The position numbers were made by a program, and so were the translations under genes. Under the pieces are notes generated by a model. The model did not search any database and was not told the origin of the DNA. It was given only the letters and a program-made list of their open reading frames with translations. A stretch of DNA of 64,000 nt, from the NCBI GenBank assembly GCA_002686955.1, contig NYZA01000143.1:17643-81642 (forward strand), read 5' to 3'. Positions 1 to 64,000 of this stretch are shown here, piece after piece; the first letter of the stretch is position 1; each line of letters begins with the position of its first letter. The stretch is from Gemmatimonadota bacterium. GTDB lineage: Bacteria; GCA-2686955.

Positions 1-1
1 C

Positions 2-742
2 CGCAGGGTGAATCGTGCCCGTAGCGTTCAGGTGACCTCCGAAGCGAATCTCGATCTCGTCAATCCGAACGACGTCATCGAGAAGCTGGTATCGAGCTAT
101 CTCCCACAACTCGAGAGTCGCCATCCCGGGCTCCGCTACAGCCTCGAGGGTGAGCAGCGAGAGCAGGCGAGAACACTTGCAAGCCTGGGCCGCGGATTCG
201 TCCTCGCGATCGTGATGATCTACGCGCTTCTGGCGATCCCTTTCCGTTCCTATATCCAACCCCTGGTCGTCATGACCGCCATCCCCTTCGGTCTGATGGG
301 CGCGATTTGGGGGCATTGGATCATGAGGAGCGACCTGACTATCCTCTCACTCTTCGGAATGGTGGCGCTCACCGGCGTCGTCGTGAACGACAGCTTGGTG
401 CTCGTCGACTTCATCAATCGAAAACGTCGCACCGGTCTTCCACTCGGCATCGCGATTCGGGACGCGGGCAAGGCGCGTTTCCGCCCGATCGTCCTCACCT
501 CGCTCACGACATTCCTCGGATTGACCCCGATGCTTCTCGAAAGATCGCTCCAGGCCCGATTCCTGATTCCCATGGCCACCTCGCTGGCCTTCGGAGTGCT
601 CTTCGCGACCTTCGTTACGATGATCGTAGTGCCGGTCACCTACCTCATCATCGAAGACATCAAGGGAATGGTTCGGACTTCTCGCGAGTCGGCGACTATG
701 ATCGGCGCCTCGACCGATCTTTCAGGAAAGGGCACGCGGTGA
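2..742 (+). CDS. RND-family efflux transporter, C-terminal part (5' end outside window)
   Basis: This is the last ~245 residues of an AcrB/MexB-type inner-membrane proton antiporter that would export drugs, metals or lipids through a tripartite pump. The frame is open to the left edge, so the start lies outside. Visible are a short periplasmic piece followed by the last cluster of membrane helices. The family motif GVVVNDSLVLVDFINR lies in the helix hairpin, followed by the conserved loop that leads into RFRPIVLTSLTTFLGLTPML. A hydrophilic tail of about 25 residues ends the protein. The substrate cannot be told from this part. The stop codon overlaps the GTG start of the next gene (GTGA), so the two are probably translated together. 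Confidence 0.9.
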   Translation, partial: RRVNRARSVQVTSEANLDLVNPNDVIEKLVSSYLPQLESRHPGLRYSLEGEQREQARTLASLGRGFVLAIVMIYALLAIPFRSYIQPLVVMTAIPFGLMGAIWGHWIMRSDLTILSLFGMVALTGVVVNDSLVLVDFINRKRRTGLPLGIAIRDAGKARFRPIVLTSLTTFLGLTPMLLERSLQARFLIPMATSLAFGVLFATFVTMIVVPVTYLIIEDIKGMVRTSRESATMIGASTDLSGKGTR

Positions 743-1638
743 CGAGATCCAAACTTCGATCGGCGATGGTCGTGGGCGCCAGCGGCTATGTTGGTCGCAA
801 TCTGACCCCCGCGATCGCCGCGGCGGGCTATCGAGTGCTGGGCACCGGGCTGAGGAACCTCGACTCGATCCCGCGCGGCCGGAGGATCAAGACTCGGGAG
901 CTGGATGTGCGTGACCGATCGGCGGTTCAGGCCCTGGTCGAAGAGGTGCGACCCGAGATCCTGGTGGACTGCACAACGGTCAGCGATCCGGCTCAGCTGG
1001 CCGCGGTGATCGTCGACGGATCGCGCAACCTCGCGACGGCGTCGGCCTCCGTAGGGGCGATCCATATCCTTCTGTCGACCGACAACGTTTTCGACGGGGC
1101 GAGCGGGTGGTACGCCGAGGAGGACCCGGTCTGCCCGGCCAACCCCTACGGCCGGGCGAAGGCGGCCGCGGAAGAGATCGTGATGCGCCTCTCGACCCGG
1201 CCCGTCATCGTGCGCACTTCCTTGGTCAGCGGCCTCGACCCCCTTGATCCTCGTTCTCAGTGGGTGGCGAACGCCTTGCACCAGGGAACTCCGGTATCCC
1301 TCTTCACCGACGAGCTTCGATGCCCCATCTGGATCGACGATCTGGTGGCATCGGTCGTCGAGCTTCTCGACGGCCGCCATCTCGGAGTCCTGCACGTCGT
1401 GGGTCCGGAGAGGCTTTCGCGATACGAAATCGGCGCGCTGATCGCGGAGTGGCTCGATCTTCCCAAAGAAGCGCTGGTGCCCTCGCTGGCCAGTCGGTCC
1501 AGCATGGCTCGCACCCTCGATGGCTCGATGGCGACGGGACGGGCGCGGTCGGTCCTGACGACAGATCCTCGCGGTTTCGAATCGCGCATCCTCGCATTGA
1601 TCGAGGAGCGCGGAGGGGAAGAAGAGGAGAGCGAGTGA
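739..1638 (+). CDS. RmlD-like NAD(P)-dependent sugar nucleotide reductase/epimerase
   Basis: A 299-residue short-chain-dehydrogenase-fold protein of the extended type. The N-terminus has the Rossmann nucleotide-binding motif GASGYVGRNL. Later come a substrate/active-site stretch with Ser-Thr-Asp-Asn (LLSTDNVFDG) and a YGRAKAAAEE helix carrying the Tyr-x3-Lys pair, the arrangement seen in dTDP-4-dehydrorhamnose reductase (RmlD). The C-terminal lobe ends in a short acidic tail. I chose the GTG that overlaps the stop of the efflux gene by four bases, because the Rossmann motif begins a dozen residues later; the open frame upstream of it is only an antisense-like shadow of the efflux gene. The exact substrate is unknown; rhamnose synthesis is possible, but no rmlABC genes are nearby. 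Confidence 0.8.
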   Translation: MTRSKLRSAMVVGASGYVGRNLTPAIAAAGYRVLGTGLRNLDSIPRGRRIKTRELDVRDRSAVQALVEEVRPEILVDCTTVSDPAQLAAVIVDGSRNLATASASVGAIHILLSTDNVFDGASGWYAEEDPVCPANPYGRAKAAAEEIVMRLSTRPVIVRTSLVSGLDPLDPRSQWVANALHQGTPVSLFTDELRCPIWIDDLVASVVELLDGRHLGVLHVVGPERLSRYEIGALIAEWLDLPKEALVPSLASRSSMARTLDGSMATGRARSVLTTDPRGFESRILALIEERGGEEEESE

Positions 1639-1645
1639 AGAGAGT

Positions 1646-3460
1646 CTAGTCCGCGTACCCGAGAGCTTTCAGCTCTTCGCGCAACCGAGGATTGGGATCG
1701 GGGGGACGGGGTGGGGTCCACCGAAGCTGCTCGAAGCGCGTCATGAGCGACCGATGGACCTTGGGATTGGACAGGAGCCCGCTCCTGACATCGGTGCGGT
1801 CATCGCCGGCGGGGGCGAGAACATTTGCTCCGGTCCGAGGATCTAACGTGAGGGTCCAACCGTCCGAACGGGTCGCGCAAATGGCGGGGTTCCGATCTCC
1901 GAGACGCGGCGAGCCGAGCGCCGGTGCTTCCGACCAGACGAGACGCGGGGAGCGATTGGAGGACCGATCCGCGAGCAGCGATCGCCCGTCGAGATCCACC
2001 ATGCCGATCGCATCGCCCTCGACTCCGAAGATATCGAGCAGAGTCGGCGCCAGATCGGCCAATGACACCAAGTTCCGGGCAACACCGGGCGCTTCCTCAC
2101 CCCCCACGCGAACCGGAGCACCCACCGGCGGCTTGATGATCAGCGGTACCCGCAGCACCTCCCGGCGCAGCGACTTGCCGTGCTGAAAGACCCCATCTCT
2201 CCCAAACTGTTCGCCGTGGTCCGCCGCGATGATGATCCAGCTTCGTTCCCACAGCCCCCGCGCCTCCAGCGCCCGCCAGAGGAGGCCGATCTGCGCGTCG
2301 AGCCAGGCCACTTCGCCCCGATACCGCGCCCGAAGAGCGTTCGCGATCTCCGCCGAAGGCTCGGAGCCCGCGGCGGCGAGCCCTTCCAGCTCCGCGAGCG
2401 TGCCCTCTAGCGCGAAGGGCGGTGCGTCGAAGAGAGAGCGGTACGGCTCGGGTGCGTCATAGGGCGCGTGCGGTGCGTCATCGTAGTAGTGGATCCAGAG
2501 CAGGAAGGGATCCTCGGCGGGCGCATCGAGAAGGAGCCAGCGGCGCGCGGCGAGCGTGGTCGGCACCGAGGAATCCGCCGTATCGAACCAGGCGCCGACA
2601 GTCTGCCACCGAGCGAGAAGCTGGCGCAGGGGCGGAAGATCCCAAACCGAGAGCTCGCGATGGAGTCGGCGCCGAAACCCCCGGTCGAGACCGATCGCGT
2701 CGGCGAGATCGAGGTCGGTGGCCGATACCATCCGAAGATCCCGCGCGCTCAAGGCATCCCCCACCCGAACCAGGCCGGGATCGAGCGCATGGAGATTCGA
2801 TCGCACTCCATGCCGGTGCACCCAGCGACCGGTCATCATCGACGTGAGACTTGGGATCGTAAAGGGCGCGGTGGCGACCGCGTTGTCGAAGCGGATCGAT
2901 TGGCGAGCAAGCCGATCGATGCGCTCCGTGTGAGCGTCCGCGGCTCCGTACGCACCGAGAACATCGGCCCTCAGCGTGTCGATGGTGAGCAAGACGACGC
3001 GCGGGGCGTCGCCGCGGGCGGCTGGAGCCGGTAGCGGCCAAGGGACCGCGATCGCGCCGACCACCAGCGCACCCGCCCACGCCGCTCGACCGCCGCGCAC
3101 CGCCCCCCAGTGAACGATCGGCACCAGCGCAAGTCCCACCGCGCTGATCGGCAACTCCAAGCCGGTATCTCGGCGGACCAACGCCGTCCACAGAATCAGG
3201 ACCCCCACCCGCAAGACCGCCGACGCAATGAGGGAAGCCGGGGCTGGCGATTCTCGTCGTCCCCCCGAGGACAAATGCGTCATGCAGCCGAAGGCGGCAC
3301 CCGCCAGTGCGTACGACGCGCCCGACGCAACGATGAACTCCCAGCGCGCCACCGGCAAGAGGAGCCCCAGCCGAAGAAGCCGCACGCTCTCGACCAGGCC
3401 GAGCCCCCCCCAGATCGCGCCGTCCACCAGAGCGGCCCTGCGGCACCCGCGGATCGCCAC
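1646..3460 (-). CDS. Membrane-anchored sulfatase/alkaline-phosphatase-fold protein
   Basis: A 604-residue protein. About the first 140 residues are hydrophobic membrane segments, followed by an extracytoplasmic domain of the sulfatase/phosphotransferase superfamily. Metal-ligand motifs are visible: LLTIDTLRADVLGAYG near the start of the domain and IIAADHGEQFGRDG later. The nucleophile position reads PFTIPSLTSMMTG: a Thr stands where sulfatases have Cys or Ser (CxPSR), and the Arg is missing. That resembles lipoteichoic-acid-synthase and phosphoethanolamine-transferase relatives more than true sulfatases, so an envelope-modifying transferase is my preferred guess. It lies 15 bases after the M14 gene in a leftward run, and converges closely on the RmlD-like gene. 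Confidence 0.8.
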   Translation of the reverse strand: MAIRGCRRAALVDGAIWGGLGLVESVRLLRLGLLLPVARWEFIVASGASYALAGAAFGCMTHLSSGGRRESPAPASLIASAVLRVGVLILWTALVRRDTGLELPISAVGLALVPIVHWGAVRGGRAAWAGALVVGAIAVPWPLPAPAARGDAPRVVLLTIDTLRADVLGAYGAADAHTERIDRLARQSIRFDNAVATAPFTIPSLTSMMTGRWVHRHGVRSNLHALDPGLVRVGDALSARDLRMVSATDLDLADAIGLDRGFRRRLHRELSVWDLPPLRQLLARWQTVGAWFDTADSSVPTTLAARRWLLLDAPAEDPFLLWIHYYDDAPHAPYDAPEPYRSLFDAPPFALEGTLAELEGLAAAGSEPSAEIANALRARYRGEVAWLDAQIGLLWRALEARGLWERSWIIIAADHGEQFGRDGVFQHGKSLRREVLRVPLIIKPPVGAPVRVGGEEAPGVARNLVSLADLAPTLLDIFGVEGDAIGMVDLDGRSLLADRSSNRSPRLVWSEAPALGSPRLGDRNPAICATRSDGWTLTLDPRTGANVLAPAGDDRTDVRSGLLSNPKVHRSLMTRFEQLRWTPPRPPDPNPRLREELKALGYAD

Positions 3461-3475
3461 CTTCGTGACAGGCTC

Positions 3476-4657
3476 CTATCTCAGATCGTGGGCACGCCGC
3501 TCCACCACCAACATCCGGCCTTCCGCCCGCTGCTTTCGATACCCCAAGAGGTGGAAGAGATCGTAGACGTACCAGCGCGCCACCGACGGATTGACGCGCA
3601 GCCAGTTCCGATGGGCGGGGTGCCGATCCACGCCCGGGAACCAATGGACGATGTTCGAGACCCGCAAGCGCCGGAGGATCCGCGAGATCCCTAGCCAGAA
3701 GGGCTCGACTTCACGCGCAAGGAAGAAACCGTCGTTTCCAACGGCCTGATAGAGGGGCAGCAAGACGCGGCATGGCTTGGGTGCCATGATCTGCCCGGAG
3801 CGATCGGTGGCCAGATGCTCCCCGGCCTCGATCCTCTGGAAGTTGCGGAACCCGGGCTCCATCTTGAATTCGTCCTCCGACTGGATCGGATGGCGGCTGG
3901 TGAGCTCCAACACCGGCGGAACGTGGGCGCTCGCGGCGGCGAGCTTTTCGCGTAGTACGGCCACATCGTCCACCGCCCCTTCCGCAATGCAACCCGCGGT
4001 CTCGAGCGCGATCCAGATGGTCGCCGCCAGATGATCGACCGACGAATCGGCGTCGTGCTGCCCCCCCTCGACCGCGATCGAGATATGTCCTTCTCGCGTC
4101 ATCAGCTCGGAAAGCGCGCCGTCGATCGTCTCTTCGAGCCCCAATATGATCGGAGCGGGGAAATGGAAGGCGAACTCTCGATTGCGCAAGGTGTCGGCGA
4201 AGCAGATGAAGGGTTCGCCGGGAGCCGAGCTGGTGTGCAAATCGAGAAAGACCACGGGTCCGCGCGCCTGGGCGACGGCATCGTCGAGACTGGCGAGAAG
4301 GGCGAGCTGCTCGCGTTCTTCGGGGTCGTCGTGTGCGGTCCGGCGATCTCGCCGCATCGTCCGAACCCCTTCTTCCGTCCACAGCCTGTTGAGATCGGTG
4401 CGCAGATAGCGCTCCCCGGCCTCGATCGCCGCCAGGTTTCCGGCGAATCCGATCAGATCTCCCTTGAATTCGACACCATCGGAGCGGAGCCGCCGCACCA
4501 CCCGATCGATCGCTCGGATCCCCGCCGATTCGTTTCCGTGCAATCCGCCGACGACGATGACGCAGGGGCCCGCCGCGCCCGAAAAACGCCCGACGAGCCT
4601 CGCGATGGTCATCTCCGCGCTCTCCTCGGCGCCAGCTTCGAATCGATCCCGCATCAT
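3476..4657 (-). CDS. M14 (AspA/AstE-type) succinylglutamate desuccinylase/aspartoacylase-family protein
   Basis: A 393-residue zinc carboxypeptidase-fold amidohydrolase. The zinc motif GGLHGNES (His and Glu ligands), a downstream DLNR, and FLDLHTSS containing the third zinc His are all present; the second half is the beta-domain typical of aspartoacylase relatives. Family members remove acyl groups from amino acids (N-acetylaspartate, N-succinylglutamate). The gene begins six bases after the stop of the GCS2-CBS gene, so the two are surely co-transcribed and may act on related gamma-glutamyl or acylated amino acids; that link is inference. A second in-frame ATG at 4612, preceded by GAGGAG, is an equally plausible start and would remove 15 residues. 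No ast operon genes are nearby, so a role in arginine breakdown is not supported. Confidence 0.8.
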   Translation of the reverse strand: MMRDRFEAGAEESAEMTIARLVGRFSGAAGPCVIVVGGLHGNESAGIRAIDRVVRRLRSDGVEFKGDLIGFAGNLAAIEAGERYLRTDLNRLWTEEGVRTMRRDRRTAHDDPEEREQLALLASLDDAVAQARGPVVFLDLHTSSAPGEPFICFADTLRNREFAFHFPAPIILGLEETIDGALSELMTREGHISIAVEGGQHDADSSVDHLAATIWIALETAGCIAEGAVDDVAVLREKLAAASAHVPPVLELTSRHPIQSEDEFKMEPGFRNFQRIEAGEHLATDRSGQIMAPKPCRVLLPLYQAVGNDGFFLAREVEPFWLGISRILRRLRVSNIVHWFPGVDRHPAHRNWLRVNPSVARWYVYDLFHLLGYRKQRAEGRMLVVERRAHDLR

Positions 4658-4663
4658 CCGCTT

Positions 4664-6580
4664 TCAGCTCCGGAGCTGCTCCTCCAGAAGCACGCCCGCG
4701 ATCGTCATGAAGTCCTTCTCCGTGACCAGGCCCACGAGGCGCTCGTTCTCGACCACGGGCAGACAGCCGACCCGGTGCTGCTTCATCAGCGCGATCGCCT
4801 CGAGTGTCGGCGTGCTCGGCGGCACCGACATCGGGTGCATCTGCATGATCTCGGAAACCGGCACCGTCTTCGTATGGGCCTCGGCTAGGTTGCGCACCAG
4901 GAAGCGCAACAGAGATCGGTAGGTGACCAGGCCAACCAGGCGGTTCTCGTTGTCCTCGACCGGAACGAAACGGATGTGCTGCCAGTCCATGAGGTTGACG
5001 ACCAGATCGACGAGGTCGCCTTCGTTCACCGTGTAGAGGTCCGTGGACATGTACTGCTCGACCCGGGCGTAGTTCGATCTCCAGTCGCCGGCGTCGTCGA
5101 TCGTGGCGAGACTCCACTCGTGAACCGGCTTGAGGCTCAGCTCTCGGGTGACGCAGCAGGCGGTGAGGGCGCTCAGCCGTTCGGCCTTCGTGCCCTTGCC
5201 CTTCATATCGGCATGGGACTGGATCACCCAGCAGGCACCCGTTTGACCGCTCGTGACTCGCGCCTCGATCACACCAAGGTAACGCTCGATGTCGTCCGCG
5301 TTGATGCCCGCGGTGGCGAGCCCCTCGCGCGCCATCGGGAGAAGCCGTTCCAAAACCAGCGTCAAGACTGGCTCCGGACTGCTCTTGTGAATCCACGATA
5401 GTTGCGCGCCCAATCCGAATCGGGCCGCCGCCAAGAAGTTCGCACGCGTGTCATCGAAATCCATGACGCGCGTGATGTCGGCGTACTCCTCGGTCATCCC
5501 GGCCAGGAGCCCGAACCAGAATGCCGCATTCGCGACCTCGTCCACCGGTGTCGGTCCGGAGGGGATGTATCGGTTCTCGATTCGAAGATGTGGCTTGCCT
5601 TCGGAGATGCCGTAGCAGACGCGGTTCCAGCGGTATACGGTGCCGTTGTGGAAGCAAAGGGCGCGAAGCTGAGGCACACGACCGGCGGCGAGCTCCGCCA
5701 GCGCATCCTCCTCTTCCGCCGCGGCCATGAGCACGCGAAAACGGGCGATGTCCTCCTGGAAGATCTCCAGAACGGAGTCGTCCACCCACTTCGTCCCGAA
5801 ACTGACTCGCGGCTGCACCGAGCGCTGGTGCGAACGGATGTTGCGGGTATCGATCGATTGCTCGAAAAGCGCGATTCGGGTCTCCCGCCACAGCCGTTTG
5901 CCGAAGAGAAGCGGAGAGTTGCAGCAGATCGCCAGCAGCGGAGCGGCCGCGGCCTGCGCCATATTGTAGAGGCGGGCGAACTCGTTCGGTCCCACCTGGA
6001 AGTGGGTCTGAAAACTGGTGTTGCACGCCTCCAACATCACGGTGGCGTGGCTGATCAGAAGCTCGTCTACACCCTTGATCCGGAATTCGTAGTCTTTTCC
6101 GCGCAACGCGGTGAGCGACTCGTTCAGAGCCAAGTAGCGTGGGTTCTCGGTCATGTTCTCGAGACCGAGATGGGGGACGTCGAGCGTCGGCAGGATGCCG
6201 GTCATCACAACATCACCCCCCAGATCCCTCGCGGCCCCGCGGATCTTGCCCACGTACTCGGTGACCTGACGCTCGAGCGTACTCAGACAGGTGCCACCGA
6301 AGGTCAGAGGCGGCAGATTGAACTCGATGTTGAACTTCGCGAGCTCGGTAACGACGGCCGGGTCCTCAATACGTTCCAAAACCTGCTGGACCATCGGCGC
6401 CGGGCGCCAGTCGCGGTCGACCAGGAAGAGCTCCTGCTCGACACCGATTCGCCTCACACCGGTCTCGAACGAGCCATCGATCAACATCCGTTCGAGCGCC
6501 CGCACATCGCTCAGGAGCTGCTTCATGAAGGTGCGGAGCTCCGAGGCTTCAAAACGGGCGGTCTGGGGGTGGTCACCCAT
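4664..6580 (-). CDS. Glutamate-cysteine ligase family 2 (GCS2) protein fused to a CBS-domain pair
   Basis: A 638-residue protein in two parts. Residues ~20-470 match the GCS2 family (YbdK/EgtA-like carboxylate-amine ligases): GVEQELFLVD near the start, FNIEFNLPP, THFQVGP, and later HLRIENRYIPSGPT. These enzymes join the gamma-carboxyl of glutamate to an amine using ATP. Residues ~500-638 hold two CBS motifs (an MSTDLYTVNEGD...FVPVEDNE repeat and a ...CLPVVENERLVGLVTEKDF repeat), which usually bind adenine nucleotides and regulate the attached enzyme. I chose the ATG at 6580 because GAGGAG lies just upstream and homology begins soon after; the frame stays open further upstream into the divergent operon's leader but shows no family resemblance. 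Its amine substrate is unknown. Confidence 0.85.
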   Translation of the reverse strand: MGDHPQTARFEASELRTFMKQLLSDVRALERMLIDGSFETGVRRIGVEQELFLVDRDWRPAPMVQQVLERIEDPAVVTELAKFNIEFNLPPLTFGGTCLSTLERQVTEYVGKIRGAARDLGGDVVMTGILPTLDVPHLGLENMTENPRYLALNESLTALRGKDYEFRIKGVDELLISHATVMLEACNTSFQTHFQVGPNEFARLYNMAQAAAAPLLAICCNSPLLFGKRLWRETRIALFEQSIDTRNIRSHQRSVQPRVSFGTKWVDDSVLEIFQEDIARFRVLMAAAEEEDALAELAAGRVPQLRALCFHNGTVYRWNRVCYGISEGKPHLRIENRYIPSGPTPVDEVANAAFWFGLLAGMTEEYADITRVMDFDDTRANFLAAARFGLGAQLSWIHKSSPEPVLTLVLERLLPMAREGLATAGINADDIERYLGVIEARVTSGQTGACWVIQSHADMKGKGTKAERLSALTACCVTRELSLKPVHEWSLATIDDAGDWRSNYARVEQYMSTDLYTVNEGDLVDLVVNLMDWQHIRFVPVEDNENRLVGLVTYRSLLRFLVRNLAEAHTKTVPVSEIMQMHPMSVPPSTPTLEAIALMKQHRVGCLPVVENERLVGLVTEKDFMTIAGVLLEEQLRS

Positions 6581-6769
6581 GCGGACTCCTCGGCGAGAGA
6601 CGCGTTGGGACGGAACTGCGATTGCGGGCCACTTGTGAAGTCTATCCGAATCGGGGCGCGGAGGATGGACCCTATGATGGGACGCAACCCGAGCTCGATG
6701 ACGGGATCGGATCGGAAGCGCTACTCTCTTCATGCGCGCCGACCGATCCGCCTCATGAGAAAGAGCAGC
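6581..6769. promoter_or_regulatory. Divergent intergenic region between the GCS2-CBS gene and the isoprenoid operon
   Basis: About 190 bases separate two divergent transcription units, so promoters for both should lie here. I see a good ribosome site (GAGGAG) for the leftward gene. For the rightward gene the purine run GAGAAAGAG before the ATG at 6770 could serve. No convincing -35/-10 pair, sigma-54 site or riboswitch-like fold was recognised. Confidence 0.4.
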
Positions 6770-7348
6770 ATGACCCGAGCGAAATCAACCCGACCCAGAA
6801 TCGCGGTCGGCCTCTGCGGAGCTTCAGGCGCCCAGTACGGAGTCGAGCTTCTGCGGGCGCTCGCCGAGCGCGAGGTCGAGACCCATCTGATCGTGAGCCG
6901 GTGGGCCGATGCGGTTATGCGGACCGAAACCGACACCACCCTCGCCGAGCTGGAAGATCTGGCGGAGGTGACCCACGACAATCACGACATGGCGGCTTCG
7001 CTTTCCAGCTCGAGCTTCCTCGTCGATGGAATGGTCATCATTCCGGCCTCGGTGAAGACGGTCGCCGAAATCGCCGGTGGTTCGGCCGGCACTCTGATCG
7101 CGCGGGCCGCAGACAACATGTTGAAAACCCGCCGCAGGCTCATAGTTTGCATACGAGAAACCCCGATCAGTCTTCCTTGTATCGAAAACTTGCGCACCAT
7201 CATGCTCGCCGGAGGCATCGTTGCTCCGCTCAGCCCGGGTTTCTACCATCGGCCGGCCGACCTCAGCGATCTCTACGCATTCATGGTTGGCAAAGTGCTC
7301 GATATGCTCTACATCGAGAACAGCCAGTTCCGCCGGTGGGGCGAGTAG
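6770..7348 (+). CDS. ubiX: Flavin prenyltransferase UbiX
   Basis: A 192-residue flavoprotein of the UbiX/Pad1 family. It transfers a dimethylallyl group from dimethylallyl phosphate to reduced FMN, making prenyl-FMN, the cofactor that UbiD-type decarboxylases need. Diagnostic pieces are the N-terminal GLCGASGAQYG, the middle PASVKTVAEIAGG, the phosphate-binding ADNMLKTRRRLIVCIRETP, and the C-terminal SPGFYHRP; length matches the family. I take ATG 6770 because a purine-rich GAGAAAGAG lies upstream; ATG 6755, five codons earlier, is the alternative. A ubiD-family gene follows 18 bases later, and the three genes after that are isoprenoid enzymes, so this UbiX most likely serves the anhydromevalonate phosphate decarboxylase rather than quinone synthesis. 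Confidence 0.93.
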   Translation: MTRAKSTRPRIAVGLCGASGAQYGVELLRALAEREVETHLIVSRWADAVMRTETDTTLAELEDLAEVTHDNHDMAASLSSSSFLVDGMVIIPASVKTVAEIAGGSAGTLIARAADNMLKTRRRLIVCIRETPISLPCIENLRTIMLAGGIVAPLSPGFYHRPADLSDLYAFMVGKVLDMLYIENSQFRRWGE

Positions 7349-7366
7349 GTCGGAGGGGAATCACAG

Positions 7367-8683
7367 GTGTCGCTCAGGTCATATCTCGATGAACTGGAAC
7401 GTCTCAACGAGACCGAGGTTGTGACGACTATCGCCGACACTCGATTCGAGATCGCCGGAGTGTTGAAAGCGCTGGAGAACCGACCCGTACACTTCAGAAA
7501 TGTACCGGGTTGTGAATTCAGTGTCGCCGGTAACCTACTGGCCTCCAAGGAAGGGATCGCCCGGCACTTTGGAATCGAAGTCGATCGACTGATACAGTGG
7601 ATCGCCAAGGGAATCGACCAGCCCTCTCCCCCTCGGCGGGTTCGAAGCGCCCCTTGCCAAGAGGTCGAAATGAACGAGATCGACCTCGATCGGCTCCCGA
7701 TCCTTCTTCATGGCCACGACGACGGTGGTCGCTACATCACGTCCGGTGTATGTGTCGCTCGCCACCCCGACCTCGGCCAGAATCTCGACTTCCACCGCGC
7801 GATGCAGATCGGAAAGGATCGGCTGGCGCTGCGGATCGTGCGGCATCGGGACTTCGATCGTTTTCTCCGTGATCAGCAAGAGATGGATGTGGCCATCTGC
7901 ATCGGCAACGGACCGAATGTGCTTCTCGCGGCGGCCACGAGTGTCGCTGGCGGCGGAGATGAGCTCGAGATCGCCAATACGCTCGAAGCGCTCGACGTGA
8001 CGCGCGCCAAGAGCGCCGACCTGTGGATCCCCGCCGATTGCGAGATCGTTTTGGAAGGCAAGGTGCGCCTCGACGACCGCGCATCGGAGGGACCCTTCGT
8101 CGATCTGACCGAGACGCTCGATGTCGTGCGCACCGAGCCGGTGATGACCGTCACGAGGATCACGCACCGTCGCGACGCGATCTGGCAGGCTCTGCTGCCC
8201 GGAGGGCTGGAGCACAAGCTTCTGATGGGCATGCCGAGAGAGCCGACCATCTACAGGAATGTGCGAGAAGCCGGTGTCAATTGTCGCGATGTGAGCATCA
8301 CTCCAGGTGGCTGTTCCTGGCTGCATGCGATCATCAAGATTCGCAAGACCGGCGACGATGATGTCGCAAAAGCCCTCGATGCCGCGTTCGCGGGGCACCG
8401 CAGCTTGAAACACGCCTTCGTAGTCGACGAAGACATCGATATTCTCGATCCCATTGCCGTCGAATGGGCTTTCGCAACCCGGTTTCAGTTCGATCGGGAC
8501 GTGTATCCACGAGAGATCGAAGCGGGATCCAGCCTCGATCCTTCGGCGGAGCCGGGTACGAAACGCACGGCGAAAGTGGGTTTCGATCTCACCGTCCCCT
8601 CCGGGACCGAAAGCGCACGCGAGAAGTTCGAGCATGCGCGCTTCCCCAGGGTTGATCTCAAGCGCTTCTTGGACAGGCAATGA
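7367..8683 (+). CDS. UbiD-family decarboxylase, probable trans-anhydromevalonate 5-phosphate decarboxylase
   Basis: A 438-residue UbiD-family enzyme. Family features seen: GRYITSGVCVARHP with NLDFHRAMQIG after it (prenyl-FMN/metal region), the glycine-rich GNGPNVLLAAATS, the acidic catalytic region DCEIVLEGKV followed by SEGPFVDLTE, and the late VVDEDIDILDPIAVEWA block. Members decarboxylate alpha,beta-unsaturated acids using prenyl-FMN. In archaea the homologous enzyme converts trans-anhydromevalonate 5-phosphate to isopentenyl phosphate. That specific role is inferred from context: ubiX lies directly upstream, both aconitase-X subunits and isopentenyl phosphate kinase directly downstream. 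The GTG start is supported by GGAGGGGAA six bases before it. Its stop overlaps the next ATG (ATGA). A generic aromatic-acid or polyprenyl-hydroxybenzoate decarboxylase is the alternative, but no ubiquinone genes are near. Confidence 0.88.
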   Translation: MSLRSYLDELERLNETEVVTTIADTRFEIAGVLKALENRPVHFRNVPGCEFSVAGNLLASKEGIARHFGIEVDRLIQWIAKGIDQPSPPRRVRSAPCQEVEMNEIDLDRLPILLHGHDDGGRYITSGVCVARHPDLGQNLDFHRAMQIGKDRLALRIVRHRDFDRFLRDQQEMDVAICIGNGPNVLLAAATSVAGGGDELEIANTLEALDVTRAKSADLWIPADCEIVLEGKVRLDDRASEGPFVDLTETLDVVRTEPVMTVTRITHRRDAIWQALLPGGLEHKLLMGMPREPTIYRNVREAGVNCRDVSITPGGCSWLHAIIKIRKTGDDDVAKALDAAFAGHRSLKHAFVVDEDIDILDPIAVEWAFATRFQFDRDVYPREIEAGSSLDPSAEPGTKRTAKVGFDLTVPSGTESAREKFEHARFPRVDLKRFLDRQ

Positions 8684-9858
8684 AGCTGATCGGCCACGAA
8701 GAATCGATGCTCTCCGGCGCCGAAGGAAAGGCCGCACGAAAGTGCATGCAGATCCTGACCGCACTCGGCGAGATCTTCGGCGCGGAGAAGATGATCCCGG
8801 TCGAGACGGTTCAAATCTCGGGAGTTTCTTACGACAATCTGGGCGACGCGGGGCTGGAGTTCTTGCGAGAGCTGGCCGCCGACGGCCGCGCGAAGGTGCC
8901 GACAACACTCAATCCCGCCGGCATGGATACAGAGGACTGGAGGGCGCTCGGCATCCCCGAGGATTTCGCCCGAAAGCAGACCGAGGTCATCGCGGCGTTC
9001 ACCAAGATGGGTGTCGATGCGACCTGCTCCTGCACTCCCTACCTCATCGGCAATCTTCCGAAGCCTGGCGCCCATATCGCTTGGGGCGAAAGCTCCGCCG
9101 TCACCTTCGCGAATTCGGTCCTCGGCGCTCGAACGAACAAAGAGGGCGGTCCTAGCAGCGTCGCGGCGTCGCTAACGGGATGCACGCCGGCATACGGCCT
9201 GCACCTCGACGAGCATCGTCGTCCGAAGGTGCGTGTGATGCTGGAGACCGATCTCGAAACCAAGTTGGAGTTCGGAGCGTTCGGAAAGGCACTGGGGGAA
9301 GCGCTGGACGGCCGGATCCCCTTGATCGAAGGGATCTCGACGCGCCGCTGGGACCTTCTGAAAGCCCTCTGTGCCGCCTTCGCGACCTACGGAGGAGCCC
9401 CGATCTTCCATATCGCGGGGGGAACGAGTGAGCAGTGGAGCCCTCCGGCCGACGCGATTTCGATCGGCCGAGATGAGATCGTCCGGGCCGCGCGGGCGCT
9501 CGATGATGGGGCGGATCGGGTCGATTTCGTCTTCTTGGGCTGCCCTCATCTCTCGCTCGATGAGCTGCGAGAGATCGCGGAGCTGCTCCGCGGCAAGACC
9601 GTCACGAAGGAGCTCTGGCTCGGCGTGGCACGGCGGATCAAAGAGCAGGCCGATGCGGCCGGAATCACCGAGATCTTGGTCGCCGCCGGAGCGAAGATGG
9701 CGTGTGATACCTGCCACGTCGTGGCGCCGCTGAGAGGTCGTTTCGATACCTTCGCGACCAACTCGGCCAAAGGGATCTACTACGGTCGCTCTAAGAACCG
9801 CTTCAAAAGTGTGTTTCGAACAACTGAAGAGTGCATTCGACTCGCGACGGAGAAGTAA
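8680..9858 (+). CDS. Aconitase X large subunit, probable phosphomevalonate dehydratase large subunit
   Basis: A 392-residue catalytic subunit of the aconitase X (AcnX) family. In archaea the two-subunit AcnX enzyme dehydrates mevalonate 5-phosphate to trans-anhydromevalonate 5-phosphate using an iron-sulfur cluster. It begins with the family opening EESMLSGAEGKAARKCMQIL and holds conserved blocks around GESSAVTFANSVLGARTNKE and FHIAGGTSEQW. Candidate cluster ligands are Cys118 (CSCTPYL), Cys288 (FLGCPHLS) and Cys342 or Cys345 (CDTCHVV). Related AcnX proteins include the bacterial cis-3-hydroxyproline dehydratase, usually accompanied by proline-metabolism genes; none occur here. The operon (ubiX, ubiD-like, small subunit, isopentenyl phosphate kinase) argues for the isoprenoid role. 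The start overlaps the previous stop by four bases and the small-subunit gene follows after three. Confidence 0.9.
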   Translation: MKLIGHEESMLSGAEGKAARKCMQILTALGEIFGAEKMIPVETVQISGVSYDNLGDAGLEFLRELAADGRAKVPTTLNPAGMDTEDWRALGIPEDFARKQTEVIAAFTKMGVDATCSCTPYLIGNLPKPGAHIAWGESSAVTFANSVLGARTNKEGGPSSVAASLTGCTPAYGLHLDEHRRPKVRVMLETDLETKLEFGAFGKALGEALDGRIPLIEGISTRRWDLLKALCAAFATYGGAPIFHIAGGTSEQWSPPADAISIGRDEIVRAARALDDGADRVDFVFLGCPHLSLDELREIAELLRGKTVTKELWLGVARRIKEQADAAGITEILVAAGAKMACDTCHVVAPLRGRFDTFATNSAKGIYYGRSKNRFKSVFRTTEECIRLATEK

Positions 9859-9861
9859 AGG

Positions 9862-10251
9862 GTGCGAGGCAGAATCGTCTACGATGGTGTCGCGGAAGGG
9901 CCGGCGCTGGTGTCGACCGAAGCGATCGGTTTCTACGGCGGTGTCGATCCCGATACGGGACGAATCGTCGAGGCCGGGCACCCGCTCGAAGGATCGTCGG
10001 TGGCGGGAAAAGTCCTGGTCTTTCCGCAAGGCAAGGGCTCCACGGTAGGCTCCTACACACTCTATCGGCTCCGCAAGAATGGAGTCGCACCGAGCGCCAT
10101 GATCAACGAGGAGTGTGAAACGGTCGTCGCCGTCGGTGCGATCATCTCCGAGATCCCCTGCGTCGACCAGATCTCCTTGGAACGGATCCGAAGCGGTGAC
10201 CTGGTTCGGGTGAGGGGTAGTGAAGTCATGGTCGAAAGGAGAGAAGGGTGA
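9862..10251 (+). CDS. Aconitase X small (swivel) subunit, probable phosphomevalonate dehydratase small subunit
   Basis: A 129-residue protein of the AcnX swivel-domain family (once DUF126). The N-terminal half carries GPALVSTEAIGFYGGVDP and GHPLEGSSVAGKVLVFP, then the hallmark phosphate/Ser loop GKGSTVGSYTLYRL at residues 57-70, where the Ser is the catalytic base proposed for the family. It pairs with the large subunit to form the active enzyme. In bacterial hydroxyproline dehydratases this domain is often fused; here the two are separate genes, as in most archaea. The GTG start lies three bases after the large-subunit stop, and its TGA overlaps the GTG of the kinase gene, so the three are translationally coupled. 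Confidence 0.9.
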   Translation: MRGRIVYDGVAEGPALVSTEAIGFYGGVDPDTGRIVEAGHPLEGSSVAGKVLVFPQGKGSTVGSYTLYRLRKNGVAPSAMINEECETVVAVGAIISEIPCVDQISLERIRSGDLVRVRGSEVMVERREG

Positions 10252-11066
10252 GCGCCTCCGTCGAAACGGTGATTCTGAAGATCGGCGGCAGCGTCATCAC
10301 GAACAAGGACTCGAACCGATTCGAAATTCGTCGCGATGAAATCGGTCGCATCGCCTCCGAAATCGGTGCCGCGAGAGCCGCCAGGCCGATGCGCCTGGTC
10401 CTTGTACACGGTGCCGGCCCTTTCGGCCACACGATGGTGACGAACTACGGAATCGCCGAAGGGGTTGGGGTCCCGAAAGGAATTGAAGGCTTCGTTAGAA
10501 CCCACAATTCGATGCAAGATCTCAACTACGTACTGATGTGTATCTTGCGCGACAAGGGGCTCCTGGGGTTTCCGATCCAACCCAGCGCCTGCATTCGCCA
10601 GAAGAGACGCGAGTTGATCTCGTTCGATACCGCGATCATCGCCGGTCTCCTCGACCTCGACGACGGAATCGTGCCGATTCTCTACGGCGACATGGTTCTC
10701 GACGAGTCGATCGGAGCAAGTGTCGTCTCGGGAGATGCGATCGTCGCTCATCTCGCGCCCGCTCTCCGAGCCGATCGAGTTCTTATGGGCACCGATGTCG
10801 AGGGCGTGTTCGAGGGCGATCCGAAGACCGATCCCGCCGCCGCATCGATCCCCACGATCAGCGCCGAGAACCTCGATCGGGTGATGGAGTCGGTCCGCGG
10901 CGCGACGACGGTCGACGTCACCGGAGGGATGCAGAAGAAGCTGATCGAGATCCGCGACAAGCTCGGCGGAATCGGGGTCAAGATCTTCGACGCGCTCGCA
11001 CCGGGCAACGTCGAAAGGGCACTCCTGGGTCGCCAGGTAGGAACGGAAATCAGTCTCCGTCGGTAG
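10248..11066 (+). CDS. ipk: Isopentenyl phosphate kinase
   Basis: A 272-residue amino-acid-kinase-fold enzyme that phosphorylates isopentenyl phosphate to isopentenyl diphosphate, the last step of the archaeal-type mevalonate route; IPKs also accept dimethylallyl phosphate. The sequence follows characterised archaeal IPKs along its length: LKIGGSVITNKDS at the N-terminus, VHGAGPFGH with the His that marks IPKs, QPSACIR, VPILYGDMVLD, SVVSGDAIVAHLA, RVLMGTDVEGVFEGDPK, the DVTGGMQKK loop, and PGNVERALLG near the end. Acetylglutamate or uridylate kinases lack the HGAG-FGH His and the QPSA motif. It starts with GTG overlapping the small-subunit stop. Its last 17 bases overlap the end of the convergent O-antigen-ligase gene, closing the operon. 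Confidence 0.93.
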   Translation: MSASVETVILKIGGSVITNKDSNRFEIRRDEIGRIASEIGAARAARPMRLVLVHGAGPFGHTMVTNYGIAEGVGVPKGIEGFVRTHNSMQDLNYVLMCILRDKGLLGFPIQPSACIRQKRRELISFDTAIIAGLLDLDDGIVPILYGDMVLDESIGASVVSGDAIVAHLAPALRADRVLMGTDVEGVFEGDPKTDPAAASIPTISAENLDRVMESVRGATTVDVTGGMQKKLIEIRDKLGGIGVKIFDALAPGNVERALLGRQVGTEISLRR

Positions 11067-12987
11067 TGGGCCCCTCCGAGCGGCGCATCGTCCAGATCAG
11101 TGCTCTTTCGACGAGATCGGCCTCCTGCCTCCGCCCTTCTTCGGAGTAGGACGCACCGATTCGAGCCAGAAGTCTGTCGCGGGGTCCGCCCTTGCGGATC
11201 GCTTCGCGGTAGTCCCGGCGCGCTTCTGCTCTCTGACCGGAGATGGACAGAAGATTCGCACGCGTGGCGAGGAGCTCGTGCAGCGGTGCATGCGACAAGA
11301 AAGGGAGGACTCCGCCCGAATCGTCGGGCCAACGCTCATGTAGATCGAGCATGCGGTCCACGATCGCCAGCGCTCTGGTCGTATCCCCCGCGTCGAGAAC
11401 CGATTCGCCCCAGACACCCCATAGCTCGTCGTCGTAGCAGAGGGGCGCGGCGCCGGCGGCTACCATCCTCGCCTCGCCTGGGCGACCGGCGCGCAGTAGA
11501 GCGAATGATAGATGCAGCGGCAAGCGGGCGTAGAGAGGATCGAGGGAGTGGAGATCCTCGTAGGCCGACACCGCCTCGGTCCAGGCGCGAAGCCGCTCGT
11601 GCGCAATCCCGATTCGGTAGAGCAGGCGGGGACTCCGGGGCTCCACGATGCGGGCCCGCTCGAGATGTGGGAGGGCTTCCGCCGGGCGGCCATGAATCAG
11701 GTGCCTTTCCGCGGCAAGCAGCTCCCCCTCCGTCCCCAGGGTGAAGCGCAGCTCTCGCGCACCGAGAAAGAGCGCCACCAGCCCGATCGGCGCCAGGATC
11801 GCGGCGCGCCCGATGCGGGTAGGGGTCCACGCGCGAGCGGATGGAGCGCCGAGCGCACCGAGGACGCCGACCATTCCCCAAAAAGGCAGCGCCACCGAGA
11901 ACCAGCGCAGATTCGGACTCGCGAGCCCATCGACCGCGACGCCCGCGATCCCGGCGAGGAGCGCCGCGCGCCAGATCGCCTTCTCGTCCCCCTCGTCCCG
12001 ATCTCGCATCGCCCGCCGGATGAGCAACAAGGCGAGCATCGCTAGGAGCCCGAGTCCGACGATCCCGAGCTCCGCGGCGACCTCCAACGCCTCGCAGTGC
12101 GCGTGGCCGGTGTTCGCCGTCAGATGGAGAAGGGGCGATTCCGGGGGACGCGCCGCCTGGATCGTTCTCGTGAAAGAGCCGAGGCCTTGGCCCAGCCTGG
12201 GTGCCTGCTCCACGAGCGAGAGAGCGCCGCGCCAGATCGTGCGCCGAACGAGCGCCGTTCCCGCGGGCCGAACGAAAAGCGCCCATGCCGCGGCGGCGGA
12301 TCCGAACGCGGCCAGGGCCGCCAGGAGCGAGGTTCGCGGGTGGCGGGGATCCGCGAAGGCCTGCTGCACCAGAAGTGCCACCACCAGCCCCCCCAGCGCG
12401 GCCTCCGATCTTTGCGCGACGAGCACGATCAGCATGACTGCCAGAGCCCAATGGCCGATCCGCTTGCCGCGGGCACGGACCAGTGCGATCGGAATCCAGG
12501 GCAGGATCGAAGCGGCCAGCACATTCGGATTGCCCGCGGCGGCCCCCATAGATCGAATCCCGTCCCAGAAACGGGGAAAGGGAAGGGTCGCCAACACCGG
12601 AAGAACTACCAAAAAGGGGCGCAACATCGACCGGGGCTCGATCCCGAGCAGCGCCACAAGAGCGAAAGCGATGCCGCTGTGGTGGAGAAGCAGGGCTTGC
12701 CGCACCCGCGGATCGACCGGCGCGCCAAAGGCGCGAATCCAGCCCCATGCGCCGCAAGCGAGCAGCATAAACGCGATGGCGCGCGATGCCCCCCGCGCTA
12801 CATCTTTGCGCATCGCCGCTCCGAGGCAGAGAGCGCCGACACCCAAGGCCGCGATCGCACCTTTGATGCGAACCGGCTCGAGATGCTCCGGATGGTACGC
12901 GACCGCAACCGTCGCCATCAGCAACGCGGCGGCGAGGCCGAGGCGATCGGTGGCGCTCTTCGTACTCGATTCCTTCGATTTGAACAT
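11050..12987 (-). CDS. O-antigen ligase-family membrane protein with C-terminal TPR region
   Basis: A 645-residue protein. Residues ~15-430 form roughly ten to twelve hydrophobic segments with Wzy_C/O-antigen-ligase signposts: GNPNVLAASILPW, GQGLGSF, and the GHAHCEALEVAAELGIVGLG loop-helix that corresponds to the family's HN-x-LE-x-E-x-G region. Residues ~430-640 are helical TPR-like repeats (AAERHLIHGRPAEALPHLERA and similar), a combination common in WaaL/PglL-type proteins. Such proteins transfer or polymerise lipid-linked glycans on the periplasmic side of the inner membrane. No linked glycan cluster lies on the same strand next to it, so the glycan is unknown. The gene converges on ipk with a 17-base overlap. 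Confidence 0.8.
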   Translation of the reverse strand: MFKSKESSTKSATDRLGLAAALLMATVAVAYHPEHLEPVRIKGAIAALGVGALCLGAAMRKDVARGASRAIAFMLLACGAWGWIRAFGAPVDPRVRQALLLHHSGIAFALVALLGIEPRSMLRPFLVVLPVLATLPFPRFWDGIRSMGAAAGNPNVLAASILPWIPIALVRARGKRIGHWALAVMLIVLVAQRSEAALGGLVVALLVQQAFADPRHPRTSLLAALAAFGSAAAAWALFVRPAGTALVRRTIWRGALSLVEQAPRLGQGLGSFTRTIQAARPPESPLLHLTANTGHAHCEALEVAAELGIVGLGLLAMLALLLIRRAMRDRDEGDEKAIWRAALLAGIAGVAVDGLASPNLRWFSVALPFWGMVGVLGALGAPSARAWTPTRIGRAAILAPIGLVALFLGARELRFTLGTEGELLAAERHLIHGRPAEALPHLERARIVEPRSPRLLYRIGIAHERLRAWTEAVSAYEDLHSLDPLYARLPLHLSFALLRAGRPGEARMVAAGAAPLCYDDELWGVWGESVLDAGDTTRALAIVDRMLDLHERWPDDSGGVLPFLSHAPLHELLATRANLLSISGQRAEARRDYREAIRKGGPRDRLLARIGASYSEEGRRQEADLVERALIWTMRRSEGPTTDGD

Positions 12988-13044
12988 CCGACGGGAATCC
13001 TACCCCGGAACCCTCCCCCCGACCGCGAGATGTATGCTCCCCGC

Positions 13045-14376
13045 ATGGCCCATGGACTCCTAGTCGAATCGCTCGATCCCTCCGGCAACGGCGCACGCTT
13101 CGGCATTCGCCCCGGCGATCGCCTCGTTTCGCTCAACGGCTCCGAAGTGAACGACGAAATCGACCTGCTCTTCCATTTCGAAAGCGACGAATCGAACGAG
13201 CTCGAATTCGCGAGAGAAGGCGATCGCAGATCGGTGACGTTGCCGGCGGGTGATGCAGGCATCGAATGGCGGGAATCGGAGATCCGCCTTTGCAGCAATA
13301 AATGTGTCTTCTGCTACGTGCATCAGAATCGCAAGGGGATGCGCAAGGCGATCTATGTGATGGATGAAGACATCCGCCTCTCCTTCCTCTACGGCGGCTT
13401 CACCACACTCTCGAATCTGACCGACGCCGACCGAAACCGAATCATCGCCCAACGTCTGTCCCCACTCTACGTATCGGTTCACGCCACCGACGAGCTGGTG
13501 CGCGCATCGATGCTCCGCGCACGGTCCCGCGCCAATCCGACCGCGATCCTCGACGATATCGACTTTTTCGTGGAAAAAGGCATCGAGCTTCACACGCAGG
13601 CGGTGATCTGCCCCGGCATCAACGACGGCGAAGTGCTCGAGCGCACGATCAACGACCTCGCGGCGCGGCGCCCGGTCCTGCGCAGCCTGGCCTGCGTACC
13701 GGTGGGGCTGACCGGTCATCGCAAGAACCTGCCCCTCATGCGCCCTTTCGACACCGAATCGGCGCGTGTCGAGATTGCCCGCATCGAACGACTCGCGCGG
13801 GAGCTCGACGAACCCTTCGTGTACGCGGCCGATGAGTTCTACTGCATCGTCGGCATCGAACCACCGCCGCTCGAGCACTACGGCGATTGGGAGCAGCTCG
13901 ACAACGGTGTCGGCCTGATCCGTTACTGGGAAGAGATCGTGCGCGAGGCGAACGAAGCTCTGATCGCGCCTCGGTCGCCGCGTCGCGTTCTCGCCCTCAC
14001 GGGTGTGTCGGCTCGGTCTTTCGTCGGAGACAACCTCGCACCGGCCATTTCCGACACTCTCGAAATCCGGGTCGCATCGGTGCGCAATACCCTCTTCGGT
14101 GAATCGGTTACTGTCGCGAATCTGCTGAGCGGCGAAGATCTGCTGCGAGGGATAGAAAGGAGCAGAGCAAGCGGCTTCGATCCCGACCTCGTTCTGCTGC
14201 CGCCGAAGATCTTGAACGAGGACCAGCTTTTTCTCGACGATCTGCCCTTCGGGGAGGCCCGTGCGCTAGCCGCTACCGAGCTACTTCCGGCGCCCGAAGA
14301 TCCCTCGCTTCTCGCCGAGGCTCTCGGCTATCGGGGTCCGGTATTCGACAAGGGAGAAAGCGAGAAAGGCCGGTAG
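13045..14376 (+). CDS. PDZ-like plus radical SAM DUF512 protein (TIGR03279-type)
   Basis: A 443-residue protein. An N-terminal PDZ-like domain (GARFGIRPGDRLVSLNGSEV) is followed by a radical SAM core whose cluster motif is LCSNKCVFCYVHQ, a Cys-x3-Cys-x2-Cys arrangement, and by the C-terminal DUF512 region containing YAADEFYCIVG. Homologues occur widely in Clostridia and cyanobacteria as conserved proteins of unknown reaction; some annotate them as Fe-S oxidoreductases related to NifB/MoaA. ATG 13045 is chosen because the PDZ fold starts immediately; an in-frame ATG at 13030 would add five residues. It is not obviously in an operon, and its end overlaps the convergent lipoprotein gene by 49 bases. 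Confidence 0.82.
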   Translation: MAHGLLVESLDPSGNGARFGIRPGDRLVSLNGSEVNDEIDLLFHFESDESNELEFAREGDRRSVTLPAGDAGIEWRESEIRLCSNKCVFCYVHQNRKGMRKAIYVMDEDIRLSFLYGGFTTLSNLTDADRNRIIAQRLSPLYVSVHATDELVRASMLRARSRANPTAILDDIDFFVEKGIELHTQAVICPGINDGEVLERTINDLAARRPVLRSLACVPVGLTGHRKNLPLMRPFDTESARVEIARIERLARELDEPFVYAADEFYCIVGIEPPPLEHYGDWEQLDNGVGLIRYWEEIVREANEALIAPRSPRRVLALTGVSARSFVGDNLAPAISDTLEIRVASVRNTLFGESVTVANLLSGEDLLRGIERSRASGFDPDLVLLPPKILNEDQLFLDDLPFGEARALAATELLPAPEDPSLLAEALGYRGPVFDKGESEKGR

Positions 14377-15614
14377 CGAACCGGCGCCAATGACGAGTTC
14401 ATCCGATCGTCGTAGATCCGGGCCGGAACTCTGCCGGCATCCGCTGTGCCCCAGTAGTTTCCGACCGCGTCGATCGAATCCGGCCTGGCGTTTTTCGGCG
14501 TCGTGAGCGCGTGGTCGGAAGAGCTGGAAAAGTTGTTGCTACTGATGAGCGGGAAACAGTTCAACGCCAGACCGACATCGGTACCGAGCGTCGCCTGGAA
14601 CTCGTTCCATTCCACTCGCATGCCGTTCGGGGCGACGGAGCAATGGGCTGCTTCGATGCCGGCACCATTGCCATCGAATAGATTGCGGACGATCACCGGC
14701 ACCGAGTTGTAACTGATCTCGATGCCGATACTGCAATCGAGAAAGCGGCTATCCGCCACGACGGTCTCGCTGTTCGATAGCACTACACCCGATTGCGCGC
14801 AATTGGAAATCACGCAGGAAGCGATCGAGCAGGGTGCGGCGTCGAAAAGCTCGACGCCATAGGTCGCGCCGGCGATCGTACAGTCGGTGAGCGTCACCGG
14901 CGACCCGCTCGAATAGACGGCAACGCGCCCCATACCGGTGAAGCTGCAGGCATCGATCGTCGCATTCACGTTCTCGGCAAGCGACAGTCCTTCATAGAGA
15001 TCGGAGAATCGCACGCCCCGAAATCGATGCGGCCCCGAGCCCGCTTCGAGGAGCACCGCACCGTCTCCGGACGGCGCCCCGGTGATCTCGATCGGCGCCT
15101 CGTCCGACTCCGCGCGGATCACCCCTTCCACTCGAAGCTCCGCTTCGGTTCCAAGCACCAGACGGGTCCCGGCGGCCAAACTGAGCGTGCTGCCCGCGTC
15201 GATCGTGAGATCCCCGCCCAGGAAGTAGCTTCGGTCCGCGTCCAAATCGGCCCCTCCGACTCCCATGGCGCCCTGGAGCTCTCTCTCCTCCAGGAGCACG
15301 ATTTCGCCCAGATCGGTCGGCTCCTGGTTTTCCACGACGACCTCGCGGCGGCGGGTCAGTCCGTGGCCCAAGAACTCCACCTCGATCTCATAGGTCCCAT
15401 CGTCCAAGGGCCCCAGCTCGAAACGCCCGGCGCCATCGGAGGTAGTCGTTCGACCAGAGGTCGAGACCAGGGCTGATGCGGCGGCATCGCCGTCTTCCAG
15501 GCTCAAGAGTCCCTCGATCCCGCCCTGTGAATCGGGCCCCGGTGGCTCGACGGAGCAGGCGGCGAGGAGCATCGCAATGATCGGCGCGATCGCGCGCGTG
15601 AGGTGGCGGCGCAT
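14328..15614 (-). CDS. Lipoprotein with carboxypeptidase-regulatory-like and right-handed beta-helix domains
   Basis: A 428-residue exported lipoprotein. The N-terminus has arginines, a hydrophobic stretch, then the lipobox LLAAC. Residues ~30-110 look like a carboxypeptidase-regulatory (Ig-like) domain (EGLLSLEDGDAAASALVSTS...YEIEVEFLGHG). From ~150 onward short beta-strand turns recur with Ser, Asn and Cys (DCTIAGATYGVELFD, SCVISNCAQSGVVLSN, DCSIGIEISYN), ending in NYWGTAD, the usual signature of right-handed beta-helix (NosD/PbH1) proteins. Such proteins sit at the cell surface and often bind or cleave polysaccharide, but no catalytic site is evident. The ATG at 15614 puts the signal peptide at the right place; the open frame upstream of it is not signal-like. 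Confidence 0.75.
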   Translation of the reverse strand: MRRHLTRAIAPIIAMLLAACSVEPPGPDSQGGIEGLLSLEDGDAAASALVSTSGRTTTSDGAGRFELGPLDDGTYEIEVEFLGHGLTRRREVVVENQEPTDLGEIVLLEERELQGAMGVGGADLDADRSYFLGGDLTIDAGSTLSLAAGTRLVLGTEAELRVEGVIRAESDEAPIEITGAPSGDGAVLLEAGSGPHRFRGVRFSDLYEGLSLAENVNATIDACSFTGMGRVAVYSSGSPVTLTDCTIAGATYGVELFDAAPCSIASCVISNCAQSGVVLSNSETVVADSRFLDCSIGIEISYNSVPVIVRNLFDGNGAGIEAAHCSVAPNGMRVEWNEFQATLGTDVGLALNCFPLISSNNFSSSSDHALTTPKNARPDSIDAVGNYWGTADAGRVPARIYDDRMNSSLAPVRYRPFSLSPLSNTGPR

Positions 15615-15726
15615 GGCTGTTCTCCGTGACGGTTCATCGATCTCTTCGGCCCGATTCCAGGAAGCTCGATTCGACGGCACCCCCTTCGCGCTATGCTGCA
15701 CGGAATCCCCTGAATCGAGGCCCCTC

Positions 15727-16140
15727 ATGAGCATCATGCCCTGCTCCGTCGATCAACGCGACGCGATGTTGCGCCACAACCTAAGGCTCGATCCCGATCT
15801 TCCCCGCGAGCTCCGGAACTTTCTCAGCTTTCGCGGGGCGGAGGTCGACATCGTCGATTCAAGCCGGGCGAAAGACCCCTCGCGCGCGGCGGAGGCGATC
15901 CGCGACAAACGCGTTCTTCTCAGCTTCGATTCATCCCTCGCGGAGATCGCCGAGCCACCGCGCAGGGGTAGGAGCGGCGGCATCGTCGTATTTCGCCTTC
16001 GCGACAAGCGCTGGGCGACTCTCGAGCCGGCGGTCCTGAGGCTCCTCGACCGATTCGAACCGGGCCTGCTCGAAGGCGCGGTGACGATTGTCGAAGATGC
16101 GGGGATCGAACGACGCGAGCTGAAGGCGAAGCGACACTAG
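15727..16140 (+). CDS. Small DUF5615/PIN-like protein
   Basis: A 137-residue protein. The arrangement RLDPDLPRELRNFL at the N-terminus, an Asp-rich DIVDSS, RVLLSFDSSLAEIAEP in the middle and GGIVVFRLRDKRW toward the end resembles the DUF5615 family, PIN-like proteins often encoded as toxin-antitoxin partners (consensus: D-ENLP...V/ILTxDxDF...G-I/V-R). The usual acidic residues are partly kept: Asp near the start and a phenylalanine-aspartate pair after LLS. No partner antitoxin gene of the expected ~70-90 residues is adjacent, so a stand-alone or decayed role is possible. It lies just before the inverted repeat and der. Confidence 0.5.
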   Translation: MSIMPCSVDQRDAMLRHNLRLDPDLPRELRNFLSFRGAEVDIVDSSRAKDPSRAAEAIRDKRVLLSFDSSLAEIAEPPRRGRSGGIVVFRLRDKRWATLEPAVLRLLDRFEPGLLEGAVTIVEDAGIERRELKAKRH

Positions 16141-16160
16141 GACTCGTTCAATCCCAGCTA

Positions 16161-16249
16161 AGGGTTCGCGCAAGAGTAACTTGTCATTTGGCATCCCATC
16201 TGCCCCACATCTGGGCGCCAAGATGACAAGTTATTCTTGCGCGAACCCT
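16161..16249. repeat. Long inverted repeat (33-nt arms, 24-nt spacer), MITE- or regulatory-hairpin-like
   Basis: Left arm 16161-16192 and right arm 16217-16249 are reverse complements except for one mismatch and one one-base gap; the core is AGGGTTCGCGCAAGA followed by TAACTTGTCAT. The 24-base spacer is C-rich. Arms this long and nearly perfect exceed a normal terminator and there is no T-run. The ends of a tiny non-autonomous transposable element (MITE) or a palindromic repeat family are the likeliest explanations. It lies between the DUF5615-like gene and der, 24 bases before the der start, so it will form a stem in any read-through transcript. Confidence 0.8.
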
Positions 16250-16273
16250 AACCGAGCAGCCGAGAACGCAAAT

Positions 16274-17704
16274 ATGTCAGACGACCAGCCGCGCCCAGAG
16301 ATCGAAGCGGACGCCCCGCTCGATAACGCGGAGCCGTCCTCCAGCCCCATCGTCGCGGTCGTGGGACGCCCCAACGTCGGTAAATCGACCCTCTTCAACC
16401 GGATTCTCGGCCGCCGCCACGCCATCGTCGACGACCAGCCCGGCATCACGCGCGATCGTCTCTTTTCCGATGCGGACTGGGCCGGGCATCGGTTCACCCT
16501 GGTCGACACGGGCGGAATCGTCCCCGACTCCCCGCTGCCGATGGAAAGGCTGATCAACTACCAGGTGGAGCAGGCGATCGACGCCGCCGATGTTCTGGTC
16601 TTTCTGATCGACGCCCAGGTCTCGCCCGGGGTCGATGATGAACGGGTGGCCCACATGCTGCGCGACACCGGCCGCCCGGTCGTGCTGGCGGCCAACAAGG
16701 CGGACAACGATGCTCTCGTGCTCGAGTCGAACCGCTACTGGTCCCTCGGTCTGGGCGAGCCCCACGCGATCTCGGCGACGCACGGCCGCGGAATCGGTGA
16801 CCTGCTCGATCGCGTGACCGAGCTGCTCCCGGCCGATCCCCGCGTGGGGAGAGATGTCCCCACCGGCGTGCCCCGCGTCGCGATCATCGGTCGCCCCAAT
16901 GTCGGCAAGTCGTCGCTGGTCAACGCCCTCACCGGTGAGGAGACCGCGATCGTCTCCGAGCTCCCCGGCACGACTCGTGACGCGGTCGACACCCTGGTCG
17001 AGATCGATGGCCGTCCCTATCTCTTCATCGACACCGCCGGGCTGCGCCGCCGGAGCAAGGTCGCTCGAGGGGTGGAGCATTTCTCGACCCTGCGCACGAT
17101 CGCGGCGATTCAGCGCGCTGAAGTCGTTCTGGCACTGGTCGATTCCGAGGCCGGCGTGACCGCCCAAGATGTGCGTGTGGCGGCGATGGCGGCCGATTCC
17201 GGCCGGGGCGTGGTCCTCGTCGCCAACAAATGGGATCTCGTCTCGACCGAGCCCGGGTTCAGCAAGCTCTTCGAAGAGGAGCTTCGTCGGAAGCTGCGCT
17301 TTCTCGGTTACGCCGCGCTGGAGCGGATTTCGGCCCTCACCGGTCGCCGCGTCACGAAGTTGAACCACGCGATCGATCGCGTGCACGCGCAGTTCCACCG
17401 CCGCATCCCCACGGCCGAGCTGAATCGCGCCGTCGAAGTCACGACCCGTCGCAATCCCCCGCCGGCGGTGAAGGGGAAGCAGATCCGGGTGCTCTACGCC
17501 GCGCAAGTCGGTGTGGCGCCGCAGCGTTTCGTCTACTTCGTCAATTCGCGAATCCCCCTGCCCGAGTCGTATCACCGATTCCTGAACAACCGGCTGCGGG
17601 CCGAGTTCGGGTTCGAGGGGGTGCCGCTCAGGCTCGAGCTTCGCCACCGGTCGAACAAGAAGGGACCGGGGATGGAGGAAGGGACGGGCGCGCGGCGCAA
17701 GTAG
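16274..17704 (+). CDS. der: Ribosome-assembly GTPase Der (EngA)
   Basis: A 476-residue double GTPase that acts in maturation of the large ribosomal subunit. Both G domains are complete: first GRPNVGKST (residues 31-39), DTGG and NKAD; second GRPNVGKSS, DTAGLRRRSK and NKWD; then the KH-like C-terminal domain with RFVYFVNSR and LPESYHRFLNNRLR. A 25-residue acidic N-terminal extension precedes the first domain. The ATG at 16274 is chosen because it follows the inverted repeat; the frame is open upstream through the repeat but that part is not protein-like. Length is near the usual 440-490. It is essential in most bacteria and stands alone here. Confidence 0.97.
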   Translation: MSDDQPRPEIEADAPLDNAEPSSSPIVAVVGRPNVGKSTLFNRILGRRHAIVDDQPGITRDRLFSDADWAGHRFTLVDTGGIVPDSPLPMERLINYQVEQAIDAADVLVFLIDAQVSPGVDDERVAHMLRDTGRPVVLAANKADNDALVLESNRYWSLGLGEPHAISATHGRGIGDLLDRVTELLPADPRVGRDVPTGVPRVAIIGRPNVGKSSLVNALTGEETAIVSELPGTTRDAVDTLVEIDGRPYLFIDTAGLRRRSKVARGVEHFSTLRTIAAIQRAEVVLALVDSEAGVTAQDVRVAAMAADSGRGVVLVANKWDLVSTEPGFSKLFEEELRRKLRFLGYAALERISALTGRRVTKLNHAIDRVHAQFHRRIPTAELNRAVEVTTRRNPPPAVKGKQIRVLYAAQVGVAPQRFVYFVNSRIPLPESYHRFLNNRLRAEFGFEGVPLRLELRHRSNKKGPGMEEGTGARRK

Positions 17705-17822
17705 ACCGAAGAGATCTCCCGGGCGCCTCCCCGCTTCGCCGACCCCAAGCGTGCCCGGGCATCGCCGATCTTGACCTTGGCAACCCTCGAAAAAGCACGT
17801 ATTCAGTGGCGAGTCTCGGGGC

Positions 17823-19109
17823 CTACCAGGTGCGGTTCTGCCCGGAATGGGCGGCGGCCCCGGTCGCCCGGCGCACCCGCCCCGCGATACGCCCCATATC
17901 GGCCGGCGTGAGCGTGGGATGGGTGGGCGCATAGGCCACCTCCGCCGGAATCCGGCGCGCCTCGTCGATCGACGATACCCGGCACCGATCGCGCAGGATC
18001 GGCAGGTCGGGCCACGCCGAGCAGTAGTCCTTCTGAAGATCGACGCCGAGCGCCAGGGCGCGCCGCACCAGGCCGTCTCGATCGGCCGACCGAATCGTGA
18101 AATGGAGCATCGTATCGCCGGGATCCTCGGGGGGTAGCTCCAGCCCCGGCAGATCGGCCAGCGCCCTCCTCAAGATCTCGCCGTTCCGCCGCCGCTTGGC
18201 GATCAGCTCGTCGGCCCGCTTTAGCTGCACGAGCCCCGCGGCGGCCTGCGCCTCGGAGAGCCCCGGCACGCGCCCTTCCATCGGGCGCAGGTCGAGCTCG
18301 CTCCTGTCGTCGTCCAACGCCGTTTCGATCCGCTCGCTCCTGCCCAAGATCTGCGCCGAGCGCATCACCGCGAACGCGCTAGCCGTGAACGCCGGGGGCC
18401 AACAGAGCGCGGCCGAGACAAGCTCCGAAACCAGCAATCGGGCCGTTCCTCCCGGCGCCGGGAGGGCATCGCGCAGCCGCCGCAGCCGATCCGCGAGCTC
18501 CGCGTCGTCGGTCGTGACCGCACCTCCACCCAGGGTCGAGATCCCCTTGCCCACTCCGAAGGCATGGCAGCCGATCCCGGTCGACCCCGCACGAACCCCG
18601 TCCCGTGTCGTCCCGAACGCCTGACAGGCATCTTCGATCAACTTCAGATCGTGCTCCCTGGCCACCGCGAGAACCGGATCGAGCGAGAGCGCCCGCCCGT
18701 TCAGATGCGCGACCATGATCGCTCTGGTGCGCTCCCCGACCGCCGCCCGCAGCCGCTCGGGATCGAGCAGGAATGTGCGCGGGTCGACGTCGACCGCCAC
18801 CGGCTTGAACCCCGCGGCGACCACCACGACCGGCACGATCCAGAAGGTGTAGGCCGGGAGAATCACCTCGTCTCTGTCGTCCCCTTCGCTCAGCGCCTTC
18901 AGCGTGAAATAGGTCGCGGCGCGCCCCGAGGGGAAAGCGATCGCGTGCTCCTGCCTCTGCGCGGCCGCCAATGCCCGCTCGAAGCGGTCGACCGAATGGC
19001 CGCTACCCGCGGCTCGATCACGAGCGGGGCGCAGCAGCGTTCCGATCGCCTGTGCCCATTCGCGGGCACCGTAAGAGAGGGATTGGCGCGGATAGGCGGG
19101 GAAGGGCAT
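17823..19109 (-). CDS. DegT/DnrJ/EryC1/StrS-family PLP aminotransferase
   Basis: A 428-residue pyridoxal-phosphate enzyme of the sugar-aminotransferase family, which makes amino sugars on nucleotide-sugar precursors or related compounds. Family pieces: FPSGRAATYFTLKAL, VILPAYTFWIVPVVV, DVDPRTFLLDPE, LIEDACQAFG with the cofactor Asp, and HAFGVGKGISTLGGGAVTTDD with the Schiff-base Lys replacing the more usual SHK. The middle contains a hydrophobic helix (LLVSELVSAALCWPPAFTASAFAVM) not typical of the core and perhaps membrane-peripheral. ATG 19109 gives MPFPAYPRQS, the start expected for the fold; ATG 19127 is an alternative. It is divergent from the carbamoyltransferase gene 60 bases away, suggesting shared control in glycan or secondary-metabolite tailoring. 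Confidence 0.82.
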   Translation of the reverse strand: MPFPAYPRQSLSYGAREWAQAIGTLLRPARDRAAGSGHSVDRFERALAAAQRQEHAIAFPSGRAATYFTLKALSEGDDRDEVILPAYTFWIVPVVVVAAGFKPVAVDVDPRTFLLDPERLRAAVGERTRAIMVAHLNGRALSLDPVLAVAREHDLKLIEDACQAFGTTRDGVRAGSTGIGCHAFGVGKGISTLGGGAVTTDDAELADRLRRLRDALPAPGGTARLLVSELVSAALCWPPAFTASAFAVMRSAQILGRSERIETALDDDRSELDLRPMEGRVPGLSEAQAAAGLVQLKRADELIAKRRRNGEILRRALADLPGLELPPEDPGDTMLHFTIRSADRDGLVRRALALGVDLQKDYCSAWPDLPILRDRCRVSSIDEARRIPAEVAYAPTHPTLTPADMGRIAGRVRRATGAAAHSGQNRTW

Positions 19110-19169
19110 GGCGGCGGATGATAACATCCGCAGTCCGTCTATCCGAAACCGCGGGGGATCCTCCGAACG

Positions 19170-20861
19170 ATGCACGACCATATCTTGGGAATCTGTTGCT
19201 ACGGCACCAACGATACCGGCGTGGCGCTCCTCGACCCCGAGGGCAAGCTGCTCTACATGAGCGAAGAGGAGCGCTTCAGCCGTATCAAGAAGGACACCTC
19301 TTTCCCGGCCGCCGCGATCGACGATGCACTGCGACACACCGGCATTTCGATCGACGCCGTCTCCGATGTCGGCTTCTATTCCGATCTTTCCGGCGTGCGG
19401 CTCTCCGCGGCGCTCCACACGCTGCGCAATCTTCCTCTCTCTCTCCTCTTTCTCGGCGGTGGCGTCGACTCCTACCGTCGTCACCAGGGTTTCGCCCGCG
19501 TGCTTCGCGAGTTGACCGGCTTCTCGGGGAAGGTGCACCACTTCCCTCACCACCTCTGCCACGCGGCCTCCGCGTACTACCTCTCTCCTTTCGACAGCGC
19601 CGCCGTCCTCACCCTCGACGGCACGGGGGAGTTCACCACCGGCACCACGTGGCTCGGCGAAGGGATCGAGCTCCACCCTTTCGGCCGAGGCCAGTTCCCG
19701 CATTCGATCGGTCGGGTTTACGAAGCATTCACCCAATACCTCGGCTTCAAGCCGAACCGGGACGAGGGCAAGGTGATGGGCCTCGCGGGCCACGGCGACC
19801 CTGCCCGGTTCCGTTCGGCGCTCGCCGATCTCATCCACCTGGAGCCCGGCGGCCGCTACCGCGTCAATCTCCGTTACTTCCTCTACCACCTCGGTAGCGA
19901 CACTCTTTTCAGCCGCCGCCTGGTAGAGCGCTTCGGCCCGCCCCGTGTGCCGGAATCGAGTCTCGACGAACACTACCGTGACATCGCCGCCGCTGTCCAG
20001 GAGCGCCTCGAAGACGTAGGGCTACACTTGAGCCGCGCCCTCGCCGCCAAGACCCCGACGCGCGACATCTGCCTCGCGGGTGGCGTGACGCTGAATACAC
20101 AGATGAACGCCCGAATCGAAAGCGACGGCATTTTCGATCGGGTCTTCGTCCCTCCCCCGGCGGGCGACCCGGGAACCGCGCTCGGCGCGGCGAAGCTGGT
20201 CTACCACCGCGCGCACCGCGGCCGGTCGCGCGAAACGATGACACACGCCTACTGGGGGCCCTGCTACGACGACCAGGAATGCGAGCGCGCGGCGAAAGAA
20301 GCGGGCACGAGCTGGCGCCGAGTCGATGATCCGGGGGACGCCGCCGCCGAAGCGATCGCACGCGGCGAAATCGTCTCTTGGTTCCAGGGACGGATGGAGA
20401 TCGGCCCTCGCGCACTGGGCAACCGCTCGATCCTCGGCGACGCACGCCGCTCCGAAATGGCCGACGTCATGAACCGCCGGGTCAAGAAGCGCGAATCGTT
20501 CCGTCCCTTCGCCCCTGCCGTGCTGGCCGAACGTTGTGGCGACTATTTCGATCGCCCCGGCCCGCAGCCTTTCATGCTCAGCGTCTTCGGAGTGCGTGAA
20601 GAGCGCCGCTCCGAGGTCCCTTCGATCACCCATGTCGACGGCAGCGCCCGGGTCCAGACCGTGCATCGCGAGTCGAACCCCGCCTTCTACAACCTGATCA
20701 AATGTTTCGACCGGCGCACTGGAGTGCCGGTAGTGCTCAATACATCGTTCAATGTGCGGGGCGAACCGATCGTCTGCACCCCGGCCGACGCGGCGGCGTG
20801 CTTTCAGAGCACCGATATCGACCGTCTCTACATGGGGCATATCGAGGTGATCGCTCGATGA
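19170..20861 (+). CDS. NodU/TobZ-family carbamoyltransferase
   Basis: A 563-residue O-carbamoyltransferase. The N-terminal ASKHA-fold domain opens with ILGICCYGTNDTGVALLD, has SEEERFSRIKK, then HHLCHAASAYYLSPFD and LTLDGTGEFTTGTTWLGEG. The C-terminal YrdC-like half has GRMEIGPRALGNRSILGD and KKRESFRPFAPAVL. These enzymes use carbamoyl phosphate and ATP to carbamoylate sugars or natural products, as in Nod factors and tobramycin. Its stop overlaps the start of the sulfatase-fold lipoprotein gene by four bases, so the two are co-translated. Together with the divergent aminotransferase this hints at decoration of a surface glycan; the acceptor is unknown. Confidence 0.9.
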   Translation: MHDHILGICCYGTNDTGVALLDPEGKLLYMSEEERFSRIKKDTSFPAAAIDDALRHTGISIDAVSDVGFYSDLSGVRLSAALHTLRNLPLSLLFLGGGVDSYRRHQGFARVLRELTGFSGKVHHFPHHLCHAASAYYLSPFDSAAVLTLDGTGEFTTGTTWLGEGIELHPFGRGQFPHSIGRVYEAFTQYLGFKPNRDEGKVMGLAGHGDPARFRSALADLIHLEPGGRYRVNLRYFLYHLGSDTLFSRRLVERFGPPRVPESSLDEHYRDIAAAVQERLEDVGLHLSRALAAKTPTRDICLAGGVTLNTQMNARIESDGIFDRVFVPPPAGDPGTALGAAKLVYHRAHRGRSRETMTHAYWGPCYDDQECERAAKEAGTSWRRVDDPGDAAAEAIARGEIVSWFQGRMEIGPRALGNRSILGDARRSEMADVMNRRVKKRESFRPFAPAVLAERCGDYFDRPGPQPFMLSVFGVREERRSEVPSITHVDGSARVQTVHRESNPAFYNLIKCFDRRTGVPVVLNTSFNVRGEPIVCTPADAAACFQSTDIDRLYMGHIEVIAR

Positions 20862-22615
20862 CGCGGGTCCTCTGCGCCCTCCTCTTCTTCGCGGCCGCCG
20901 GCTGCGGTCTCGGCCCGTCTCCCCTCCCCTCGATCGTCCTGATCTCTATCGACACCCTGCGTGCCGACCACCTCTCCTGCTACGGCTACGATCGCCCCAC
21001 CCCCTCGATCGACTCTCTCGCCGCCCTCGGCGTGCTCTACGAAAACGCCCACGCCTCAGCCCCCTGGACCCTGCCCTCCCACGTGAGCCTCTTCACCGGC
21101 CTCTATCCCTCATCGCACGGAGTCGTCGACACCGACCGCAGCCTCCCCCCCGCCATCGCCCAGCTCCCCGAGGCCCTGAAACGCCATGGCTACCGGACCG
21201 CTGGCTTCGGCGCCCATATCTACCTCGGCCGCAATTTCGGATTCGGCCGCGGCTTCGACCATTACGAGATCACCCCCTATCGCAACGATCCTCAAGAGAT
21301 CTCGCGCGGCGACCGAATCGTTACAAAGGGCCTTCAGTGGCTCGACTCGCGCAAGGCCGATCCGCGCCCCTTCTTCCTTTTCCTACACATTTTCGATCCC
21401 CATTGGGCATACGCCGCACCGGAGCCGTGGATCGGCAAGTACTCCTCCAATTACGTCGACCGGATGGACGGCTCCCTTCCCGCTCTCACCCATTTCATCG
21501 ACCGCCCCATGCCGGGCGAGCTTCGACAGCACGCGATCGACCTCTACGACGAAGAGGTCGCGTGGACCGACGCCCTGATCGGCCGCCTGATGCTCGAACT
21601 CAAAGCTCGAAGTATGTCGCCCATGGTCGTCCTCGTCGCCGACCATGGAGAGGAGTTCAAAGAGCACGGCTCGATGGGCCATGCAGTGACACTCTACAAG
21701 GAACAGACCCACGTTCCCCTGATCATCGTCGATCCCGAGGGCGAGCAAGGGCAACGGGTCGCGGCGCCGGTTCGCACCATCGATCTCGTTCCCACTTTGG
21801 CCGAACGAGTGGGTATTCCAAGCGATGATCCGATCTGGCAAGCGCTCGAGGGAGCATCGCTGGATCGGGTCGATCCCGAACGCCCGGTCGTGATCGAGAC
21901 CACGCGCTGGGGCTCTTCCAGGAGCGCGGTGTTGCTCGGTGATCAAAAGGCGATCTCCCCTTCGAGCTATCACTGGCTGGGCCACTGGCGCCGTGACGGA
22001 GAAGTCGTGCGCGAGCCGGTGGCGCATTTCGAGCGCGAGGCGGCTCTCTACGATCTCGCCGCCGATCCGAATGAGGCCACCCCCCTTCCCTGGGATCCGC
22101 GGGCTCCGGCGGCACTCGCACTGGAAGACTGGCAGGAGCGAACTTGGAGAGGAATCCGAGTCGAAATGCGGATCGAGAAGGGGCTCGAAGCGTTCATCTG
22201 CCTGCACGGCGACATCGTTTGGCGCGACCAGGCGAAGCTCGATGATGGAATCCGCACGCTCCCCGTGCCGATCGAGGGCTCGCTGATCACGCTCTCGAAC
22301 CTACCTGCCGGGCGGAACCTCCGTCTCGATCTGCCTCTGGAACCGACTCAGCTCGATTCCTTGGAAATAGAAGTGTCGGGGGACGTCTTGTGGATTCGAG
22401 CCGGGAAGGAAGAGGAGCGGAGGCTCACCGCGGGCGGCCGCTGGACAATCGCGGCTAGTGATCCCGGTGATCATCACCGAGGATTGCCCGAAGGCGAAGC
22501 CGCCGTGTCGCGAATCTCCGTACGCACCCGTTCCTTCGAGGCGGTGAGAGCCGCGAGTGAGCTCTCCGAGCACGACAGGGAAGTGTTGCGCTCGCTCGGC
22601 TATGTGGATGGGTAG
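20858..22615 (+). CDS. Sulfatase/phosphotransferase-fold lipoprotein
   Basis: A 585-residue exported lipoprotein; the signal peptide ends in the lipobox AAAGC at residues ~13-17. The alkaline-phosphatase-fold domain follows at once: VLISIDTLRADHLSCYGY carries two metal Asp, and VVLVADHGEEFKEHGSMGH the Asp-His metal pair. The nucleophile position reads SAPWTLPSHVSLFTG, again with Thr and without the sulfatase Arg, exactly as in the membrane protein at 1646-3460. That pattern suggests phosphotransfer or phosphodiesterase chemistry on an envelope substrate, not sulfate-ester hydrolysis. C-terminal ~170 residues are beta-rich and unassigned. Start overlaps the carbamoyltransferase stop; end overlaps the convergent radical SAM gene by 16 bases. 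Confidence 0.8.
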   Translation: MTRVLCALLFFAAAGCGLGPSPLPSIVLISIDTLRADHLSCYGYDRPTPSIDSLAALGVLYENAHASAPWTLPSHVSLFTGLYPSSHGVVDTDRSLPPAIAQLPEALKRHGYRTAGFGAHIYLGRNFGFGRGFDHYEITPYRNDPQEISRGDRIVTKGLQWLDSRKADPRPFFLFLHIFDPHWAYAAPEPWIGKYSSNYVDRMDGSLPALTHFIDRPMPGELRQHAIDLYDEEVAWTDALIGRLMLELKARSMSPMVVLVADHGEEFKEHGSMGHAVTLYKEQTHVPLIIVDPEGEQGQRVAAPVRTIDLVPTLAERVGIPSDDPIWQALEGASLDRVDPERPVVIETTRWGSSRSAVLLGDQKAISPSSYHWLGHWRRDGEVVREPVAHFEREAALYDLAADPNEATPLPWDPRAPAALALEDWQERTWRGIRVEMRIEKGLEAFICLHGDIVWRDQAKLDDGIRTLPVPIEGSLITLSNLPAGRNLRLDLPLEPTQLDSLEIEVSGDVLWIRAGKEEERRLTAGGRWTIAASDPGDHHRGLPEGEAAVSRISVRTRSFEAVRAASELSEHDREVLRSLGYVDG

Positions 22616-23925
22616 AGCGTACGCATTTTCCGGCCCAGCACGGCGATCCGCCCGGGGTGCTTGATCAACTCCGCGAAGAGCAGCGCCAACCGCCTCGGAT
22701 GCGAATAGCAGCGGATCATGCTGGAGCGCCGGATCGCCGCCAGTCGCGCCGGCAACAGCTCGGAATCGTCCGCCGGCGGAATCAGACTGCCCGGCACACG
22801 ATCGAAAACCGATACCAGCACGCCGTCGAGAGGCAAGCGACGGGCTTCTCGCAACATCCTCCGAAGATCGGATTCGGTATTGCCGGGCAGACCGATGATG
22901 AAGTACGCCTCCGTCTTGATTCCGGCACGCTTGCACTTTCGGACCGCCGTTTCGACGCGTTCGATCCCTTCGCTCCACGGCGCGGCATCGGTCGCGCTCC
23001 CCGAGTGCATCGCCTCGACCGATAGCGTGAGAGCGACACATCCAGCGGAGGCCATCTGCTCGAGCAATGCCTCGTTCTGCGCATCCTCGACCCGGATCCC
23101 GTTAGGCAGCTCCCAGGCCACTGGCGCTCCCTGCTTCCTCAGAATCGAAGAGAACAGCGACACGCGGCCGGCGTCGGCCGCGAAACGATCGTCTTCGATA
23201 TGGATCGACCGCACTCCATGGTCCCGGTGCAGTCTGAGCATCTCCTCCGCCACACTTCCCGCTGGTCGTCCCACGAATCGACCGGTAGGAGTGGAGGGAA
23301 CCGGGCAGTAGGCGCAGCCCAGTCCGCAGCCACGCGAGCTCAGCAAGGCCGTGTAGGGATAACCGTGCGCCAACATCCCGCCGCAATAGTCCTCTACGGG
23401 AAATAGTGTACGGTCCGCGACCAGCCTCGGCCAGAGCTCGATGTCGGGCGGGCGCAAACGCAGCTCGCCCTCGCCGCTGAATGCACCCGGAATCGCACTC
23501 GCATCGCCGTGGCTGGTCAGTGCATCCACCAGGTCGACCACGGTCGCCTCGCTCCAGATCGGCAGCGCACCCCAGGAGTGGATCGCGCCCTCCCCAACGA
23601 TCGCCCAGCTCCTTGCGGGGGGTCGCGCCCACGCCCGCGATCGGAGCACAACATCGGGACCGGAGACGGCGACCGGCACTCTGGCCTCGATCAACTCCCC
23701 CATCATGCGGCAGCCGAGCTCCTCGCACCCGCGCGGAATCGAGACGAGCGCAAGATCCACGGTGCCGGCCGCTGCCTGCGCGGCGATGATCCGCGGGGAT
23801 GAGCGCGCCGTCTCGGCCACCAGCAGCTCGTGCCGGCGGGGAGCCAGCGCAGCGGCGACCAGGGCCAGACCGAGGGGATAGGGCGCCTCGACCGGCGGCG
23901 AGAGATGGATCAACAGGATCCGCAT
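22600..23925 (-). CDS. B12-binding-domain-type radical SAM protein
   Basis: A 441-residue protein. An N-terminal Rossmann-like domain (MRILLIHLSPPVEAPYPLGL...) resembles the cobalamin-binding domain of B12-dependent radical SAM enzymes, though the DxHxxG cobalamin motif is not evident. The SAM domain has SSRGCGLGCAYCPVP, a Cys-x3-Cys-x2-Cys cluster motif, followed by IEDDRFAADAGRV and FIIGLPGNTESDLRRM typical of the family. Such enzymes modify lipids, hopanoids, tetrapyrroles or peptides. It is the last gene of a leftward run of three (28474 down to 22600), starting 23 bases after the SGNH hydrolase gene, so a role in tailoring whatever that cluster builds is plausible. Confidence 0.78.
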   Translation of the reverse strand: MRILLIHLSPPVEAPYPLGLALVAAALAPRRHELLVAETARSSPRIIAAQAAAGTVDLALVSIPRGCEELGCRMMGELIEARVPVAVSGPDVVLRSRAWARPPARSWAIVGEGAIHSWGALPIWSEATVVDLVDALTSHGDASAIPGAFSGEGELRLRPPDIELWPRLVADRTLFPVEDYCGGMLAHGYPYTALLSSRGCGLGCAYCPVPSTPTGRFVGRPAGSVAEEMLRLHRDHGVRSIHIEDDRFAADAGRVSLFSSILRKQGAPVAWELPNGIRVEDAQNEALLEQMASAGCVALTLSVEAMHSGSATDAAPWSEGIERVETAVRKCKRAGIKTEAYFIIGLPGNTESDLRRMLREARRLPLDGVLVSVFDRVPGSLIPPADDSELLPARLAAIRRSSMIRCYSHPRRLALLFAELIKHPGRIAVLGRKMRTLYPST

Positions 23926-23947
23926 CAACCTCTCCCGTTCATCGTTG

Positions 23948-26536
23948 TCAGCCCTCTCTCCCCAGCAGGCCCCTCGCCCTATCCGCTTCTGGGCTCTTCG
24001 GCGCCACCTCCAGAAGTCGCTCCCACCGCTCGGTCGCCCCCTTCGAATCGCCGGTGCGCAGATGCGCCTGACCCGAGAGAAAAAGAGCCTCGGCGGAGCC
24101 CGGATCGAGAGCCAAGACCGCGTCGGTTGCGTGCAGAGCCTCCCGGGTTCTGCCTTGGCGGAACGCCAGGCGCGCGTGCTGCAGATGGAGGGGCACCGAT
24201 CCCGGCGCCGCCGCGATTCCCGCGGCGATCACCGCGCGCGCGGCGCCGAACTCGGCGGAGGCGATAAGCTCGCCCGCGAGCAGATTCTGGGCTACGGCCA
24301 GATCGGGAGCGACGTTGACAGCCTTTCGAAACGCGTCGATCGCAGCCCTGCGATCGTTCCTGGCCAGCGCCGAACCGGCATGGGCCAGGAAAGAGACCGC
24401 GGGCGCCAATCGATCCTCCGGCAGAGCGATTCCGCCCAGCACCGCTTCATCGATACGACGACGCAGCTCTGCCTCTCTCGGCATCGTACGCCCGAGCTCG
24501 ATGCACCGATCGGCGAATGCGTCGAGTCGCGCCCGATTCGGGTCGCGAGCAGGTCTCGGTTCAGGCTGCCGGTGCCTTGGTGTCTTCACTTGTCGGGCAG
24601 TAGGTGTTCTAGGCTTCAGTTTCGCCACGGGCTCCAATCCGGACAGCTCCGGCAGATGCTCTCTCAGCGCTCCGTAGACCGCCTCCGCCATCAAGCTCGC
24701 GCCTCTTTCGCTCTGCTGCACGGCACCCCGAAAAAGCAGATCGTGCCGATGCCGGCGAAAGACCGCGAGCATGTCCACCAGTCCACGCTCGGTTTCCTTA
24801 GCGACATTTCTCGTCGCTTCGTGATAGGCCGAGCGCTCCGGCTTCGTGCTGTGGAAATCGTGCTGCGGCTCGACGACATAGAGAAGCTCGAAATCGAGGC
24901 TGTCCGCCAGGGAATCGAGTGCGAGCAGGTTGCTCTCGAATCGATCGAGCGGGACGCGGGCGTGTGTGCTGTCGGGCAGCGACGCTTTGGCGCCCAGCTC
25001 GATGCCTCGTCCAATCGCCCTCCATAGCTCAGAGCGTCTCACTCCGCGGGCGAACCGGTGGAGAATCGATCTCCACCGCGTGTCCAACCGGGCGGAAAGT
25101 TCGTGGTCCGGAAAGGACCTTGCGGGGCTGCCATCCTCTTGGGCATGGCTCACGACTACGAGGTCCGGCGATAGCTTCTCGAGCTCGGCGCGCATGCGCT
25201 TCAGCGTTTGGTACGATGTGTACCCGGGGACTCCCGCGTTCAGCACCTCGAAATCGAACTCGTCATTGCGGCTCAGCAGCCTCTCCAGCTCCCCCGGATA
25301 GGTGGCGCTTGGCGCGTCGATCGCTTCACCGAAGCAGGACGATCCACCGACACAGACCACGCGGTAGCCATTACCCTCGGCTTCGACCTCGAGCTCTTCC
25401 CCACGACAGCCGAGAGTATTTATGTAACGGTTTCCTATCCCTGATCCCGGCACCAGCTTCCAGAGCGTGGCCGGATTCTCGATCGTCGCCCACCGATGGA
25501 AATCGAGCATTGTGGAGCTTGGGCCACGCGCACGCATGACGCCTTCCGCCGCGGTCAGAACGAGAGCCAGATTCAACCCCATGACCAGAGACGCAAACCG
25601 GAGTCGCCCCCGCTCGAACAAGCAAAAGCCGGTGAGCAACACACTTGCCCCTACTAGCGCGATCTCGACAAAGATCGTGCCTGCCTCAAAAAAGGCGCCC
25701 ACGAACCCGGCACCCGCGAGTGCGGCCGCGGCTGCAATCGCTACGTTCACCGCGCCTCGGACGACCTTCTCCCGACCGAGCCAAGTGATGCCCATGAACC
25801 AGACCAGAAGCAGCCCTCCAACAACAGAGGATCGGCGCACGATTCGGCCGATCGACAGCGGCCCCCGAATCTCGGTCGGCAGTGGTACCACCGTCAAAGA
25901 GTGCACGAGCGCTCCACCGGAGATACATGAAACGCCGGTTCCGCCCCATTCTATGTTGCTATCATCGAGTTGATCGATCTCCGCGTCGTCGATTGAAAGA
26001 GCATGGATGCCGTACCGGCTCTGAACCGTCACTGCCGTCCGGACTCCGGGCGTCAAACTGACGCTCGTACCTCCGGCGCCCAGCTTGTCCTTGGCGACAA
26101 AGCCGTTCGCGACATGTCGATTTGCACTCAGTCGGACCGTGTGGCGCGGTCGCACCCCGTCGCCCGCGCTCAGAAGTCCGGCGAGCTCTCCGACTTCCCG
26201 CTCGCGCTCGTGAAAATACAGATCACACACACTTCCCGGCTTCAGCGTCAAATCCAGATGGATCCGCTGGTTCGCGAAGACCGCTCCCCGCAAGCGGCGC
26301 TGCTCTCCCGACTCCAGTTTCCATGGCTCGGCGGTACTCAGTGGGTGGCTGGGCAGGTGAGCGCCCGAAGGTGGGGCACCGGGTATCAAACGATCGTGTC
26401 GCTCATCGAGAAGGAAGGCGACCGCCGGTAGCAGGATCATCCCGAGCATGGCCGCGACGACCGCGATCCGCCGGGGACGATCACGTTGATCGCGTTGCGC
26501 CGATGAAAGGGGCGGAGTGGATCGACCGGTGCTCAT
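23948..26536 (-). CDS. Membrane protein with SGNH-hydrolase domain and C-terminal TPR repeats
   Basis: An 862-residue protein with four parts: an N-terminal transmembrane helix (~residues 25-42), a beta-rich extracytoplasmic domain with LamG-like pattern (~80-215), a block of four or five membrane segments (~220-340), then an SGNH/GDSL-type hydrolase domain (~390-620: VVCVGGSSCFGEAIDAPS supplies the nucleophile Ser, LNAGVPGYTSYQ the block-II Gly region). Residues ~640-862 are TPR-like (AIDAFRKAVNVAPDLAVAQN and following). SGNH domains at the membrane often de-acetylate or acetylate polysaccharides (AlgX/AlgJ, acyltransferase-3 partners). It begins seven bases after the preceding gene; both share the same N-terminal architecture. 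Confidence 0.65.
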   Translation of the reverse strand: MSTGRSTPPLSSAQRDQRDRPRRIAVVAAMLGMILLPAVAFLLDERHDRLIPGAPPSGAHLPSHPLSTAEPWKLESGEQRRLRGAVFANQRIHLDLTLKPGSVCDLYFHEREREVGELAGLLSAGDGVRPRHTVRLSANRHVANGFVAKDKLGAGGTSVSLTPGVRTAVTVQSRYGIHALSIDDAEIDQLDDSNIEWGGTGVSCISGGALVHSLTVVPLPTEIRGPLSIGRIVRRSSVVGGLLLVWFMGITWLGREKVVRGAVNVAIAAAAALAGAGFVGAFFEAGTIFVEIALVGASVLLTGFCLFERGRLRFASLVMGLNLALVLTAAEGVMRARGPSSTMLDFHRWATIENPATLWKLVPGSGIGNRYINTLGCRGEELEVEAEGNGYRVVCVGGSSCFGEAIDAPSATYPGELERLLSRNDEFDFEVLNAGVPGYTSYQTLKRMRAELEKLSPDLVVVSHAQEDGSPARSFPDHELSARLDTRWRSILHRFARGVRRSELWRAIGRGIELGAKASLPDSTHARVPLDRFESNLLALDSLADSLDFELLYVVEPQHDFHSTKPERSAYHEATRNVAKETERGLVDMLAVFRRHRHDLLFRGAVQQSERGASLMAEAVYGALREHLPELSGLEPVAKLKPRTPTARQVKTPRHRQPEPRPARDPNRARLDAFADRCIELGRTMPREAELRRRIDEAVLGGIALPEDRLAPAVSFLAHAGSALARNDRRAAIDAFRKAVNVAPDLAVAQNLLAGELIASAEFGAARAVIAAGIAAAPGSVPLHLQHARLAFRQGRTREALHATDAVLALDPGSAEALFLSGQAHLRTGDSKGATERWERLLEVAPKSPEADRARGLLGREG

Positions 26537-26542
26537 GATCGT

Positions 26543-28474
26543 CTACCAGAGACTCAGAAACACGAGGGGCGGCGTCGCGGTGTTGTCCAACCGCTCGACG
26601 ACGATCTGAAGACGCCGTATGCGAACGCCCGGTTCGAATCCGGATCGGAATCCAACGTTTCCACTCCTTTCGGTCAACACTGGACGCTCGAGGATCGGCG
26701 CCCCGTTCACGAGCCCCGTCAGTCGCCCGTGGTCGTTTCGAAGAGCTAAACGTGTCCACTGCCCCTCCCGCAAACGCCAAGAGCTCGAGCTGACTCCGAC
26801 CGCCTCGCTACCGCGATAGTGGAGCAAGGCGCTCGAGAGGGAGTCGGTGCTGCTGACCCTGAAGGCGTGATGCGATTCGACGGTTCTTCGCGAGATGAGA
26901 TCGATGCCGCCTCCCGGGCCCAAAGCTTGGATCTCGGCGCTGATTTCGGTGATCGCGAGCTCATTCGATTCGGGCATCGCAAAAAGAAGTTCATCGAAGT
27001 GAGAAAGCGTGACGGTGGAATCCCGCCCGAGGCCGACGGGGTTCGGAGGGCGGGTGGAATCGGGGAATGCCGGCAACCAGATCCACTGGCTCGGATCGAG
27101 CACTTCGGAATGATACAGCGCGGGGTCACCGGGCAACTGGGCCCGAGAGGGTGCACCCGTTACAGTCAGCACCGTGTCGGTCATTGGAAGCGACGGCACG
27201 ATTCCCGGTCGATTGTGGTACCGCCTCCCCCGCAAAGTATCGATCGCTGCGGAACCGCTTTCTGATCGCCGGCCAGGCAAGGTCACCGCGGTGCGGTCCC
27301 CCGACCGACCAAGCCGCGAGGCCACTACGAGCGTGTCGACCGTCACCATCGACGCTTCGGTTTCCTCGGACGGTCGCATCAAGACGACCAAGGTGTCGGC
27401 GGAGACCAGCTTCGTCTCCATCTCCTGGCCCAGCTCGATACGACGGGTCAAATACGGGTTGTTTTGGCCAAGCCCGCCCCCTTTTCCGCCTCTTGGCCGC
27501 AAGGGCAAATGCTGAGCCCAGATCACCGCTACCGCCAAAAGGGGCAGGTGGAGAAGACCAACTGCGCTTTTTCGAACCGACCTGGACCGAGAGAGCCAGT
27601 GATAACGCAAACAGACGAAGCAGGCCAACCCAATGCCAGCCATACCCGCCATACCGTAACCTCCCGAAACAATCCCACCCCACATCGATCCGGCCACGAT
27701 GGCGACCGCCCAGGCTGCCTGGTTGAGCGTCCTTCTGATCGCGACGACGAGACCGACTCCCGCCTCGGCCCAAACCGAAAGCGCAATCCAAAGCAGGACC
27801 ACGACCGACAGATTCCTCGCCACTCGTAATATGCGATCCAGGCGAAGGGGAGGCTTCGTCCCGGTCGGAAGAGAGGTTGCCTTGAGCTCTCTCATCCTCA
27901 CTATTCCGGATAACGACTCCACGCCGATCTCACCCCAGCCGTGACAGAGGTGAACCCAGCTTCCGTGGTCCACGCCGTTGACGTAGAGCCAATGCGTGCC
28001 CGCCCGACTCTTGATCCGAATGGAGTGCCAGGCTCCGGCCTCGAACCGGGGGATTGCCGGGACCGCCGATTGCCCGGATCGCCGGCGCGGCCCATAGACA
28101 GCTCCAGGAAGCGTTCCCAAGACCACCTCATGACCGACGGCCGGACCAGACCCCAGAGAATCGAGTGTCCGCCGTGCGGCGCCCATTCCGACCGGCACCG
28201 CGTGAAAGCTGACGCCACACTCCCCTCCGGTGGGGAGCATCAGCTCGACCCGCAGATCGAGATCGCGAAGGAGCTCCCGCTCCAGCCGCAGCTCATCACC
28301 AGGAAAGACGACCCGCTCGCCGGCCAAACCCACGGCGGCATCCGCCTCCACCCACCTCAGGTCGGGCGAGGGGGGACGGTAACCCGCCAGCTTCTCGTCT
28401 CCCACCGACGCCGCCATCAGCCCCGCGAGGAGCACGCAGAGCACGATCGCGAATTGGGCTATCCGTCTGAGCAT
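26543..28474 (-). CDS. Membrane protein with two LamG/DUF1080-like domains
   Basis: A 643-residue protein of unknown function. It has an N-terminal signal/anchor helix, a beta-rich domain at ~50-215 containing LRVELMLPTGGECGVSFHA and AGAWHSIRIKSRAGTHWLYVNG, then 4-5 membrane segments (~225-330), a Ser/Thr-rich linker with repeated ADTLVVLMRP / VDTLVVASRL, and a second beta-rich domain near the C-terminus ending in GNVGFRSGFEPGVRIRRLQ, again LamG/DUF1080-like. Such folds bind or cleave glycans. The first domain and membrane block parallel those of the next gene, suggesting duplication. ATG 28474 is chosen; a GTG at 28513 is possible. Its start abuts the divergent GT39 gene (2-base overlap). 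Confidence 0.55.
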   Translation of the reverse strand: MLRRIAQFAIVLCVLLAGLMAASVGDEKLAGYRPPSPDLRWVEADAAVGLAGERVVFPGDELRLERELLRDLDLRVELMLPTGGECGVSFHAVPVGMGAARRTLDSLGSGPAVGHEVVLGTLPGAVYGPRRRSGQSAVPAIPRFEAGAWHSIRIKSRAGTHWLYVNGVDHGSWVHLCHGWGEIGVESLSGIVRMRELKATSLPTGTKPPLRLDRILRVARNLSVVVLLWIALSVWAEAGVGLVVAIRRTLNQAAWAVAIVAGSMWGGIVSGGYGMAGMAGIGLACFVCLRYHWLSRSRSVRKSAVGLLHLPLLAVAVIWAQHLPLRPRGGKGGGLGQNNPYLTRRIELGQEMETKLVSADTLVVLMRPSEETEASMVTVDTLVVASRLGRSGDRTAVTLPGRRSESGSAAIDTLRGRRYHNRPGIVPSLPMTDTVLTVTGAPSRAQLPGDPALYHSEVLDPSQWIWLPAFPDSTRPPNPVGLGRDSTVTLSHFDELLFAMPESNELAITEISAEIQALGPGGGIDLISRRTVESHHAFRVSSTDSLSSALLHYRGSEAVGVSSSSWRLREGQWTRLALRNDHGRLTGLVNGAPILERPVLTERSGNVGFRSGFEPGVRIRRLQIVVERLDNTATPPLVFLSLW

Positions 28475-30401
28475 GAAAAGGGCTGAGTCCTCGCCGATCG
28501 TCTTGCCTGACACCGGTTCTACCGCTGATACTACAGCGCCTCGTCAATCCACTACTCCCCAAAGCGACCACGCAAAGAGGCTTCGCATCGTCACACCGAA
28601 GCGCAAGGAACGGAGTGAAAGCGGGCGTATTTCACGCTCGCTGGCGATCATCGTGATCGTGGGGGCGTTGCTCCGGCTTCGAGGAATCGGGTTCAGCATG
28701 ATGCTGCCGGAGGGCTTCATCGGCCATTGGCACCCCGACGAGTTCGGAGTGGTGGGCTGGGGGGGAAATCTGTGGCCCGATCTCGATCCCCACTACTGGG
28801 GCTACCCCGCGCTCCACCTTTATGCGATCGGCGCGCTCAATGGACTGGGCTATCAGATCGCGCGGCTGCTGGGGCTGGAGAGCGGGCTCGACTATCGTGC
28901 ATTCATCGATGCCGTCTTCGGCCTGCGCTATTTGATCGCGCGCCTCGTCTCGGTCGTTGCCGGATGTGCGACCATCTATCTGATCGGGCGCCATGGTGCG
29001 GTCATCGCCGGGGGCAGGGGATGGCTCGGGGCGCTCGGGGGCGCGGTTCTCCTCGCCCTGAGCCCACTGCACATTCAGCACTCCCACTACGGAACACTTG
29101 ATGCCCTCTTCACGCTGCTGTGCACCGCATCGCTCTTCGCCTTCATGCGCCTCCGGTCGCGCGGTGACATCGGCGCGCATCTATTGGCGGGGCTTCTCCT
29201 CGGGCTGACGGTTTCGGAGAAGTACAACGCCGTTGTGCTCCTGGCGCCCTACGTGGTCGCCCTACTCCTCCTCGCTCGGCACGATTCGCGCCGCAGCTGG
29301 ATCAAGGGATCGCTCGCGGGCTTGAGCGTGGCGCTGGTGGTGGCGCTGACGATCAATATCTATCTCTTCTTGCACTGGACGACATCCTCGGCGGAGCTCG
29401 CGCGGAATATTCAAAAGGTCGTGTTCTACGAGGCCCGCTACCCGGACGATCTCTGGGTGAAGTACCTCGATCTGCTGCGGCTCCATGTGGGACACAGCCT
29501 GATCGCACTCGCGATCATCGGGTGTGTTGCGTGGATCTGGAAGCGAGATGCGGCCGCCGCGATCGGTGCAACCTACCTGTTGAGCTTCTACGCCCTCCTG
29601 ACGGTATTCACGCTGCAAACACCGCGCTACGCCCTGCCGCTCGTCCCCGTTCTATTGCTCCTGACGATGCGCGGATCGTGGACGACCGCAAGAGGTCTAT
29701 GCGCGCTCCCGATTCTCTATGGGAAGCGGCGATTCGATTTCATCACGAGGGTGGTCGCGGTGGTTTTGCTGGTAGTCTCGGTGACTGAGACCGCTCCCGC
29801 TCTCGGCGCGCTCGGGCCGCTCTTCACCTCGCCGGACACCCGCCTGCGGGCATCGAGGTGGATCGAGGCGAATGTCCCGGCGGGCACCCGAATCGCCCTC
29901 GAATCGTCCGGCCACTACGGCCCGACACTCGACGACCGAAGTTTCGATCTGATCGAGCTCAATTTCCTCGAGGGCCACGTTGGGTACGGCAAATTCATTC
30001 GGGAGGTGCCCTATCTCCTCGTGGGCCACGATGAGATCTACTCACCGGACGATATCGCCGTCGGGTGGACGACCTACTCACGCGTGATCGACGCCACGCA
30101 TCCGATCGAGGCTCGCGCGAAGGCCGAGGCCTTGGCCAGATCGTTGGACCTCAATGTTTGGGAACTGCGCGAGAACGCCCGCACCGCCGATTTCGAGGCA
30201 TTGCTTCGACTTCGTCCCGGCTACATCGTTGTCACGGAGTTGATGTATCAAAACTCCGAGACCCTCGCCTTCCGATCGTTCTACGAGAAGCTCGACGAAG
30301 ATCCTCGCTGTCGACTCGTGCGACAATTCCCGGGGCTGCTCCACGAGTACTCCTTCCACCACCCCGAGATCCTCGTGTACGAGGTGAACTCGAAGTTCTG
30401 A
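28473..30401 (+). CDS. GT39/ArnT-type membrane glycosyltransferase
   Basis: A 642-residue multi-pass membrane protein. After ~48 hydrophilic residues, membrane helices begin (SLAIIVIVGALLRL). The first periplasmic loop holds GHWHPDEFGVVGWGG, with the His-x-Asp-Glu typical of dolichyl-phosphate-mannose-type mannosyltransferases (PMT_2/GT39) and ArnT. SEKYNAVVLLAPY is a further family loop. About 11-12 helices are followed by a soluble C-terminal domain. These enzymes move a sugar from a polyprenyl-phosphate donor to lipid A, protein or glycan outside the membrane. The first ATG nearly coincides with the divergent gene's start, so the promoter must lie inside that gene; the true start may be later, within the hydrophilic N-terminus. 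Confidence 0.78.
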   Translation: MKRAESSPIVLPDTGSTADTTAPRQSTTPQSDHAKRLRIVTPKRKERSESGRISRSLAIIVIVGALLRLRGIGFSMMLPEGFIGHWHPDEFGVVGWGGNLWPDLDPHYWGYPALHLYAIGALNGLGYQIARLLGLESGLDYRAFIDAVFGLRYLIARLVSVVAGCATIYLIGRHGAVIAGGRGWLGALGGAVLLALSPLHIQHSHYGTLDALFTLLCTASLFAFMRLRSRGDIGAHLLAGLLLGLTVSEKYNAVVLLAPYVVALLLLARHDSRRSWIKGSLAGLSVALVVALTINIYLFLHWTTSSAELARNIQKVVFYEARYPDDLWVKYLDLLRLHVGHSLIALAIIGCVAWIWKRDAAAAIGATYLLSFYALLTVFTLQTPRYALPLVPVLLLLTMRGSWTTARGLCALPILYGKRRFDFITRVVAVVLLVVSVTETAPALGALGPLFTSPDTRLRASRWIEANVPAGTRIALESSGHYGPTLDDRSFDLIELNFLEGHVGYGKFIREVPYLLVGHDEIYSPDDIAVGWTTYSRVIDATHPIEARAKAEALARSLDLNVWELRENARTADFEALLRLRPGYIVVTELMYQNSETLAFRSFYEKLDEDPRCRLVRQFPGLLHEYSFHHPEILVYEVNSKF

Positions 30402-30507
30402 CCCGGGGCTTGTTCAAGCGCTGAGCAGGCCTGAGCGCCCCATGAACAGGGTGTTCTTCATTCGAACAGATCACGCCTTTTCCCGCCCCACAAACAAGCA
30501 ACTTACG

Positions 30508-30524
30508 TTGGCACGCACGTTGCT
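30508..30524 (+). promoter_or_regulatory. Sigma-54 (RpoN) promoter
   Basis: TTGGCACGCACGTTGCT matches the sigma-54 consensus (TGGCACG, four bases, TTGCW) at every conserved position, with GG at 30510-30511 and GC at 30522-30523, exactly ten bases between. Transcription would begin near 30535, giving a ~22-base leader with AGGAG before the ATG at 30557. It is the only perfect example seen in the window. Confidence 0.85.
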
Positions 30525-30556
30525 TGATGTCCTGGCGTGGAGCAGAGGAGAGGGTC

Positions 30557-31360
30557 ATGAAGCCACTGGAATCGGTGGGCGGAACCCGCCCCCCAACACA
30601 TATTTGGAGCCCCGAGCGCCCGCGCGAAGCACAACGCGAACCCGCAACCGGCGGCGCTGACGCGCAGCCCGAACTCCGCCCAGTTTCGTTCGAGACACAA
30701 CTGACGGACCAACAGCTCAACCGTCGAACCGATGCGAGAGAGCTTCGTAGCGGAGCCACCGATCTCGCTCGACTCAGCCGTGCGGCGGGAAAGATGTCGG
30801 GATCGCTTCGCGAGCTTCGCTCCTTGGCGTCGCGATCGAGCGAGATCAGCGTGAAGGACGAATGGAGTCGCGCCGAGATTCAAGGGCGTGTACAGGAGCT
30901 GATGCGCTATATGCGCAACGTCGCGGCCGATTCGAGGCCGGAGCCGCCCAGGTTCTCGATCGAGACATCGAGGGGATCGATCGAGTTTCCACCCAGCGAT
31001 CTCAGCCAGACCGCCCGGCAGATGGAGCGAGAGATCGATCTGAACAGCGTTTCCAGCGCCCGAACGAGCGTTGCGGCCGCGGGCCGGGCGCTTCAGGCGA
31101 TACGCGAAATGCGCGCCGAGCTTTCCGAGTTCTCGAGGCAACAGCTCGCGCCGGCCCGGAACGCTGCCGATGTCGCGCGCGCCAATGCCGAGGCAGCCGA
31201 ATCGACCCTGATGTGGGACGAATCCGCTCTCGAAGACGCGCACGCCGCGCAGGAAGCGGCGGACTCGGTGGCCGCCGTTCTCAAGGAGCAACTGGCCGAG
31301 ACCCTCCGCGCGCACGAGACCCTCGACGGAGCCAGAATCGGCGCGCTCCTCACTGCCTGA
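30557..31360 (+). CDS. Flagellin-like/FliC-type coiled-coil protein
   Basis: A 267-residue, almost wholly helical protein. Residues ~70-125 (RAAGKMSGSLRELRSLASRS...RAEIQGRVQELMRYMRNVA) follow the flagellin N-domain pattern in which the ...RIRELAVQ-x(n)-R-x2-IQ-x-E segment lies. Residues ~205-267 (NAEAAESTLMWDESALEDAH...GARIGALL) follow the flagellin C-domain ending in DAD-A-E...L-Q-A...LL. The N-terminal ~50 residues are polar and lack the usual flagellin opening. The sigma-54 promoter right upstream is what flagellin and hook genes use in many bacteria. No other flagellar gene is in the window. A diverged flagellin paralogue or secreted filament protein are the options; functional assignment is inference. 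Confidence 0.55.
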   Translation: MKPLESVGGTRPPTHIWSPERPREAQREPATGGADAQPELRPVSFETQLTDQQLNRRTDARELRSGATDLARLSRAAGKMSGSLRELRSLASRSSEISVKDEWSRAEIQGRVQELMRYMRNVAADSRPEPPRFSIETSRGSIEFPPSDLSQTARQMEREIDLNSVSSARTSVAAAGRALQAIREMRAELSEFSRQQLAPARNAADVARANAEAAESTLMWDESALEDAHAAQEAADSVAAVLKEQLAETLRAHETLDGARIGALLTA

Positions 31361-31576
31361 TCAGTGCCACTCCCAGTCGATGAAGCCGGGCTGGACCTCT
31401 TCCATTGCGTTGACCATCAGCTCGACCAGTCCGCTGTAATAGATCCCCGCCTTCTCCCACGCATCGTAATAGTTGATGATATCTCGGAGCTGGCCCTTGC
31501 AGTTGCTGCATGGAGCGCATAGGTACTTCAGCGCGAGCGCTGCGCGAGCCGCACTCCGGAGCCGCCGGTCGTATGG
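31361..31576 (-). pseudogene. C-terminal remnant of an Fe-S heterodisulfide-reductase-like (HmcF/TmcB/DsrK-type) protein
   Basis: Directly after the sat stop the same frame remains open for ~71 codons without any start codon until near the end. The translation contains LKYLCAPCSNCKGQLRD, INYYDAWEKAGIYYSG and LVELMVNAMEEVQP, the tail of CCG-domain iron-sulfur proteins such as HmcF/TmcB of sulfate reducers. The rest of the gene is missing. This is a scrap left by a deletion, not an expressed gene, and fits the other broken sulfur genes nearby. Its stop abuts the flagellin-like gene's stop convergently. Confidence 0.6.
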
Positions 31577-32842
31577 CTACTTCTTGACGTCGCCGGTGGC
31601 GGCGCCGTGCATCTTGATCTCCACCTTCTCTTCCAGATTGTCGTAGTAGTTCTTCAAGATCGCGACGACCTCGGGCTTCGAGAACTCCTTCGGCACCGGC
31701 TTTCCTTCGCTCATCAGCTTGCGAAGCATCGTGCCCGACAGAAGCAGGCGAGATCCGCCCTGATACTGGCCCTCGTCGTCGATGACCGCCTTGCTATCGT
31801 GCGGGCAGGTCTTCATCGAAGCCATGGTGCCGCAGTCGTAGCAGTAGAAAGTCCAATCGAGGGGCAACGGCTGCAGATCGAGCGCGCCCTTCGGAATCTC
31901 ATGGAAGATCTGCTGCGCGTCGAATGGGCCGTAGTAGTCGCCGACACCGGCGTGATCCCGGCCCACGATCAGGTGGCTGCAACCGTAGTTTTGCCGGAAG
32001 ACCGCGTGGAGCAGGGCCTCACGCGGACCGGCGTAGCGCATCTCCATCGGATAACCACCCTGGATGATCCGCTCTTCACGGAAGTAGTTCTTCACGAGGG
32101 CGTCGATGGCGGAAACCCGGACATCCGCGGGGATGTCGCCTGGCTTCAGCTTGCCGACGAGCTGGTGGATGTAAACGCCATCGCAAATCTCATTGGCGAT
32201 CCACGCGAGATAGGCGTGCGAATTGTGCATCGGATTGCGAAGCTGCAAGGCCGCGACCGTGCTCCAACCACGCTCCTCGAACATAGCCCGCGCCTCCGCC
32301 GGACGCTGGTAGATCTCCTTGAACATCTCGGGGTAGTAAGACTCGGAGAGCACCTTGACCGGGCCGGCGAGATTCACGTCGGCCTGCTCCATCACCTTCG
32401 CAACGCCGGGGTGCTCCGGGTCGGTAGTGGTGAAGATCTGTTTGCACTCGAAGGCCTTGTCGATCGTGTACTTCTCGGTGACCTTCATGGTCCCCATGAT
32501 CGCGCCGGTTTCGGTGTCGACCAGCGCCACCTCCTCACCCAGTCCGATCGAGTCCGACAGACCTTGCTCGGCCGAGAGGGTGATCGGGATCGGCCAGAAA
32601 AGACCGTTCAGTGATGGCAGCGTGAATTCAGCGCAGCATCCTTTCCAGTCGTCCTTGTTCATGAATCCCGTCAACGGGGTGAACGCACCGATTCCCATCA
32701 TGATGAGATCTGAGGTCTCCCTCGTCGTCATCGGGACCTTCTTGAGGCCTTCGGTTTTCGCCAGCTCCGCATCCCTCTCCTGCCCGTCGAGCAGAAGCGG
32801 CTTGAGATCTTGCCCGCCATGGGGCTTGACCAACATGCTCAT
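31577..32842 (-). CDS. sat: Sulfate adenylyltransferase (dissimilatory type)
   Basis: A 421-residue ATP sulfurylase that activates sulfate to adenosine 5'-phosphosulfate, or runs in reverse during sulfur oxidation. Hallmarks: [14 protein letters not shown] (the His-x2-His nucleotide motif), [33 protein letters not shown], the zinc-type [15 protein letters not shown] and [13 protein letters not shown]. It is the homo-oligomeric kind found in sulfate reducers and sulfur oxidisers, without a fused kinase. Start ATG 32842 follows GGAGAAAGAG. It lies 27 bases after the qmo hybrid gene on the same strand, an arrangement (sat next to apr/qmo) typical of dissimilatory clusters. Here aprAB is missing, so the gene's current role is uncertain although it looks intact. 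Confidence 0.96.
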
Positions 32843-32868
32843 ATTCTCTTTCTCCAGTGTGTTTCTAC

Positions 32869-34215
32869 TCACGAGGGCGCGAATGCCATGCGTTCATGAA
32901 CCATGGCCAGCGTTCTGTAGAGCAAATGCGCGGATTTCGAGTAGGGAGTTGTCAGGAAAAGACAGAGCACGGCACCCAGGTGAACCACGTAGAGCGCGCA
33001 GTTGAGAGCGGTGGGCAGAAAGAACCGCCCGGCTTCAACGAACACACCCGAGAAGATCACCAGAGCTACGATGCTCAAGAAAAAACTGTCGAACGCCGTG
33101 GACGCACCAGATTCGGATTCCTTCGCGAGTCGATTGCGCACCAGCATGATACCATCGACGACCAGGAAGATCGCCGAGAGGTTGCCGAGTAGCTTGAAGG
33201 GGTGCTCCAGCGGCAAGGGCATGATCTCCCCCATGCCGTATATCTCTACGATCAGCAGGCCGGAGGTCACGGCGGCACCGATGAACCCCCACACCAGCGC
33301 CAGGTGACCTGTCTTTCGATTGTGGGCCGTTCCACAGTCGCCGAATCGCCGGTGCGTACCGATCTCAACCAAGACCGGCCAGAGACTCGCCAGAAACGAG
33401 CCCTGTCGCGATCCGGCGCCATCGAGCCCCGTCCAGAATCGCCACCCGCTCCGCCAGAGCGCCGCCGCCACAAGACCCGCGGTAGGGAAGAACACGGCAT
33501 AGATCAAACTGTGCGGAACGAAGAGCTCGTATGCGAAATCGCCATGCGGAAAAGGAGCCCGCGGCACGGCGAGGTGTCCGGTGATCGCCAGTGATGCCAC
33601 GAAGAAAAGGATCGGTACGCTCAAGAGAACCGGCCAAGTCACGTTGGCCTTGGCCACGAGACGGCCCAGCACCGCCGGCACGGCCAATCTCTCGATTACC
33701 TTGGCTCTCACCGCCTGAAGCACATCCCCCGGGCGCGCGTTCTTGGGACACCTGGAAGTGCAGTCGTTGCATTGGTGACAAAGCCATATCGCCGGATCGG
33801 CTGCGAGCTCATCCATCAGTCCCCAACGAGCGAGCTGTACTTGCCGTCTGGGAGAGGCGATCTCCGCGGTCGTCAGATCGCAGACCGCCGTGCAGGTACC
33901 ACACTGGCAACACTTCGTGATCGACTCGCCCCCTCCGGAGCGAATCGCCTTCCGATTCGCGGCGATCACTTCCGTCTCGGTCATCAAGCGAATGCGCGGG
34001 TTCCGTTCGATGCGCCCAACATTGATCTCCATCCCACAAAGAGGTGGACAGAGTTTGGGGAAGTAGTTGTGATTCCGCAGGACGCGCCCCCCGATCGAGG
34101 GCTCGCGTTCGATGAGGACAACATCGTGGCCGGCGTCGGCGGCCTCCAGGGCCGTCGTTACTCCTGCGATCCCTGCTCCGATCGTAAGGATGGATCTCGA
34201 TGCCGGTGTGGTCAC
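32869..34215 (-). pseudogene. Hybrid qmoA'-'qmoC gene (N-terminal FAD piece joined to the membrane subunit)
   Basis: A single open frame of 448 residues built from two genes. Residues 1-~85 are the start of QmoA/HdrA-like flavoproteins: FAD motif GAGIAG (13-18), GGRVLRNHNYFPKLCPPLCG, RNPRIRL. From ~residue 90 it becomes QmoC: two 4Fe-4S sites at Cys102/105/108/112 and Cys146/149/152/156 (WLCHQCNDC), then 5-6 membrane helices of the cytochrome-b type. The remainder of qmoA, all of qmoB and the first codons of qmoC are absent. Qmo passes electrons between the quinone pool and APS reductase. The hybrid is in frame with a good ribosome site, but lacks QmoB and most FAD-binding residues, so the normal complex cannot form. 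Confidence 0.8.
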
Positions 34216-35511
34216 GGAGAACTCCCTAGCTGAAGTTTCCCGGATCCGTCATGCAGCCATCTTGACCAGGATAGATAGAAACGAGTTTTTGTGCCGAATG
34301 CGTTCATCAGGGCAAAGTGTTCGTAAATCAGATGGTTTCACGGCGTCGGTAAACTGTCTTCTGGCGTCAAAGAATGCGTAGAACCGTCGCGTTGTTGCGT
34401 TGTGCAGCCGTGCGGGAGTTTGCGCCGTTTGATCGGTGTGGATCCAGGTTAGAGTGGCTGCCATCATGCAGAAGTGGAGGTGATTGGTCACCGCCACGGG
34501 GTTCCTGGTTTGGCTTCTTGCGCTGCCGATCTCCTGCTTCAGCTCCTTGAAGGCGGCCTCGATCTTCCAACGGGCAGCATAGTATTCGATGACTTGCTCC
34601 ACCGTCAGGTTGAGGTCGGTGGTGAAGAGCGCAACCCAGGAGGTTTTGCGGTAGATCCATTCGGTGACGGCGAGGATAGTGCCTTGGTCGAAGGCGCGCG
34701 CAACGGCAATGAGCATCTCCCGTGCCTGTTCGATCTTGGTCTGAAACGTCACCGGGGTACGGCCAACTGTCATCTTCGCCGCGGCAATGGCCTTCTTGGA
34801 GTGATAGAAGCGGAAGGCAAGGGGCAGGCATGCCCAGCCTCCCTTGATAGGCTTCAAGAGACCGATGGTCACGATGAGCTGCGCCCAGGCGTACCGCGTT
34901 TGGTTAGCTTTGGCAGCGTGGTCAAAGAACCACTCGCAGCCGAAGATCTTCCTGCCGGTCTTGGGGTTGATGCTGTCATCAATGGCGACAAGCAACCGCT
35001 CATCAACGTATGGAGATGGGATCATCATCCATACCGTGCTCCAGAGCTCCGCCCAGCGCAGCTTCGGTGGGGCCATAAACGTGTAGTAGCGGCGGAGGCT
35101 CACGCTCTCACCGAAGACCCAATGCAGAGCTCGAAGGAGATTTGAGGTACGTGCTGTCGAGAAGGGCATGATGATGGCCAGCATCGTCGAAACGAACCAG
35201 CGCGCCCTTTCACTACCGTTACGAGATGCTGGGAAAACCATACTCAAAGGACGAAGCAGATCGGCTACACTGGCCATGGAACGGGGCATCTCTTATGGTG
35301 TTGGCTGTCTTTTGTTCTCACGTAAGACATCACCACATACGAGGTTCCCGTTCCACACCCCTGTCCGCTGTGACGGCGCCGACGCAGCGTGCCGATCGTA
35401 GCGCCGTGCCGCGCCACACACCAAACACGTGGCCGCTAAATAGGACGCAAAAGCCTGGCGACACTATATGCGTTCACAAGTGCCGCGATCTGCAACTGCG
35501 TCAATTATATT
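34216..35511. mobile_element. Probable IS4-superfamily insertion sequence (ends not defined)
   Basis: The transposase gene and its non-coding flanks interrupt the sulfur locus between the qmo hybrid and the dsrN fragment. I could not find matching terminal inverted repeats or a target duplication, so the borders given are only the limits of the neighbouring genes. The right flank (35290-35511) holds no gene; it is less GC-rich near 35500. Confidence 0.45.
34249..35289 (-). CDS. IS4-like DDE transposase, internally shortened
   Basis: A 346-residue transposase. It keeps the first catalytic Asp in LLVAIDDSINPKTGRK and the C-terminal YAARWKIEAAFKELKQEIG with the Glu, then SQTRNPVAV and MMAATLTWIHTD. 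Between ILAVTEWI and YRKTSWVALFTTDL the usual ~100-residue stretch carrying the second catalytic Asp (after ILAVTD/ADS) seems to be missing, while the frame is kept. Family members are around 450 residues. It is therefore probably inactive in cis, though a full-length copy elsewhere could move it. Placed among truncated dsr and qmo genes, it may have taken part in their decay. Confidence 0.75.
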   Translation of the reverse strand: MPRSMASVADLLRPLSMVFPASRNGSERARWFVSTMLAIIMPFSTARTSNLLRALHWVFGESVSLRRYYTFMAPPKLRWAELWSTVWMMIPSPYVDERLLVAIDDSINPKTGRKIFGCEWFFDHAAKANQTRYAWAQLIVTIGLLKPIKGGWACLPLAFRFYHSKKAIAAAKMTVGRTPVTFQTKIEQAREMLIAVARAFDQGTILAVTEWIYRKTSWVALFTTDLNLTVEQVIEYYAARWKIEAAFKELKQEIGSARSQTRNPVAVTNHLHFCMMAATLTWIHTDQTAQTPARLHNATTRRFYAFFDARRQFTDAVKPSDLRTLCPDERIRHKNSFLSILVKMAA

Positions 35512-36135
35512 GTGTCGCTACACGGCCACGGAACCGTGAAACTTCAATCAAGAGGATCGCACTCGACGGCCCATCTCGCGAGATTGACCGACACATCGGT
35601 CGTGCTGGTCGTCGACGTATCGAAGTCGACACGTACGGTTGCCGCCCAAGTGCTCGGCTGCCGAGAGCTGGAACCGGATTTGCAGCTCCGGGGCGTCATC
35701 CTCAATCGTGTCGGCACCAGTCGTCAGGAGAAGGTGATTCGAGAGGCGATCGCCATCGAGACCGGATTGCCAGTCCTCGGCGCGATTCCCCGACTCGAAA
35801 GAGAGCTGCTACCCAGCAGATATCTCGGTTTGGTCACCGCGTTCGAGCACCCGAGAATGACGGAGGTTCTCGGTAAACTGGCCACGCTTGCCGAAGAGCG
35901 GATCGATCTCTCGCAACTGCTCGAAGTCGCGCGCTCCGCGCCAACTCTTGCGCGGCTGGCGCCGCATCGTTCACACACCAGTGTTTCCAAGCCGGTCAAC
36001 ATCGGCGTCCTCAGAGATCGTGCGTTCTCCTTTTACTATCCGGAGAATCTCGAAGCGATCGCGGGGAGCGGCGCGGAGCTGATCGAGATCTCGCCGCTCC
36101 GGGACTCCACGCTGCCCGCGATCGATGCACTCTAC
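35512..36135 (+). pseudogene. dsrN: dsrN fragment (CobB/CbiA-like siroheme amidase), both ends missing
   Basis: The frame from GTG 35512 reads as the middle of DsrN, which amidates siroheme for dissimilatory sulfite reductase. Visible are ATP-fold pieces VVLVVDVSKSTRTVAAQVLG, GVILNRVGTSRQEKVIREAI, GLPVLGAIPR and the start of the amidotransferase half PVNIGVLRDRAFSFYYPENL, ending at LPAIDALY. The N-terminal P-loop and the catalytic glutaminase Cys domain are absent; after DALY the frame runs on to 36327 as unrelated sequence. dsrN normally follows dsrABC or dsrC; here the transposase lies on its left. Not functional. Confidence 0.75.
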
Positions 36136-36205
36136 GCTATCTGCACGCGCTCGGAACCCCGGAATGGGCTCCAAGCATGGCGCGAGCCGCCGCGGGAGGC
36201 TGGCG

Positions 36206-36454
36206 ATGAACGACGAATCGGGCACCAACGCTCTCACCGCACCCGCGGTCGTGCTGGCCGTGGCGGAAGAGAATCCCACGCTTCTGGTTCCGGTGATCCC
36301 GGACCTTGTGCGCCTCAGCGCGGATGAGGATCTGCGTCCGGATCTCGCGTCCGCCCTGTCCATCGTCGTCGATCGATGTCCGGGCGAGCTTGGTCGCTCT
36401 CTGACCGATGCAGTGAACACGGAACTCAGGAGGAGAGGTCGACGTCATGCCTAG
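36206..36454 (+). CDS. Small HEAT-repeat-like protein
   Basis: An 82-residue helical protein starting at an ATG with a strong GGGAGG ribosome site. The pattern AEENPTLLVPVIPDLVRLSADEDLRPDLASALSIVVDRCPGELG resembles two HEAT-repeat helix pairs. It may be a truncated HEAT protein, given the eroded locus, although its own start site looks genuine. Its last eight bases overlap the TPR gene, so the two are coupled, and dsrC follows. A role in assembling or scaffolding the sulfur machinery is a guess from position only. Confidence 0.45.
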   Translation: MNDESGTNALTAPAVVLAVAEENPTLLVPVIPDLVRLSADEDLRPDLASALSIVVDRCPGELGRSLTDAVNTELRRRGRRHA

Positions 36455-37031
36455 TGGACGAACCGGGAAGATCCCCGGCCTCGAGCAAGCCGTCCGGGCG
36501 CGACCGGAATCCGCGCAAGCTCATTTCAAGCTCGGAACCGCGTTCAAGGAACTGGGGCAGCTCACGAAAGCCGAGGAGGCCTTGCGCAAGGCGACGGAAC
36601 TGGATCCATCGATGTACGAGGCGTGGGTGAATCTGGGGGGCGTGCTCTTCGCACGGTGGGATTTCGCGGGTAGCGTCGAGGCCAACCGCAAGGCCGTCGA
36701 GTGCGATCCGGAATGCGTCCGGGGACACTACAACTTGGGGCTCGGGCATCTGTACCTCAACCGCCCCGAGGAGATGGTCGAGAGCTTCAAGCGAGTTGTG
36801 GAGTTGGACAAGGAGAATGCCGGAGGTCACCACCACCTGGCGATCGTCCAAAACGCGCTTGGCGATCTGAACCAAGCGATCATCAGTCTGGAAAGAGCCA
36901 AATCGCTCGGATTCTCTCCAGACCCTTCATTCATCAAAGAGATCGAGAAAGCTCTGTCCCGTCGCGAAAGCGAAGGCGGAGTCGTCTCGTTCGAAATAGA
37001 CAACCACCCCAGAGAAGACAGCTCGGATTGA
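36447..37031 (+). CDS. TPR protein upstream of dsrC
   Basis: A 194-residue soluble protein of about four tetratricopeptide repeats: AHFKLGTAFKELGQLTKAEE, AWVNLGGVLFARWDFAGSVE, GHYNLGLGHLYLNRPEEMVE and GHHHLAIVQNALGDLNQAII each follow the TPR spacing. TPR proteins mediate protein-protein contacts. The ATG has AGGAGGAGAGG upstream. It ends 16 bases before dsrC and overlaps the HEAT-like gene, so the three form one unit. No enzymatic motif; a chaperone or docking role for DsrC or the Dsr membrane complex is plausible but unproven. Confidence 0.8.
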   Translation: MPSGRTGKIPGLEQAVRARPESAQAHFKLGTAFKELGQLTKAEEALRKATELDPSMYEAWVNLGGVLFARWDFAGSVEANRKAVECDPECVRGHYNLGLGHLYLNRPEEMVESFKRVVELDKENAGGHHHLAIVQNALGDLNQAIISLERAKSLGFSPDPSFIKEIEKALSRRESEGGVVSFEIDNHPREDSSD

Positions 37032-37047
37032 GCAAAGGAGATCACTC

Positions 37048-37365
37048 GTGGCGGATTTTCAAGTTGGCGACTACACCATCGAGATCGACGAAGACGGTTT
37101 CATTCAGGAACCGGACCGTTGGGACGAGGCCGTGGCCCTGGCGCTGGCGGGAACGGAAGGAGTATCCGACCTCACGGACGACCACTGGAAGGTCGTCAAT
37201 TTCCTGCGTGAGTACTACATCGAGTTCGGCGTGGCTCCGATGATTCGCAAACTCTGCAAGGCCACCGGCTTCAAGCTGAAGGAGATCTACGATCTCTTCC
37301 CCTCGGGCCCCGCCAAGGGTGCCTGCAAGGTCGCGGGTCTGCCCAAACCGACGGGCTGCGTCTAA
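37048..37365 (+). CDS. dsrC: DsrC, sulfur-carrier protein
   Basis: A complete 105-residue DsrC. Its flexible C-terminal arm reads GACKVAGLPKPTGCV, with both redox cysteines, Cys93 and Cys104, ten residues apart; this pair separates true DsrC from TusE-like relatives that keep only the last one. In dissimilatory sulfur metabolism DsrC receives sulfur from DsrAB as a trisulfide and is reduced by DsrMKJOP. The GTG start has AAAGGAG seven bases upstream. Flanking genes dsrM, dsrK and dsrP are broken and dsrAB is not in the window, so the intact gene either serves Dsr proteins coded elsewhere, another sulfur-transfer route, or is a recent leftover. Confidence 0.96.
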   Translation: MADFQVGDYTIEIDEDGFIQEPDRWDEAVALALAGTEGVSDLTDDHWKVVNFLREYYIEFGVAPMIRKLCKATGFKLKEIYDLFPSGPAKGACKVAGLPKPTGCV

Positions 37366-37659
37366 CGCGAGTGCGCGCGCCCCGGCAATCCGGTGTTGGT
37401 GGAGCGAGCCGCCCACCAAACGATTCCGGGCGTAGCGTCCCGCCGGCGGACGGAAACCGAGCTTTGATCGCCATGGCCGAGGAACATCCAACAGCTCACG
37501 CTGCCGTGGATCAAGCCAAATTCCGTCGACAACCCACACGGCAGCGGCGGTGTTTGGGCGCGCCTGGCTCTTGAGGTGTTGCTTTTCCGATCGCTTTTTC
37601 GCAACACGAGTACGACGGTGCGCCCCGACGGCACGGTTCTTCACACTCCCTCCAAATAG
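37366..37659. other. 294-base stretch without a gene between dsrC and the dsrM fragment
   Basis: No frame on either strand shows recognisable protein. The missing N-terminal third of dsrM would normally start here; instead there is a stop (TAG) just before its first surviving codon. It is probably the footprint of the deletion that truncated dsrM. No clear promoter or terminator seen. Confidence 0.5.
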
Positions 37660-38280
37660 TTGTGGGCGGCTTCCCTCGGCTTCCATTGGTGTTTCCTCGT
37701 AGTGGTGATCAGGCACATGGGCTTCTTCACCGACCCGGTTCCCCGAGTAGTCAGTTCTCTTTCCGGACTGGACGGATTCCTCGATATCGGCGTACCGGGT
37801 CTGCTCTTATCCGGTGCCTTCCTCTTCGCCGCCACGCTCTTTCTCCTCGGACGAAGGCTCTTCTCCGCGCAGCTTCGTTACATCTCCCTTCCGGCGGACT
37901 ACTTCCCTCTCTTCTTGATCGTATCGATCGCCGCCACCGGTCTCGCCCTGCGGCATCTCGCAAAGACCGATATCGCTTCGGCGAAGGCGATGATCATGGG
38001 ACTCGTCACATTCGCGCCGGCTTCGGGCGCGGAGCTCCACTGGCTCCTATATGCGCATCTGTTCCTCGTTTGCGTGCTCTTCGCCTATTTCCCATTCAGC
38101 AAGCTCATGCACGCCGGAGGAGTGTTCCTGAGCCCCACTCGGAACCTCGCCAACGACAACCGGGCGACGCGCCACATCAATCCATGGAATCCGCCATTCG
38201 AGGTCTACAGCTACGAGCAGTACGAAGACCAGTTCCGAGACAAGATGAAGGCGGCCGGAATCCCGGTAGAGAAGGAGTAG
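37660..38280 (+). pseudogene. dsrM: dsrM, N-terminally truncated
   Basis: 206 residues matching the C-terminal two thirds of DsrM, the cytochrome-b membrane subunit of the DsrMKJOP quinone complex. Seen are FHWCFLVVVIRHMGFF at the very start (the middle of a membrane helix in the full protein), SGAFLFAATLFLLGRRLFS, RYISLPADYFPLFLIVSIAA, FSKLMHAGGVFLSPTRN and RHINPWNP. The first ~120 residues with the first haem-ligating helices are gone and a stop codon lies just upstream. A shorter product could start at ATG 37717, but it would lack haem ligands. The dsrK remnant follows after three bases, as in normal operons. Confidence 0.75.
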
Positions 38281-38283
38281 GCG

Positions 38284-38652
38284 ATGGCACACGAACCACA
38301 ACCCGACGAGATGGTCTACTACGACCGAGACGAGCTCTCGAACGTGCGAATCGCCCTTCCCGAAACGGGATGGATGGATACCCCGGTGGATCTGCGGCCC
38401 GGGAGCTTCATCTATCCCGCGAAGGGCAAGCACCTCGAATACCTCGGGATGGCGAATCCCAGGCAATGGGCGCCGGCCGATCAAGACTGGAAGCTGCCCA
38501 GCAACTGGAAGGAGATCATCATAGACGGTATCCGTGAGCGCCTGGACAAGTACCGTTCATTCCAAGTGTTCATGGATATCTGCGTTCGTTGCGGCGCCTG
38601 CTCCGACAAGTGTCACTTCTACATCGGAGGCGGCGATCCAAAGAACATGCCT
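38284..38652 (+). pseudogene. dsrK: dsrK, N-terminal fragment running into dsrP sequence
   Basis: The first 123 residues match DsrK, the catalytic Fe-S subunit that faces DsrC: EYLGMANPRQWAPADQDWKL, FMDICVRCGACSDKC with the first 4Fe-4S site (Cys100, 103, 106, 110), HFYIGGGDPKNMP. There homology stops; the same frame continues to a stop at 38865 as meaningless sequence because the DNA has switched to dsrP in another frame. Most of dsrK, with the CCG-type catalytic cluster, is missing, along with dsrJ and dsrO that should come between. Confidence 0.78.
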
Positions 38653-38659
38653 ATTCGGG

Positions 38660-39142
38660 AGTCGCAGCTACTGGACATTGCTTGGTGTCCTGGCTCTCAT
38701 GGTTCTCGCCGGATTGTCCTGCTACCTCTACCAGTTGAAGATCGGGCTGACGATTACCGGCTTGTGCCGGGACGTGCCCTGGGGCTTCTACATCTCGCAG
38801 TTCACCTTTCTCGTCGGCATCGCTGCGTCGGCGGTGGTGCTGATGTTGCCGTACTACCTACATGATTTCAAGGCGTTCGGGAAGATCGTGATCCTGGGCG
38901 AGTTTCTGGCGATCTCAGCGGTGATCATGTGCATGCTCTTCATATTCGTGGACATGGGACAGCCGACCCGTGTGCTCAATGTTGCTCTCTTCCCGACTCC
39001 GAATTCGCTCATGTTTTGGGACATGACGGTTCTCTTCGGCTATCTGGTGCTCAATGTCGTCATCTCCATGGTGACGTTTCGGGCTGAAATGCAGGGGGTT
39101 CAACCGCCAAGATGGATCCGCCCGAAGCTACAGCCGGAATAG
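38660..39142 (+). pseudogene. dsrP: dsrP, fragment lacking both ends
   Basis: In the +2 frame relative to dsrK the DNA reads as the N-terminal half of DsrP, the NrfD-like integral membrane subunit: SYWTLLGVLALMVLAG, CRDVPWGFYISQFTFLVG, LPYYLHDFKAFGKIVILGEF, FVDMGQPTRVLNVALFPTP, FWDMTVLFGYLVLN, then VQPPRWIRP before a stop. Full DsrP is ~400 residues; about 150 remain and the start Met region is lost at the junction with dsrK. The fragment ends within the 3' end of the convergent dehydrogenase gene, so another breakpoint lies here. Confidence 0.75.
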
Positions 39143-40438
39143 GTGGGGGGACCTGACGCCACGAAGTGCGTTGCGTGTATCTACCACAACAGGGCCATCG
39201 GGCGAGCGCAGCAATGTGTAGTCAAAAGCCTCGTGATCGGTAATCACTACGATACAATCCCTGGCGGCGATCTCTTGCCCATCGAAGGCGACGGATTCCA
39301 GTTCGACGCTTCCCGCGGCGTAGGTAGGAATCATCGGATCGCTATAGGCAACGTTCGCCCCCCACTTGGTGAGCTGCTCTATCACATCGAGCGCGGGTGA
39401 TTCTCGAGAATCGTCCACGTTCGGCTTGTAGGCAACCCCGGCGATCAAGACGCTCGCGCCGCGCACCGCCTGAGAACGGGAGTTCAGTGCCTCCGCCACT
39501 TTAGTAGCGACATAATGAGGCATGCTCGTGTTCACATGTCCCGCCAATTCGATGAATCGCGCTTCGAACCCATGCTGTCGAGCTTTCCAGGAAAGGTAGA
39601 AAGGATCGATAGGAATGCAATGACCACCGAGCCCCGGACCGGGATAGAAAGGGGTGAATCCGAATGGTTTTGTAGCCGCCGCCTCGATGACCTCCCAAAC
39701 ATCGATGCCCATCTCGTTGCACATTAGCGCCAATTCGTTTACCAATCCGATGTTGACACTTCGAAAAGTGTTTTCGTGTAGCTTCACCATCTCGGCGACT
39801 CTCGTCGATGAGACGGGCACGACATGGTCGACCGTCTTGCGATAGAGGGACTGGGCTACGTTGGTGCATGTCGTCGAGTGACCACCAACCACCTTCGGGA
39901 TGTTGCGTGTGTGAAAACGTGCATTACCGGGGTCCACACGTTCCGGAGAAAACGCCAGGAAGAAATCCTCAGCGACTCGCAAACCGGTGCTCTCGAGCCT
40001 TGGTAGGATCAGCTCGTCGGTCGTACCCGGATAGGTCGTGCTCTCAAGGATCACGAGCTGACCGGTACGCAGGTGCTTCGCGATCTCCGTGACCGCAGCG
40101 GCGATGTACGAGACATCCGGGTCTTTCGTCTTACGGAGCGGTGTCGGCACACATATATTTATCGTATCGACGCTTGCGAGCAGCGAGAAGTCCGTGGTTG
40201 CGGTCAATCGACCCTCTTCGACCTGGGCGGCGAGGTCCTCGGATGACACATCGCCAACGTACGATTCTCCTCTGTTGATCCGCGCACACTTCGTCTCGTC
40301 CACATCGAAGCCGAGGACCGACATGCCCGAGCGAGCGAACTCGCATGAGAGCGGAAGTCCGACGTAACCCAAGCCGATCACTCCACAACGTACTGTTCCG
40401 GATTCGATCTTTTCGGTCAGTTCCTGTGCGCGGCTCAT
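39128..40438 (-). CDS. Nucleotide-sugar dehydrogenase (UDP-GlcNAc/ManNAc/Glc 6-dehydrogenase family)
   Basis: A 436-residue NAD-dependent enzyme that oxidises the 6-hydroxyl of a UDP-sugar to a uronic acid, WbpA/WecC/TviB-like. Rossmann motif GVIGLGYVGLPLS, catalytic region VILESTTYPGTTDELILPRL, FSPERVDPGN, the active-site Cys in GPGLGGHCIPIDPFYL, and LIAGVAYKPNVDDSRESPAL are all intact. Products feed capsule or O-antigen synthesis. Its start overlaps the stop of the receiver/HisKA gene by four bases (leftward, that gene first). The subfamily cannot be told with certainty; the PFYPGPGLGGH pattern favours acetamido-sugar dehydrogenases over plain UDP-glucose enzymes. Confidence 0.92.
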   Translation of the reverse strand: MSRAQELTEKIESGTVRCGVIGLGYVGLPLSCEFARSGMSVLGFDVDETKCARINRGESYVGDVSSEDLAAQVEEGRLTATTDFSLLASVDTINICVPTPLRKTKDPDVSYIAAAVTEIAKHLRTGQLVILESTTYPGTTDELILPRLESTGLRVAEDFFLAFSPERVDPGNARFHTRNIPKVVGGHSTTCTNVAQSLYRKTVDHVVPVSSTRVAEMVKLHENTFRSVNIGLVNELALMCNEMGIDVWEVIEAAATKPFGFTPFYPGPGLGGHCIPIDPFYLSWKARQHGFEARFIELAGHVNTSMPHYVATKVAEALNSRSQAVRGASVLIAGVAYKPNVDDSRESPALDVIEQLTKWGANVAYSDPMIPTYAAGSVELESVAFDGQEIAARDCIVVITDHEAFDYTLLRSPDGPVVVDTRNALRGVRSPHLFRL

Positions 40439-41649
40439 GGGGCGTTCTCTTTTGATTGTTTCGGTGGTTTCTCGTGGTCGGTCCGCTCAAACGAGAGTGA
40501 GCGATGGATATCGATCATTTGGACTCCGCCAGCGTACTGGGTCGTGACGACATTGGCCAAGCCGGCGAGCTTCTTGGTAATCTCTCTGATGCGAAGGCTC
40601 TCGCGCTCGATGCTCTGAAGCTTGCGGATGATATCCGCATTTGCATCTGGGTGTTTGCGGAGAAGTAGATCGGCATTACCCATGATCGAGCAGAGCGGGT
40701 TGTTGATCTCATGGTTGATACTAACCGCGGCTTCCGTAACGGCCGCAAGCCGCTGAACCCGAACGAGCTCATCTTGCTTCTCTCGCAATGCGCGCATCGC
40801 GGCGGAGGTGGCCTTGTACTGCCGCAGCAACTCCTTGTTCGACAACCAGAGACGTGCCATCAGTTGCCGATTCTCGCTCTTGAGACGGTTTCTCACCCAA
40901 GCCTCTTCGAGAAAAGCCTCCAGCTTTCGGTGCTCCAACGGCTTGGTCAGATACTCGTCGGCGCCGATCTTCATCGCCTCGACCGCGACCTTCTCCGACC
41001 CGAACGCCGTCATCATGACGACGAGAGCGTCCGGATCGTCCCTTCTGATCGCCTTTAGAACCTCGAGTCCGTTGGGGGCCGGGATCTGTATGTCGAGCAA
41101 GACGACGTCGGGTCGAAACGATCGGAAAAGCTCGAGGGCGCTTGCACCGTCCGCGGCGTGAGAGACGGTGTACATTTCATGTCCAAGCCGAAGGCGAACC
41201 AGCTCGGCATTGTATTCGTTGTCCTCGACCAAGAGCAGTTTCCGCCTCTTCGATTCGTCCGAATCCACATCACCCGGGCGGAGAAGGGACCGGGCGACTC
41301 GCTCGAGCTCTCTGAGATCGACGGGCTTCGGCAGCGAGGCATCTACCGCGAGCTCCTCCTCACTCACGAGCGTGTCATCGATCAAGAGGGGAGAAACGAC
41401 CATGATCGGCACCCGCTGGTTTCGCCCCTTCTTGCGAGCCCTCTCGATCACCTCGAATCCGGACAGGCCATCGAGCATCAGGTCGAGAACGAGGAGGTCG
41501 AAGGGGTCGCTCATCAGCGCGGCCAGGCCCGCCTGACCGTCGACGAAGGGGATCACGTCGGCAGGGAGCCGCTTCAGAACCGCCGCCGTAGCCCCCACGG
41601 ACTCTCCATCTCCGTCGATCAGACAGATCCGGAATCTTCTACTCTCCAT
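40435..41649 (-). CDS. Two-receiver protein with HisKA domain and no ATPase domain
   Basis: A 404-residue signalling protein: receiver 1 at ~7-125 (LLVLDLMLDGLSG with phosphoacceptor Asp), receiver 2 at ~137-255 (DVVLLDIQIPAPNGLEVL, later DEYLTKPLEH), a coiled coil, then a HisKA dimerisation/phosphoacceptor domain with VSINHEINNPLCS as the H-box. The HATPase catalytic domain (N, G1, F, G2 boxes) that normally follows is absent; the protein ends ~80 residues after the H-box. So it cannot autophosphorylate alone and would pass phosphate between partners or be phosphorylated by another kinase. It is co-transcribed with the nucleotide-sugar dehydrogenase, an unusual link suggesting control of polysaccharide output. 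Confidence 0.75.
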   Translation of the reverse strand: MESRRFRICLIDGDGESVGATAAVLKRLPADVIPFVDGQAGLAALMSDPFDLLVLDLMLDGLSGFEVIERARKKGRNQRVPIMVVSPLLIDDTLVSEEELAVDASLPKPVDLRELERVARSLLRPGDVDSDESKRRKLLLVEDNEYNAELVRLRLGHEMYTVSHAADGASALELFRSFRPDVVLLDIQIPAPNGLEVLKAIRRDDPDALVVMMTAFGSEKVAVEAMKIGADEYLTKPLEHRKLEAFLEEAWVRNRLKSENRQLMARLWLSNKELLRQYKATSAAMRALREKQDELVRVQRLAAVTEAAVSINHEINNPLCSIMGNADLLLRKHPDANADIIRKLQSIERESLRIREITKKLAGLANVVTTQYAGGVQMIDIHRSLSFERTDHEKPPKQSKENAP

Positions 41650-41877
41650 CTGGACTCCGATCCCGTCGCACTCCTATTGCGAAAAGGGAAGCTGATTTCG
41701 GCCGATGTTTCAACCATGGCCGGCCACCCGCGCCGGGCTTCCGGTTCCGATCTCTACCACCCACAAGCGCTTCCTCTTGTCGATGGACCCAAGACTCCAG
41801 TTTAGCATGACCCGCGGAACCCGGCGCCGCGATCCCGGGCAAGTGTGGCGGCAGCCTGCAGTCGAGGGAAGCTGGGC
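41650..41877. promoter_or_regulatory. Divergent intergenic region (signalling/dehydrogenase unit vs FapA-like gene)
   Basis: 228 bases between two divergent units. The rightward gene has GAGGGAAG before ATG 41878. A GC-rich stretch with ACCCGCGCCGGG and GGAACCCGGCGCC could form stems. No clear sigma-54 or -35/-10 motif was found. Confidence 0.3.
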
Positions 41878-44700
41878 ATGAGCGACTCCAATCACGCGAA
41901 ACGAAAACCCGGCAGTCGGCAACCGACATTCAGGATCGCGATCGCCGACGATGATCGCACGGCCAAGCTCACGAGACGCGGCTGTCCCCACGGCCCGGCT
42001 CCTCGGGAGGAGGAACTGAGAGAAGCGGCTCTGAGCGCTGGAGTCAAGATCCCTCTCCCGAAGGGGATCAGCGAGAAAGTCTCGAAGCTCTGGGACAAGC
42101 TCCGCGGCGGAGGGGCGTCACTCGTGATCGCGCGGGCCCTCGCGCCGGTTCCCCCGACTCCCGGCACCTGGGAGCTACGCGATAATCCGCCCCTGCCCGT
42201 CCGCCGGGGCGAACCGTTGGCCCGCTGGTTGGAAGGTGAGGCCGGAAGAGACGGTGTATCGATACGCAGAAAACGAATTCGCGCGCCCGAGCTGAAAACA
42301 GGCGTGAGACCCTGTTCGGCCCGGATCCGAGTCATGGAGGGAAGTGCGGCGGCGGTCGCGAGGCTATTCGGCGTCCCCACTCTCGAAAAGGGATTCCTGG
42401 ATCTAGTGCCGTTGATCGCGCTCTCGCCCGACCGTCTAGAGGCCACGGCGACAATCCCCCCGATGCTTGCCTGCAAGGCCGAAGTCACGGGGAAGATGAT
42501 CATCACAGCGGTTCGTGCGTGCGGCGTTGTTCACGGAGTGGATGAGGAGGGAATCACCGCGGCTGTAAAGGTGGCGAGGGCGAGCCAGAAGCCGGTCGCC
42601 GCGGTCCCAATCGCCTCCGGAACCAAGCCCACCGCGGGCGAGGTCTCCCGTTACGACTTTTTCGCTGCGGAGGACGCCGCCCTCACGCCCGGCTCGATCA
42701 TCGCTTCTCGAAAGGTACGAGCAACCGGTCGAGACGGCCAAGATGTCACGGGCCGCAGGATTCGCTTCGATTCCGCGGAAAGACCGGAGCTCCGCGCAGG
42801 CGTTGGCGTGGAGCTCGACGAGGAGTGTGGTGAGCTCGTCGCGACCAGATACGGCCAGCTTCGCTTCTTGGGGGAGGAGATCGCGCTTCGGCCACTCATC
42901 AAGATCTCGGCGGACCGTCTCTCGGCCGCGATGGAGGCTTTTGCGACTGTCGCGGTGATCCGACGCAACGACAGGGGTGCAATTGAGAGCGACGAAATCG
43001 AAACCTCGGAGGAGATCCTGATCCAGGCTCTCCTTCACGATGGAATCTCGGAAGCGCGGATCCTGCCCGAGGAGGTGGGCGCTCTGGCCCGAGACTGTCG
43101 CGAATTGGGCCCGGACGCCGAGCGCGGCGCCCGCCGACTCGTCGCCAGAGGAATCCCCGCGCGCAAGGGCGAAGACGCCACAATCGATTTCGAATTCATG
43201 ATCGATGGGGACGACCCGATCCGCACCTTCGGCGATCCTGGGGCTCATTTGGGCGATCGGTGGATCGATGTTGGCCAGATACTCGCCACCAAAACCGCAC
43301 GGGAAGAGGGAGATGATGGAGTGGGAGTCGACGGCGAAGCGATCGAGGCGGAGTCGGGGCGCGATCTGATGATCGAGGCGGGGGAAGGCGTCGAGGTCGA
43401 TCGATCCGGGCTCGTGTTCGTCTCGCATGGCCCAGAGACAACTCTGCCTGCCCTGTGTGGAAGCACCCTCACCTGTGAGAGCATGGTGGGGGTCTCGGAG
43501 GATCTCCTGCTGGCGCATTTCCCGAGAGACGGTGCGCGGAAAGGACTGACGATCCCGGACCGTGCGGGAATCGTGGCGGCGCTCCGGCGGGCAGGTGTCG
43601 AGCACGGTATCGTCGACGCAGAGGTGGACTCTCTGGCCGAGAAGGCGGGAAAGACCTGGACTCCGGGAACGCCTCGGATCGAGCTCGCGGTCGGAACCCA
43701 CCCGGCTCACGGCGAGCCCGCTCGCTTCGTCTGCCACATCGATACACAGAACAAGTTCGTAGGCGCGGAGGGGGACGAACGGGTGGACTTCAGAGAGATG
43801 ATCCACTCTCGCGCGGTCGAAGAGGGCCACCACCTGGCCTCGCGCGTGCCACCCACCAAGGGCGCAGCACCGGGCAAGAGCGTGCTCGGCACGGAACTGG
43901 CCTGTAGGGATGGCTTCGACCGTACTCCGCGCCCCGGACGGGGCGTCAGGCTCTCGGAAGACGGCCGCGAGTACTACGCGACACGCGAAGGCGTCTACAA
44001 TCAGCGGAAGAACTCGATCGAGGTCTTGGAGAACTACGTCGTCGATGGCGATGTCGATTTCTCCGTGGGCCATGTAGACACCAAATGCATGGTCACCGTC
44101 GAAGGAACGGTCGCCGCGGGTTTCGATGTCCGCGCCGATGGCCCGGTCTTCGTGGGTCGCTCAGTCGAAGACGCTGTCATTCGAACGACCGCGTCGGTCT
44201 ATGTCGGAGAAGGCATCTACTTTGCCAGCCGAGCCGAGGTGTACGCGGGGGAAGAGGTCGATGTGGCCGTCGTCGATCGGGCTTTGATCGTTGCTGAAGG
44301 GGACGTAATGGTGCGCCGAGAAGCGATCAACGCAGACATCCGAACGCTTGGAACCCTACGCTTCGGTCGGGTGAAGAGCAGAGCTGTGGGTGGAGCATTG
44401 AGAGCCGCGAAGAGGATCGAGGCAGAGACGATCGGCAGTGAGTTGGGCACCACGACTCTCGTGGAGGTCGGTGCCACCGTGGGCCTCAGCGACGATGCCC
44501 CCCCCGAGCCACCGGAAACGGGCTGGGCCAATCTAATCCCCCGAAACGGAGGGTACGGGGCCACGGTTCGCGTGAGAGGAAAAGTGCATCCAGGCACGAT
44601 CATCAGAATTCTCGCTTGGTCTCGAGAGTTGCACGAGACGATGGCGGGCGTAGAGTTCTACCTCGATCCGGACTGGACTATCCGAACCAGGAACCTGTAA
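41878..44700 (+). CDS. FapA-family (DUF342) protein
   Basis: A 940-residue protein whose C-terminal ~250 residues match the FapA/DUF342 beta-helix-like domain: EGVYNQRKNSIEVLENYVVD, GDVDFSVGHVDTKCMVTVEG, GPVFVGRSVEDAVIRT, VYVGEGIYFASRAEVYAGEE, and EGDVMVRREAINADIRTLG. FapA proteins are involved in flagellar placement or polar localisation in Vibrio and relatives, and other DUF342 proteins are of unknown function. The middle also shows repeated DUF342-like pieces (TLEKGFLDLVPLIALSPDRL; GIVAALRRAGVEHGIVD and VRACGVVHGVDEEGI both look like the helical repeat before the sheet domain), suggesting internal duplication. Start ATG 41878 by position of GAGGGA. The degenerate GGDEF gene follows on the same strand. 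Confidence 0.65.
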   Translation: MSDSNHAKRKPGSRQPTFRIAIADDDRTAKLTRRGCPHGPAPREEELREAALSAGVKIPLPKGISEKVSKLWDKLRGGGASLVIARALAPVPPTPGTWELRDNPPLPVRRGEPLARWLEGEAGRDGVSIRRKRIRAPELKTGVRPCSARIRVMEGSAAAVARLFGVPTLEKGFLDLVPLIALSPDRLEATATIPPMLACKAEVTGKMIITAVRACGVVHGVDEEGITAAVKVARASQKPVAAVPIASGTKPTAGEVSRYDFFAAEDAALTPGSIIASRKVRATGRDGQDVTGRRIRFDSAERPELRAGVGVELDEECGELVATRYGQLRFLGEEIALRPLIKISADRLSAAMEAFATVAVIRRNDRGAIESDEIETSEEILIQALLHDGISEARILPEEVGALARDCRELGPDAERGARRLVARGIPARKGEDATIDFEFMIDGDDPIRTFGDPGAHLGDRWIDVGQILATKTAREEGDDGVGVDGEAIEAESGRDLMIEAGEGVEVDRSGLVFVSHGPETTLPALCGSTLTCESMVGVSEDLLLAHFPRDGARKGLTIPDRAGIVAALRRAGVEHGIVDAEVDSLAEKAGKTWTPGTPRIELAVGTHPAHGEPARFVCHIDTQNKFVGAEGDERVDFREMIHSRAVEEGHHLASRVPPTKGAAPGKSVLGTELACRDGFDRTPRPGRGVRLSEDGREYYATREGVYNQRKNSIEVLENYVVDGDVDFSVGHVDTKCMVTVEGTVAAGFDVRADGPVFVGRSVEDAVIRTTASVYVGEGIYFASRAEVYAGEEVDVAVVDRALIVAEGDVMVRREAINADIRTLGTLRFGRVKSRAVGGALRAAKRIEAETIGSELGTTTLVEVGATVGLSDDAPPEPPETGWANLIPRNGGYGATVRVRGKVHPGTIIRILAWSRELHETMAGVEFYLDPDWTIRTRNL

Positions 44701-44806
44701 TGCGACGCTCGGCGCTCAAGCTGATTCGAAATCCGTCGATCGGATGGAAGGAATCCCGTCCGCCCGAAGCCGAGCAACGCGGCGGAAAGACGAAAGGAAC
44801 GGGGAC

Positions 44807-45544
44807 ATGACAGATTCGATCGCCCTGACAGTGGGCGCGGAGCGTACCGAGCGTTGGGCCCAGGCGCTGATCCTGGCCGGTTTCAACATCGTGAGCGGCG
44901 AGCAGACCGGAGAGGCCAATCTAGCGATCGTCGACGGAACCGTCGGGTCGGGACCAGCCGATGTTCCAACCCTGCGAATCCCCGCTGGCGAGGATCCGCC
45001 ACCGGAGCGAGTGATCGCGCTGGTTGCGGGAAAGCTCGAGGAGATCCGCCGAGAGTGGTTCGCGGCGGGAGTCGATCCTGTCACCGGGATGCCGGGGCGT
45101 GAGAGTCTATTTGCCCGCGTGGAGAACGAGGTGGAGCTCTCCGCGCGCATCATGAAGCCATTCGCTGCCGCGATCCTGGATCCGGACGGCATCGATTCGC
45201 TTGCCGCTGGCCTGGGCCAAGAGGCCGCGAATCGAGCACTGTCCGAGTTCGCCCAATTCGTTCGACAACGCCTGCGTCGCGTCGACGGTCTGGGTCGCTG
45301 GGGAAGCGAGGAGATCGCGCTCATCATGCCCGCCACCTACCCAACACAGGCGATGACCGTTATCGCCCGACTCCAGGACCATCTCGCTGGAAGCGATCTT
45401 GCCCCGGGACGAATCCGTTCCTTCACCGCCGCCGTTGCGGCCTATCCGATCGACGCGGATTCAGCCGGCCGTCTCATGGAGCTGGCGGAACAACGACTGG
45501 CCGATGCCCGCCGCAAGGGCGATGGCCGAATCGTGATGGTGTAG
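44807..45544 (+). CDS. Degenerate GGDEF-domain protein
   Basis: A 245-residue protein. N-terminal ~75 residues resemble a receiver-like fold without a clear phosphoacceptor. The rest is a diguanylate-cyclase (GGDEF) fold: DPVTGMPGRESLFARVE at the entry (usually DxLTGLxNR), FAAAILDPDGIDSLAA, and RVDGLGRWGSEEIALIMP, where the signature GG[D/E]EF has become GSEEI. The second glycine and the terminal Phe are changed, so GTP cyclisation is doubtful; it may bind GTP or c-di-GMP as a sensor. A good ribosome site (GGAACGGGG) precedes the ATG. It lies 106 bases after the FapA-like gene and is probably transcribed with it. Confidence 0.7.
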   Translation: MTDSIALTVGAERTERWAQALILAGFNIVSGEQTGEANLAIVDGTVGSGPADVPTLRIPAGEDPPPERVIALVAGKLEEIRREWFAAGVDPVTGMPGRESLFARVENEVELSARIMKPFAAAILDPDGIDSLAAGLGQEAANRALSEFAQFVRQRLRRVDGLGRWGSEEIALIMPATYPTQAMTVIARLQDHLAGSDLAPGRIRSFTAAVAAYPIDADSAGRLMELAEQRLADARRKGDGRIVMV

Positions 45545-45648
45545 ATCGCCCGGCGGAGGCTCGTCGCTGCACCGATGGGTCCGAGGCGGTGTACGCCGGC
45601 GCACATGTCGGGCGATTCGTTTCGCGCTACGCCGCGATCTCGATCGGT

Positions 45649-45707
45649 CAACTAGTTGGTACGTAGCGCCAAATATCGATACACGCCTCTTTGGCACGTC
45701 TCTTGAG
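45649..45707 (+). promoter_or_regulatory. Possible regulatory region: palindrome plus near-consensus sigma-54 site
   Basis: CAACTAGTTG at 45649-45658 is a perfect 10-base palindrome. Further on, TTGGCACGTCTCTTGAG at 45691-45707 matches the sigma-54 -24 box fully but has GA where the invariant GC of the -12 box should be. It lies ~55 bases before the lipoprotein ATG at 45760. Suggestive only. Confidence 0.3.
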
Positions 45708-45759
45708 AGATAGGCGGTCCGGAGCTCGTTACTCTTCACCGCTTTCAGGAGAACCCTCA

Positions 45760-46746
45760 ATGAGACGCACGCTCACCGTTCTGACAACGCTTTCCGCCGC
45801 CACCTGGGCGATCACCGGTTGCGCGGACACTCCCCTCGGCAGCCTCGGATCCGACGATGCCAATCTGGAAAGCTCGATGGATTCCAGCTATGGCGATTTC
45901 ACCGACACGCACCAAGAATCGATGGAAGGCGCGGTCTACGCCGGAGACGACCGCGACGGCGACGGCGCCCTCGATCTCGCGCCCTTGGAAGGAAATGCAT
46001 CGCTCCCGGTGGCCTGGGGGCGCAGGCCCAGTGGACCGATGCGACGCGTCGTCGAGACCTTCTATCCCGATCCCCGTCACGCCGAGAGCACGATTCGGCG
46101 CACGATGCACGGTCGGCTCTATGTGGACCGAAGCGACGACGGGATTCGAAACCCCGGCGTGAAGGGATTCGCCGATGATTGGAAACGATCGACTCGCTTC
46201 GTTCGCCTGGATGATGATGAGTGGCGCATGACGTCGATCACACCAGCCCAGATCCGTCTCGCGAATCGAGACGCCCAGACCGTGTTCATCGAGAACGTCA
46301 CGATCTGGGTCGATGGCGCAGAGGCCGTGTCGATCGATGATCCGAACGCCTTCCTCGAGTTCCCGGCCGATCTCCCCGTCGCGGCGCCAGGCCAGATACT
46401 TCGCGTCGAGGCCGCCGTGGGGAACACCGACCAAGAGTGGACACCATCCCAGTGGGTCTACTTGCACACTCAGGGGCGCCGGATCCGAGATTGGGACGAC
46501 GACGGCGCACCGCAAGATCGACCGCTTTGCCACCGCTTCCGCATGTCGGACAACGGCGAACGGGGCGACCGGGTGCCGGGTGACGGGATCTACACCATCG
46601 AGATGGAGTTGAAAGGAGATCGCCCATTGGCCCGCGCCGTGATCGATGTCATCGCGTCCGAGACACTGATGTCGGAATTCGGTGACGACTACAACAGCAC
46701 GGCCTGGGGCATCCCCTTCCTGGTTCGCCCTCCCGAGGGCGAGTAG
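45760..46746 (+). CDS. Hypothetical secreted lipoprotein
   Basis: A 328-residue protein I do not recognise. It has a signal peptide ending in a lipobox (WAITGC). The N-terminal part is acidic and Asp/Ser-rich (GDDRDGDGALDLAPLEG, a calcium-loop-like DRDGDG run), followed by a beta-rich region with DPRHAESTIRRTMHGRL and DRVPGDGIYTIEMEL, resembling choice-of-anchor or calcium-binding surface domains. AGGAG lies eight bases before the ATG. A terminator follows at 46810. A near-sigma-54 site lies upstream, so it may share control with the flagellin-like gene. Confidence 0.6.
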   Translation: MRRTLTVLTTLSAATWAITGCADTPLGSLGSDDANLESSMDSSYGDFTDTHQESMEGAVYAGDDRDGDGALDLAPLEGNASLPVAWGRRPSGPMRRVVETFYPDPRHAESTIRRTMHGRLYVDRSDDGIRNPGVKGFADDWKRSTRFVRLDDDEWRMTSITPAQIRLANRDAQTVFIENVTIWVDGAEAVSIDDPNAFLEFPADLPVAAPGQILRVEAAVGNTDQEWTPSQWVYLHTQGRRIRDWDDDGAPQDRPLCHRFRMSDNGERGDRVPGDGIYTIEMELKGDRPLARAVIDVIASETLMSEFGDDYNSTAWGIPFLVRPPEGE

Positions 46747-46809
46747 GGATCTTCGTGCCCGCTCCGACGTACTAGGGACGACGCAAGAGTTGCGTCAAAC
46801 CCCAGCAGC

Positions 46810-46842
46810 AGGGGCCGCCGAATGGCGGCCCCTCTCATTTTG
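46810..46842 (+). terminator. Rho-independent terminator after the lipoprotein gene
   Basis: A perfect 10-base-pair stem, AGGGGCCGCC paired with GGCGGCCCCT, closes a GAAT tetraloop and is followed by CTCATTTTG. It sits 64 bases after the lipoprotein stop and before the NUDIX gene. Confidence 0.8.
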
Positions 46843-46886
46843 TCGCTGTGCTGGCACCGTCATACCTGGGCCGCTACCATGTCCGG

Positions 46887-47381
46887 ATGTCATCCGAGAG
46901 CGCCTTCTGCCCGAGCTGTGACGGTCAGATTCCACCGTGGCGTGTCACCGCGGACGCGATCGTGGAATTGAGAGACAAGCACGGCTCCAATCTAGGAATC
47001 GTGCTGATCGAGAGACTCAACCCTCCACCGGGCTGGGCGATTCCGGGAGGGTTCCTCGACCCTGGAGAGGATCTGGAAGACTGCGCAAGACGGGAGGCTC
47101 TGGAGGAGACCGGATTGAGCGTAGAGCTCAGTGGCCTGCTCGGAGTCTACTCCGCACCGGGAAGGGATCCTCGCGGGCTCACGGTGACCGCGGTCTATGT
47201 TGCAACCGCGACTGGTGAACCGGTGGCGATGGACGATGCAAAATCGGTGATGATCGTCGACCCGGCGAAGCCGCCGACTCCGATGGCCTTCGACCACGAT
47301 CTCATTCTCGAACACTACAGATCGTGGAAGCGTGGGCAGCGGGATCTCGGCGATTTGGTAGGAGCCAAGTCGGCACCGTGA
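46887..47381 (+). CDS. NUDIX hydrolase
   Basis: A 164-residue pyrophosphohydrolase. The NUDIX box is complete: GGFLDPGEDLEDCARREALE continuing EETGLSV (G-x5-E-x7-R-E-x2-E-E-x-G). A two-Cys FCPSCDG sits at the N-terminus; a second pair for a zinc ribbon is missing. PWRVTADAIVEL leads the domain. The substrate is unknown (nucleotide sugars, ADP-ribose or oxidised nucleotides are typical). Its stop overlaps the GTG of the TPR membrane protein gene, so the two are translated together. ATG 46887 is chosen from its position; no strong ribosome site is seen. Confidence 0.9.
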   Translation: MSSESAFCPSCDGQIPPWRVTADAIVELRDKHGSNLGIVLIERLNPPPGWAIPGGFLDPGEDLEDCARREALEETGLSVELSGLLGVYSAPGRDPRGLTVTAVYVATATGEPVAMDDAKSVMIVDPAKPPTPMAFDHDLILEHYRSWKRGQRDLGDLVGAKSAP

Positions 47382-48076
47382 GCTCGTGGCTTTGGATCGC
47401 GGCGATCTACCTTGGACTCCGTTACTTTGGGTTTTTCGGGCTCGGTGTGCTCCTGGCGGTGGTTCTGCTCGGGCAATGGACCGCCCGTCTCGTGGCGCTG
47501 GCGGCTCAGCGGTCCCGATTCCTGGCGCAACGGAGAGCGGAGCTCGCCAATCCCGCGGACTATGGGGCTCGCCACCAGCTCGGAACGATCTATCTGCGGG
47601 CACGACGCTATGCGAAGGCCGCTCACTATCTCGAGGACGCCCTCGAGCTCATGCGAAAGAGCCCGCACGCGGAACCCGATCCGCAGTTGATCATGGACTG
47701 TGCGCGCGTTCGCTTCGCCCGGAGGGATTTCGCCGGCACGGCGATCTTGGCGGATGAGGTTGCACAGCGGCATGCGGCGCATCGAGTGGGTGACGCCAAT
47801 CTCCTCGCCGGGCGCGCCCATGCCGCCACCGGCGCGTCCAACGAGGCTCTCGTCCATTTCGAGCAAGCGGCTGAACGAGCCCCTTCCTCGGCGGAAGCCG
47901 CCTTCCGGTGGGCGCGCGCACTTGCCGCGCGAGGAGAGGGAAGAAGGGCGTCGGCCGTGCTGCGTGGTTTTCAGACCGCTTCCGCCGGCGCGCCGGCATT
48001 CGTACGCCGCCGCGACCGCTGGTGGCGCCTCGCGATCGTCCTCTTTCCGGCGCTTCGTTTCTTGCCCCTCCGCTGA
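47378..48076 (+). CDS. TPR-containing membrane protein
   Basis: A 232-residue protein with an N-terminal hydrophobic region of one or two helices (SSWLWIAAIYLGLRYFGFFG, then VLLAVVLLG) followed by TPR-type helices: GARHQLGTIYLRARRYAKAA, PQLIMDCARVRFARRDFAGT and LLAGRAHAATGASNEALVHF. It resembles small inner-membrane TPR anchors that hold complexes or act in envelope biogenesis. The GTG start overlaps the NUDIX stop by four bases. The last 106 bases overlap the convergent uvrA, a long overlap which may limit both C-termini from drifting. Confidence 0.7.
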   Translation: MSSWLWIAAIYLGLRYFGFFGLGVLLAVVLLGQWTARLVALAAQRSRFLAQRRAELANPADYGARHQLGTIYLRARRYAKAAHYLEDALELMRKSPHAEPDPQLIMDCARVRFARRDFAGTAILADEVAQRHAAHRVGDANLLAGRAHAATGASNEALVHFEQAAERAPSSAEAAFRWARALAARGEGRRASAVLRGFQTASAGAPAFVRRRDRWWRLAIVLFPALRFLPLR

Positions 48077-51000
48077 TGCTCTCGTAGCGCGGATGCGGTA
48101 TGGGTGCCCGCCTCCATCACCTCCTCCGGAGTGCCGGACGCGACGATCTCACCCCCTTCGTCCCCCGCCTCAGGCCCCATGTCGACCACGTAGTCGGCGG
48201 ACAGCATCACATCGGGGTGGTGCTCTATCGCGATGACCGTGTTGCCACTGTCCACAAGACTTTGAATCACTTCGAGCAGCTTCTTTACGTCAGCCAAGTG
48301 CAACCCTGTCGTAGGTTCATCCAGCAGGTATAGAGTATCGCCCGTCTGAACCCGGGCCAACTCTGAAGCCAGCTTCACGCGCTGAGCCTCTCCGCCGGAC
48401 AGAGTCGTCGCGCTCTGGCCCATGCGCATGTACCCCAAACCTACACGCCCCAAAGTATCGAGCACGCGGTGAATGCGACGGTGATTCTGAAAGAATATCG
48501 TTGCTTCATCGATGTGCATCTCCAGAACATCCGCGATCGTCTTGTCGCGGTAGCGGACTTCCAGCGTCTCGTCGTTGTATCGTCGACCTTTACAAGTGTC
48601 GCATCGAACCCACACATCGGACAAGAAGTGCATTTCGACCAAGGTCGCTCCGGCACCTTCGCAAATCGGGCAACGTCCGTCCGCTCTGTTGAAACTGAAG
48701 CGTCGCGCGGAATAGCCACGTTGACGGGCAAGGCGAGTTCTAGCGAAAAGCTCCCGAATCGGAGCAATCGCGCCGCAATAGGTCGCTGGATTCGATTTTG
48801 GAGTGCGACCGATTGGAGCCTGGTCGATGACCGCCAGCTTCGCCACCGGTTTGGCGTTCCCCGCGGGTTGATCGATCGATACCGTTCCGTCACCTGTACC
48901 TCCGCCCAGCAGCTCCGCAATGGCTGGTCGTATGGTCTCCATCACCAGTGAAGATTTGCCGCTTCCTGAAACGCCGGAAACAACGGTAAAGGCTCCGATC
49001 GGAAGGTCGGCATCGACATTCCGCAGGTTGTGGGTCTCGCAGCCGCGAACTTCGATCTTTCCTCCTATTCCTGGCCGCGTGCCCGAGGGGGGTGCGAGAA
49101 TCTCCCGACCTGAAAGGTAGGCTCCGGTGAGTGACTGGGAATCCCGGGCCAACTCGGCGGGTGAACCGGCCGAAACCACATATCCGCCGGTCTCGCCCGC
49201 ACCAGGGCCAAGATCGATGACATGATCCGCCCGCTCAATCGTGTCGCGATCGTGCTCGACTACGAGAACGGTATTTCCGAGGTCGCGAAGATCCTCGAGT
49301 GTATCGAGCAACCGTTCGGTATCACGTGGATGCAGCCCAACCGTCGGCTCGTCGAGTACATAGATGACCCCCGCCAACTTGTTGCCGATCTGAGATGCGA
49401 GCCGGATCCGCTGTGCCTCTCCACCCGATAGTGTGCTCGACGCTCGATCCAATGCCAAATAGCCTACGCCCACGTCCTCCAAGAACCCGAGCCGAGAAAT
49501 GCACTCCAGAATCGCGTCCCGAGCGATCTCGCTCTCGATTGCACTCAGATCGCCTTCTAGGTGATTGAACCAATCGCCACACTGCGCGACCGTCATGGCT
49601 CCGACCTCCATGATGCTTCGACCGGCGATCGTAACCGCCAGCATTTCGCGCTTCAGCCTCTGCCCCCCACACCCGGTACACACCCGTTCCTTCATGACGC
49701 GCTCGAGCGATTTGGTCCAAGGACCTCCGGTGGAGGCGGAATGCCAGCGCTTCACTAGAGAGACCAACCCCTCCCACTTCATCTCATAGGTGTAGTCCCT
49801 AGAAGCCCGCCTTCGACGTCGCTTTCTTCGGATCCTGTGGACCCGACCATCGTCGCCGTTCAGCAACACCGCTCTCTGATCTTCGCTCAGCTTGCGCCAT
49901 GGCGTTCGCATGGTCGCACCGAGTTGCTCAACCACCGATCGCAGCAGTGGACCGTAGGCGCTGTTGCTGTGGCGCAGCACAAACGCCGGAGCCTTGTCGA
50001 GAGCCGCCAGGATCGGTTTGCCGGGTTCCGCGATCAACTTTCCGACATCCGGCTCCCTTGAAATCCCAAGCCCCGCGCAGTCGGGGCAGGCACCCTGGTG
50101 ACTATTGAAGCTGAACATACGAGGGGTCAGCTCCGATTCCAAATAGCGATCACATTCAACGCATCCCGGGCGGGTCGAAAGCTCTACTCGAAGATCCTCG
50201 CCTTCACGATCCGAAAAGGCCCGGGCGGTGGCGATTCCGCCGGTGATCCGATAGGCACGATCGAATGCTTCGGCGATCCGCCGTCGATTCCGGTCGATGG
50301 CTCGCACCCGGTCAACGACTGCGTCCACCCGGGAGATCGTTCGTGGATCGACTCCTATCTCCTCATCGAGGCGCAGATCTTCATTTCCGACCAGCACCCG
50401 CAGAAAGCCCTCCCCCATGAGGCGTTCTCTCGCATCGACCAATTCCTCGGCGCTTCCCAGCTCGAAACGTGTCGGTCGGCTCGCATCGAAAAGCGGCACG
50501 GTGATGTAGAGACGGCGAGCGGGCGCGACCTGAAGCACTTCGTCCGCGGCTCCCGTTGGGAAGTAAGCCTTCATCTCTCGCCCACATTCCGGACAGTGCG
50601 GCCGTCCGATTCTCGCCCACAGCAAGCGGAGGTAATCGTGTAGTTCTGTGGTTGTCGCGACGGTCGATCTCGGACTTCGCGACGCTCTTCCTTGATCGAT
50701 GGCGATTGCCGGCGCAAGGCCCTCGATCGAATCGACGGGTGGTTTGTCCATCCGCCCCAAGAAGCGTCGCGCGTAGGTCGACAGCGATTCGACGAAACGA
50801 CGCTGCCCTTCAGCGAAGATCGTCTCGAATGCCAAAGATGACTTCCCTGAGCCCGACAAGCCGGTGATAACCGTCATCTTTCCATGGGGAATAGTGACGT
50901 CGATGCCCTTCAGATTGTGGGTTCGCGCCCCTTTGACCTCGACCGATCCACCCGCGACCAATCTCTCCCGCTTCTGTTTGCGAATCGGCGAGGTCTTCGG

Positions 51001-53865
51001 AGAACCATCGAACACACTCCTCAGGAGAGCGGATGTCGGTCCGGCCCCGGACTCGGCGACCGCCTCCGGAGTGCCGGCGGCGACGATCCTCCCCCCTCCC
51101 TCTCCTCCCTCCGGACCCAGGTCCACGATCCAGTCCGCCACCTTGATCACGTCACTATTGTGCTCGATGACGAGCACGGTGTTTCCCGAGGTTACCAGAC
51201 GTTGCAGAGCCGCAATCAACCTGTCCACATCCGCGAAGTGCAGCCCCGTTGTCGGCTCATCCAAAATGTACAGAGTTCTTCCGGTATCGGGGCGCCTGAG
51301 CTCGGACGCCAATTTGACGCGCTGTGCCTCCCCTCCCGACAAGGTCGTCGATCGCTGCCCGAGCTGCATGTAGCCCAATCCCACATCCGCGAGTGTTCCG
51401 AGTGTGCGAGCGATCTTGGGAATGTCCGCGTAGAAGGCGTTTGCTTCATCGATCGTCATGCCCAATACATCGTGAATCGTGCGCCCCTTGTACCGGATCT
51501 CGAGTGTTTCACGGTTGAAGCGCAATCCATCACACTCTTCACATGGTACTTGAACCGAGGCCAGGAACTGCATCTCTACTTCACGAACACCCGCTCCTTT
51601 ACAGTACTCACACCGTCCACCGCTCACGTTGAAGGAGAATCGTCCTGGTTCGTAGCCACGGGCTCGCGATTCCGGAACTTTCGCGAAAAGCGAGCGGATC
51701 TCCGTGAACACTTTTGTGTAGGTCGCGGGGTTGGAGCGCGGTGTGCGACCTATCGGAGACTGATCGATCTCGATGACCTTGTCGACAGCGTCGATGTTGT
51801 CGATTCTGTCATGGTCGCCAGCTTCTTCATGAGCTCCGTGCAGGTGGCGCCTTAGCGCGCGATAGAGGATTTGATCTACCAGAGTGGATTTTCCACTTCC
51901 CGACACGCCAGTGACGGCGATCAAGCAGCTGAGGGGCAGCTCGACATCGATGTTCTTCAGATTGAATTGGCGTGCACCTCTAATCGTTATGGTGCCCTGT
52001 TCAGGCGGTCTTCGCGTCTCGGGCACTTGGATAGATCGGCGTCCCAGGAGATAGTCCGCCGTTTGAGAACGTTTGGCCTGACGAATCTTGGAGTAGCTCC
52101 CACTCGCGACGATGTGGCCGCCATGGACCCCCGCTCCGGGTCCAACATCGATAATGTGATCCGACGATCGCATTGTCTCTTCATCGTGCTCGACGACTAC
52201 GATTGTATTGCCGAGATCTCGGAGAGTCCCCAATGTGTCGAGCAACTTACGGTTGTCTCGCGCGTGCAATCCGATCGATGGTTCGTCCAGAACATAGAGC
52301 ACGCCGCGCAGGCCTGATCCCACCTGTCGAGCCAATCGAATGCGCTGTGCTTCCCCGCCGGACAAACTGCCGGTCGCTCGATCCAATGTGATGTAACCGA
52401 GGCCGACGTCGATCAGGAATCGTAGTCTTGTTCGGATCTCCTTTACGATCTCCGTGCCGATGCTCCGCTCGCGATCGGCCTCGAATCCGAGCTGCTCGAA
52501 CCATCGATCCGCTTCCGTGACGGTCATGCGATTCATGTCGCTTATCACGCGATCCCTGAATCGAACGGCCCTGGCCTCCGGGCGCAACCGTGTCCCATCG
52601 CAGTTGTTGCAGGCTCCCTCGGCCAAGAAACGCGACACTTTGGACCATTCTCCTCCTCCGGCCCAGAGAAGAAAGTGCTCCATGCCTCCCACAATGCCCC
52701 GAAACGCTCGACTGATCTTCCCGGAGACCTTTCGTCCTCGTCCCTCCCAAGCGACATCGAACTCGAGCTCGATCTTCCCCGTGCCCTTGAGCATGACCTG
52801 TCGAGCCTTGGCGGGCAGCTTTCGCCAGGGTGAATCGAGCGAGATCTCGAGATGATCGGCGACTACTTGCAGATCGGAAAGCCGGTATGGCGTATAGAGC
52901 AGCTTGCCGGTGCGGTCCAGATTGGCGAAGGCGCCGCCCGCGATGCTCTTGTCGCCGTCGGGAACGAGTAGCTTCGGATCGACACGCCGTTTCCAGCCGA
53001 GGCCCCTGCAATCCGGGCAGGCTCCGCGAGGCGAGTTGAAACTGAATAGACGGGGTTCGATCTCGGGCAATTCCACGTCGTGCCGCGGACAGGAGCGAAG
53101 AGCACTGAAGGTCGTGAGTCGATTCTCGAGGAGCACCCGAACCTGGCCGCCCGCCCGATCGAGAGCCAAACCGACGCTTTCCACGAGACGGGTGCGTCGA
53201 TCCGGCGCGAGGGGAACGCGGTCGATGATGATCTCGATCGTGTGGCGCTTGTATCGGTCGAGAACAATCTCATCTTCGAGGCGACGAATCTCGCCGTCGA
53301 TCCGCGCGCGAACGAATCCCTCCGTCGCGAGATCCTGCAACTCTCTGCGGTACTCACCCTTGCGATCGTCTACCAGCGGCGCGAGTACGAGAGCGTGTGG
53401 TGGCTTGTTCGAGGGATGCACCACACCCTCAGCCATGGCCAAAATCCTCTGACCGATCTCGGATGGGGTCTGCCCGTCTATGCGGTGACCGCATTCGGGG
53501 CAGTGCGGCACGCCGAGTCGAGCGAAAAGAAGGCGGAGGCAGTCGTAAAGTTCAGTGACGGTGCCGACCGTCGATCTGGGGTTGCGGTTGACCGTCTTCT
53601 GGTCGATCGAAACGGTCGGCGAGAGCCCTTCGACATGGTCGACCCGGGGCTTTTCCATCTGCCCCAGGAACTGCCGAGCGTACGAGGACAACGACTCGAC
53701 GAAACGCCTGTGGCCCTCTCGATAGAGGGTATCGAAGGCCAGGCTCGACTTGCCGGATCCCGACACACCAGTGATGACGGTCAGCGCATCGCGGGGCAGC
53801 GAAACATCGACACCAGCGAGGTTGTGCTCACGGGCTCCACGGATCTGGATCTTGTCGGTCGGCAT
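47971..53865 (-). CDS. uvrA: Double-length UvrA (two complete UvrA units fused)
   Basis: A 1964-residue excinuclease ABC subunit A. Ordinary UvrA is ~940 residues; this holds two full copies in tandem. Unit 1 (1 to ~950): IQIRGAREHNLAGVDVSLP, Walker A GVSGSGKSSLAFDTL, zinc sites CPECG and CPDCRGLG, signature GSLSGGEAQRIRLA, LYVLDEPSIGLHARD, and the C-terminal zinc finger CEYCKGAG...CEECDG. Unit 2 (~960 to end) repeats all: VEVKGARTHNLKGIDVTIP, GLSGSGKSSLAFETI, CPECGRE, CPDCAGLG, a second LSGGEAQRIRLA, CPICEGAG...CDTCKG and a final LLDEPTTGLHLAD. UvrA works as a dimer of two-ATPase subunits in DNA damage recognition; here one chain could act as a built-in dimer. The C-terminus is basic. Confidence 0.93.
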   Translation of the reverse strand: MPTDKIQIRGAREHNLAGVDVSLPRDALTVITGVSGSGKSSLAFDTLYREGHRRFVESLSSYARQFLGQMEKPRVDHVEGLSPTVSIDQKTVNRNPRSTVGTVTELYDCLRLLFARLGVPHCPECGHRIDGQTPSEIGQRILAMAEGVVHPSNKPPHALVLAPLVDDRKGEYRRELQDLATEGFVRARIDGEIRRLEDEIVLDRYKRHTIEIIIDRVPLAPDRRTRLVESVGLALDRAGGQVRVLLENRLTTFSALRSCPRHDVELPEIEPRLFSFNSPRGACPDCRGLGWKRRVDPKLLVPDGDKSIAGGAFANLDRTGKLLYTPYRLSDLQVVADHLEISLDSPWRKLPAKARQVMLKGTGKIELEFDVAWEGRGRKVSGKISRAFRGIVGGMEHFLLWAGGGEWSKVSRFLAEGACNNCDGTRLRPEARAVRFRDRVISDMNRMTVTEADRWFEQLGFEADRERSIGTEIVKEIRTRLRFLIDVGLGYITLDRATGSLSGGEAQRIRLARQVGSGLRGVLYVLDEPSIGLHARDNRKLLDTLGTLRDLGNTIVVVEHDEETMRSSDHIIDVGPGAGVHGGHIVASGSYSKIRQAKRSQTADYLLGRRSIQVPETRRPPEQGTITIRGARQFNLKNIDVELPLSCLIAVTGVSGSGKSTLVDQILYRALRRHLHGAHEEAGDHDRIDNIDAVDKVIEIDQSPIGRTPRSNPATYTKVFTEIRSLFAKVPESRARGYEPGRFSFNVSGGRCEYCKGAGVREVEMQFLASVQVPCEECDGLRFNRETLEIRYKGRTIHDVLGMTIDEANAFYADIPKIARTLGTLADVGLGYMQLGQRSTTLSGGEAQRVKLASELRRPDTGRTLYILDEPTTGLHFADVDRLIAALQRLVTSGNTVLVIEHNSDVIKVADWIVDLGPEGGEGGGRIVAAGTPEAVAESGAGPTSALLRSVFDGSPKTSPIRKQKRERLVAGGSVEVKGARTHNLKGIDVTIPHGKMTVITGLSGSGKSSLAFETIFAEGQRRFVESLSTYARRFLGRMDKPPVDSIEGLAPAIAIDQGRASRSPRSTVATTTELHDYLRLLWARIGRPHCPECGREMKAYFPTGAADEVLQVAPARRLYITVPLFDASRPTRFELGSAEELVDARERLMGEGFLRVLVGNEDLRLDEEIGVDPRTISRVDAVVDRVRAIDRNRRRIAEAFDRAYRITGGIATARAFSDREGEDLRVELSTRPGCVECDRYLESELTPRMFSFNSHQGACPDCAGLGISREPDVGKLIAEPGKPILAALDKAPAFVLRHSNSAYGPLLRSVVEQLGATMRTPWRKLSEDQRAVLLNGDDGRVHRIRRKRRRRRASRDYTYEMKWEGLVSLVKRWHSASTGGPWTKSLERVMKERVCTGCGGQRLKREMLAVTIAGRSIMEVGAMTVAQCGDWFNHLEGDLSAIESEIARDAILECISRLGFLEDVGVGYLALDRASSTLSGGEAQRIRLASQIGNKLAGVIYVLDEPTVGLHPRDTERLLDTLEDLRDLGNTVLVVEHDRDTIERADHVIDLGPGAGETGGYVVSAGSPAELARDSQSLTGAYLSGREILAPPSGTRPGIGGKIEVRGCETHNLRNVDADLPIGAFTVVSGVSGSGKSSLVMETIRPAIAELLGGGTGDGTVSIDQPAGNAKPVAKLAVIDQAPIGRTPKSNPATYCGAIAPIRELFARTRLARQRGYSARRFSFNRADGRCPICEGAGATLVEMHFLSDVWVRCDTCKGRRYNDETLEVRYRDKTIADVLEMHIDEATIFFQNHRRIHRVLDTLGRVGLGYMRMGQSATTLSGGEAQRVKLASELARVQTGDTLYLLDEPTTGLHLADVKKLLEVIQSLVDSGNTVIAIEHHPDVMLSADYVVDMGPEAGDEGGEIVASGTPEEVMEAGTHTASALREHQRRGKKRSAGKRTIARRHQRSRRRTNAGAPAEAV

Positions 53866-53902
53866 GGAGGAGCAACCATAACCGACCGGATGATTCCGGA
53901 AG

Positions 53903-54331
53903 TCAATCGGTGTCGATCAGATGCTCCGGCGCGAATCGCCGCCCCGTGCGATCGAGGGTCCACGCACTGGGATCGGTCGCACGGCCGAGGCGGATCGGCA
54001 GAATCAGCCAGCTGTGGTGGCGACCGTAGCCGTCGATCGCGGATTTCAGATCGGCCGAGGATGGAGAGGCGCTTCCTCCGGGGTGGCTGTGGAACACCCC
54101 CACGACCACCAAGCCGCCGCGACGAGCCCTCTGCTCGACTTCGAGCACGTCGAGCGGCGTCGCCGAGAACGCATCGGAAGAGTCCGCGCAATTGGCCAAA
54201 GGCACGGCTTCACACACGAGGCGACGCTCCTCCCCTTTTTGGCCCACGAGCAAGCCGCAGATCTCTCGCGGCCACGCGGCTTCGGCGCGTTGCTCGAGCC
54301 GGCGCACCAAGGCGCGCTCGATCAGGAGCAT
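53903..54331 (-). CDS. JAMM/Mov34-type metallopeptidase (M67)
   Basis: A 142-residue Mov34/MPN/PAD-1 domain protein. The JAMM zinc motif is complete: Glu in PREICGLLVGQ, and FHSHPGGSASPSSADL (H-x-H-P-x7-S-x2-D). Bacterial members include Mec+ proteins that release cysteine from thiocarboxylated carrier proteins (with ThiS/MoaD-like partners, CysO) and RadC relatives. No ThiS/MoaD-like gene is adjacent, so the role is open. ATG 54331 is chosen because homology starts at once; the open frame further upstream overlaps the divergent lipoprotein gene. It starts ~155 bases from that gene's ATG. Confidence 0.82.
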   Translation of the reverse strand: MLLIERALVRRLEQRAEAAWPREICGLLVGQKGEERRLVCEAVPLANCADSSDAFSATPLDVLEVEQRARRGGLVVVGVFHSHPGGSASPSSADLKSAIDGYGRHHSWLILPIRLGRATDPSAWTLDRTGRRFAPEHLIDTD

Positions 54332-54487
54332 GCTACCCACGGCGCGTTTTCCGATCTGCGGGCCATGGGTTGGATCGTACTCGATGCCGCCGATCGCTTG
54401 TGAGAACCTGTGGTCGGTAGTATGCTCCGCCGTCGTTCTTGGGCCGATCCGCCCACCCCGCATTGCGGTAACCTGGAGACCTCTGGC

Positions 54488-55105
54488 ATGAGTTTTCGAG
54501 TCGGCTCCGCCCGCGGCGCGCTCGTCATCCTCGCCTTCCTCATCTCGGCTTGTGGCTCGGACGATTCCGCCCACGAGGTGGAAGATATCTTCGATCACGT
54601 AGAGGCGCGCATCGACGCGGCGCGTTCAGATCAAGACGATCTGTACGAGGCCGCCGATATCGTGTCGGCGCAAGGCGAGTTGCTGAGGCAGCGCGCCGAT
54701 GAGTTGGAAAGCTCCCTCAGCGATATCGAGGCGTCGCTGGCCGACCTGCACGATTCGTACGATCCTCCCGATCGCCCCGCCGGTGACGACGAAGAGCTCA
54801 CGGTCGCCGCCGGCGATGATGACGATGAAGAGGATGAGCATTCCGGTGGAAGCCTGTTGAGATTCTTCTTCGGCTTGATCGTCGTCTTGATTGTGCTCTT
54901 CCTTCTCAAGAGACGGAAGGACCGGCAACAAGAGGAGGAAGCCTGGCGCAACGCAACCTACACGCCTCCTAGCTACACGCCTGCCTCACCCCCGGCCCAA
55001 TCCAGCTCCACGGCGCCGCGGGCCGCCCCCGCCGCATCCGAGGAAGAAACGACAGCTGAAGAGTCTGATGAACCGGACGATGAGGACGAAGTTCAGGATC
55101 GGTAG
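54488..55105 (+). CDS. Lipoprotein with coiled coil and C-terminal membrane helix
   Basis: A 205-residue protein of unknown function. Signal peptide with lipobox LISAC; a helical, heptad-like segment (DIFDHVEARIDAARSDQDDL, GELLRQRADELESSLSDIEA), an acidic run of Asp and Glu, a hydrophobic helix FFFGLIVVLIVLFLLKRRKD, and a Pro/Ser/Glu-rich disordered tail. So the chain would be lipid-anchored at one end and cross the membrane at the other, an unusual layout; mis-start of an ordinary single-pass protein is possible. Its end overlaps rnhB convergently by 13 bases. Confidence 0.55.
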   Translation: MSFRVGSARGALVILAFLISACGSDDSAHEVEDIFDHVEARIDAARSDQDDLYEAADIVSAQGELLRQRADELESSLSDIEASLADLHDSYDPPDRPAGDDEELTVAAGDDDDEEDEHSGGSLLRFFFGLIVVLIVLFLLKRRKDRQQEEEAWRNATYTPPSYTPASPPAQSSSTAPRAAPAASEEETTAEESDEPDDEDEVQDR

Positions 55106-55737
55106 TCGAGCCTGAACGAGCGACGATGGACGGGGCAGGGCCCCATTTCGCTTAAGGCACGGCGGTGCTGCACGGTCGGATAGCCTTTGTGGCCGGCAAA
55201 ACCATAGCCGGGATAGCGTCTATCCAGCTGCACCATGATGTGGTCTCTTTCGACCTTGGCGAGAATCGACGCCGCGGCGATCGAGGCAAAACGATCATCT
55301 CCTTTCACGACCGCCCGCCACTCCTCCCCTGCTTCGGCTTCGAACTTCGGCAATCGGTTGCCGTCCACCAAGACCAGCGCCGGTCGGAGATCCAGCGACT
55401 CCACCGCGCGGCGCATCCCCTCCAGAGTGGCCGTCAAGATGTTCAAGCGATCGATCTCCTCGTGATCGACCGCGACGATGGCGTATTCCAGCGCCGATAC
55501 GCGAATCTCTGCGGCCAGCTCCTCTCTCGAAGCTGGGCTCAGCTTCTTGGAATCTCGGACTCCGGCCACCCGACGCCGGTGTGAAAGAACCACCGCCGCC
55601 ACCACCACCGGGCCCGCCAAGGGACCTCGGCCGGCCTCATCGACTCCACAAATCGGCCCCAGCCCCTTTCGGTGGAGCTCGGATTCGGCAGCGTCAAGCT
55701 CGCAACAGATGGAGGCTCCGGCGGGATCGCTGCTCAT
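55093..55737 (-). CDS. rnhB: Ribonuclease HII
   Basis: A 214-residue RNase HII that cuts RNA in RNA-DNA hybrids and removes misincorporated ribonucleotides. Catalytic residues in ICGVDEAGRGPLAGPVV (Asp, Glu), the DSKKLS motif, LVDGNRLPKF, VKGDDRFASIAAASILAKVE (Asp) and a second late Asp/His region YGFAGHKGYPT are all present. About 30 N-terminal residues precede the core. The ATG overlaps the hyuB stop by four bases (leftward order hyuA, hyuB, rnhB), so it is translated with that unit, an odd but clear arrangement. Confidence 0.95.
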   Translation of the reverse strand: MSSDPAGASICCELDAAESELHRKGLGPICGVDEAGRGPLAGPVVVAAVVLSHRRRVAGVRDSKKLSPASREELAAEIRVSALEYAIVAVDHEEIDRLNILTATLEGMRRAVESLDLRPALVLVDGNRLPKFEAEAGEEWRAVVKGDDRFASIAAASILAKVERDHIMVQLDRRYPGYGFAGHKGYPTVQHRRALSEMGPCPVHRRSFRLDYRS

Positions 55738-57290
55738 GCGGCTCCCCACCCTCCCCCGCCGGGGGTCTCGATCCTGATGCGGTCCCCGGGGGCCAAGCTC
55801 GCCTCGCATCTTCCTTCGAGCTGCGTTACCGATCCGTCCGCCCCCTCGATCGAAGCTGATCCGGATGCTCCTTCGCCGCCTCCGGCCAAACCATAGGGGC
55901 GAGTGGTTCTGCGATCGGAGAGAAGGGTCAGCCGCGCCTTCTCGAGCGATTGGATCACACGCACGACTCCCGATCCACCGTTATGCCGACCTCTGCCTCC
56001 GCTGCCGTATCGCAGGCGGTACTCGTGGACACGCAGGGGGAGCGAGTGCTCCAAAGCCTCGATCGGAGTGTTCCGCGAGTTGGTCATATGTGTGTGGATG
56101 CCGTGCTCCCCGGGGCCCCGCGGCCCCGCGCCCGCGCCCCCCGCGACCGTTTCGTAGTAGGCCCACTGCGCACCCTGCGCGTCGATCCCACCCAGACAGA
56201 GGTTGTTCATCGTCCCCTGGCTCGCTGCCGGGATCTCCTCCGGAAGAGCCTCCGAGAGCGCCCCGAGAAGGGTATCGACGACCCGCTGGCTCGTTTCGAC
56301 GTTGCCCCCCGCCACCGGTGCCGGAGGTCGGGCATCCAGCAGAGTGCCGGGTCGCGTAATCGTTTCGACCGCTCTCAGCGCGCCGGCATTCCATGGCGCA
56401 TGCGATCCCGCCAGACATCGCACGACGTACGCCACGGCGGAGAGGGTCACCGCGCGAGGCGCATTCAGTGGTGCCTCTACCTGATCGGCCGTCTCCGAGA
56501 AATCGAGGTACAGCTCTCCTTCTCGCTTCACATGTACCGAAACACCGATCGGTATCGATCCATCCAATGCATCGAAAAAGCAGTAGCTTCCTGGGGTCAG
56601 TCGGCGGAGAGCGCAGCGAGTCATTTCCTCTGAGTAGTCGAGTAGCGTCTCGCTGTAGAGAGAGAGGACATCTCCGCCGAAACGACCCGCTGCTTCGCGC
56701 AATCGCGCTTCACCTACATGCAGCGACGCCATTTGTGCCTCCAGATCTCCTCGCCTCTCTCGAGGCGCCCGCACATTCGCGGTGAATACGCGCAACAAAT
56801 CGAGAACGGGAGCACCTTCGCGCACCAAATGGACGGGGGGGATCCGCAGCCCTTCCGACACGATCTCGGTAGCCATACCCATCGATCCCGGCGTCGCGCC
56901 GCCGATGTCGGCATGATGGGCACGACTCGCCACATAATACTCTGGAGTGTCGCTATCACCCAAGAACACTGGTGCGATCAGTGTAATATCGGGAAGGTGA
57001 GTGCCTCCCCGATAGGGATCGTTCGAAACGACGACGTCGCCGCGAGCCATCGGACAATCGGCCATCGCCGCGGCCACCGCCTCCGGCATCGAACCGAGGT
57101 GAACAGGCATATGATCGCCCTGCGCAATCTCGCGGCCTTTCCGGTCGAAAAGAGCGCACGAGTAGTCCCTTCTTTCTTTGATATTGGCACTGAATCCCGT
57201 CCGCATCAGGGCGGCACCCATCTCGTCCGTGATCGCGCCAAGCGCGTTTCGAACGACCTCGAGCAGAACCGGATCGAAACCCTTGTCCAT
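55734..57290 (-). CDS. hyuB: Hydantoinase B/oxoprolinase family protein
   Basis: A 518-residue HyuB subunit. Typical landmarks: LLEVVRNALGAITDEMGAAL, SANIKERRDYSCALFD, GDHMPVHLGSMPEAV, VVSNDPYRGGTHLPDITLI, HHADIGGATPGSMG, and the C-terminal RYGSGGRGRHNGGSGVVRV. With HyuA it forms ATP-dependent enzymes that hydrolyse hydantoins, 5-oxoproline or carboxylate aromatic ketones. It begins directly (zero bases) after the hyuA stop. Substrate not predictable; a 5-oxoprolinase role would fit glutathione turnover and the distant GCS2 gene, but that is speculation. Confidence 0.9.
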   Translation of the reverse strand: MDKGFDPVLLEVVRNALGAITDEMGAALMRTGFSANIKERRDYSCALFDRKGREIAQGDHMPVHLGSMPEAVAAAMADCPMARGDVVVSNDPYRGGTHLPDITLIAPVFLGDSDTPEYYVASRAHHADIGGATPGSMGMATEIVSEGLRIPPVHLVREGAPVLDLLRVFTANVRAPRERRGDLEAQMASLHVGEARLREAAGRFGGDVLSLYSETLLDYSEEMTRCALRRLTPGSYCFFDALDGSIPIGVSVHVKREGELYLDFSETADQVEAPLNAPRAVTLSAVAYVVRCLAGSHAPWNAGALRAVETITRPGTLLDARPPAPVAGGNVETSQRVVDTLLGALSEALPEEIPAASQGTMNNLCLGGIDAQGAQWAYYETVAGGAGAGPRGPGEHGIHTHMTNSRNTPIEALEHSLPLRVHEYRLRYGSGGRGRHNGGSGVVRVIQSLEKARLTLLSDRRTTRPYGLAGGGEGASGSASIEGADGSVTQLEGRCEASLAPGDRIRIETPGGGGWGAA

Positions 57291-59372
57291 CTACTCGCGC
57301 TCCCTGCTCGACCTTCTCATCGAGATCAACACCAGTTGGCCGGTCTCATCCAAACTCATTTCCCAGCCTCTGGGGACGACTGTCGTTGCCGTGAGCTCGA
57401 CGATGATTGCCGGGCCGTGAATTCGGGCTGACGGTGGCAATTCGTTCCTCTCGTATACCGGTGCGATGACGGCGCCTTCTCGGTCGGTTGATACAATTTC
57501 GTCGATCGGTTCCAGTCCAAGTACATTGTGTACTGTCTGCGGTGATTGCCCCAGCGACGTGATCGCTCCCGGCGCGACGCCGCGCGCACGAACCGTTACG
57601 ATCTCGACCGACCGGTCCTCCAGAGCTCGGCCGTAGCGCCGGCGATAGCTCTCGTGAAAAGACGCGGTTGGGTCGGCGTCATCGAAGGGCAGAGAGATTT
57701 CGTAAGACTGGCCCTCGTAACGCAGATCGTACATCGCGTCGACGTCGATAGATTCGAACCCCTCCCGGCGCAGAGCGCTCACTACGCGTTTCGAGAGTGC
57801 GTCGCGCACACGCCGCGCCTTCCGCATTCCACGCGCATCGGCCTTGACCAACACAGTTCGAGCCAGAGCTCGCATGGCCGGGGCGGCGAGCATGCCGCGG
57901 GCGGAGAGGGCGCCGGGATCCGGCGGGACGGAGACCCGAGCGATTCCCAGCTCTTCGGCGAGGAGCGCAGCGTGCATGGGGCCGGCACCGCCGAAGGCGA
58001 TGAGCTCCAAACCTCGGGGGTCGATCCCGCGCGCGACCGTAATCTCGCGAAGGGCACGCGCCATGACGGCGCAGGCGACCCTGACGACGCCGAGGGCGGC
58101 CTCTTCTGTGGAACGCCCCCCCATTCGTGAACCGAGCTCCGCACAGGCGAGCCTCGCGCGGTCGAGATCGAGCCGTATAGCCCCGCCGAGGAAGCGATCC
58201 GCCGCCAGGCGCCCGAGCACGAGATTGGCGTCGGTTACCGTAACCGCCTCGCCCCCTTTTCCGTAGCAGGCGGGACCGGGGTGCGCCCCCGCGCTCCGCG
58301 GTCCCACGCGCAGGGCCCCGCCCGCATCGATCTCCGCGATCGAGCCTCCGCCCGCCCCGACGGTGTGAATGTCGAGCACGGGCGTTCGCAAGGTCATTTC
58401 GGCGAAGTGCATCTCGGTCGTTGCCAAGGGCTCCGACCCGCAAACCGTCACGTCGGTCGATGTCCCGCCCATGTCGAATGCTATCGAGGATGGGCCTACA
58501 AACTCTGTATCGAGCTCTCGTCGGTCTACGCCTCTTGCTCCGACTACTCCTCCGGCCGGACCAGAGAGCAGAGTACGAATCGGCTCTTTCGCGGCGTAGC
58601 CGGCCGACGCGGTTCCACCCGACGAGAGCATGATCCGCAGGCGCGGAATGCGGCGAGAGAGTCGGCGAAGATAACGCGACATCAACGGAGCGACATAGGC
58701 GTTGGCGACCGTGGTCCAGGCCCGCTCCACCTCTCTGAACTCACCCACCAGATCGCTGGAAAGGGTGACGTCGAAACGCTCTGCTCTGAGCACCGCCCCC
58801 ACCCTGCGCTCGTGTCGAGATTCGGCATAACTGTGGAGCAGACAAATCGCCACCGACGCGATATCGGATCGCCGTAGCTCGTCGATCAAGCGCGGAAGCT
58901 CGTCGAGATCGATCGCTTGGACGATCTCTCCCTCCGATCCGATCCGCTCACTCACTCCGAGCGAGAGCACCACCAAGGAGGGCGGTCGCCGGGGCTCCAA
59001 TGCGTAAAGGTCGGGGCGGGACTGGCGCCCGATCAGCGCCAGTTCCTCGAATCCGCGGGTGGTCACCAGCGCGGTGCGCGCGCCCCTTCGCTCCAGTAGA
59101 GCGTTCGTGGCAACCGTTGTTCCGTGTACGACGTCGAGCTCCTCCGCCACGTTTGGACTGTTCCGATTATCGGCGCGGGCCTCGGCCAGAACCGCCGCGA
59201 TCCCCTTTTCGACGGCTCGTCCCGGATCGCTCGGCGTCGACGGGGTTTTCGCGACCCACTGCCCTCCTCCCGGCTCCATCAGTATCACGTCGGTGAAGGT
59301 GCCCCCGGTGTCCACGCCGAGTGCCCAGGCATTGCTCCGGGATCTGTTCGTCGAATGGGAGTCGTCGCTCAT
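57291..59372 (-). CDS. hyuA: Hydantoinase A/oxoprolinase family protein
   Basis: A 693-residue HyuA subunit. The ATP-binding opening AWALGVDTGGTFTDVIL, VHGTTVATNALLERRGA, SGGTASAGYAA, GGTSTDVTV, HTVGAGGGSIAEID, GPACYGKGGEAVTVTDANL and LIAFGGAGPMHAALLAEELG are all family blocks in order; ASKHA (actin-like) ATPase fold. It forms the activating half of the HyuAB enzyme. Start ATG 59372 leaves a 41-base divergent gap to the small membrane protein gene. Length is normal. Subclass (N-methylhydantoinase, 5-oxoprolinase or acetophenone carboxylase) unknown. Confidence 0.9.
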   Translation of the reverse strand: MSDDSHSTNRSRSNAWALGVDTGGTFTDVILMEPGGGQWVAKTPSTPSDPGRAVEKGIAAVLAEARADNRNSPNVAEELDVVHGTTVATNALLERRGARTALVTTRGFEELALIGRQSRPDLYALEPRRPPSLVVLSLGVSERIGSEGEIVQAIDLDELPRLIDELRRSDIASVAICLLHSYAESRHERRVGAVLRAERFDVTLSSDLVGEFREVERAWTTVANAYVAPLMSRYLRRLSRRIPRLRIMLSSGGTASAGYAAKEPIRTLLSGPAGGVVGARGVDRRELDTEFVGPSSIAFDMGGTSTDVTVCGSEPLATTEMHFAEMTLRTPVLDIHTVGAGGGSIAEIDAGGALRVGPRSAGAHPGPACYGKGGEAVTVTDANLVLGRLAADRFLGGAIRLDLDRARLACAELGSRMGGRSTEEAALGVVRVACAVMARALREITVARGIDPRGLELIAFGGAGPMHAALLAEELGIARVSVPPDPGALSARGMLAAPAMRALARTVLVKADARGMRKARRVRDALSKRVVSALRREGFESIDVDAMYDLRYEGQSYEISLPFDDADPTASFHESYRRRYGRALEDRSVEIVTVRARGVAPGAITSLGQSPQTVHNVLGLEPIDEIVSTDREGAVIAPVYERNELPPSARIHGPAIIVELTATTVVPRGWEMSLDETGQLVLISMRRSSRERE

Positions 59373-59413
59373 TTCATGCAGGGTAGACTCTTCACTCGAA
59401 AGGCACTCGCCGA

Positions 59414-59713
59414 ATGATCACGCCCCTTCAGCTTCTCGGCCTGATTCTCGCCTTGATCGGTGTCGGGCAATCGTGGAAAAACCCCAAGCTCGGCGGCGGC
59501 ATGATGGTGCTCGGCGCCATGATCCTGGGCATCGGGACGGTGATGGTCGGAGGCCGCTTCAACGCGATCGTCGGCACGGCCTGGACGATCGTCGTGCCGG
59601 TGTTCGCGGTCGTGCGGAGCCGCACGCGAGCCCGAGACGCGGCCCGGGCGGCGGAAGCGCGCGAATCGTTGGACCGGCTCCACAGTCATCGAGCGCGGTC
59701 GGGGAAGGGGTAG
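59414..59713 (+). CDS. Small membrane protein
   Basis: A 99-residue protein of unknown function with two or three hydrophobic helices: TPLQLLGLILALIGVGQSW, GGGMMVLGAMILGIGTVMVG and IVGTAWTIVVPVFAVV, separated by a Lys/Gly loop and ending in a basic, helical cytoplasmic tail. No domain recognised. It ends two bases before the convergent SCP2-domain gene. No strong ribosome site upstream of its ATG. Confidence 0.55.
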   Translation: MITPLQLLGLILALIGVGQSWKNPKLGGGMMVLGAMILGIGTVMVGGRFNAIVGTAWTIVVPVFAVVRSRTRARDAARAAEARESLDRLHSHRARSGKG

Positions 59714-59714
59714 G

Positions 59715-60050
59715 CTATTTGTTCGCGAAGATCGCAGGATTCTGAAGCTTCATCACGGCGCCCATGTCGCCTTCGACCTTCAGCTTCTGGGTCATGAACG
59801 CCGTCATTGGATTGACCGTTCCTTCGATCACGCCGATCCAGGTCTCGTCCGCGGCGGTGATCGTAGATGTCGGGCTTTCGTGCACCCCTTCGGCGCTCGC
59901 GCACTGTCCTCCGCCGACGGAGAGGTAGAAATCCCCCCCCTTGTCGCCGGAGATCTTGAACTGAATCACCGCTGTCCAATCGCCCGCCCCGTCCGGATTG
60001 AAACGGTTGGGAAACTCGTCGAAGATCTGCTTCACATGGGTGATCGCCAT
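59715..60050 (-). CDS. SCP2 sterol-carrier-domain protein
   Basis: A 111-residue single-domain SCP2 protein: FDEFPNRFNPDGAGDWTAVI, QFKISGDKGGDFYLSVGGG, TITAADETWIGVIEGTVNPM and FMTQKLKVEGDMGAVMKLQN match the fold's strands, ligand-tunnel helix and the LKVEGD-x-G signature. Such proteins bind fatty acyl-CoA, sterols or other hydrophobic molecules. AGAGGAG lies upstream of the ATG. In its leader (60069-60085) a six-pair stem GGGTCC/GGACCC closes a five-base loop; it may stabilise the mRNA. It is not in an operon with its neighbours. Confidence 0.88.
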   Translation of the reverse strand: MAITHVKQIFDEFPNRFNPDGAGDWTAVIQFKISGDKGGDFYLSVGGGQCASAEGVHESPTSTITAADETWIGVIEGTVNPMTAFMTQKLKVEGDMGAVMKLQNPAIFANK

Positions 60051-60293
60051 GTCTGGGCTCCTCTAGTTAGGGTCCTTCGCGGACCCTTGTCGGCGCCGCG
60101 AAACTGGGGCGCTGGGCGGGTGGATCGGGCTATTCACTGACCGGGGAATGTAGGGGGCGGCACGCGGGCTGTCAACGGCCCCTGATCCCCGCTGATCTGT
60201 GCCAGAATGGGGGCGGTCGCCCGGAAGCGAATCGAAGCTCCTCGAGACTAGGAATTTGTTGCGCCCAAAACCCTTTACGAGACGGAGGATACG
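60051..60293. promoter_or_regulatory. Divergent leader region of the SCP2 and AtuA-like genes
   Basis: 243 bases between two divergent genes. It contains the six-pair hairpin next to the SCP2 gene and a strong ribosome site (GGAGG) before atuA. No gene is visible; no promoter could be pinned down. Confidence 0.35.
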
Positions 60294-62060
60294 ATGCCCA
60301 AGACCCTGAGAATCGCGAACTGTAGCGGCTTCTACGGGGACCGCCTCTCGGCGGCGAAAGAGATGGTCGAAGGGGGAGAGATCGATTTTTTGACGGGGGA
60401 CTACCTCGCCGAGCTCACCATGATGATCCTCTTCAGGGACCGGCTGAAAGACCCGAGTCGAGGGTACGCGCGGACTTTCCTGACGCAGATGGAGCAGGTG
60501 CTTGGGCAGTGCGCCGACCGCAACATCAAAGTGATCTCAAACGCCGGGGGGCTCAACCCGATGGCGCTCGCCGAGGAGATCGAAGGGTTGGCGAGAAAGC
60601 TCGGCGTCGCACCGAAGGTGGCCTGGATCGAGGGGGACGAGATCACGGAAAGGCTCGACGAGCTGCAGGCACGGGGCAATCCGCTGGTGGACGGCGCGAC
60701 CGGGCGCCCGCTCTCGGAGCTCGACGAGCGAGTGCTCTGCGCCAACGCCTATCTGGGAGCTTGGCCGATCGTCGAGGCTCTGAAGCGAGATGCCGACATC
60801 GTGGTCTGCCCGCGAATTACCGACACTGCATTGCTGGTCGCGCCCGCGGCCTGGCACCACAATTGGAAACGTGACGACTGGGATCGGCTGGCTTCGGGCA
60901 TCGTGGCGGGACATATTCTGGAATGTGGGACGCAGTGCACCGGGGGTAACTACGCCTTTTTCGAGGAGATCGAATCCCTCGAGAGTCCAGGATTCCCGAT
61001 CTGTGAGATGGACGAAGATGGTTCCTTTACGATCACCAAACATGAGAACACGGGGGGGCTGGTGTCGGAGGGGACGGTAACAGCCCAGCTTCTATACGAA
61101 ACCACCGACGCCCGGTACCTCACGCCCGACGCCGTCGCCCGTTTCGATACGATTCGGCTCGAAGAGGAGGGCCCCGATCGTGTGAGAGTCACGGGGGTAA
61201 AAGGTGAGCCTCCGCCCGAGACACTGAAGGTGGCGATGCTCTATCTCAGCGGCTACCGGAACTCCGGGAGCATTCTGCTCACGGGTCTCGACATCGAGAA
61301 GAAGGCGAGAATCGTCGAGGAGGAGTTTTGGAAGCTGATGGGAGGCAAGGACAGCTTCGATGAGGCACGCGCCGATCTGATCGACTTGACGGAACCGAAT
61401 CCCGGGTCGAACGCGGAGGCCTACGCACGACTGCGTTTCGCCATGCGCGACCGAGATCCGGAAAAGGTCGGGCGCCGGTTTTTTGACAAGATCGTTGAGC
61501 TCGCTCTGTCGAGCATTCCCGGATTCACCGTTCCCACCGGGTTGAGGAAAAAGGCATCGCCATGTGTCTCCTTCTGGGGAGCACTGATCCCGGCCGATGA
61601 GGTGGAGCAGGTAGTCGTCGTCGACGGAGTGAGAATACCGGTGCCGCACACCCAACCCACTACCGAGACGATCGCCATCGAGCCGGAGCCGATCGAAATC
61701 CCCCCACCACCCGGTGGACCGACGAAACCGATTCCGATCGGTCGCGTGCTCGGCTCTCGATCGGGAGACAAGGGGGGAGCCGCGACACTCGGGGTATGGG
61801 GGACGTCGGCGGAGGCCTACTCCTGGGCCGCCGAATACCTGACGGTCGAAAAGGTGAGGGAGCTGATCCCGGAGGCGGAGGAGCTGCGGATCGAGCGCTT
61901 TCTGATGCCGAATATCCGGTCGATCGGCTTTCTCATCGATGGGCTCTTGGGCGAAGGGGCCAGCGCCTCGATCCTCATCGACCCGCAGGCGAAGTCGCTG
62001 GGAGAGTACTTCCGCGCTCGTTTCGCGGATGTGCCGGAAGGGCTGGTATTTGGTGAATAG
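60294..62060 (+). CDS. AtuA-family (DUF1446, acyclic terpene utilisation) protein
   Basis: A 588-residue protein. The long N-terminal domain (to ~460) follows AtuA/DUF1446: LRIANCSGFYGDRLSAAKEM, IDFLTGDYLAELTMMIL, VISNAGGLNPMALAEEIE, LGAWPIVEALKRDADIVVCP, LECGTQCTGGNYAFFEEI, ENTGGLVSEGTVTAQLLYE. The final ~110 residues (IPIGRVLGSRSGDKGGAATLG, RFLMPNIRSIGFLIDGLLGE) are the small AtuA-C domain, fused here. AtuA is required for citronellol/geraniol breakdown in Pseudomonas, but its reaction is unsettled and the family is much wider. No atuC/atuF-type carboxylase genes are near. A terminator follows at 62079. Confidence 0.88.
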   Translation: MPKTLRIANCSGFYGDRLSAAKEMVEGGEIDFLTGDYLAELTMMILFRDRLKDPSRGYARTFLTQMEQVLGQCADRNIKVISNAGGLNPMALAEEIEGLARKLGVAPKVAWIEGDEITERLDELQARGNPLVDGATGRPLSELDERVLCANAYLGAWPIVEALKRDADIVVCPRITDTALLVAPAAWHHNWKRDDWDRLASGIVAGHILECGTQCTGGNYAFFEEIESLESPGFPICEMDEDGSFTITKHENTGGLVSEGTVTAQLLYETTDARYLTPDAVARFDTIRLEEEGPDRVRVTGVKGEPPPETLKVAMLYLSGYRNSGSILLTGLDIEKKARIVEEEFWKLMGGKDSFDEARADLIDLTEPNPGSNAEAYARLRFAMRDRDPEKVGRRFFDKIVELALSSIPGFTVPTGLRKKASPCVSFWGALIPADEVEQVVVVDGVRIPVPHTQPTTETIAIEPEPIEIPPPPGGPTKPIPIGRVLGSRSGDKGGAATLGVWGTSAEAYSWAAEYLTVEKVRELIPEAEELRIERFLMPNIRSIGFLIDGLLGEGASASILIDPQAKSLGEYFRARFADVPEGLVFGE

Positions 62061-62078
62061 ATCCTGGAAACAAACGCG

Positions 62079-62110
62079 AAAGCGGCGGGCCGTGACCGAC
62101 CCGCCGCTTT
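62079..62110 (+). terminator. Terminator between atuA-like gene and the protease gene
   Basis: An 11-base-pair perfect stem, AAAGCGGCGGG with CCCGCCGCTTT, and a ten-base loop. The A-run on one side and T-run on the other suit termination from both convergent genes. Confidence 0.8.
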
Positions 62111-62135
62111 ACTCCCCTGCTGAGGTAGAGCCGAG

Positions 62136-64000
62136 CTACTCGTCGCCGTCCTCCTCGACGAACACCATCTCGCCCGCGGCGGTAGCTTCCAGCTCATCAC
62201 CGGCGACCGAGGCGCCGGAAGCATCCATGAAGGCAACGATTCCGCCGGAAGCATCGAGCACCGCCAGCATGCCGCCGGAAGCATCGAGCATGACGATCAT
62301 GCCGCCCGAAGCGTCGAGCATCGCCAAGATGCCGCCCGAAGCGTCGAGCATCGCCAAGATGCCCCCGCTCGCCACCAGCTCATTGATGAAATCGTGACCC
62401 GAAGAGTCGAGAAGTGTGACGATTCCGCCCGAGGCATCGAGCATCGTGAGGATGTGACCGCTGGCGTCGAGCATCGCCAGAATCCCGCCGGTGGCTTCGA
62501 GGGTGCCCAGCATCACTCCGGAAGCATCGAGGAATGCAACGATGCCGCCCGAGGCTTCGAGCATGGCGAGCAGTCCGCCCTGCCCCATCATCAGCGACTC
62601 GAGGTCACCCGATGTAATCTGCCACAGGATTACCTCTCCAAACTCGTTGTCGAACATACAGAAGAGGCCTTCGGGCGTCTCGATGAAGAGAACGGGGCCC
62701 ACGTCGGGATCATCGACGACCACACCGAACTGGGTGGTCGGGTAGACCGGGACCGCCGCCTTGGACTTGTCCACGTATCCGCCCAAATTCTCGGCCGGCT
62801 CCGACACGATCGACTGCCAGTCCGAGAGGGCGGCGAAGGGGTCGATCACGCCGTACCCGTAGCCTGGATCCCAACCGGCATCACCGAGGTCGTTGGCGGT
62901 CTGTAGGATGATGTTCCGCACATCGAGGGGCGTCAGGTCATAGGGGGTCGCGCTGGAGTTCGACAGGATCAGCGCAGCCAGAGCCGCGACATGGGGGGAA
63001 GCCTGAGAGGTTCCGGCGCTGAACCAGTAGCCGGTCCTGTTCGGGTTCCTGTGCCCGATCGCACCGCTCAGAATTCCGTCGGGGTATCCGTCGAAATCCT
63101 GGTCCCTCTTCACGCCACCGGGCGCCATCACGTCGAGGGCCGCGCCGTAGTTCGAATAGGGAGTGCGGGATCCGAAGCGATCGACCGCACCGACCGCAAT
63201 CACTTCATTGTACGCCGCGGGATAGGAAACCGTGGGCACACCCTTGTTCCCTACGGCGGAGACCATGACGATCCCCTGCTGATCCGCGTCCTCGACCACC
63301 TGCTTCAGGTACGGTCCCGGCTCAAATCCGGGCGGAAACGACACGCTCATGTTGATGACGCGATACTCGAAGCTCTGGTTGATGATGTGTTGGATCCCAT
63401 CGGCCAGAGTTTCGGTCGTTCCGTGACCCTGCGCGTCGAGCACGCGGACCGGCGCCAAGGTGAAGAACGGCGCCATTCCGGAGATGCCGCGATCATTGTC
63501 GATGCTGGTGTGGATGATGCCCGCGACATGCGTGCCGTGCTGGTTCAGATCGTACCCATCCGGCTCTCCATCGACCAGGTCGACGGCGGCGGCGATCGCG
63601 GCACCCATGTCTTTGTGTCGCCGGCAGAACTTGCCGCTTCTGCCGTGAAATCCGGTCTTCCAGGCAACGCCGGAATCCAAGACAGCGATCAAGAGATCGG
63701 ATGCCGGGGCGGTGCCGTGCTCGATCGCCCAGGCGGATTCCATATCGAGCATCTCGAGATTCCACTGGCGTCCGTAGTGCCGATCGTTCGGCGCATAGCC
63801 ACCGCCATAGGTGACGGAATTGCAGACGGCATTCGGAGATGCCGCTGCCACGCGCGGATCGGCACGCAGCGCTTTGAGCAGCTCTCGCAGACCGCTCCGG
63901 TCGGCCAGAGGGGAGCGTCTGCTGAGTCGGCCGAGGCGTCGGGCGATCGCCGCCGGAGCCGGCGTGCGGACCTTGAACCAGCCGTGGGGCATGCCGTCGC
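62136..64000 (-). CDS. Subtilisin-like serine protease (S8) with C-terminal decapeptide repeats; 5' end outside window
   Basis: At least 618 residues, running leftward from beyond the right edge. The catalytic triad is complete: Asp in LLIAVLDSGVAW, His in NQHGTHVAGII, Ser in SAGTSQASPHVAALAAL, with the oxyanion Asn region VMVSAVGNKGVPT. A prodomain-like piece precedes (LRADPRVAAASPNAV). After the protease comes a linker and then twelve repeats of about ten residues (unit GGILAMLDAS), then an acidic tail. S8 proteases of this kind are exported; the repeats may form a beta-solenoid for anchoring or self-association. A signal peptide, if any, is outside the window. No secretion-sorting motif (PEP-CTERM or Por-type) is seen. 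Confidence 0.88.
   Translation of the reverse strand, partial: DGMPHGWFKVRTPAPAAIARRLGRLSRRSPLADRSGLRELLKALRADPRVAAASPNAVCNSVTYGGGYAPNDRHYGRQWNLEMLDMESAWAIEHGTAPASDLLIAVLDSGVAWKTGFHGRSGKFCRRHKDMGAAIAAAVDLVDGEPDGYDLNQHGTHVAGIIHTSIDNDRGISGMAPFFTLAPVRVLDAQGHGTTETLADGIQHIINQSFEYRVINMSVSFPPGFEPGPYLKQVVEDADQQGIVMVSAVGNKGVPTVSYPAAYNEVIAVGAVDRFGSRTPYSNYGAALDVMAPGGVKRDQDFDGYPDGILSGAIGHRNPNRTGYWFSAGTSQASPHVAALAALILSNSSATPYDLTPLDVRNIILQTANDLGDAGWDPGYGYGVIDPFAALSDWQSIVSEPAENLGGYVDKSKAAVPVYPTTQFGVVVDDPDVGPVLFIETPEGLFCMFDNEFGEVILWQITSGDLESLMMGQGGLLAMLEASGGIVAFLDASGVMLGTLEATGGILAMLDASGHILTMLDASGGIVTLLDSSGHDFINELVASGGILAMLDASGGILAMLDASGGMIVMLDASGGMLAVLDASGGIVAFMDASGASVAGDELEATAAGEMVFVEEDGDE
62214..62573 (-). 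repeat. Twelve-copy 30-base tandem coding repeat (GGILAMLDAS)
   Basis: Within the protease gene the last third is built from twelve tandem copies of a ten-residue unit, GGILAMLDAS with small substitutions (GGIVAFLDAS, GVMLGTLEAT, GHILTMLDAS); one copy has eleven residues. The DNA copies differ mainly at wobble positions, which points to selection on the protein and not to very recent expansion, apart from two almost identical neighbours near 62290-62350. Confidence 0.9.

Follow-up and report, generated by a model that had tools for sequence, protein, structure and literature searches.

The five-gene locus

The window analysed here, a 64,000-nucleotide stretch of a draft Gemmatimonadota genome, contains five closely spaced genes encoding a flavin prenyltransferase, a UbiD-family decarboxylase, the two subunits of an AcnX-type enzyme and an isopentenyl phosphate kinase (Table 1). 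Identities were assigned with NCBIfam and Pfam profiles, and all five genes score above cut-off. Open reading frames and profiles bear out the gene order that the first-pass annotation had proposed for positions 6770-11066. That annotation had also described 4-base overlaps throughout, which is correct for two of the four junctions; reading from ubiX to ipk, successive genes are 18 bases apart, overlap by 4 bases, are 3 bases apart and overlap by 4 bases. The large and swivel domains of AcnX (PF04412 and PF01989) are carried by two adjacent but separate genes. Opposite-strand genes border the operon, one resembling CBS-domain/glutamate-cysteine-ligase proteins and the other O-antigen ligases.

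Table 1. Coordinates, strand and profile support of the five genes in the window.
Gene product	Position	Strand	Support
ubiX, flavin prenyltransferase	6770-7348	+	TIGR00421, 192.7 bits (cut-off 108.9); PDB matches PAD1/UbiX
UbiD-family decarboxylase	7367-8683	+	TIGR00148, 331.9 bits (cut-off 244.85)
AcnX type IIb large subunit (AcnX-L), [4Fe-4S] subunit	8680-9858	+	PF04412, 468.1 bits (cut-off 31.5)
AcnX small (swivel) subunit (AcnX-S), catalytic serine	9862-10251	+	PRK03955, 166 bits (cut-off 163)
Isopentenyl phosphate kinase (IPK)	10248-11066	+	NF040647 equivalog, 216.3 bits (cut-off 120)

As grouped here, the phylum holds one genome besides that of the window (G000), an assembly from the same family but another genus (G001, JALXCG01). 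All five genes recur there in unchanged order (locus L012, identical with L044) at 61-71% identity, with 70% for ubiX, and this recurrence excludes chance as the source of the arrangement. We infer that the genes are co-transcribed and that their products have the enzyme activities under which they are listed.

Two further genes of the window were recorded. One (47971-53865, minus strand) encodes a protein of 1964 residues in which the UvrA interaction domain and the UvrA DNA-binding domain each occur twice, amounting to two fused UvrA copies. The other (60294-62060, plus strand), about 50 kb from the operon, encodes a protein of the AtuA family (acyclic terpene utilisation; 554 bits).

The proposed route and its active-site residues

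According to the proposed route, a mevalonate kinase encoded away from the operon would make mevalonate 5-phosphate, which the AcnX heterodimer would dehydrate to trans-anhydromevalonate 5-phosphate. The UbiD protein, with its prenyl-FMN cofactor supplied by UbiX, would decarboxylate this intermediate to isopentenyl phosphate, from which IPK would form isopentenyl diphosphate (IPP) and a type 2 isomerase, in turn, DMAPP. The predicted enzymes, the order of the steps and the cluster cysteines and substrate residues of AcnX type IIb are those of Aeropyrum pernix and most archaea; the present case differs in its bacterial host and in the presence of ubiX, ubiD, acnX-L, acnX-S and ipk in one operon. 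To our knowledge, the known enzymes of the route have been functional in bacterial hosts only under nearly oxygen-free conditions.

The cluster cysteines and substrate contacts of mevalonate 5-phosphate dehydratase have been published, the ligands in ApPMDh being Cys122, Cys297 and Cys356 (PMC8184944; PMC10040528). Their [4Fe-4S] ligand equivalents in AcnX-L are C118, C288 and C345, and nine tested substrate residues are also kept (G48, V49, S50, N53, N78, P79, E137, S138 and K364), so that all 12 of the 12 tested cluster and substrate residues are identical to those of the Thermococcus kodakarensis enzyme (TkAcnX, 7cnr). Ten bacterial AcnX proteins of other types were taken for comparison, and none of the eight that were aligned, all from other families, has the phosphate-binding set. 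The best PDB matches of the two AcnX proteins are the two subunits of TkAcnX, AcnX-S matching the small one. The catalytic serine of AcnX-S and its neighbours are kept (S60, T61 and V62); the position of TkAcnX-S Leu27 is occupied by a tyrosine, which is common in archaeal small subunits. The AcnX pair is thus a predicted mevalonate 5-phosphate dehydratase of type IIb. Signatures common to an archaeal clade of UbiD proteins are likewise present in the window's UbiD protein (HR at 143-144, with R144; EGPFVDLT at 241-248; EH..LMG at 282-288), and they were not found in three other UbiD proteins, one of which is encoded by the same genome. IPK contains the HGAG.FGH motif, as HGAGPFGH, and its best PDB match is the isopentenyl phosphate kinase 3ll9.

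It could be argued instead that the AcnX subunits form a dehydratase of the hydroxyproline type and that UbiD/UbiX is an aromatic acid decarboxylase, with the neighbouring gene of the amino acid kinase family there by coincidence. A cis-3-hydroxyproline dehydratase model does match AcnX at 276.2 bits, and several aromatic decarboxylase models match the UbiD protein, but all of these scores are far under cut-off (700 bits for AcnX; 192 of 650 for UbiD), and the type I cis-3-hydroxyproline dehydratase was rejected on that score and because it is a single chain, where two are encoded here. AcnX-L scores 319.6 bits against TkAcnX and 199 against type I hydroxyproline dehydratases, and its phosphate-binding residues are those of TkAcnX. 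Together with the nesting of AcnX and UbiD in archaeal clades and the state of the isoprenoid genes elsewhere in the genome, where the remaining mevalonate pathway genes are present and DXR, IspH and IspG are without a match, these observations leave the hydroxyproline and aromatic acid assignment very little probability.

Isoprenoid genes in the rest of the genome

The genome G000 is a 4.28 Mb draft in 270 contigs and is 84.5% complete. On contig C256, which also encodes ribosomal protein L21, the genes for a type 2 IPP isomerase, mevalonate kinase and a class II HMG-CoA reductase are consecutive, as are those for an archaeal-type HMG-CoA synthase (527 bits, cut-off 353), a thiolase and a DUF35-like protein on contig C232. 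The first-pass annotation had named HMG-CoA synthase and reductase, mevalonate kinase and IPP isomerase among the genes to look for; all four were found, and all score above cut-off. Every step from acetyl-CoA to DMAPP therefore has a predicted gene in G000. G001 has HMG-CoA reductase and an incomplete mevalonate kinase at a contig end.

Of the MEP pathway enzymes searched for, DXR, IspG and IspH gave no profile match in either of the two genomes of the phylum, although the positive controls worked. The GHMP kinase N-terminal model has one match in G000, which is the mevalonate kinase, and it follows that IspE is missing from this genome too. A chance loss of DXR, IspH and IspG from both drafts, each about 84% complete, is unlikely. 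The earlier reading of the locus as a lower archaeal-type mevalonate pathway is supported, most of the checks proposed with it having turned out in its favour.

The same GHMP search bears on whether a second mevalonate branch, based on a GHMP decarboxylase of the classical or haloarchaeal type, operates in the organism besides AcnX and UbiD. Chloroflexota with a phosphomevalonate decarboxylase and IPK are known (PMC3857490), and the Roseiflexus route described there is, like the one proposed here, bacterial and ends with IPK; it differs in using an ATP-dependent decarboxylase of the GHMP type rather than AcnX and a prenyl-FMN-dependent UbiD protein. The search of G000 with the N-terminal domain, a model that may miss GHMP decarboxylases, returned mevalonate kinase only. 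We give little credence to a second branch.

A gene for geranylgeranylglyceryl phosphate (GGGP) synthase of the PcrB family (L151:8541-9356, on contig C128 of G000) was observed after recA and alaS, and an archaeal-type lipid precursor may be made as well. A family search for glycerol-1-phosphate dehydrogenase found none in G000; its two weak matches look by eye like AroB-type proteins (3-dehydroquinate synthase), for which reason we do not claim an archaeal lipid pathway.

Relatives and descent of the operon

Among named genomes the closest AcnX proteins are those of Aenigmatarchaeota, at 58-62% identity, followed by those of further DPANN archaea, of some Chloroflexota/Anaerolineae and of a few more bacteria. 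In a survey of 386 bacterial genomes across many families, comparably close copies were confined to G000 and G001, the next best scoring 217 bits. The five genes have the window's order in one Aenigmatarchaeota locus (L045; 56-65% identity) and the first four have it in another (L046; 59-68%), with ubiX 59-63% identical in the two; these archaea differ from the host in having genomes of less than 1 Mb. The contig of L046 has archaeal-looking genes, and its genome encodes GGGP synthase and glycerol-1-phosphate dehydrogenase. A further observation was made in the Diapherotrites archaeon SKW153, where a nearly complete archaeal mevalonate set lies in one 10 kb cluster (L116:13-9942) that comprises HMG-CoA reductase (the end of the gene), HMG-CoA synthase, a thiolase, a DUF35-like protein and mevalonate kinase, together with ubiX, ubiD, acnX-L, acnX-S, ipk and IPP isomerase.

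In a joint tree of UbiD, AcnX-L and AcnX-S, the window and G001 form a clade (100/100) that joins first L046 (100/99) and then L045 (100/100) inside a wider archaeal tree. The IPK tree agrees, placing the window lineage with L045 (97/97), and in the UbiX tree the window and G001 fall among the same DPANN set, in a branching order that is not resolved. The UbiD protein lies inside a clade of archaeal acnX-adjacent UbiD genes with Thermococcus homologues and apart from the second UbiD of G000, the references of this tree being archaeal homologues by sequence, with no biochemically tested decarboxylase among them. In the trees that the first-pass annotation had called for, UbiD and AcnX group with archaeal homologues, and not with hydroxyproline dehydratases or other UbiD proteins.

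Since Aenigmatarchaeota are nearest for UbiD, AcnX and IPK, and the draft genome is split into 270 contigs, the contig might be archaeal contamination in a bacterial bin. However, the 81.6 kb contig has bacterial genes around the operon, among them UvrA and an EngA with the bacterial C-terminal KH domain; the composition of the operon is host-like (60-62% GC, against 63% for the window); the operon recurs in a second genus in an independent assembly; and it would make good the absence of the MEP genes. We accordingly consider contamination to have next to no probability.

The simplest account of these trees is that the whole operon was transferred from a DPANN archaeon into an ancestor of this lineage, in an event that would be separate from the transfers into Chloroflexota. 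We infer that transfer ran from archaeon to bacterium and preceded the split of the two genera. A single transfer behind all bacterial copies was considered and rejected, as the constraint to one bacterial clade fails the AU test (p=1.8e-46); the Chloroflexota AcnX and UbiD proteins, a set that may or may not include Candidatus Promineifilum breve, lie elsewhere in the tree than those of the window. Joint arrival of the upper and lower pathways was likewise rejected on the evidence of the mevalonate kinase of G000, which is far from the Aenigmatarchaeota enzyme encoded beside L046 and is not of that source. Identification of the exact donor depends on a pair of draft metagenome-assembled genomes, those of L045 and L046, and AU support is moderate, a tree in which these two are held together without the window lineage being rejected at p=0.023. 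A wider proposal, which we judge somewhat less likely than not, is that small DPANN archaea repeatedly donated the whole pathway to bacteria and that here the copy of an Aenigmatarchaeota-like donor fully replaced the MEP route.

Two loci titled Chloroflexi (L057 and L061) were not counted with the bacteria, since their genomes are 1.0-1.3 Mb. They group with DPANN archaea, and their titles are probably wrong; the L061 genome encodes GGGP synthase and contains a gene resembling that for glycerol-1-phosphate dehydrogenase. In two other bacterial genomes, of 8.9 and 4.7 Mb (L054 and L069), ubiD adjoins AcnX type IIb with no IPK nearby, and neither IspG nor an archaeal-type HMG-CoA synthase was found above cut-off.

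Taken together, we consider it very probable, from sequence comparison, that the operon is a lower archaeal mevalonate pathway acquired from a DPANN-like archaeon and that it would be the sole isoprenoid route of this bacterium. This supports the first-pass annotation, with the qualification that the pathway is already on record for a bacterium of the Chloroflexota. A paper of 2023 still describes the pathway as restricted to archaea (PMC10040528), but a 2026 review states that it is encoded by some Chloroflexota and cites Kanno et al. 2024 for Ca. Promineifilum breve (PMC13001223), by that account likewise a bacterium with the archaeal mevalonate pathway, though of a different phylum. No report of the pathway in the present phylum was found in the open-access literature, a scope outside which most subscription journals fall. 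Ours is thus not the first bacterial case; what it adds is a distinct lineage with its own probable donor and a compact, en-bloc operon.

Isoprenoid supply is essential. That UbiD, AcnX and IPK adjoin DPANN genes in the trees and that none of the MEP enzymes searched for was found suggests that the archaeal route can be moved as a single operon and can take the place of its bacterial counterpart. For isoprenoid engineering, the operon provides a set of bacterial genes for an ATP-saving route, and its descent is relevant to how the mevalonate pathway originated and to the flow of genes out of DPANN archaea.
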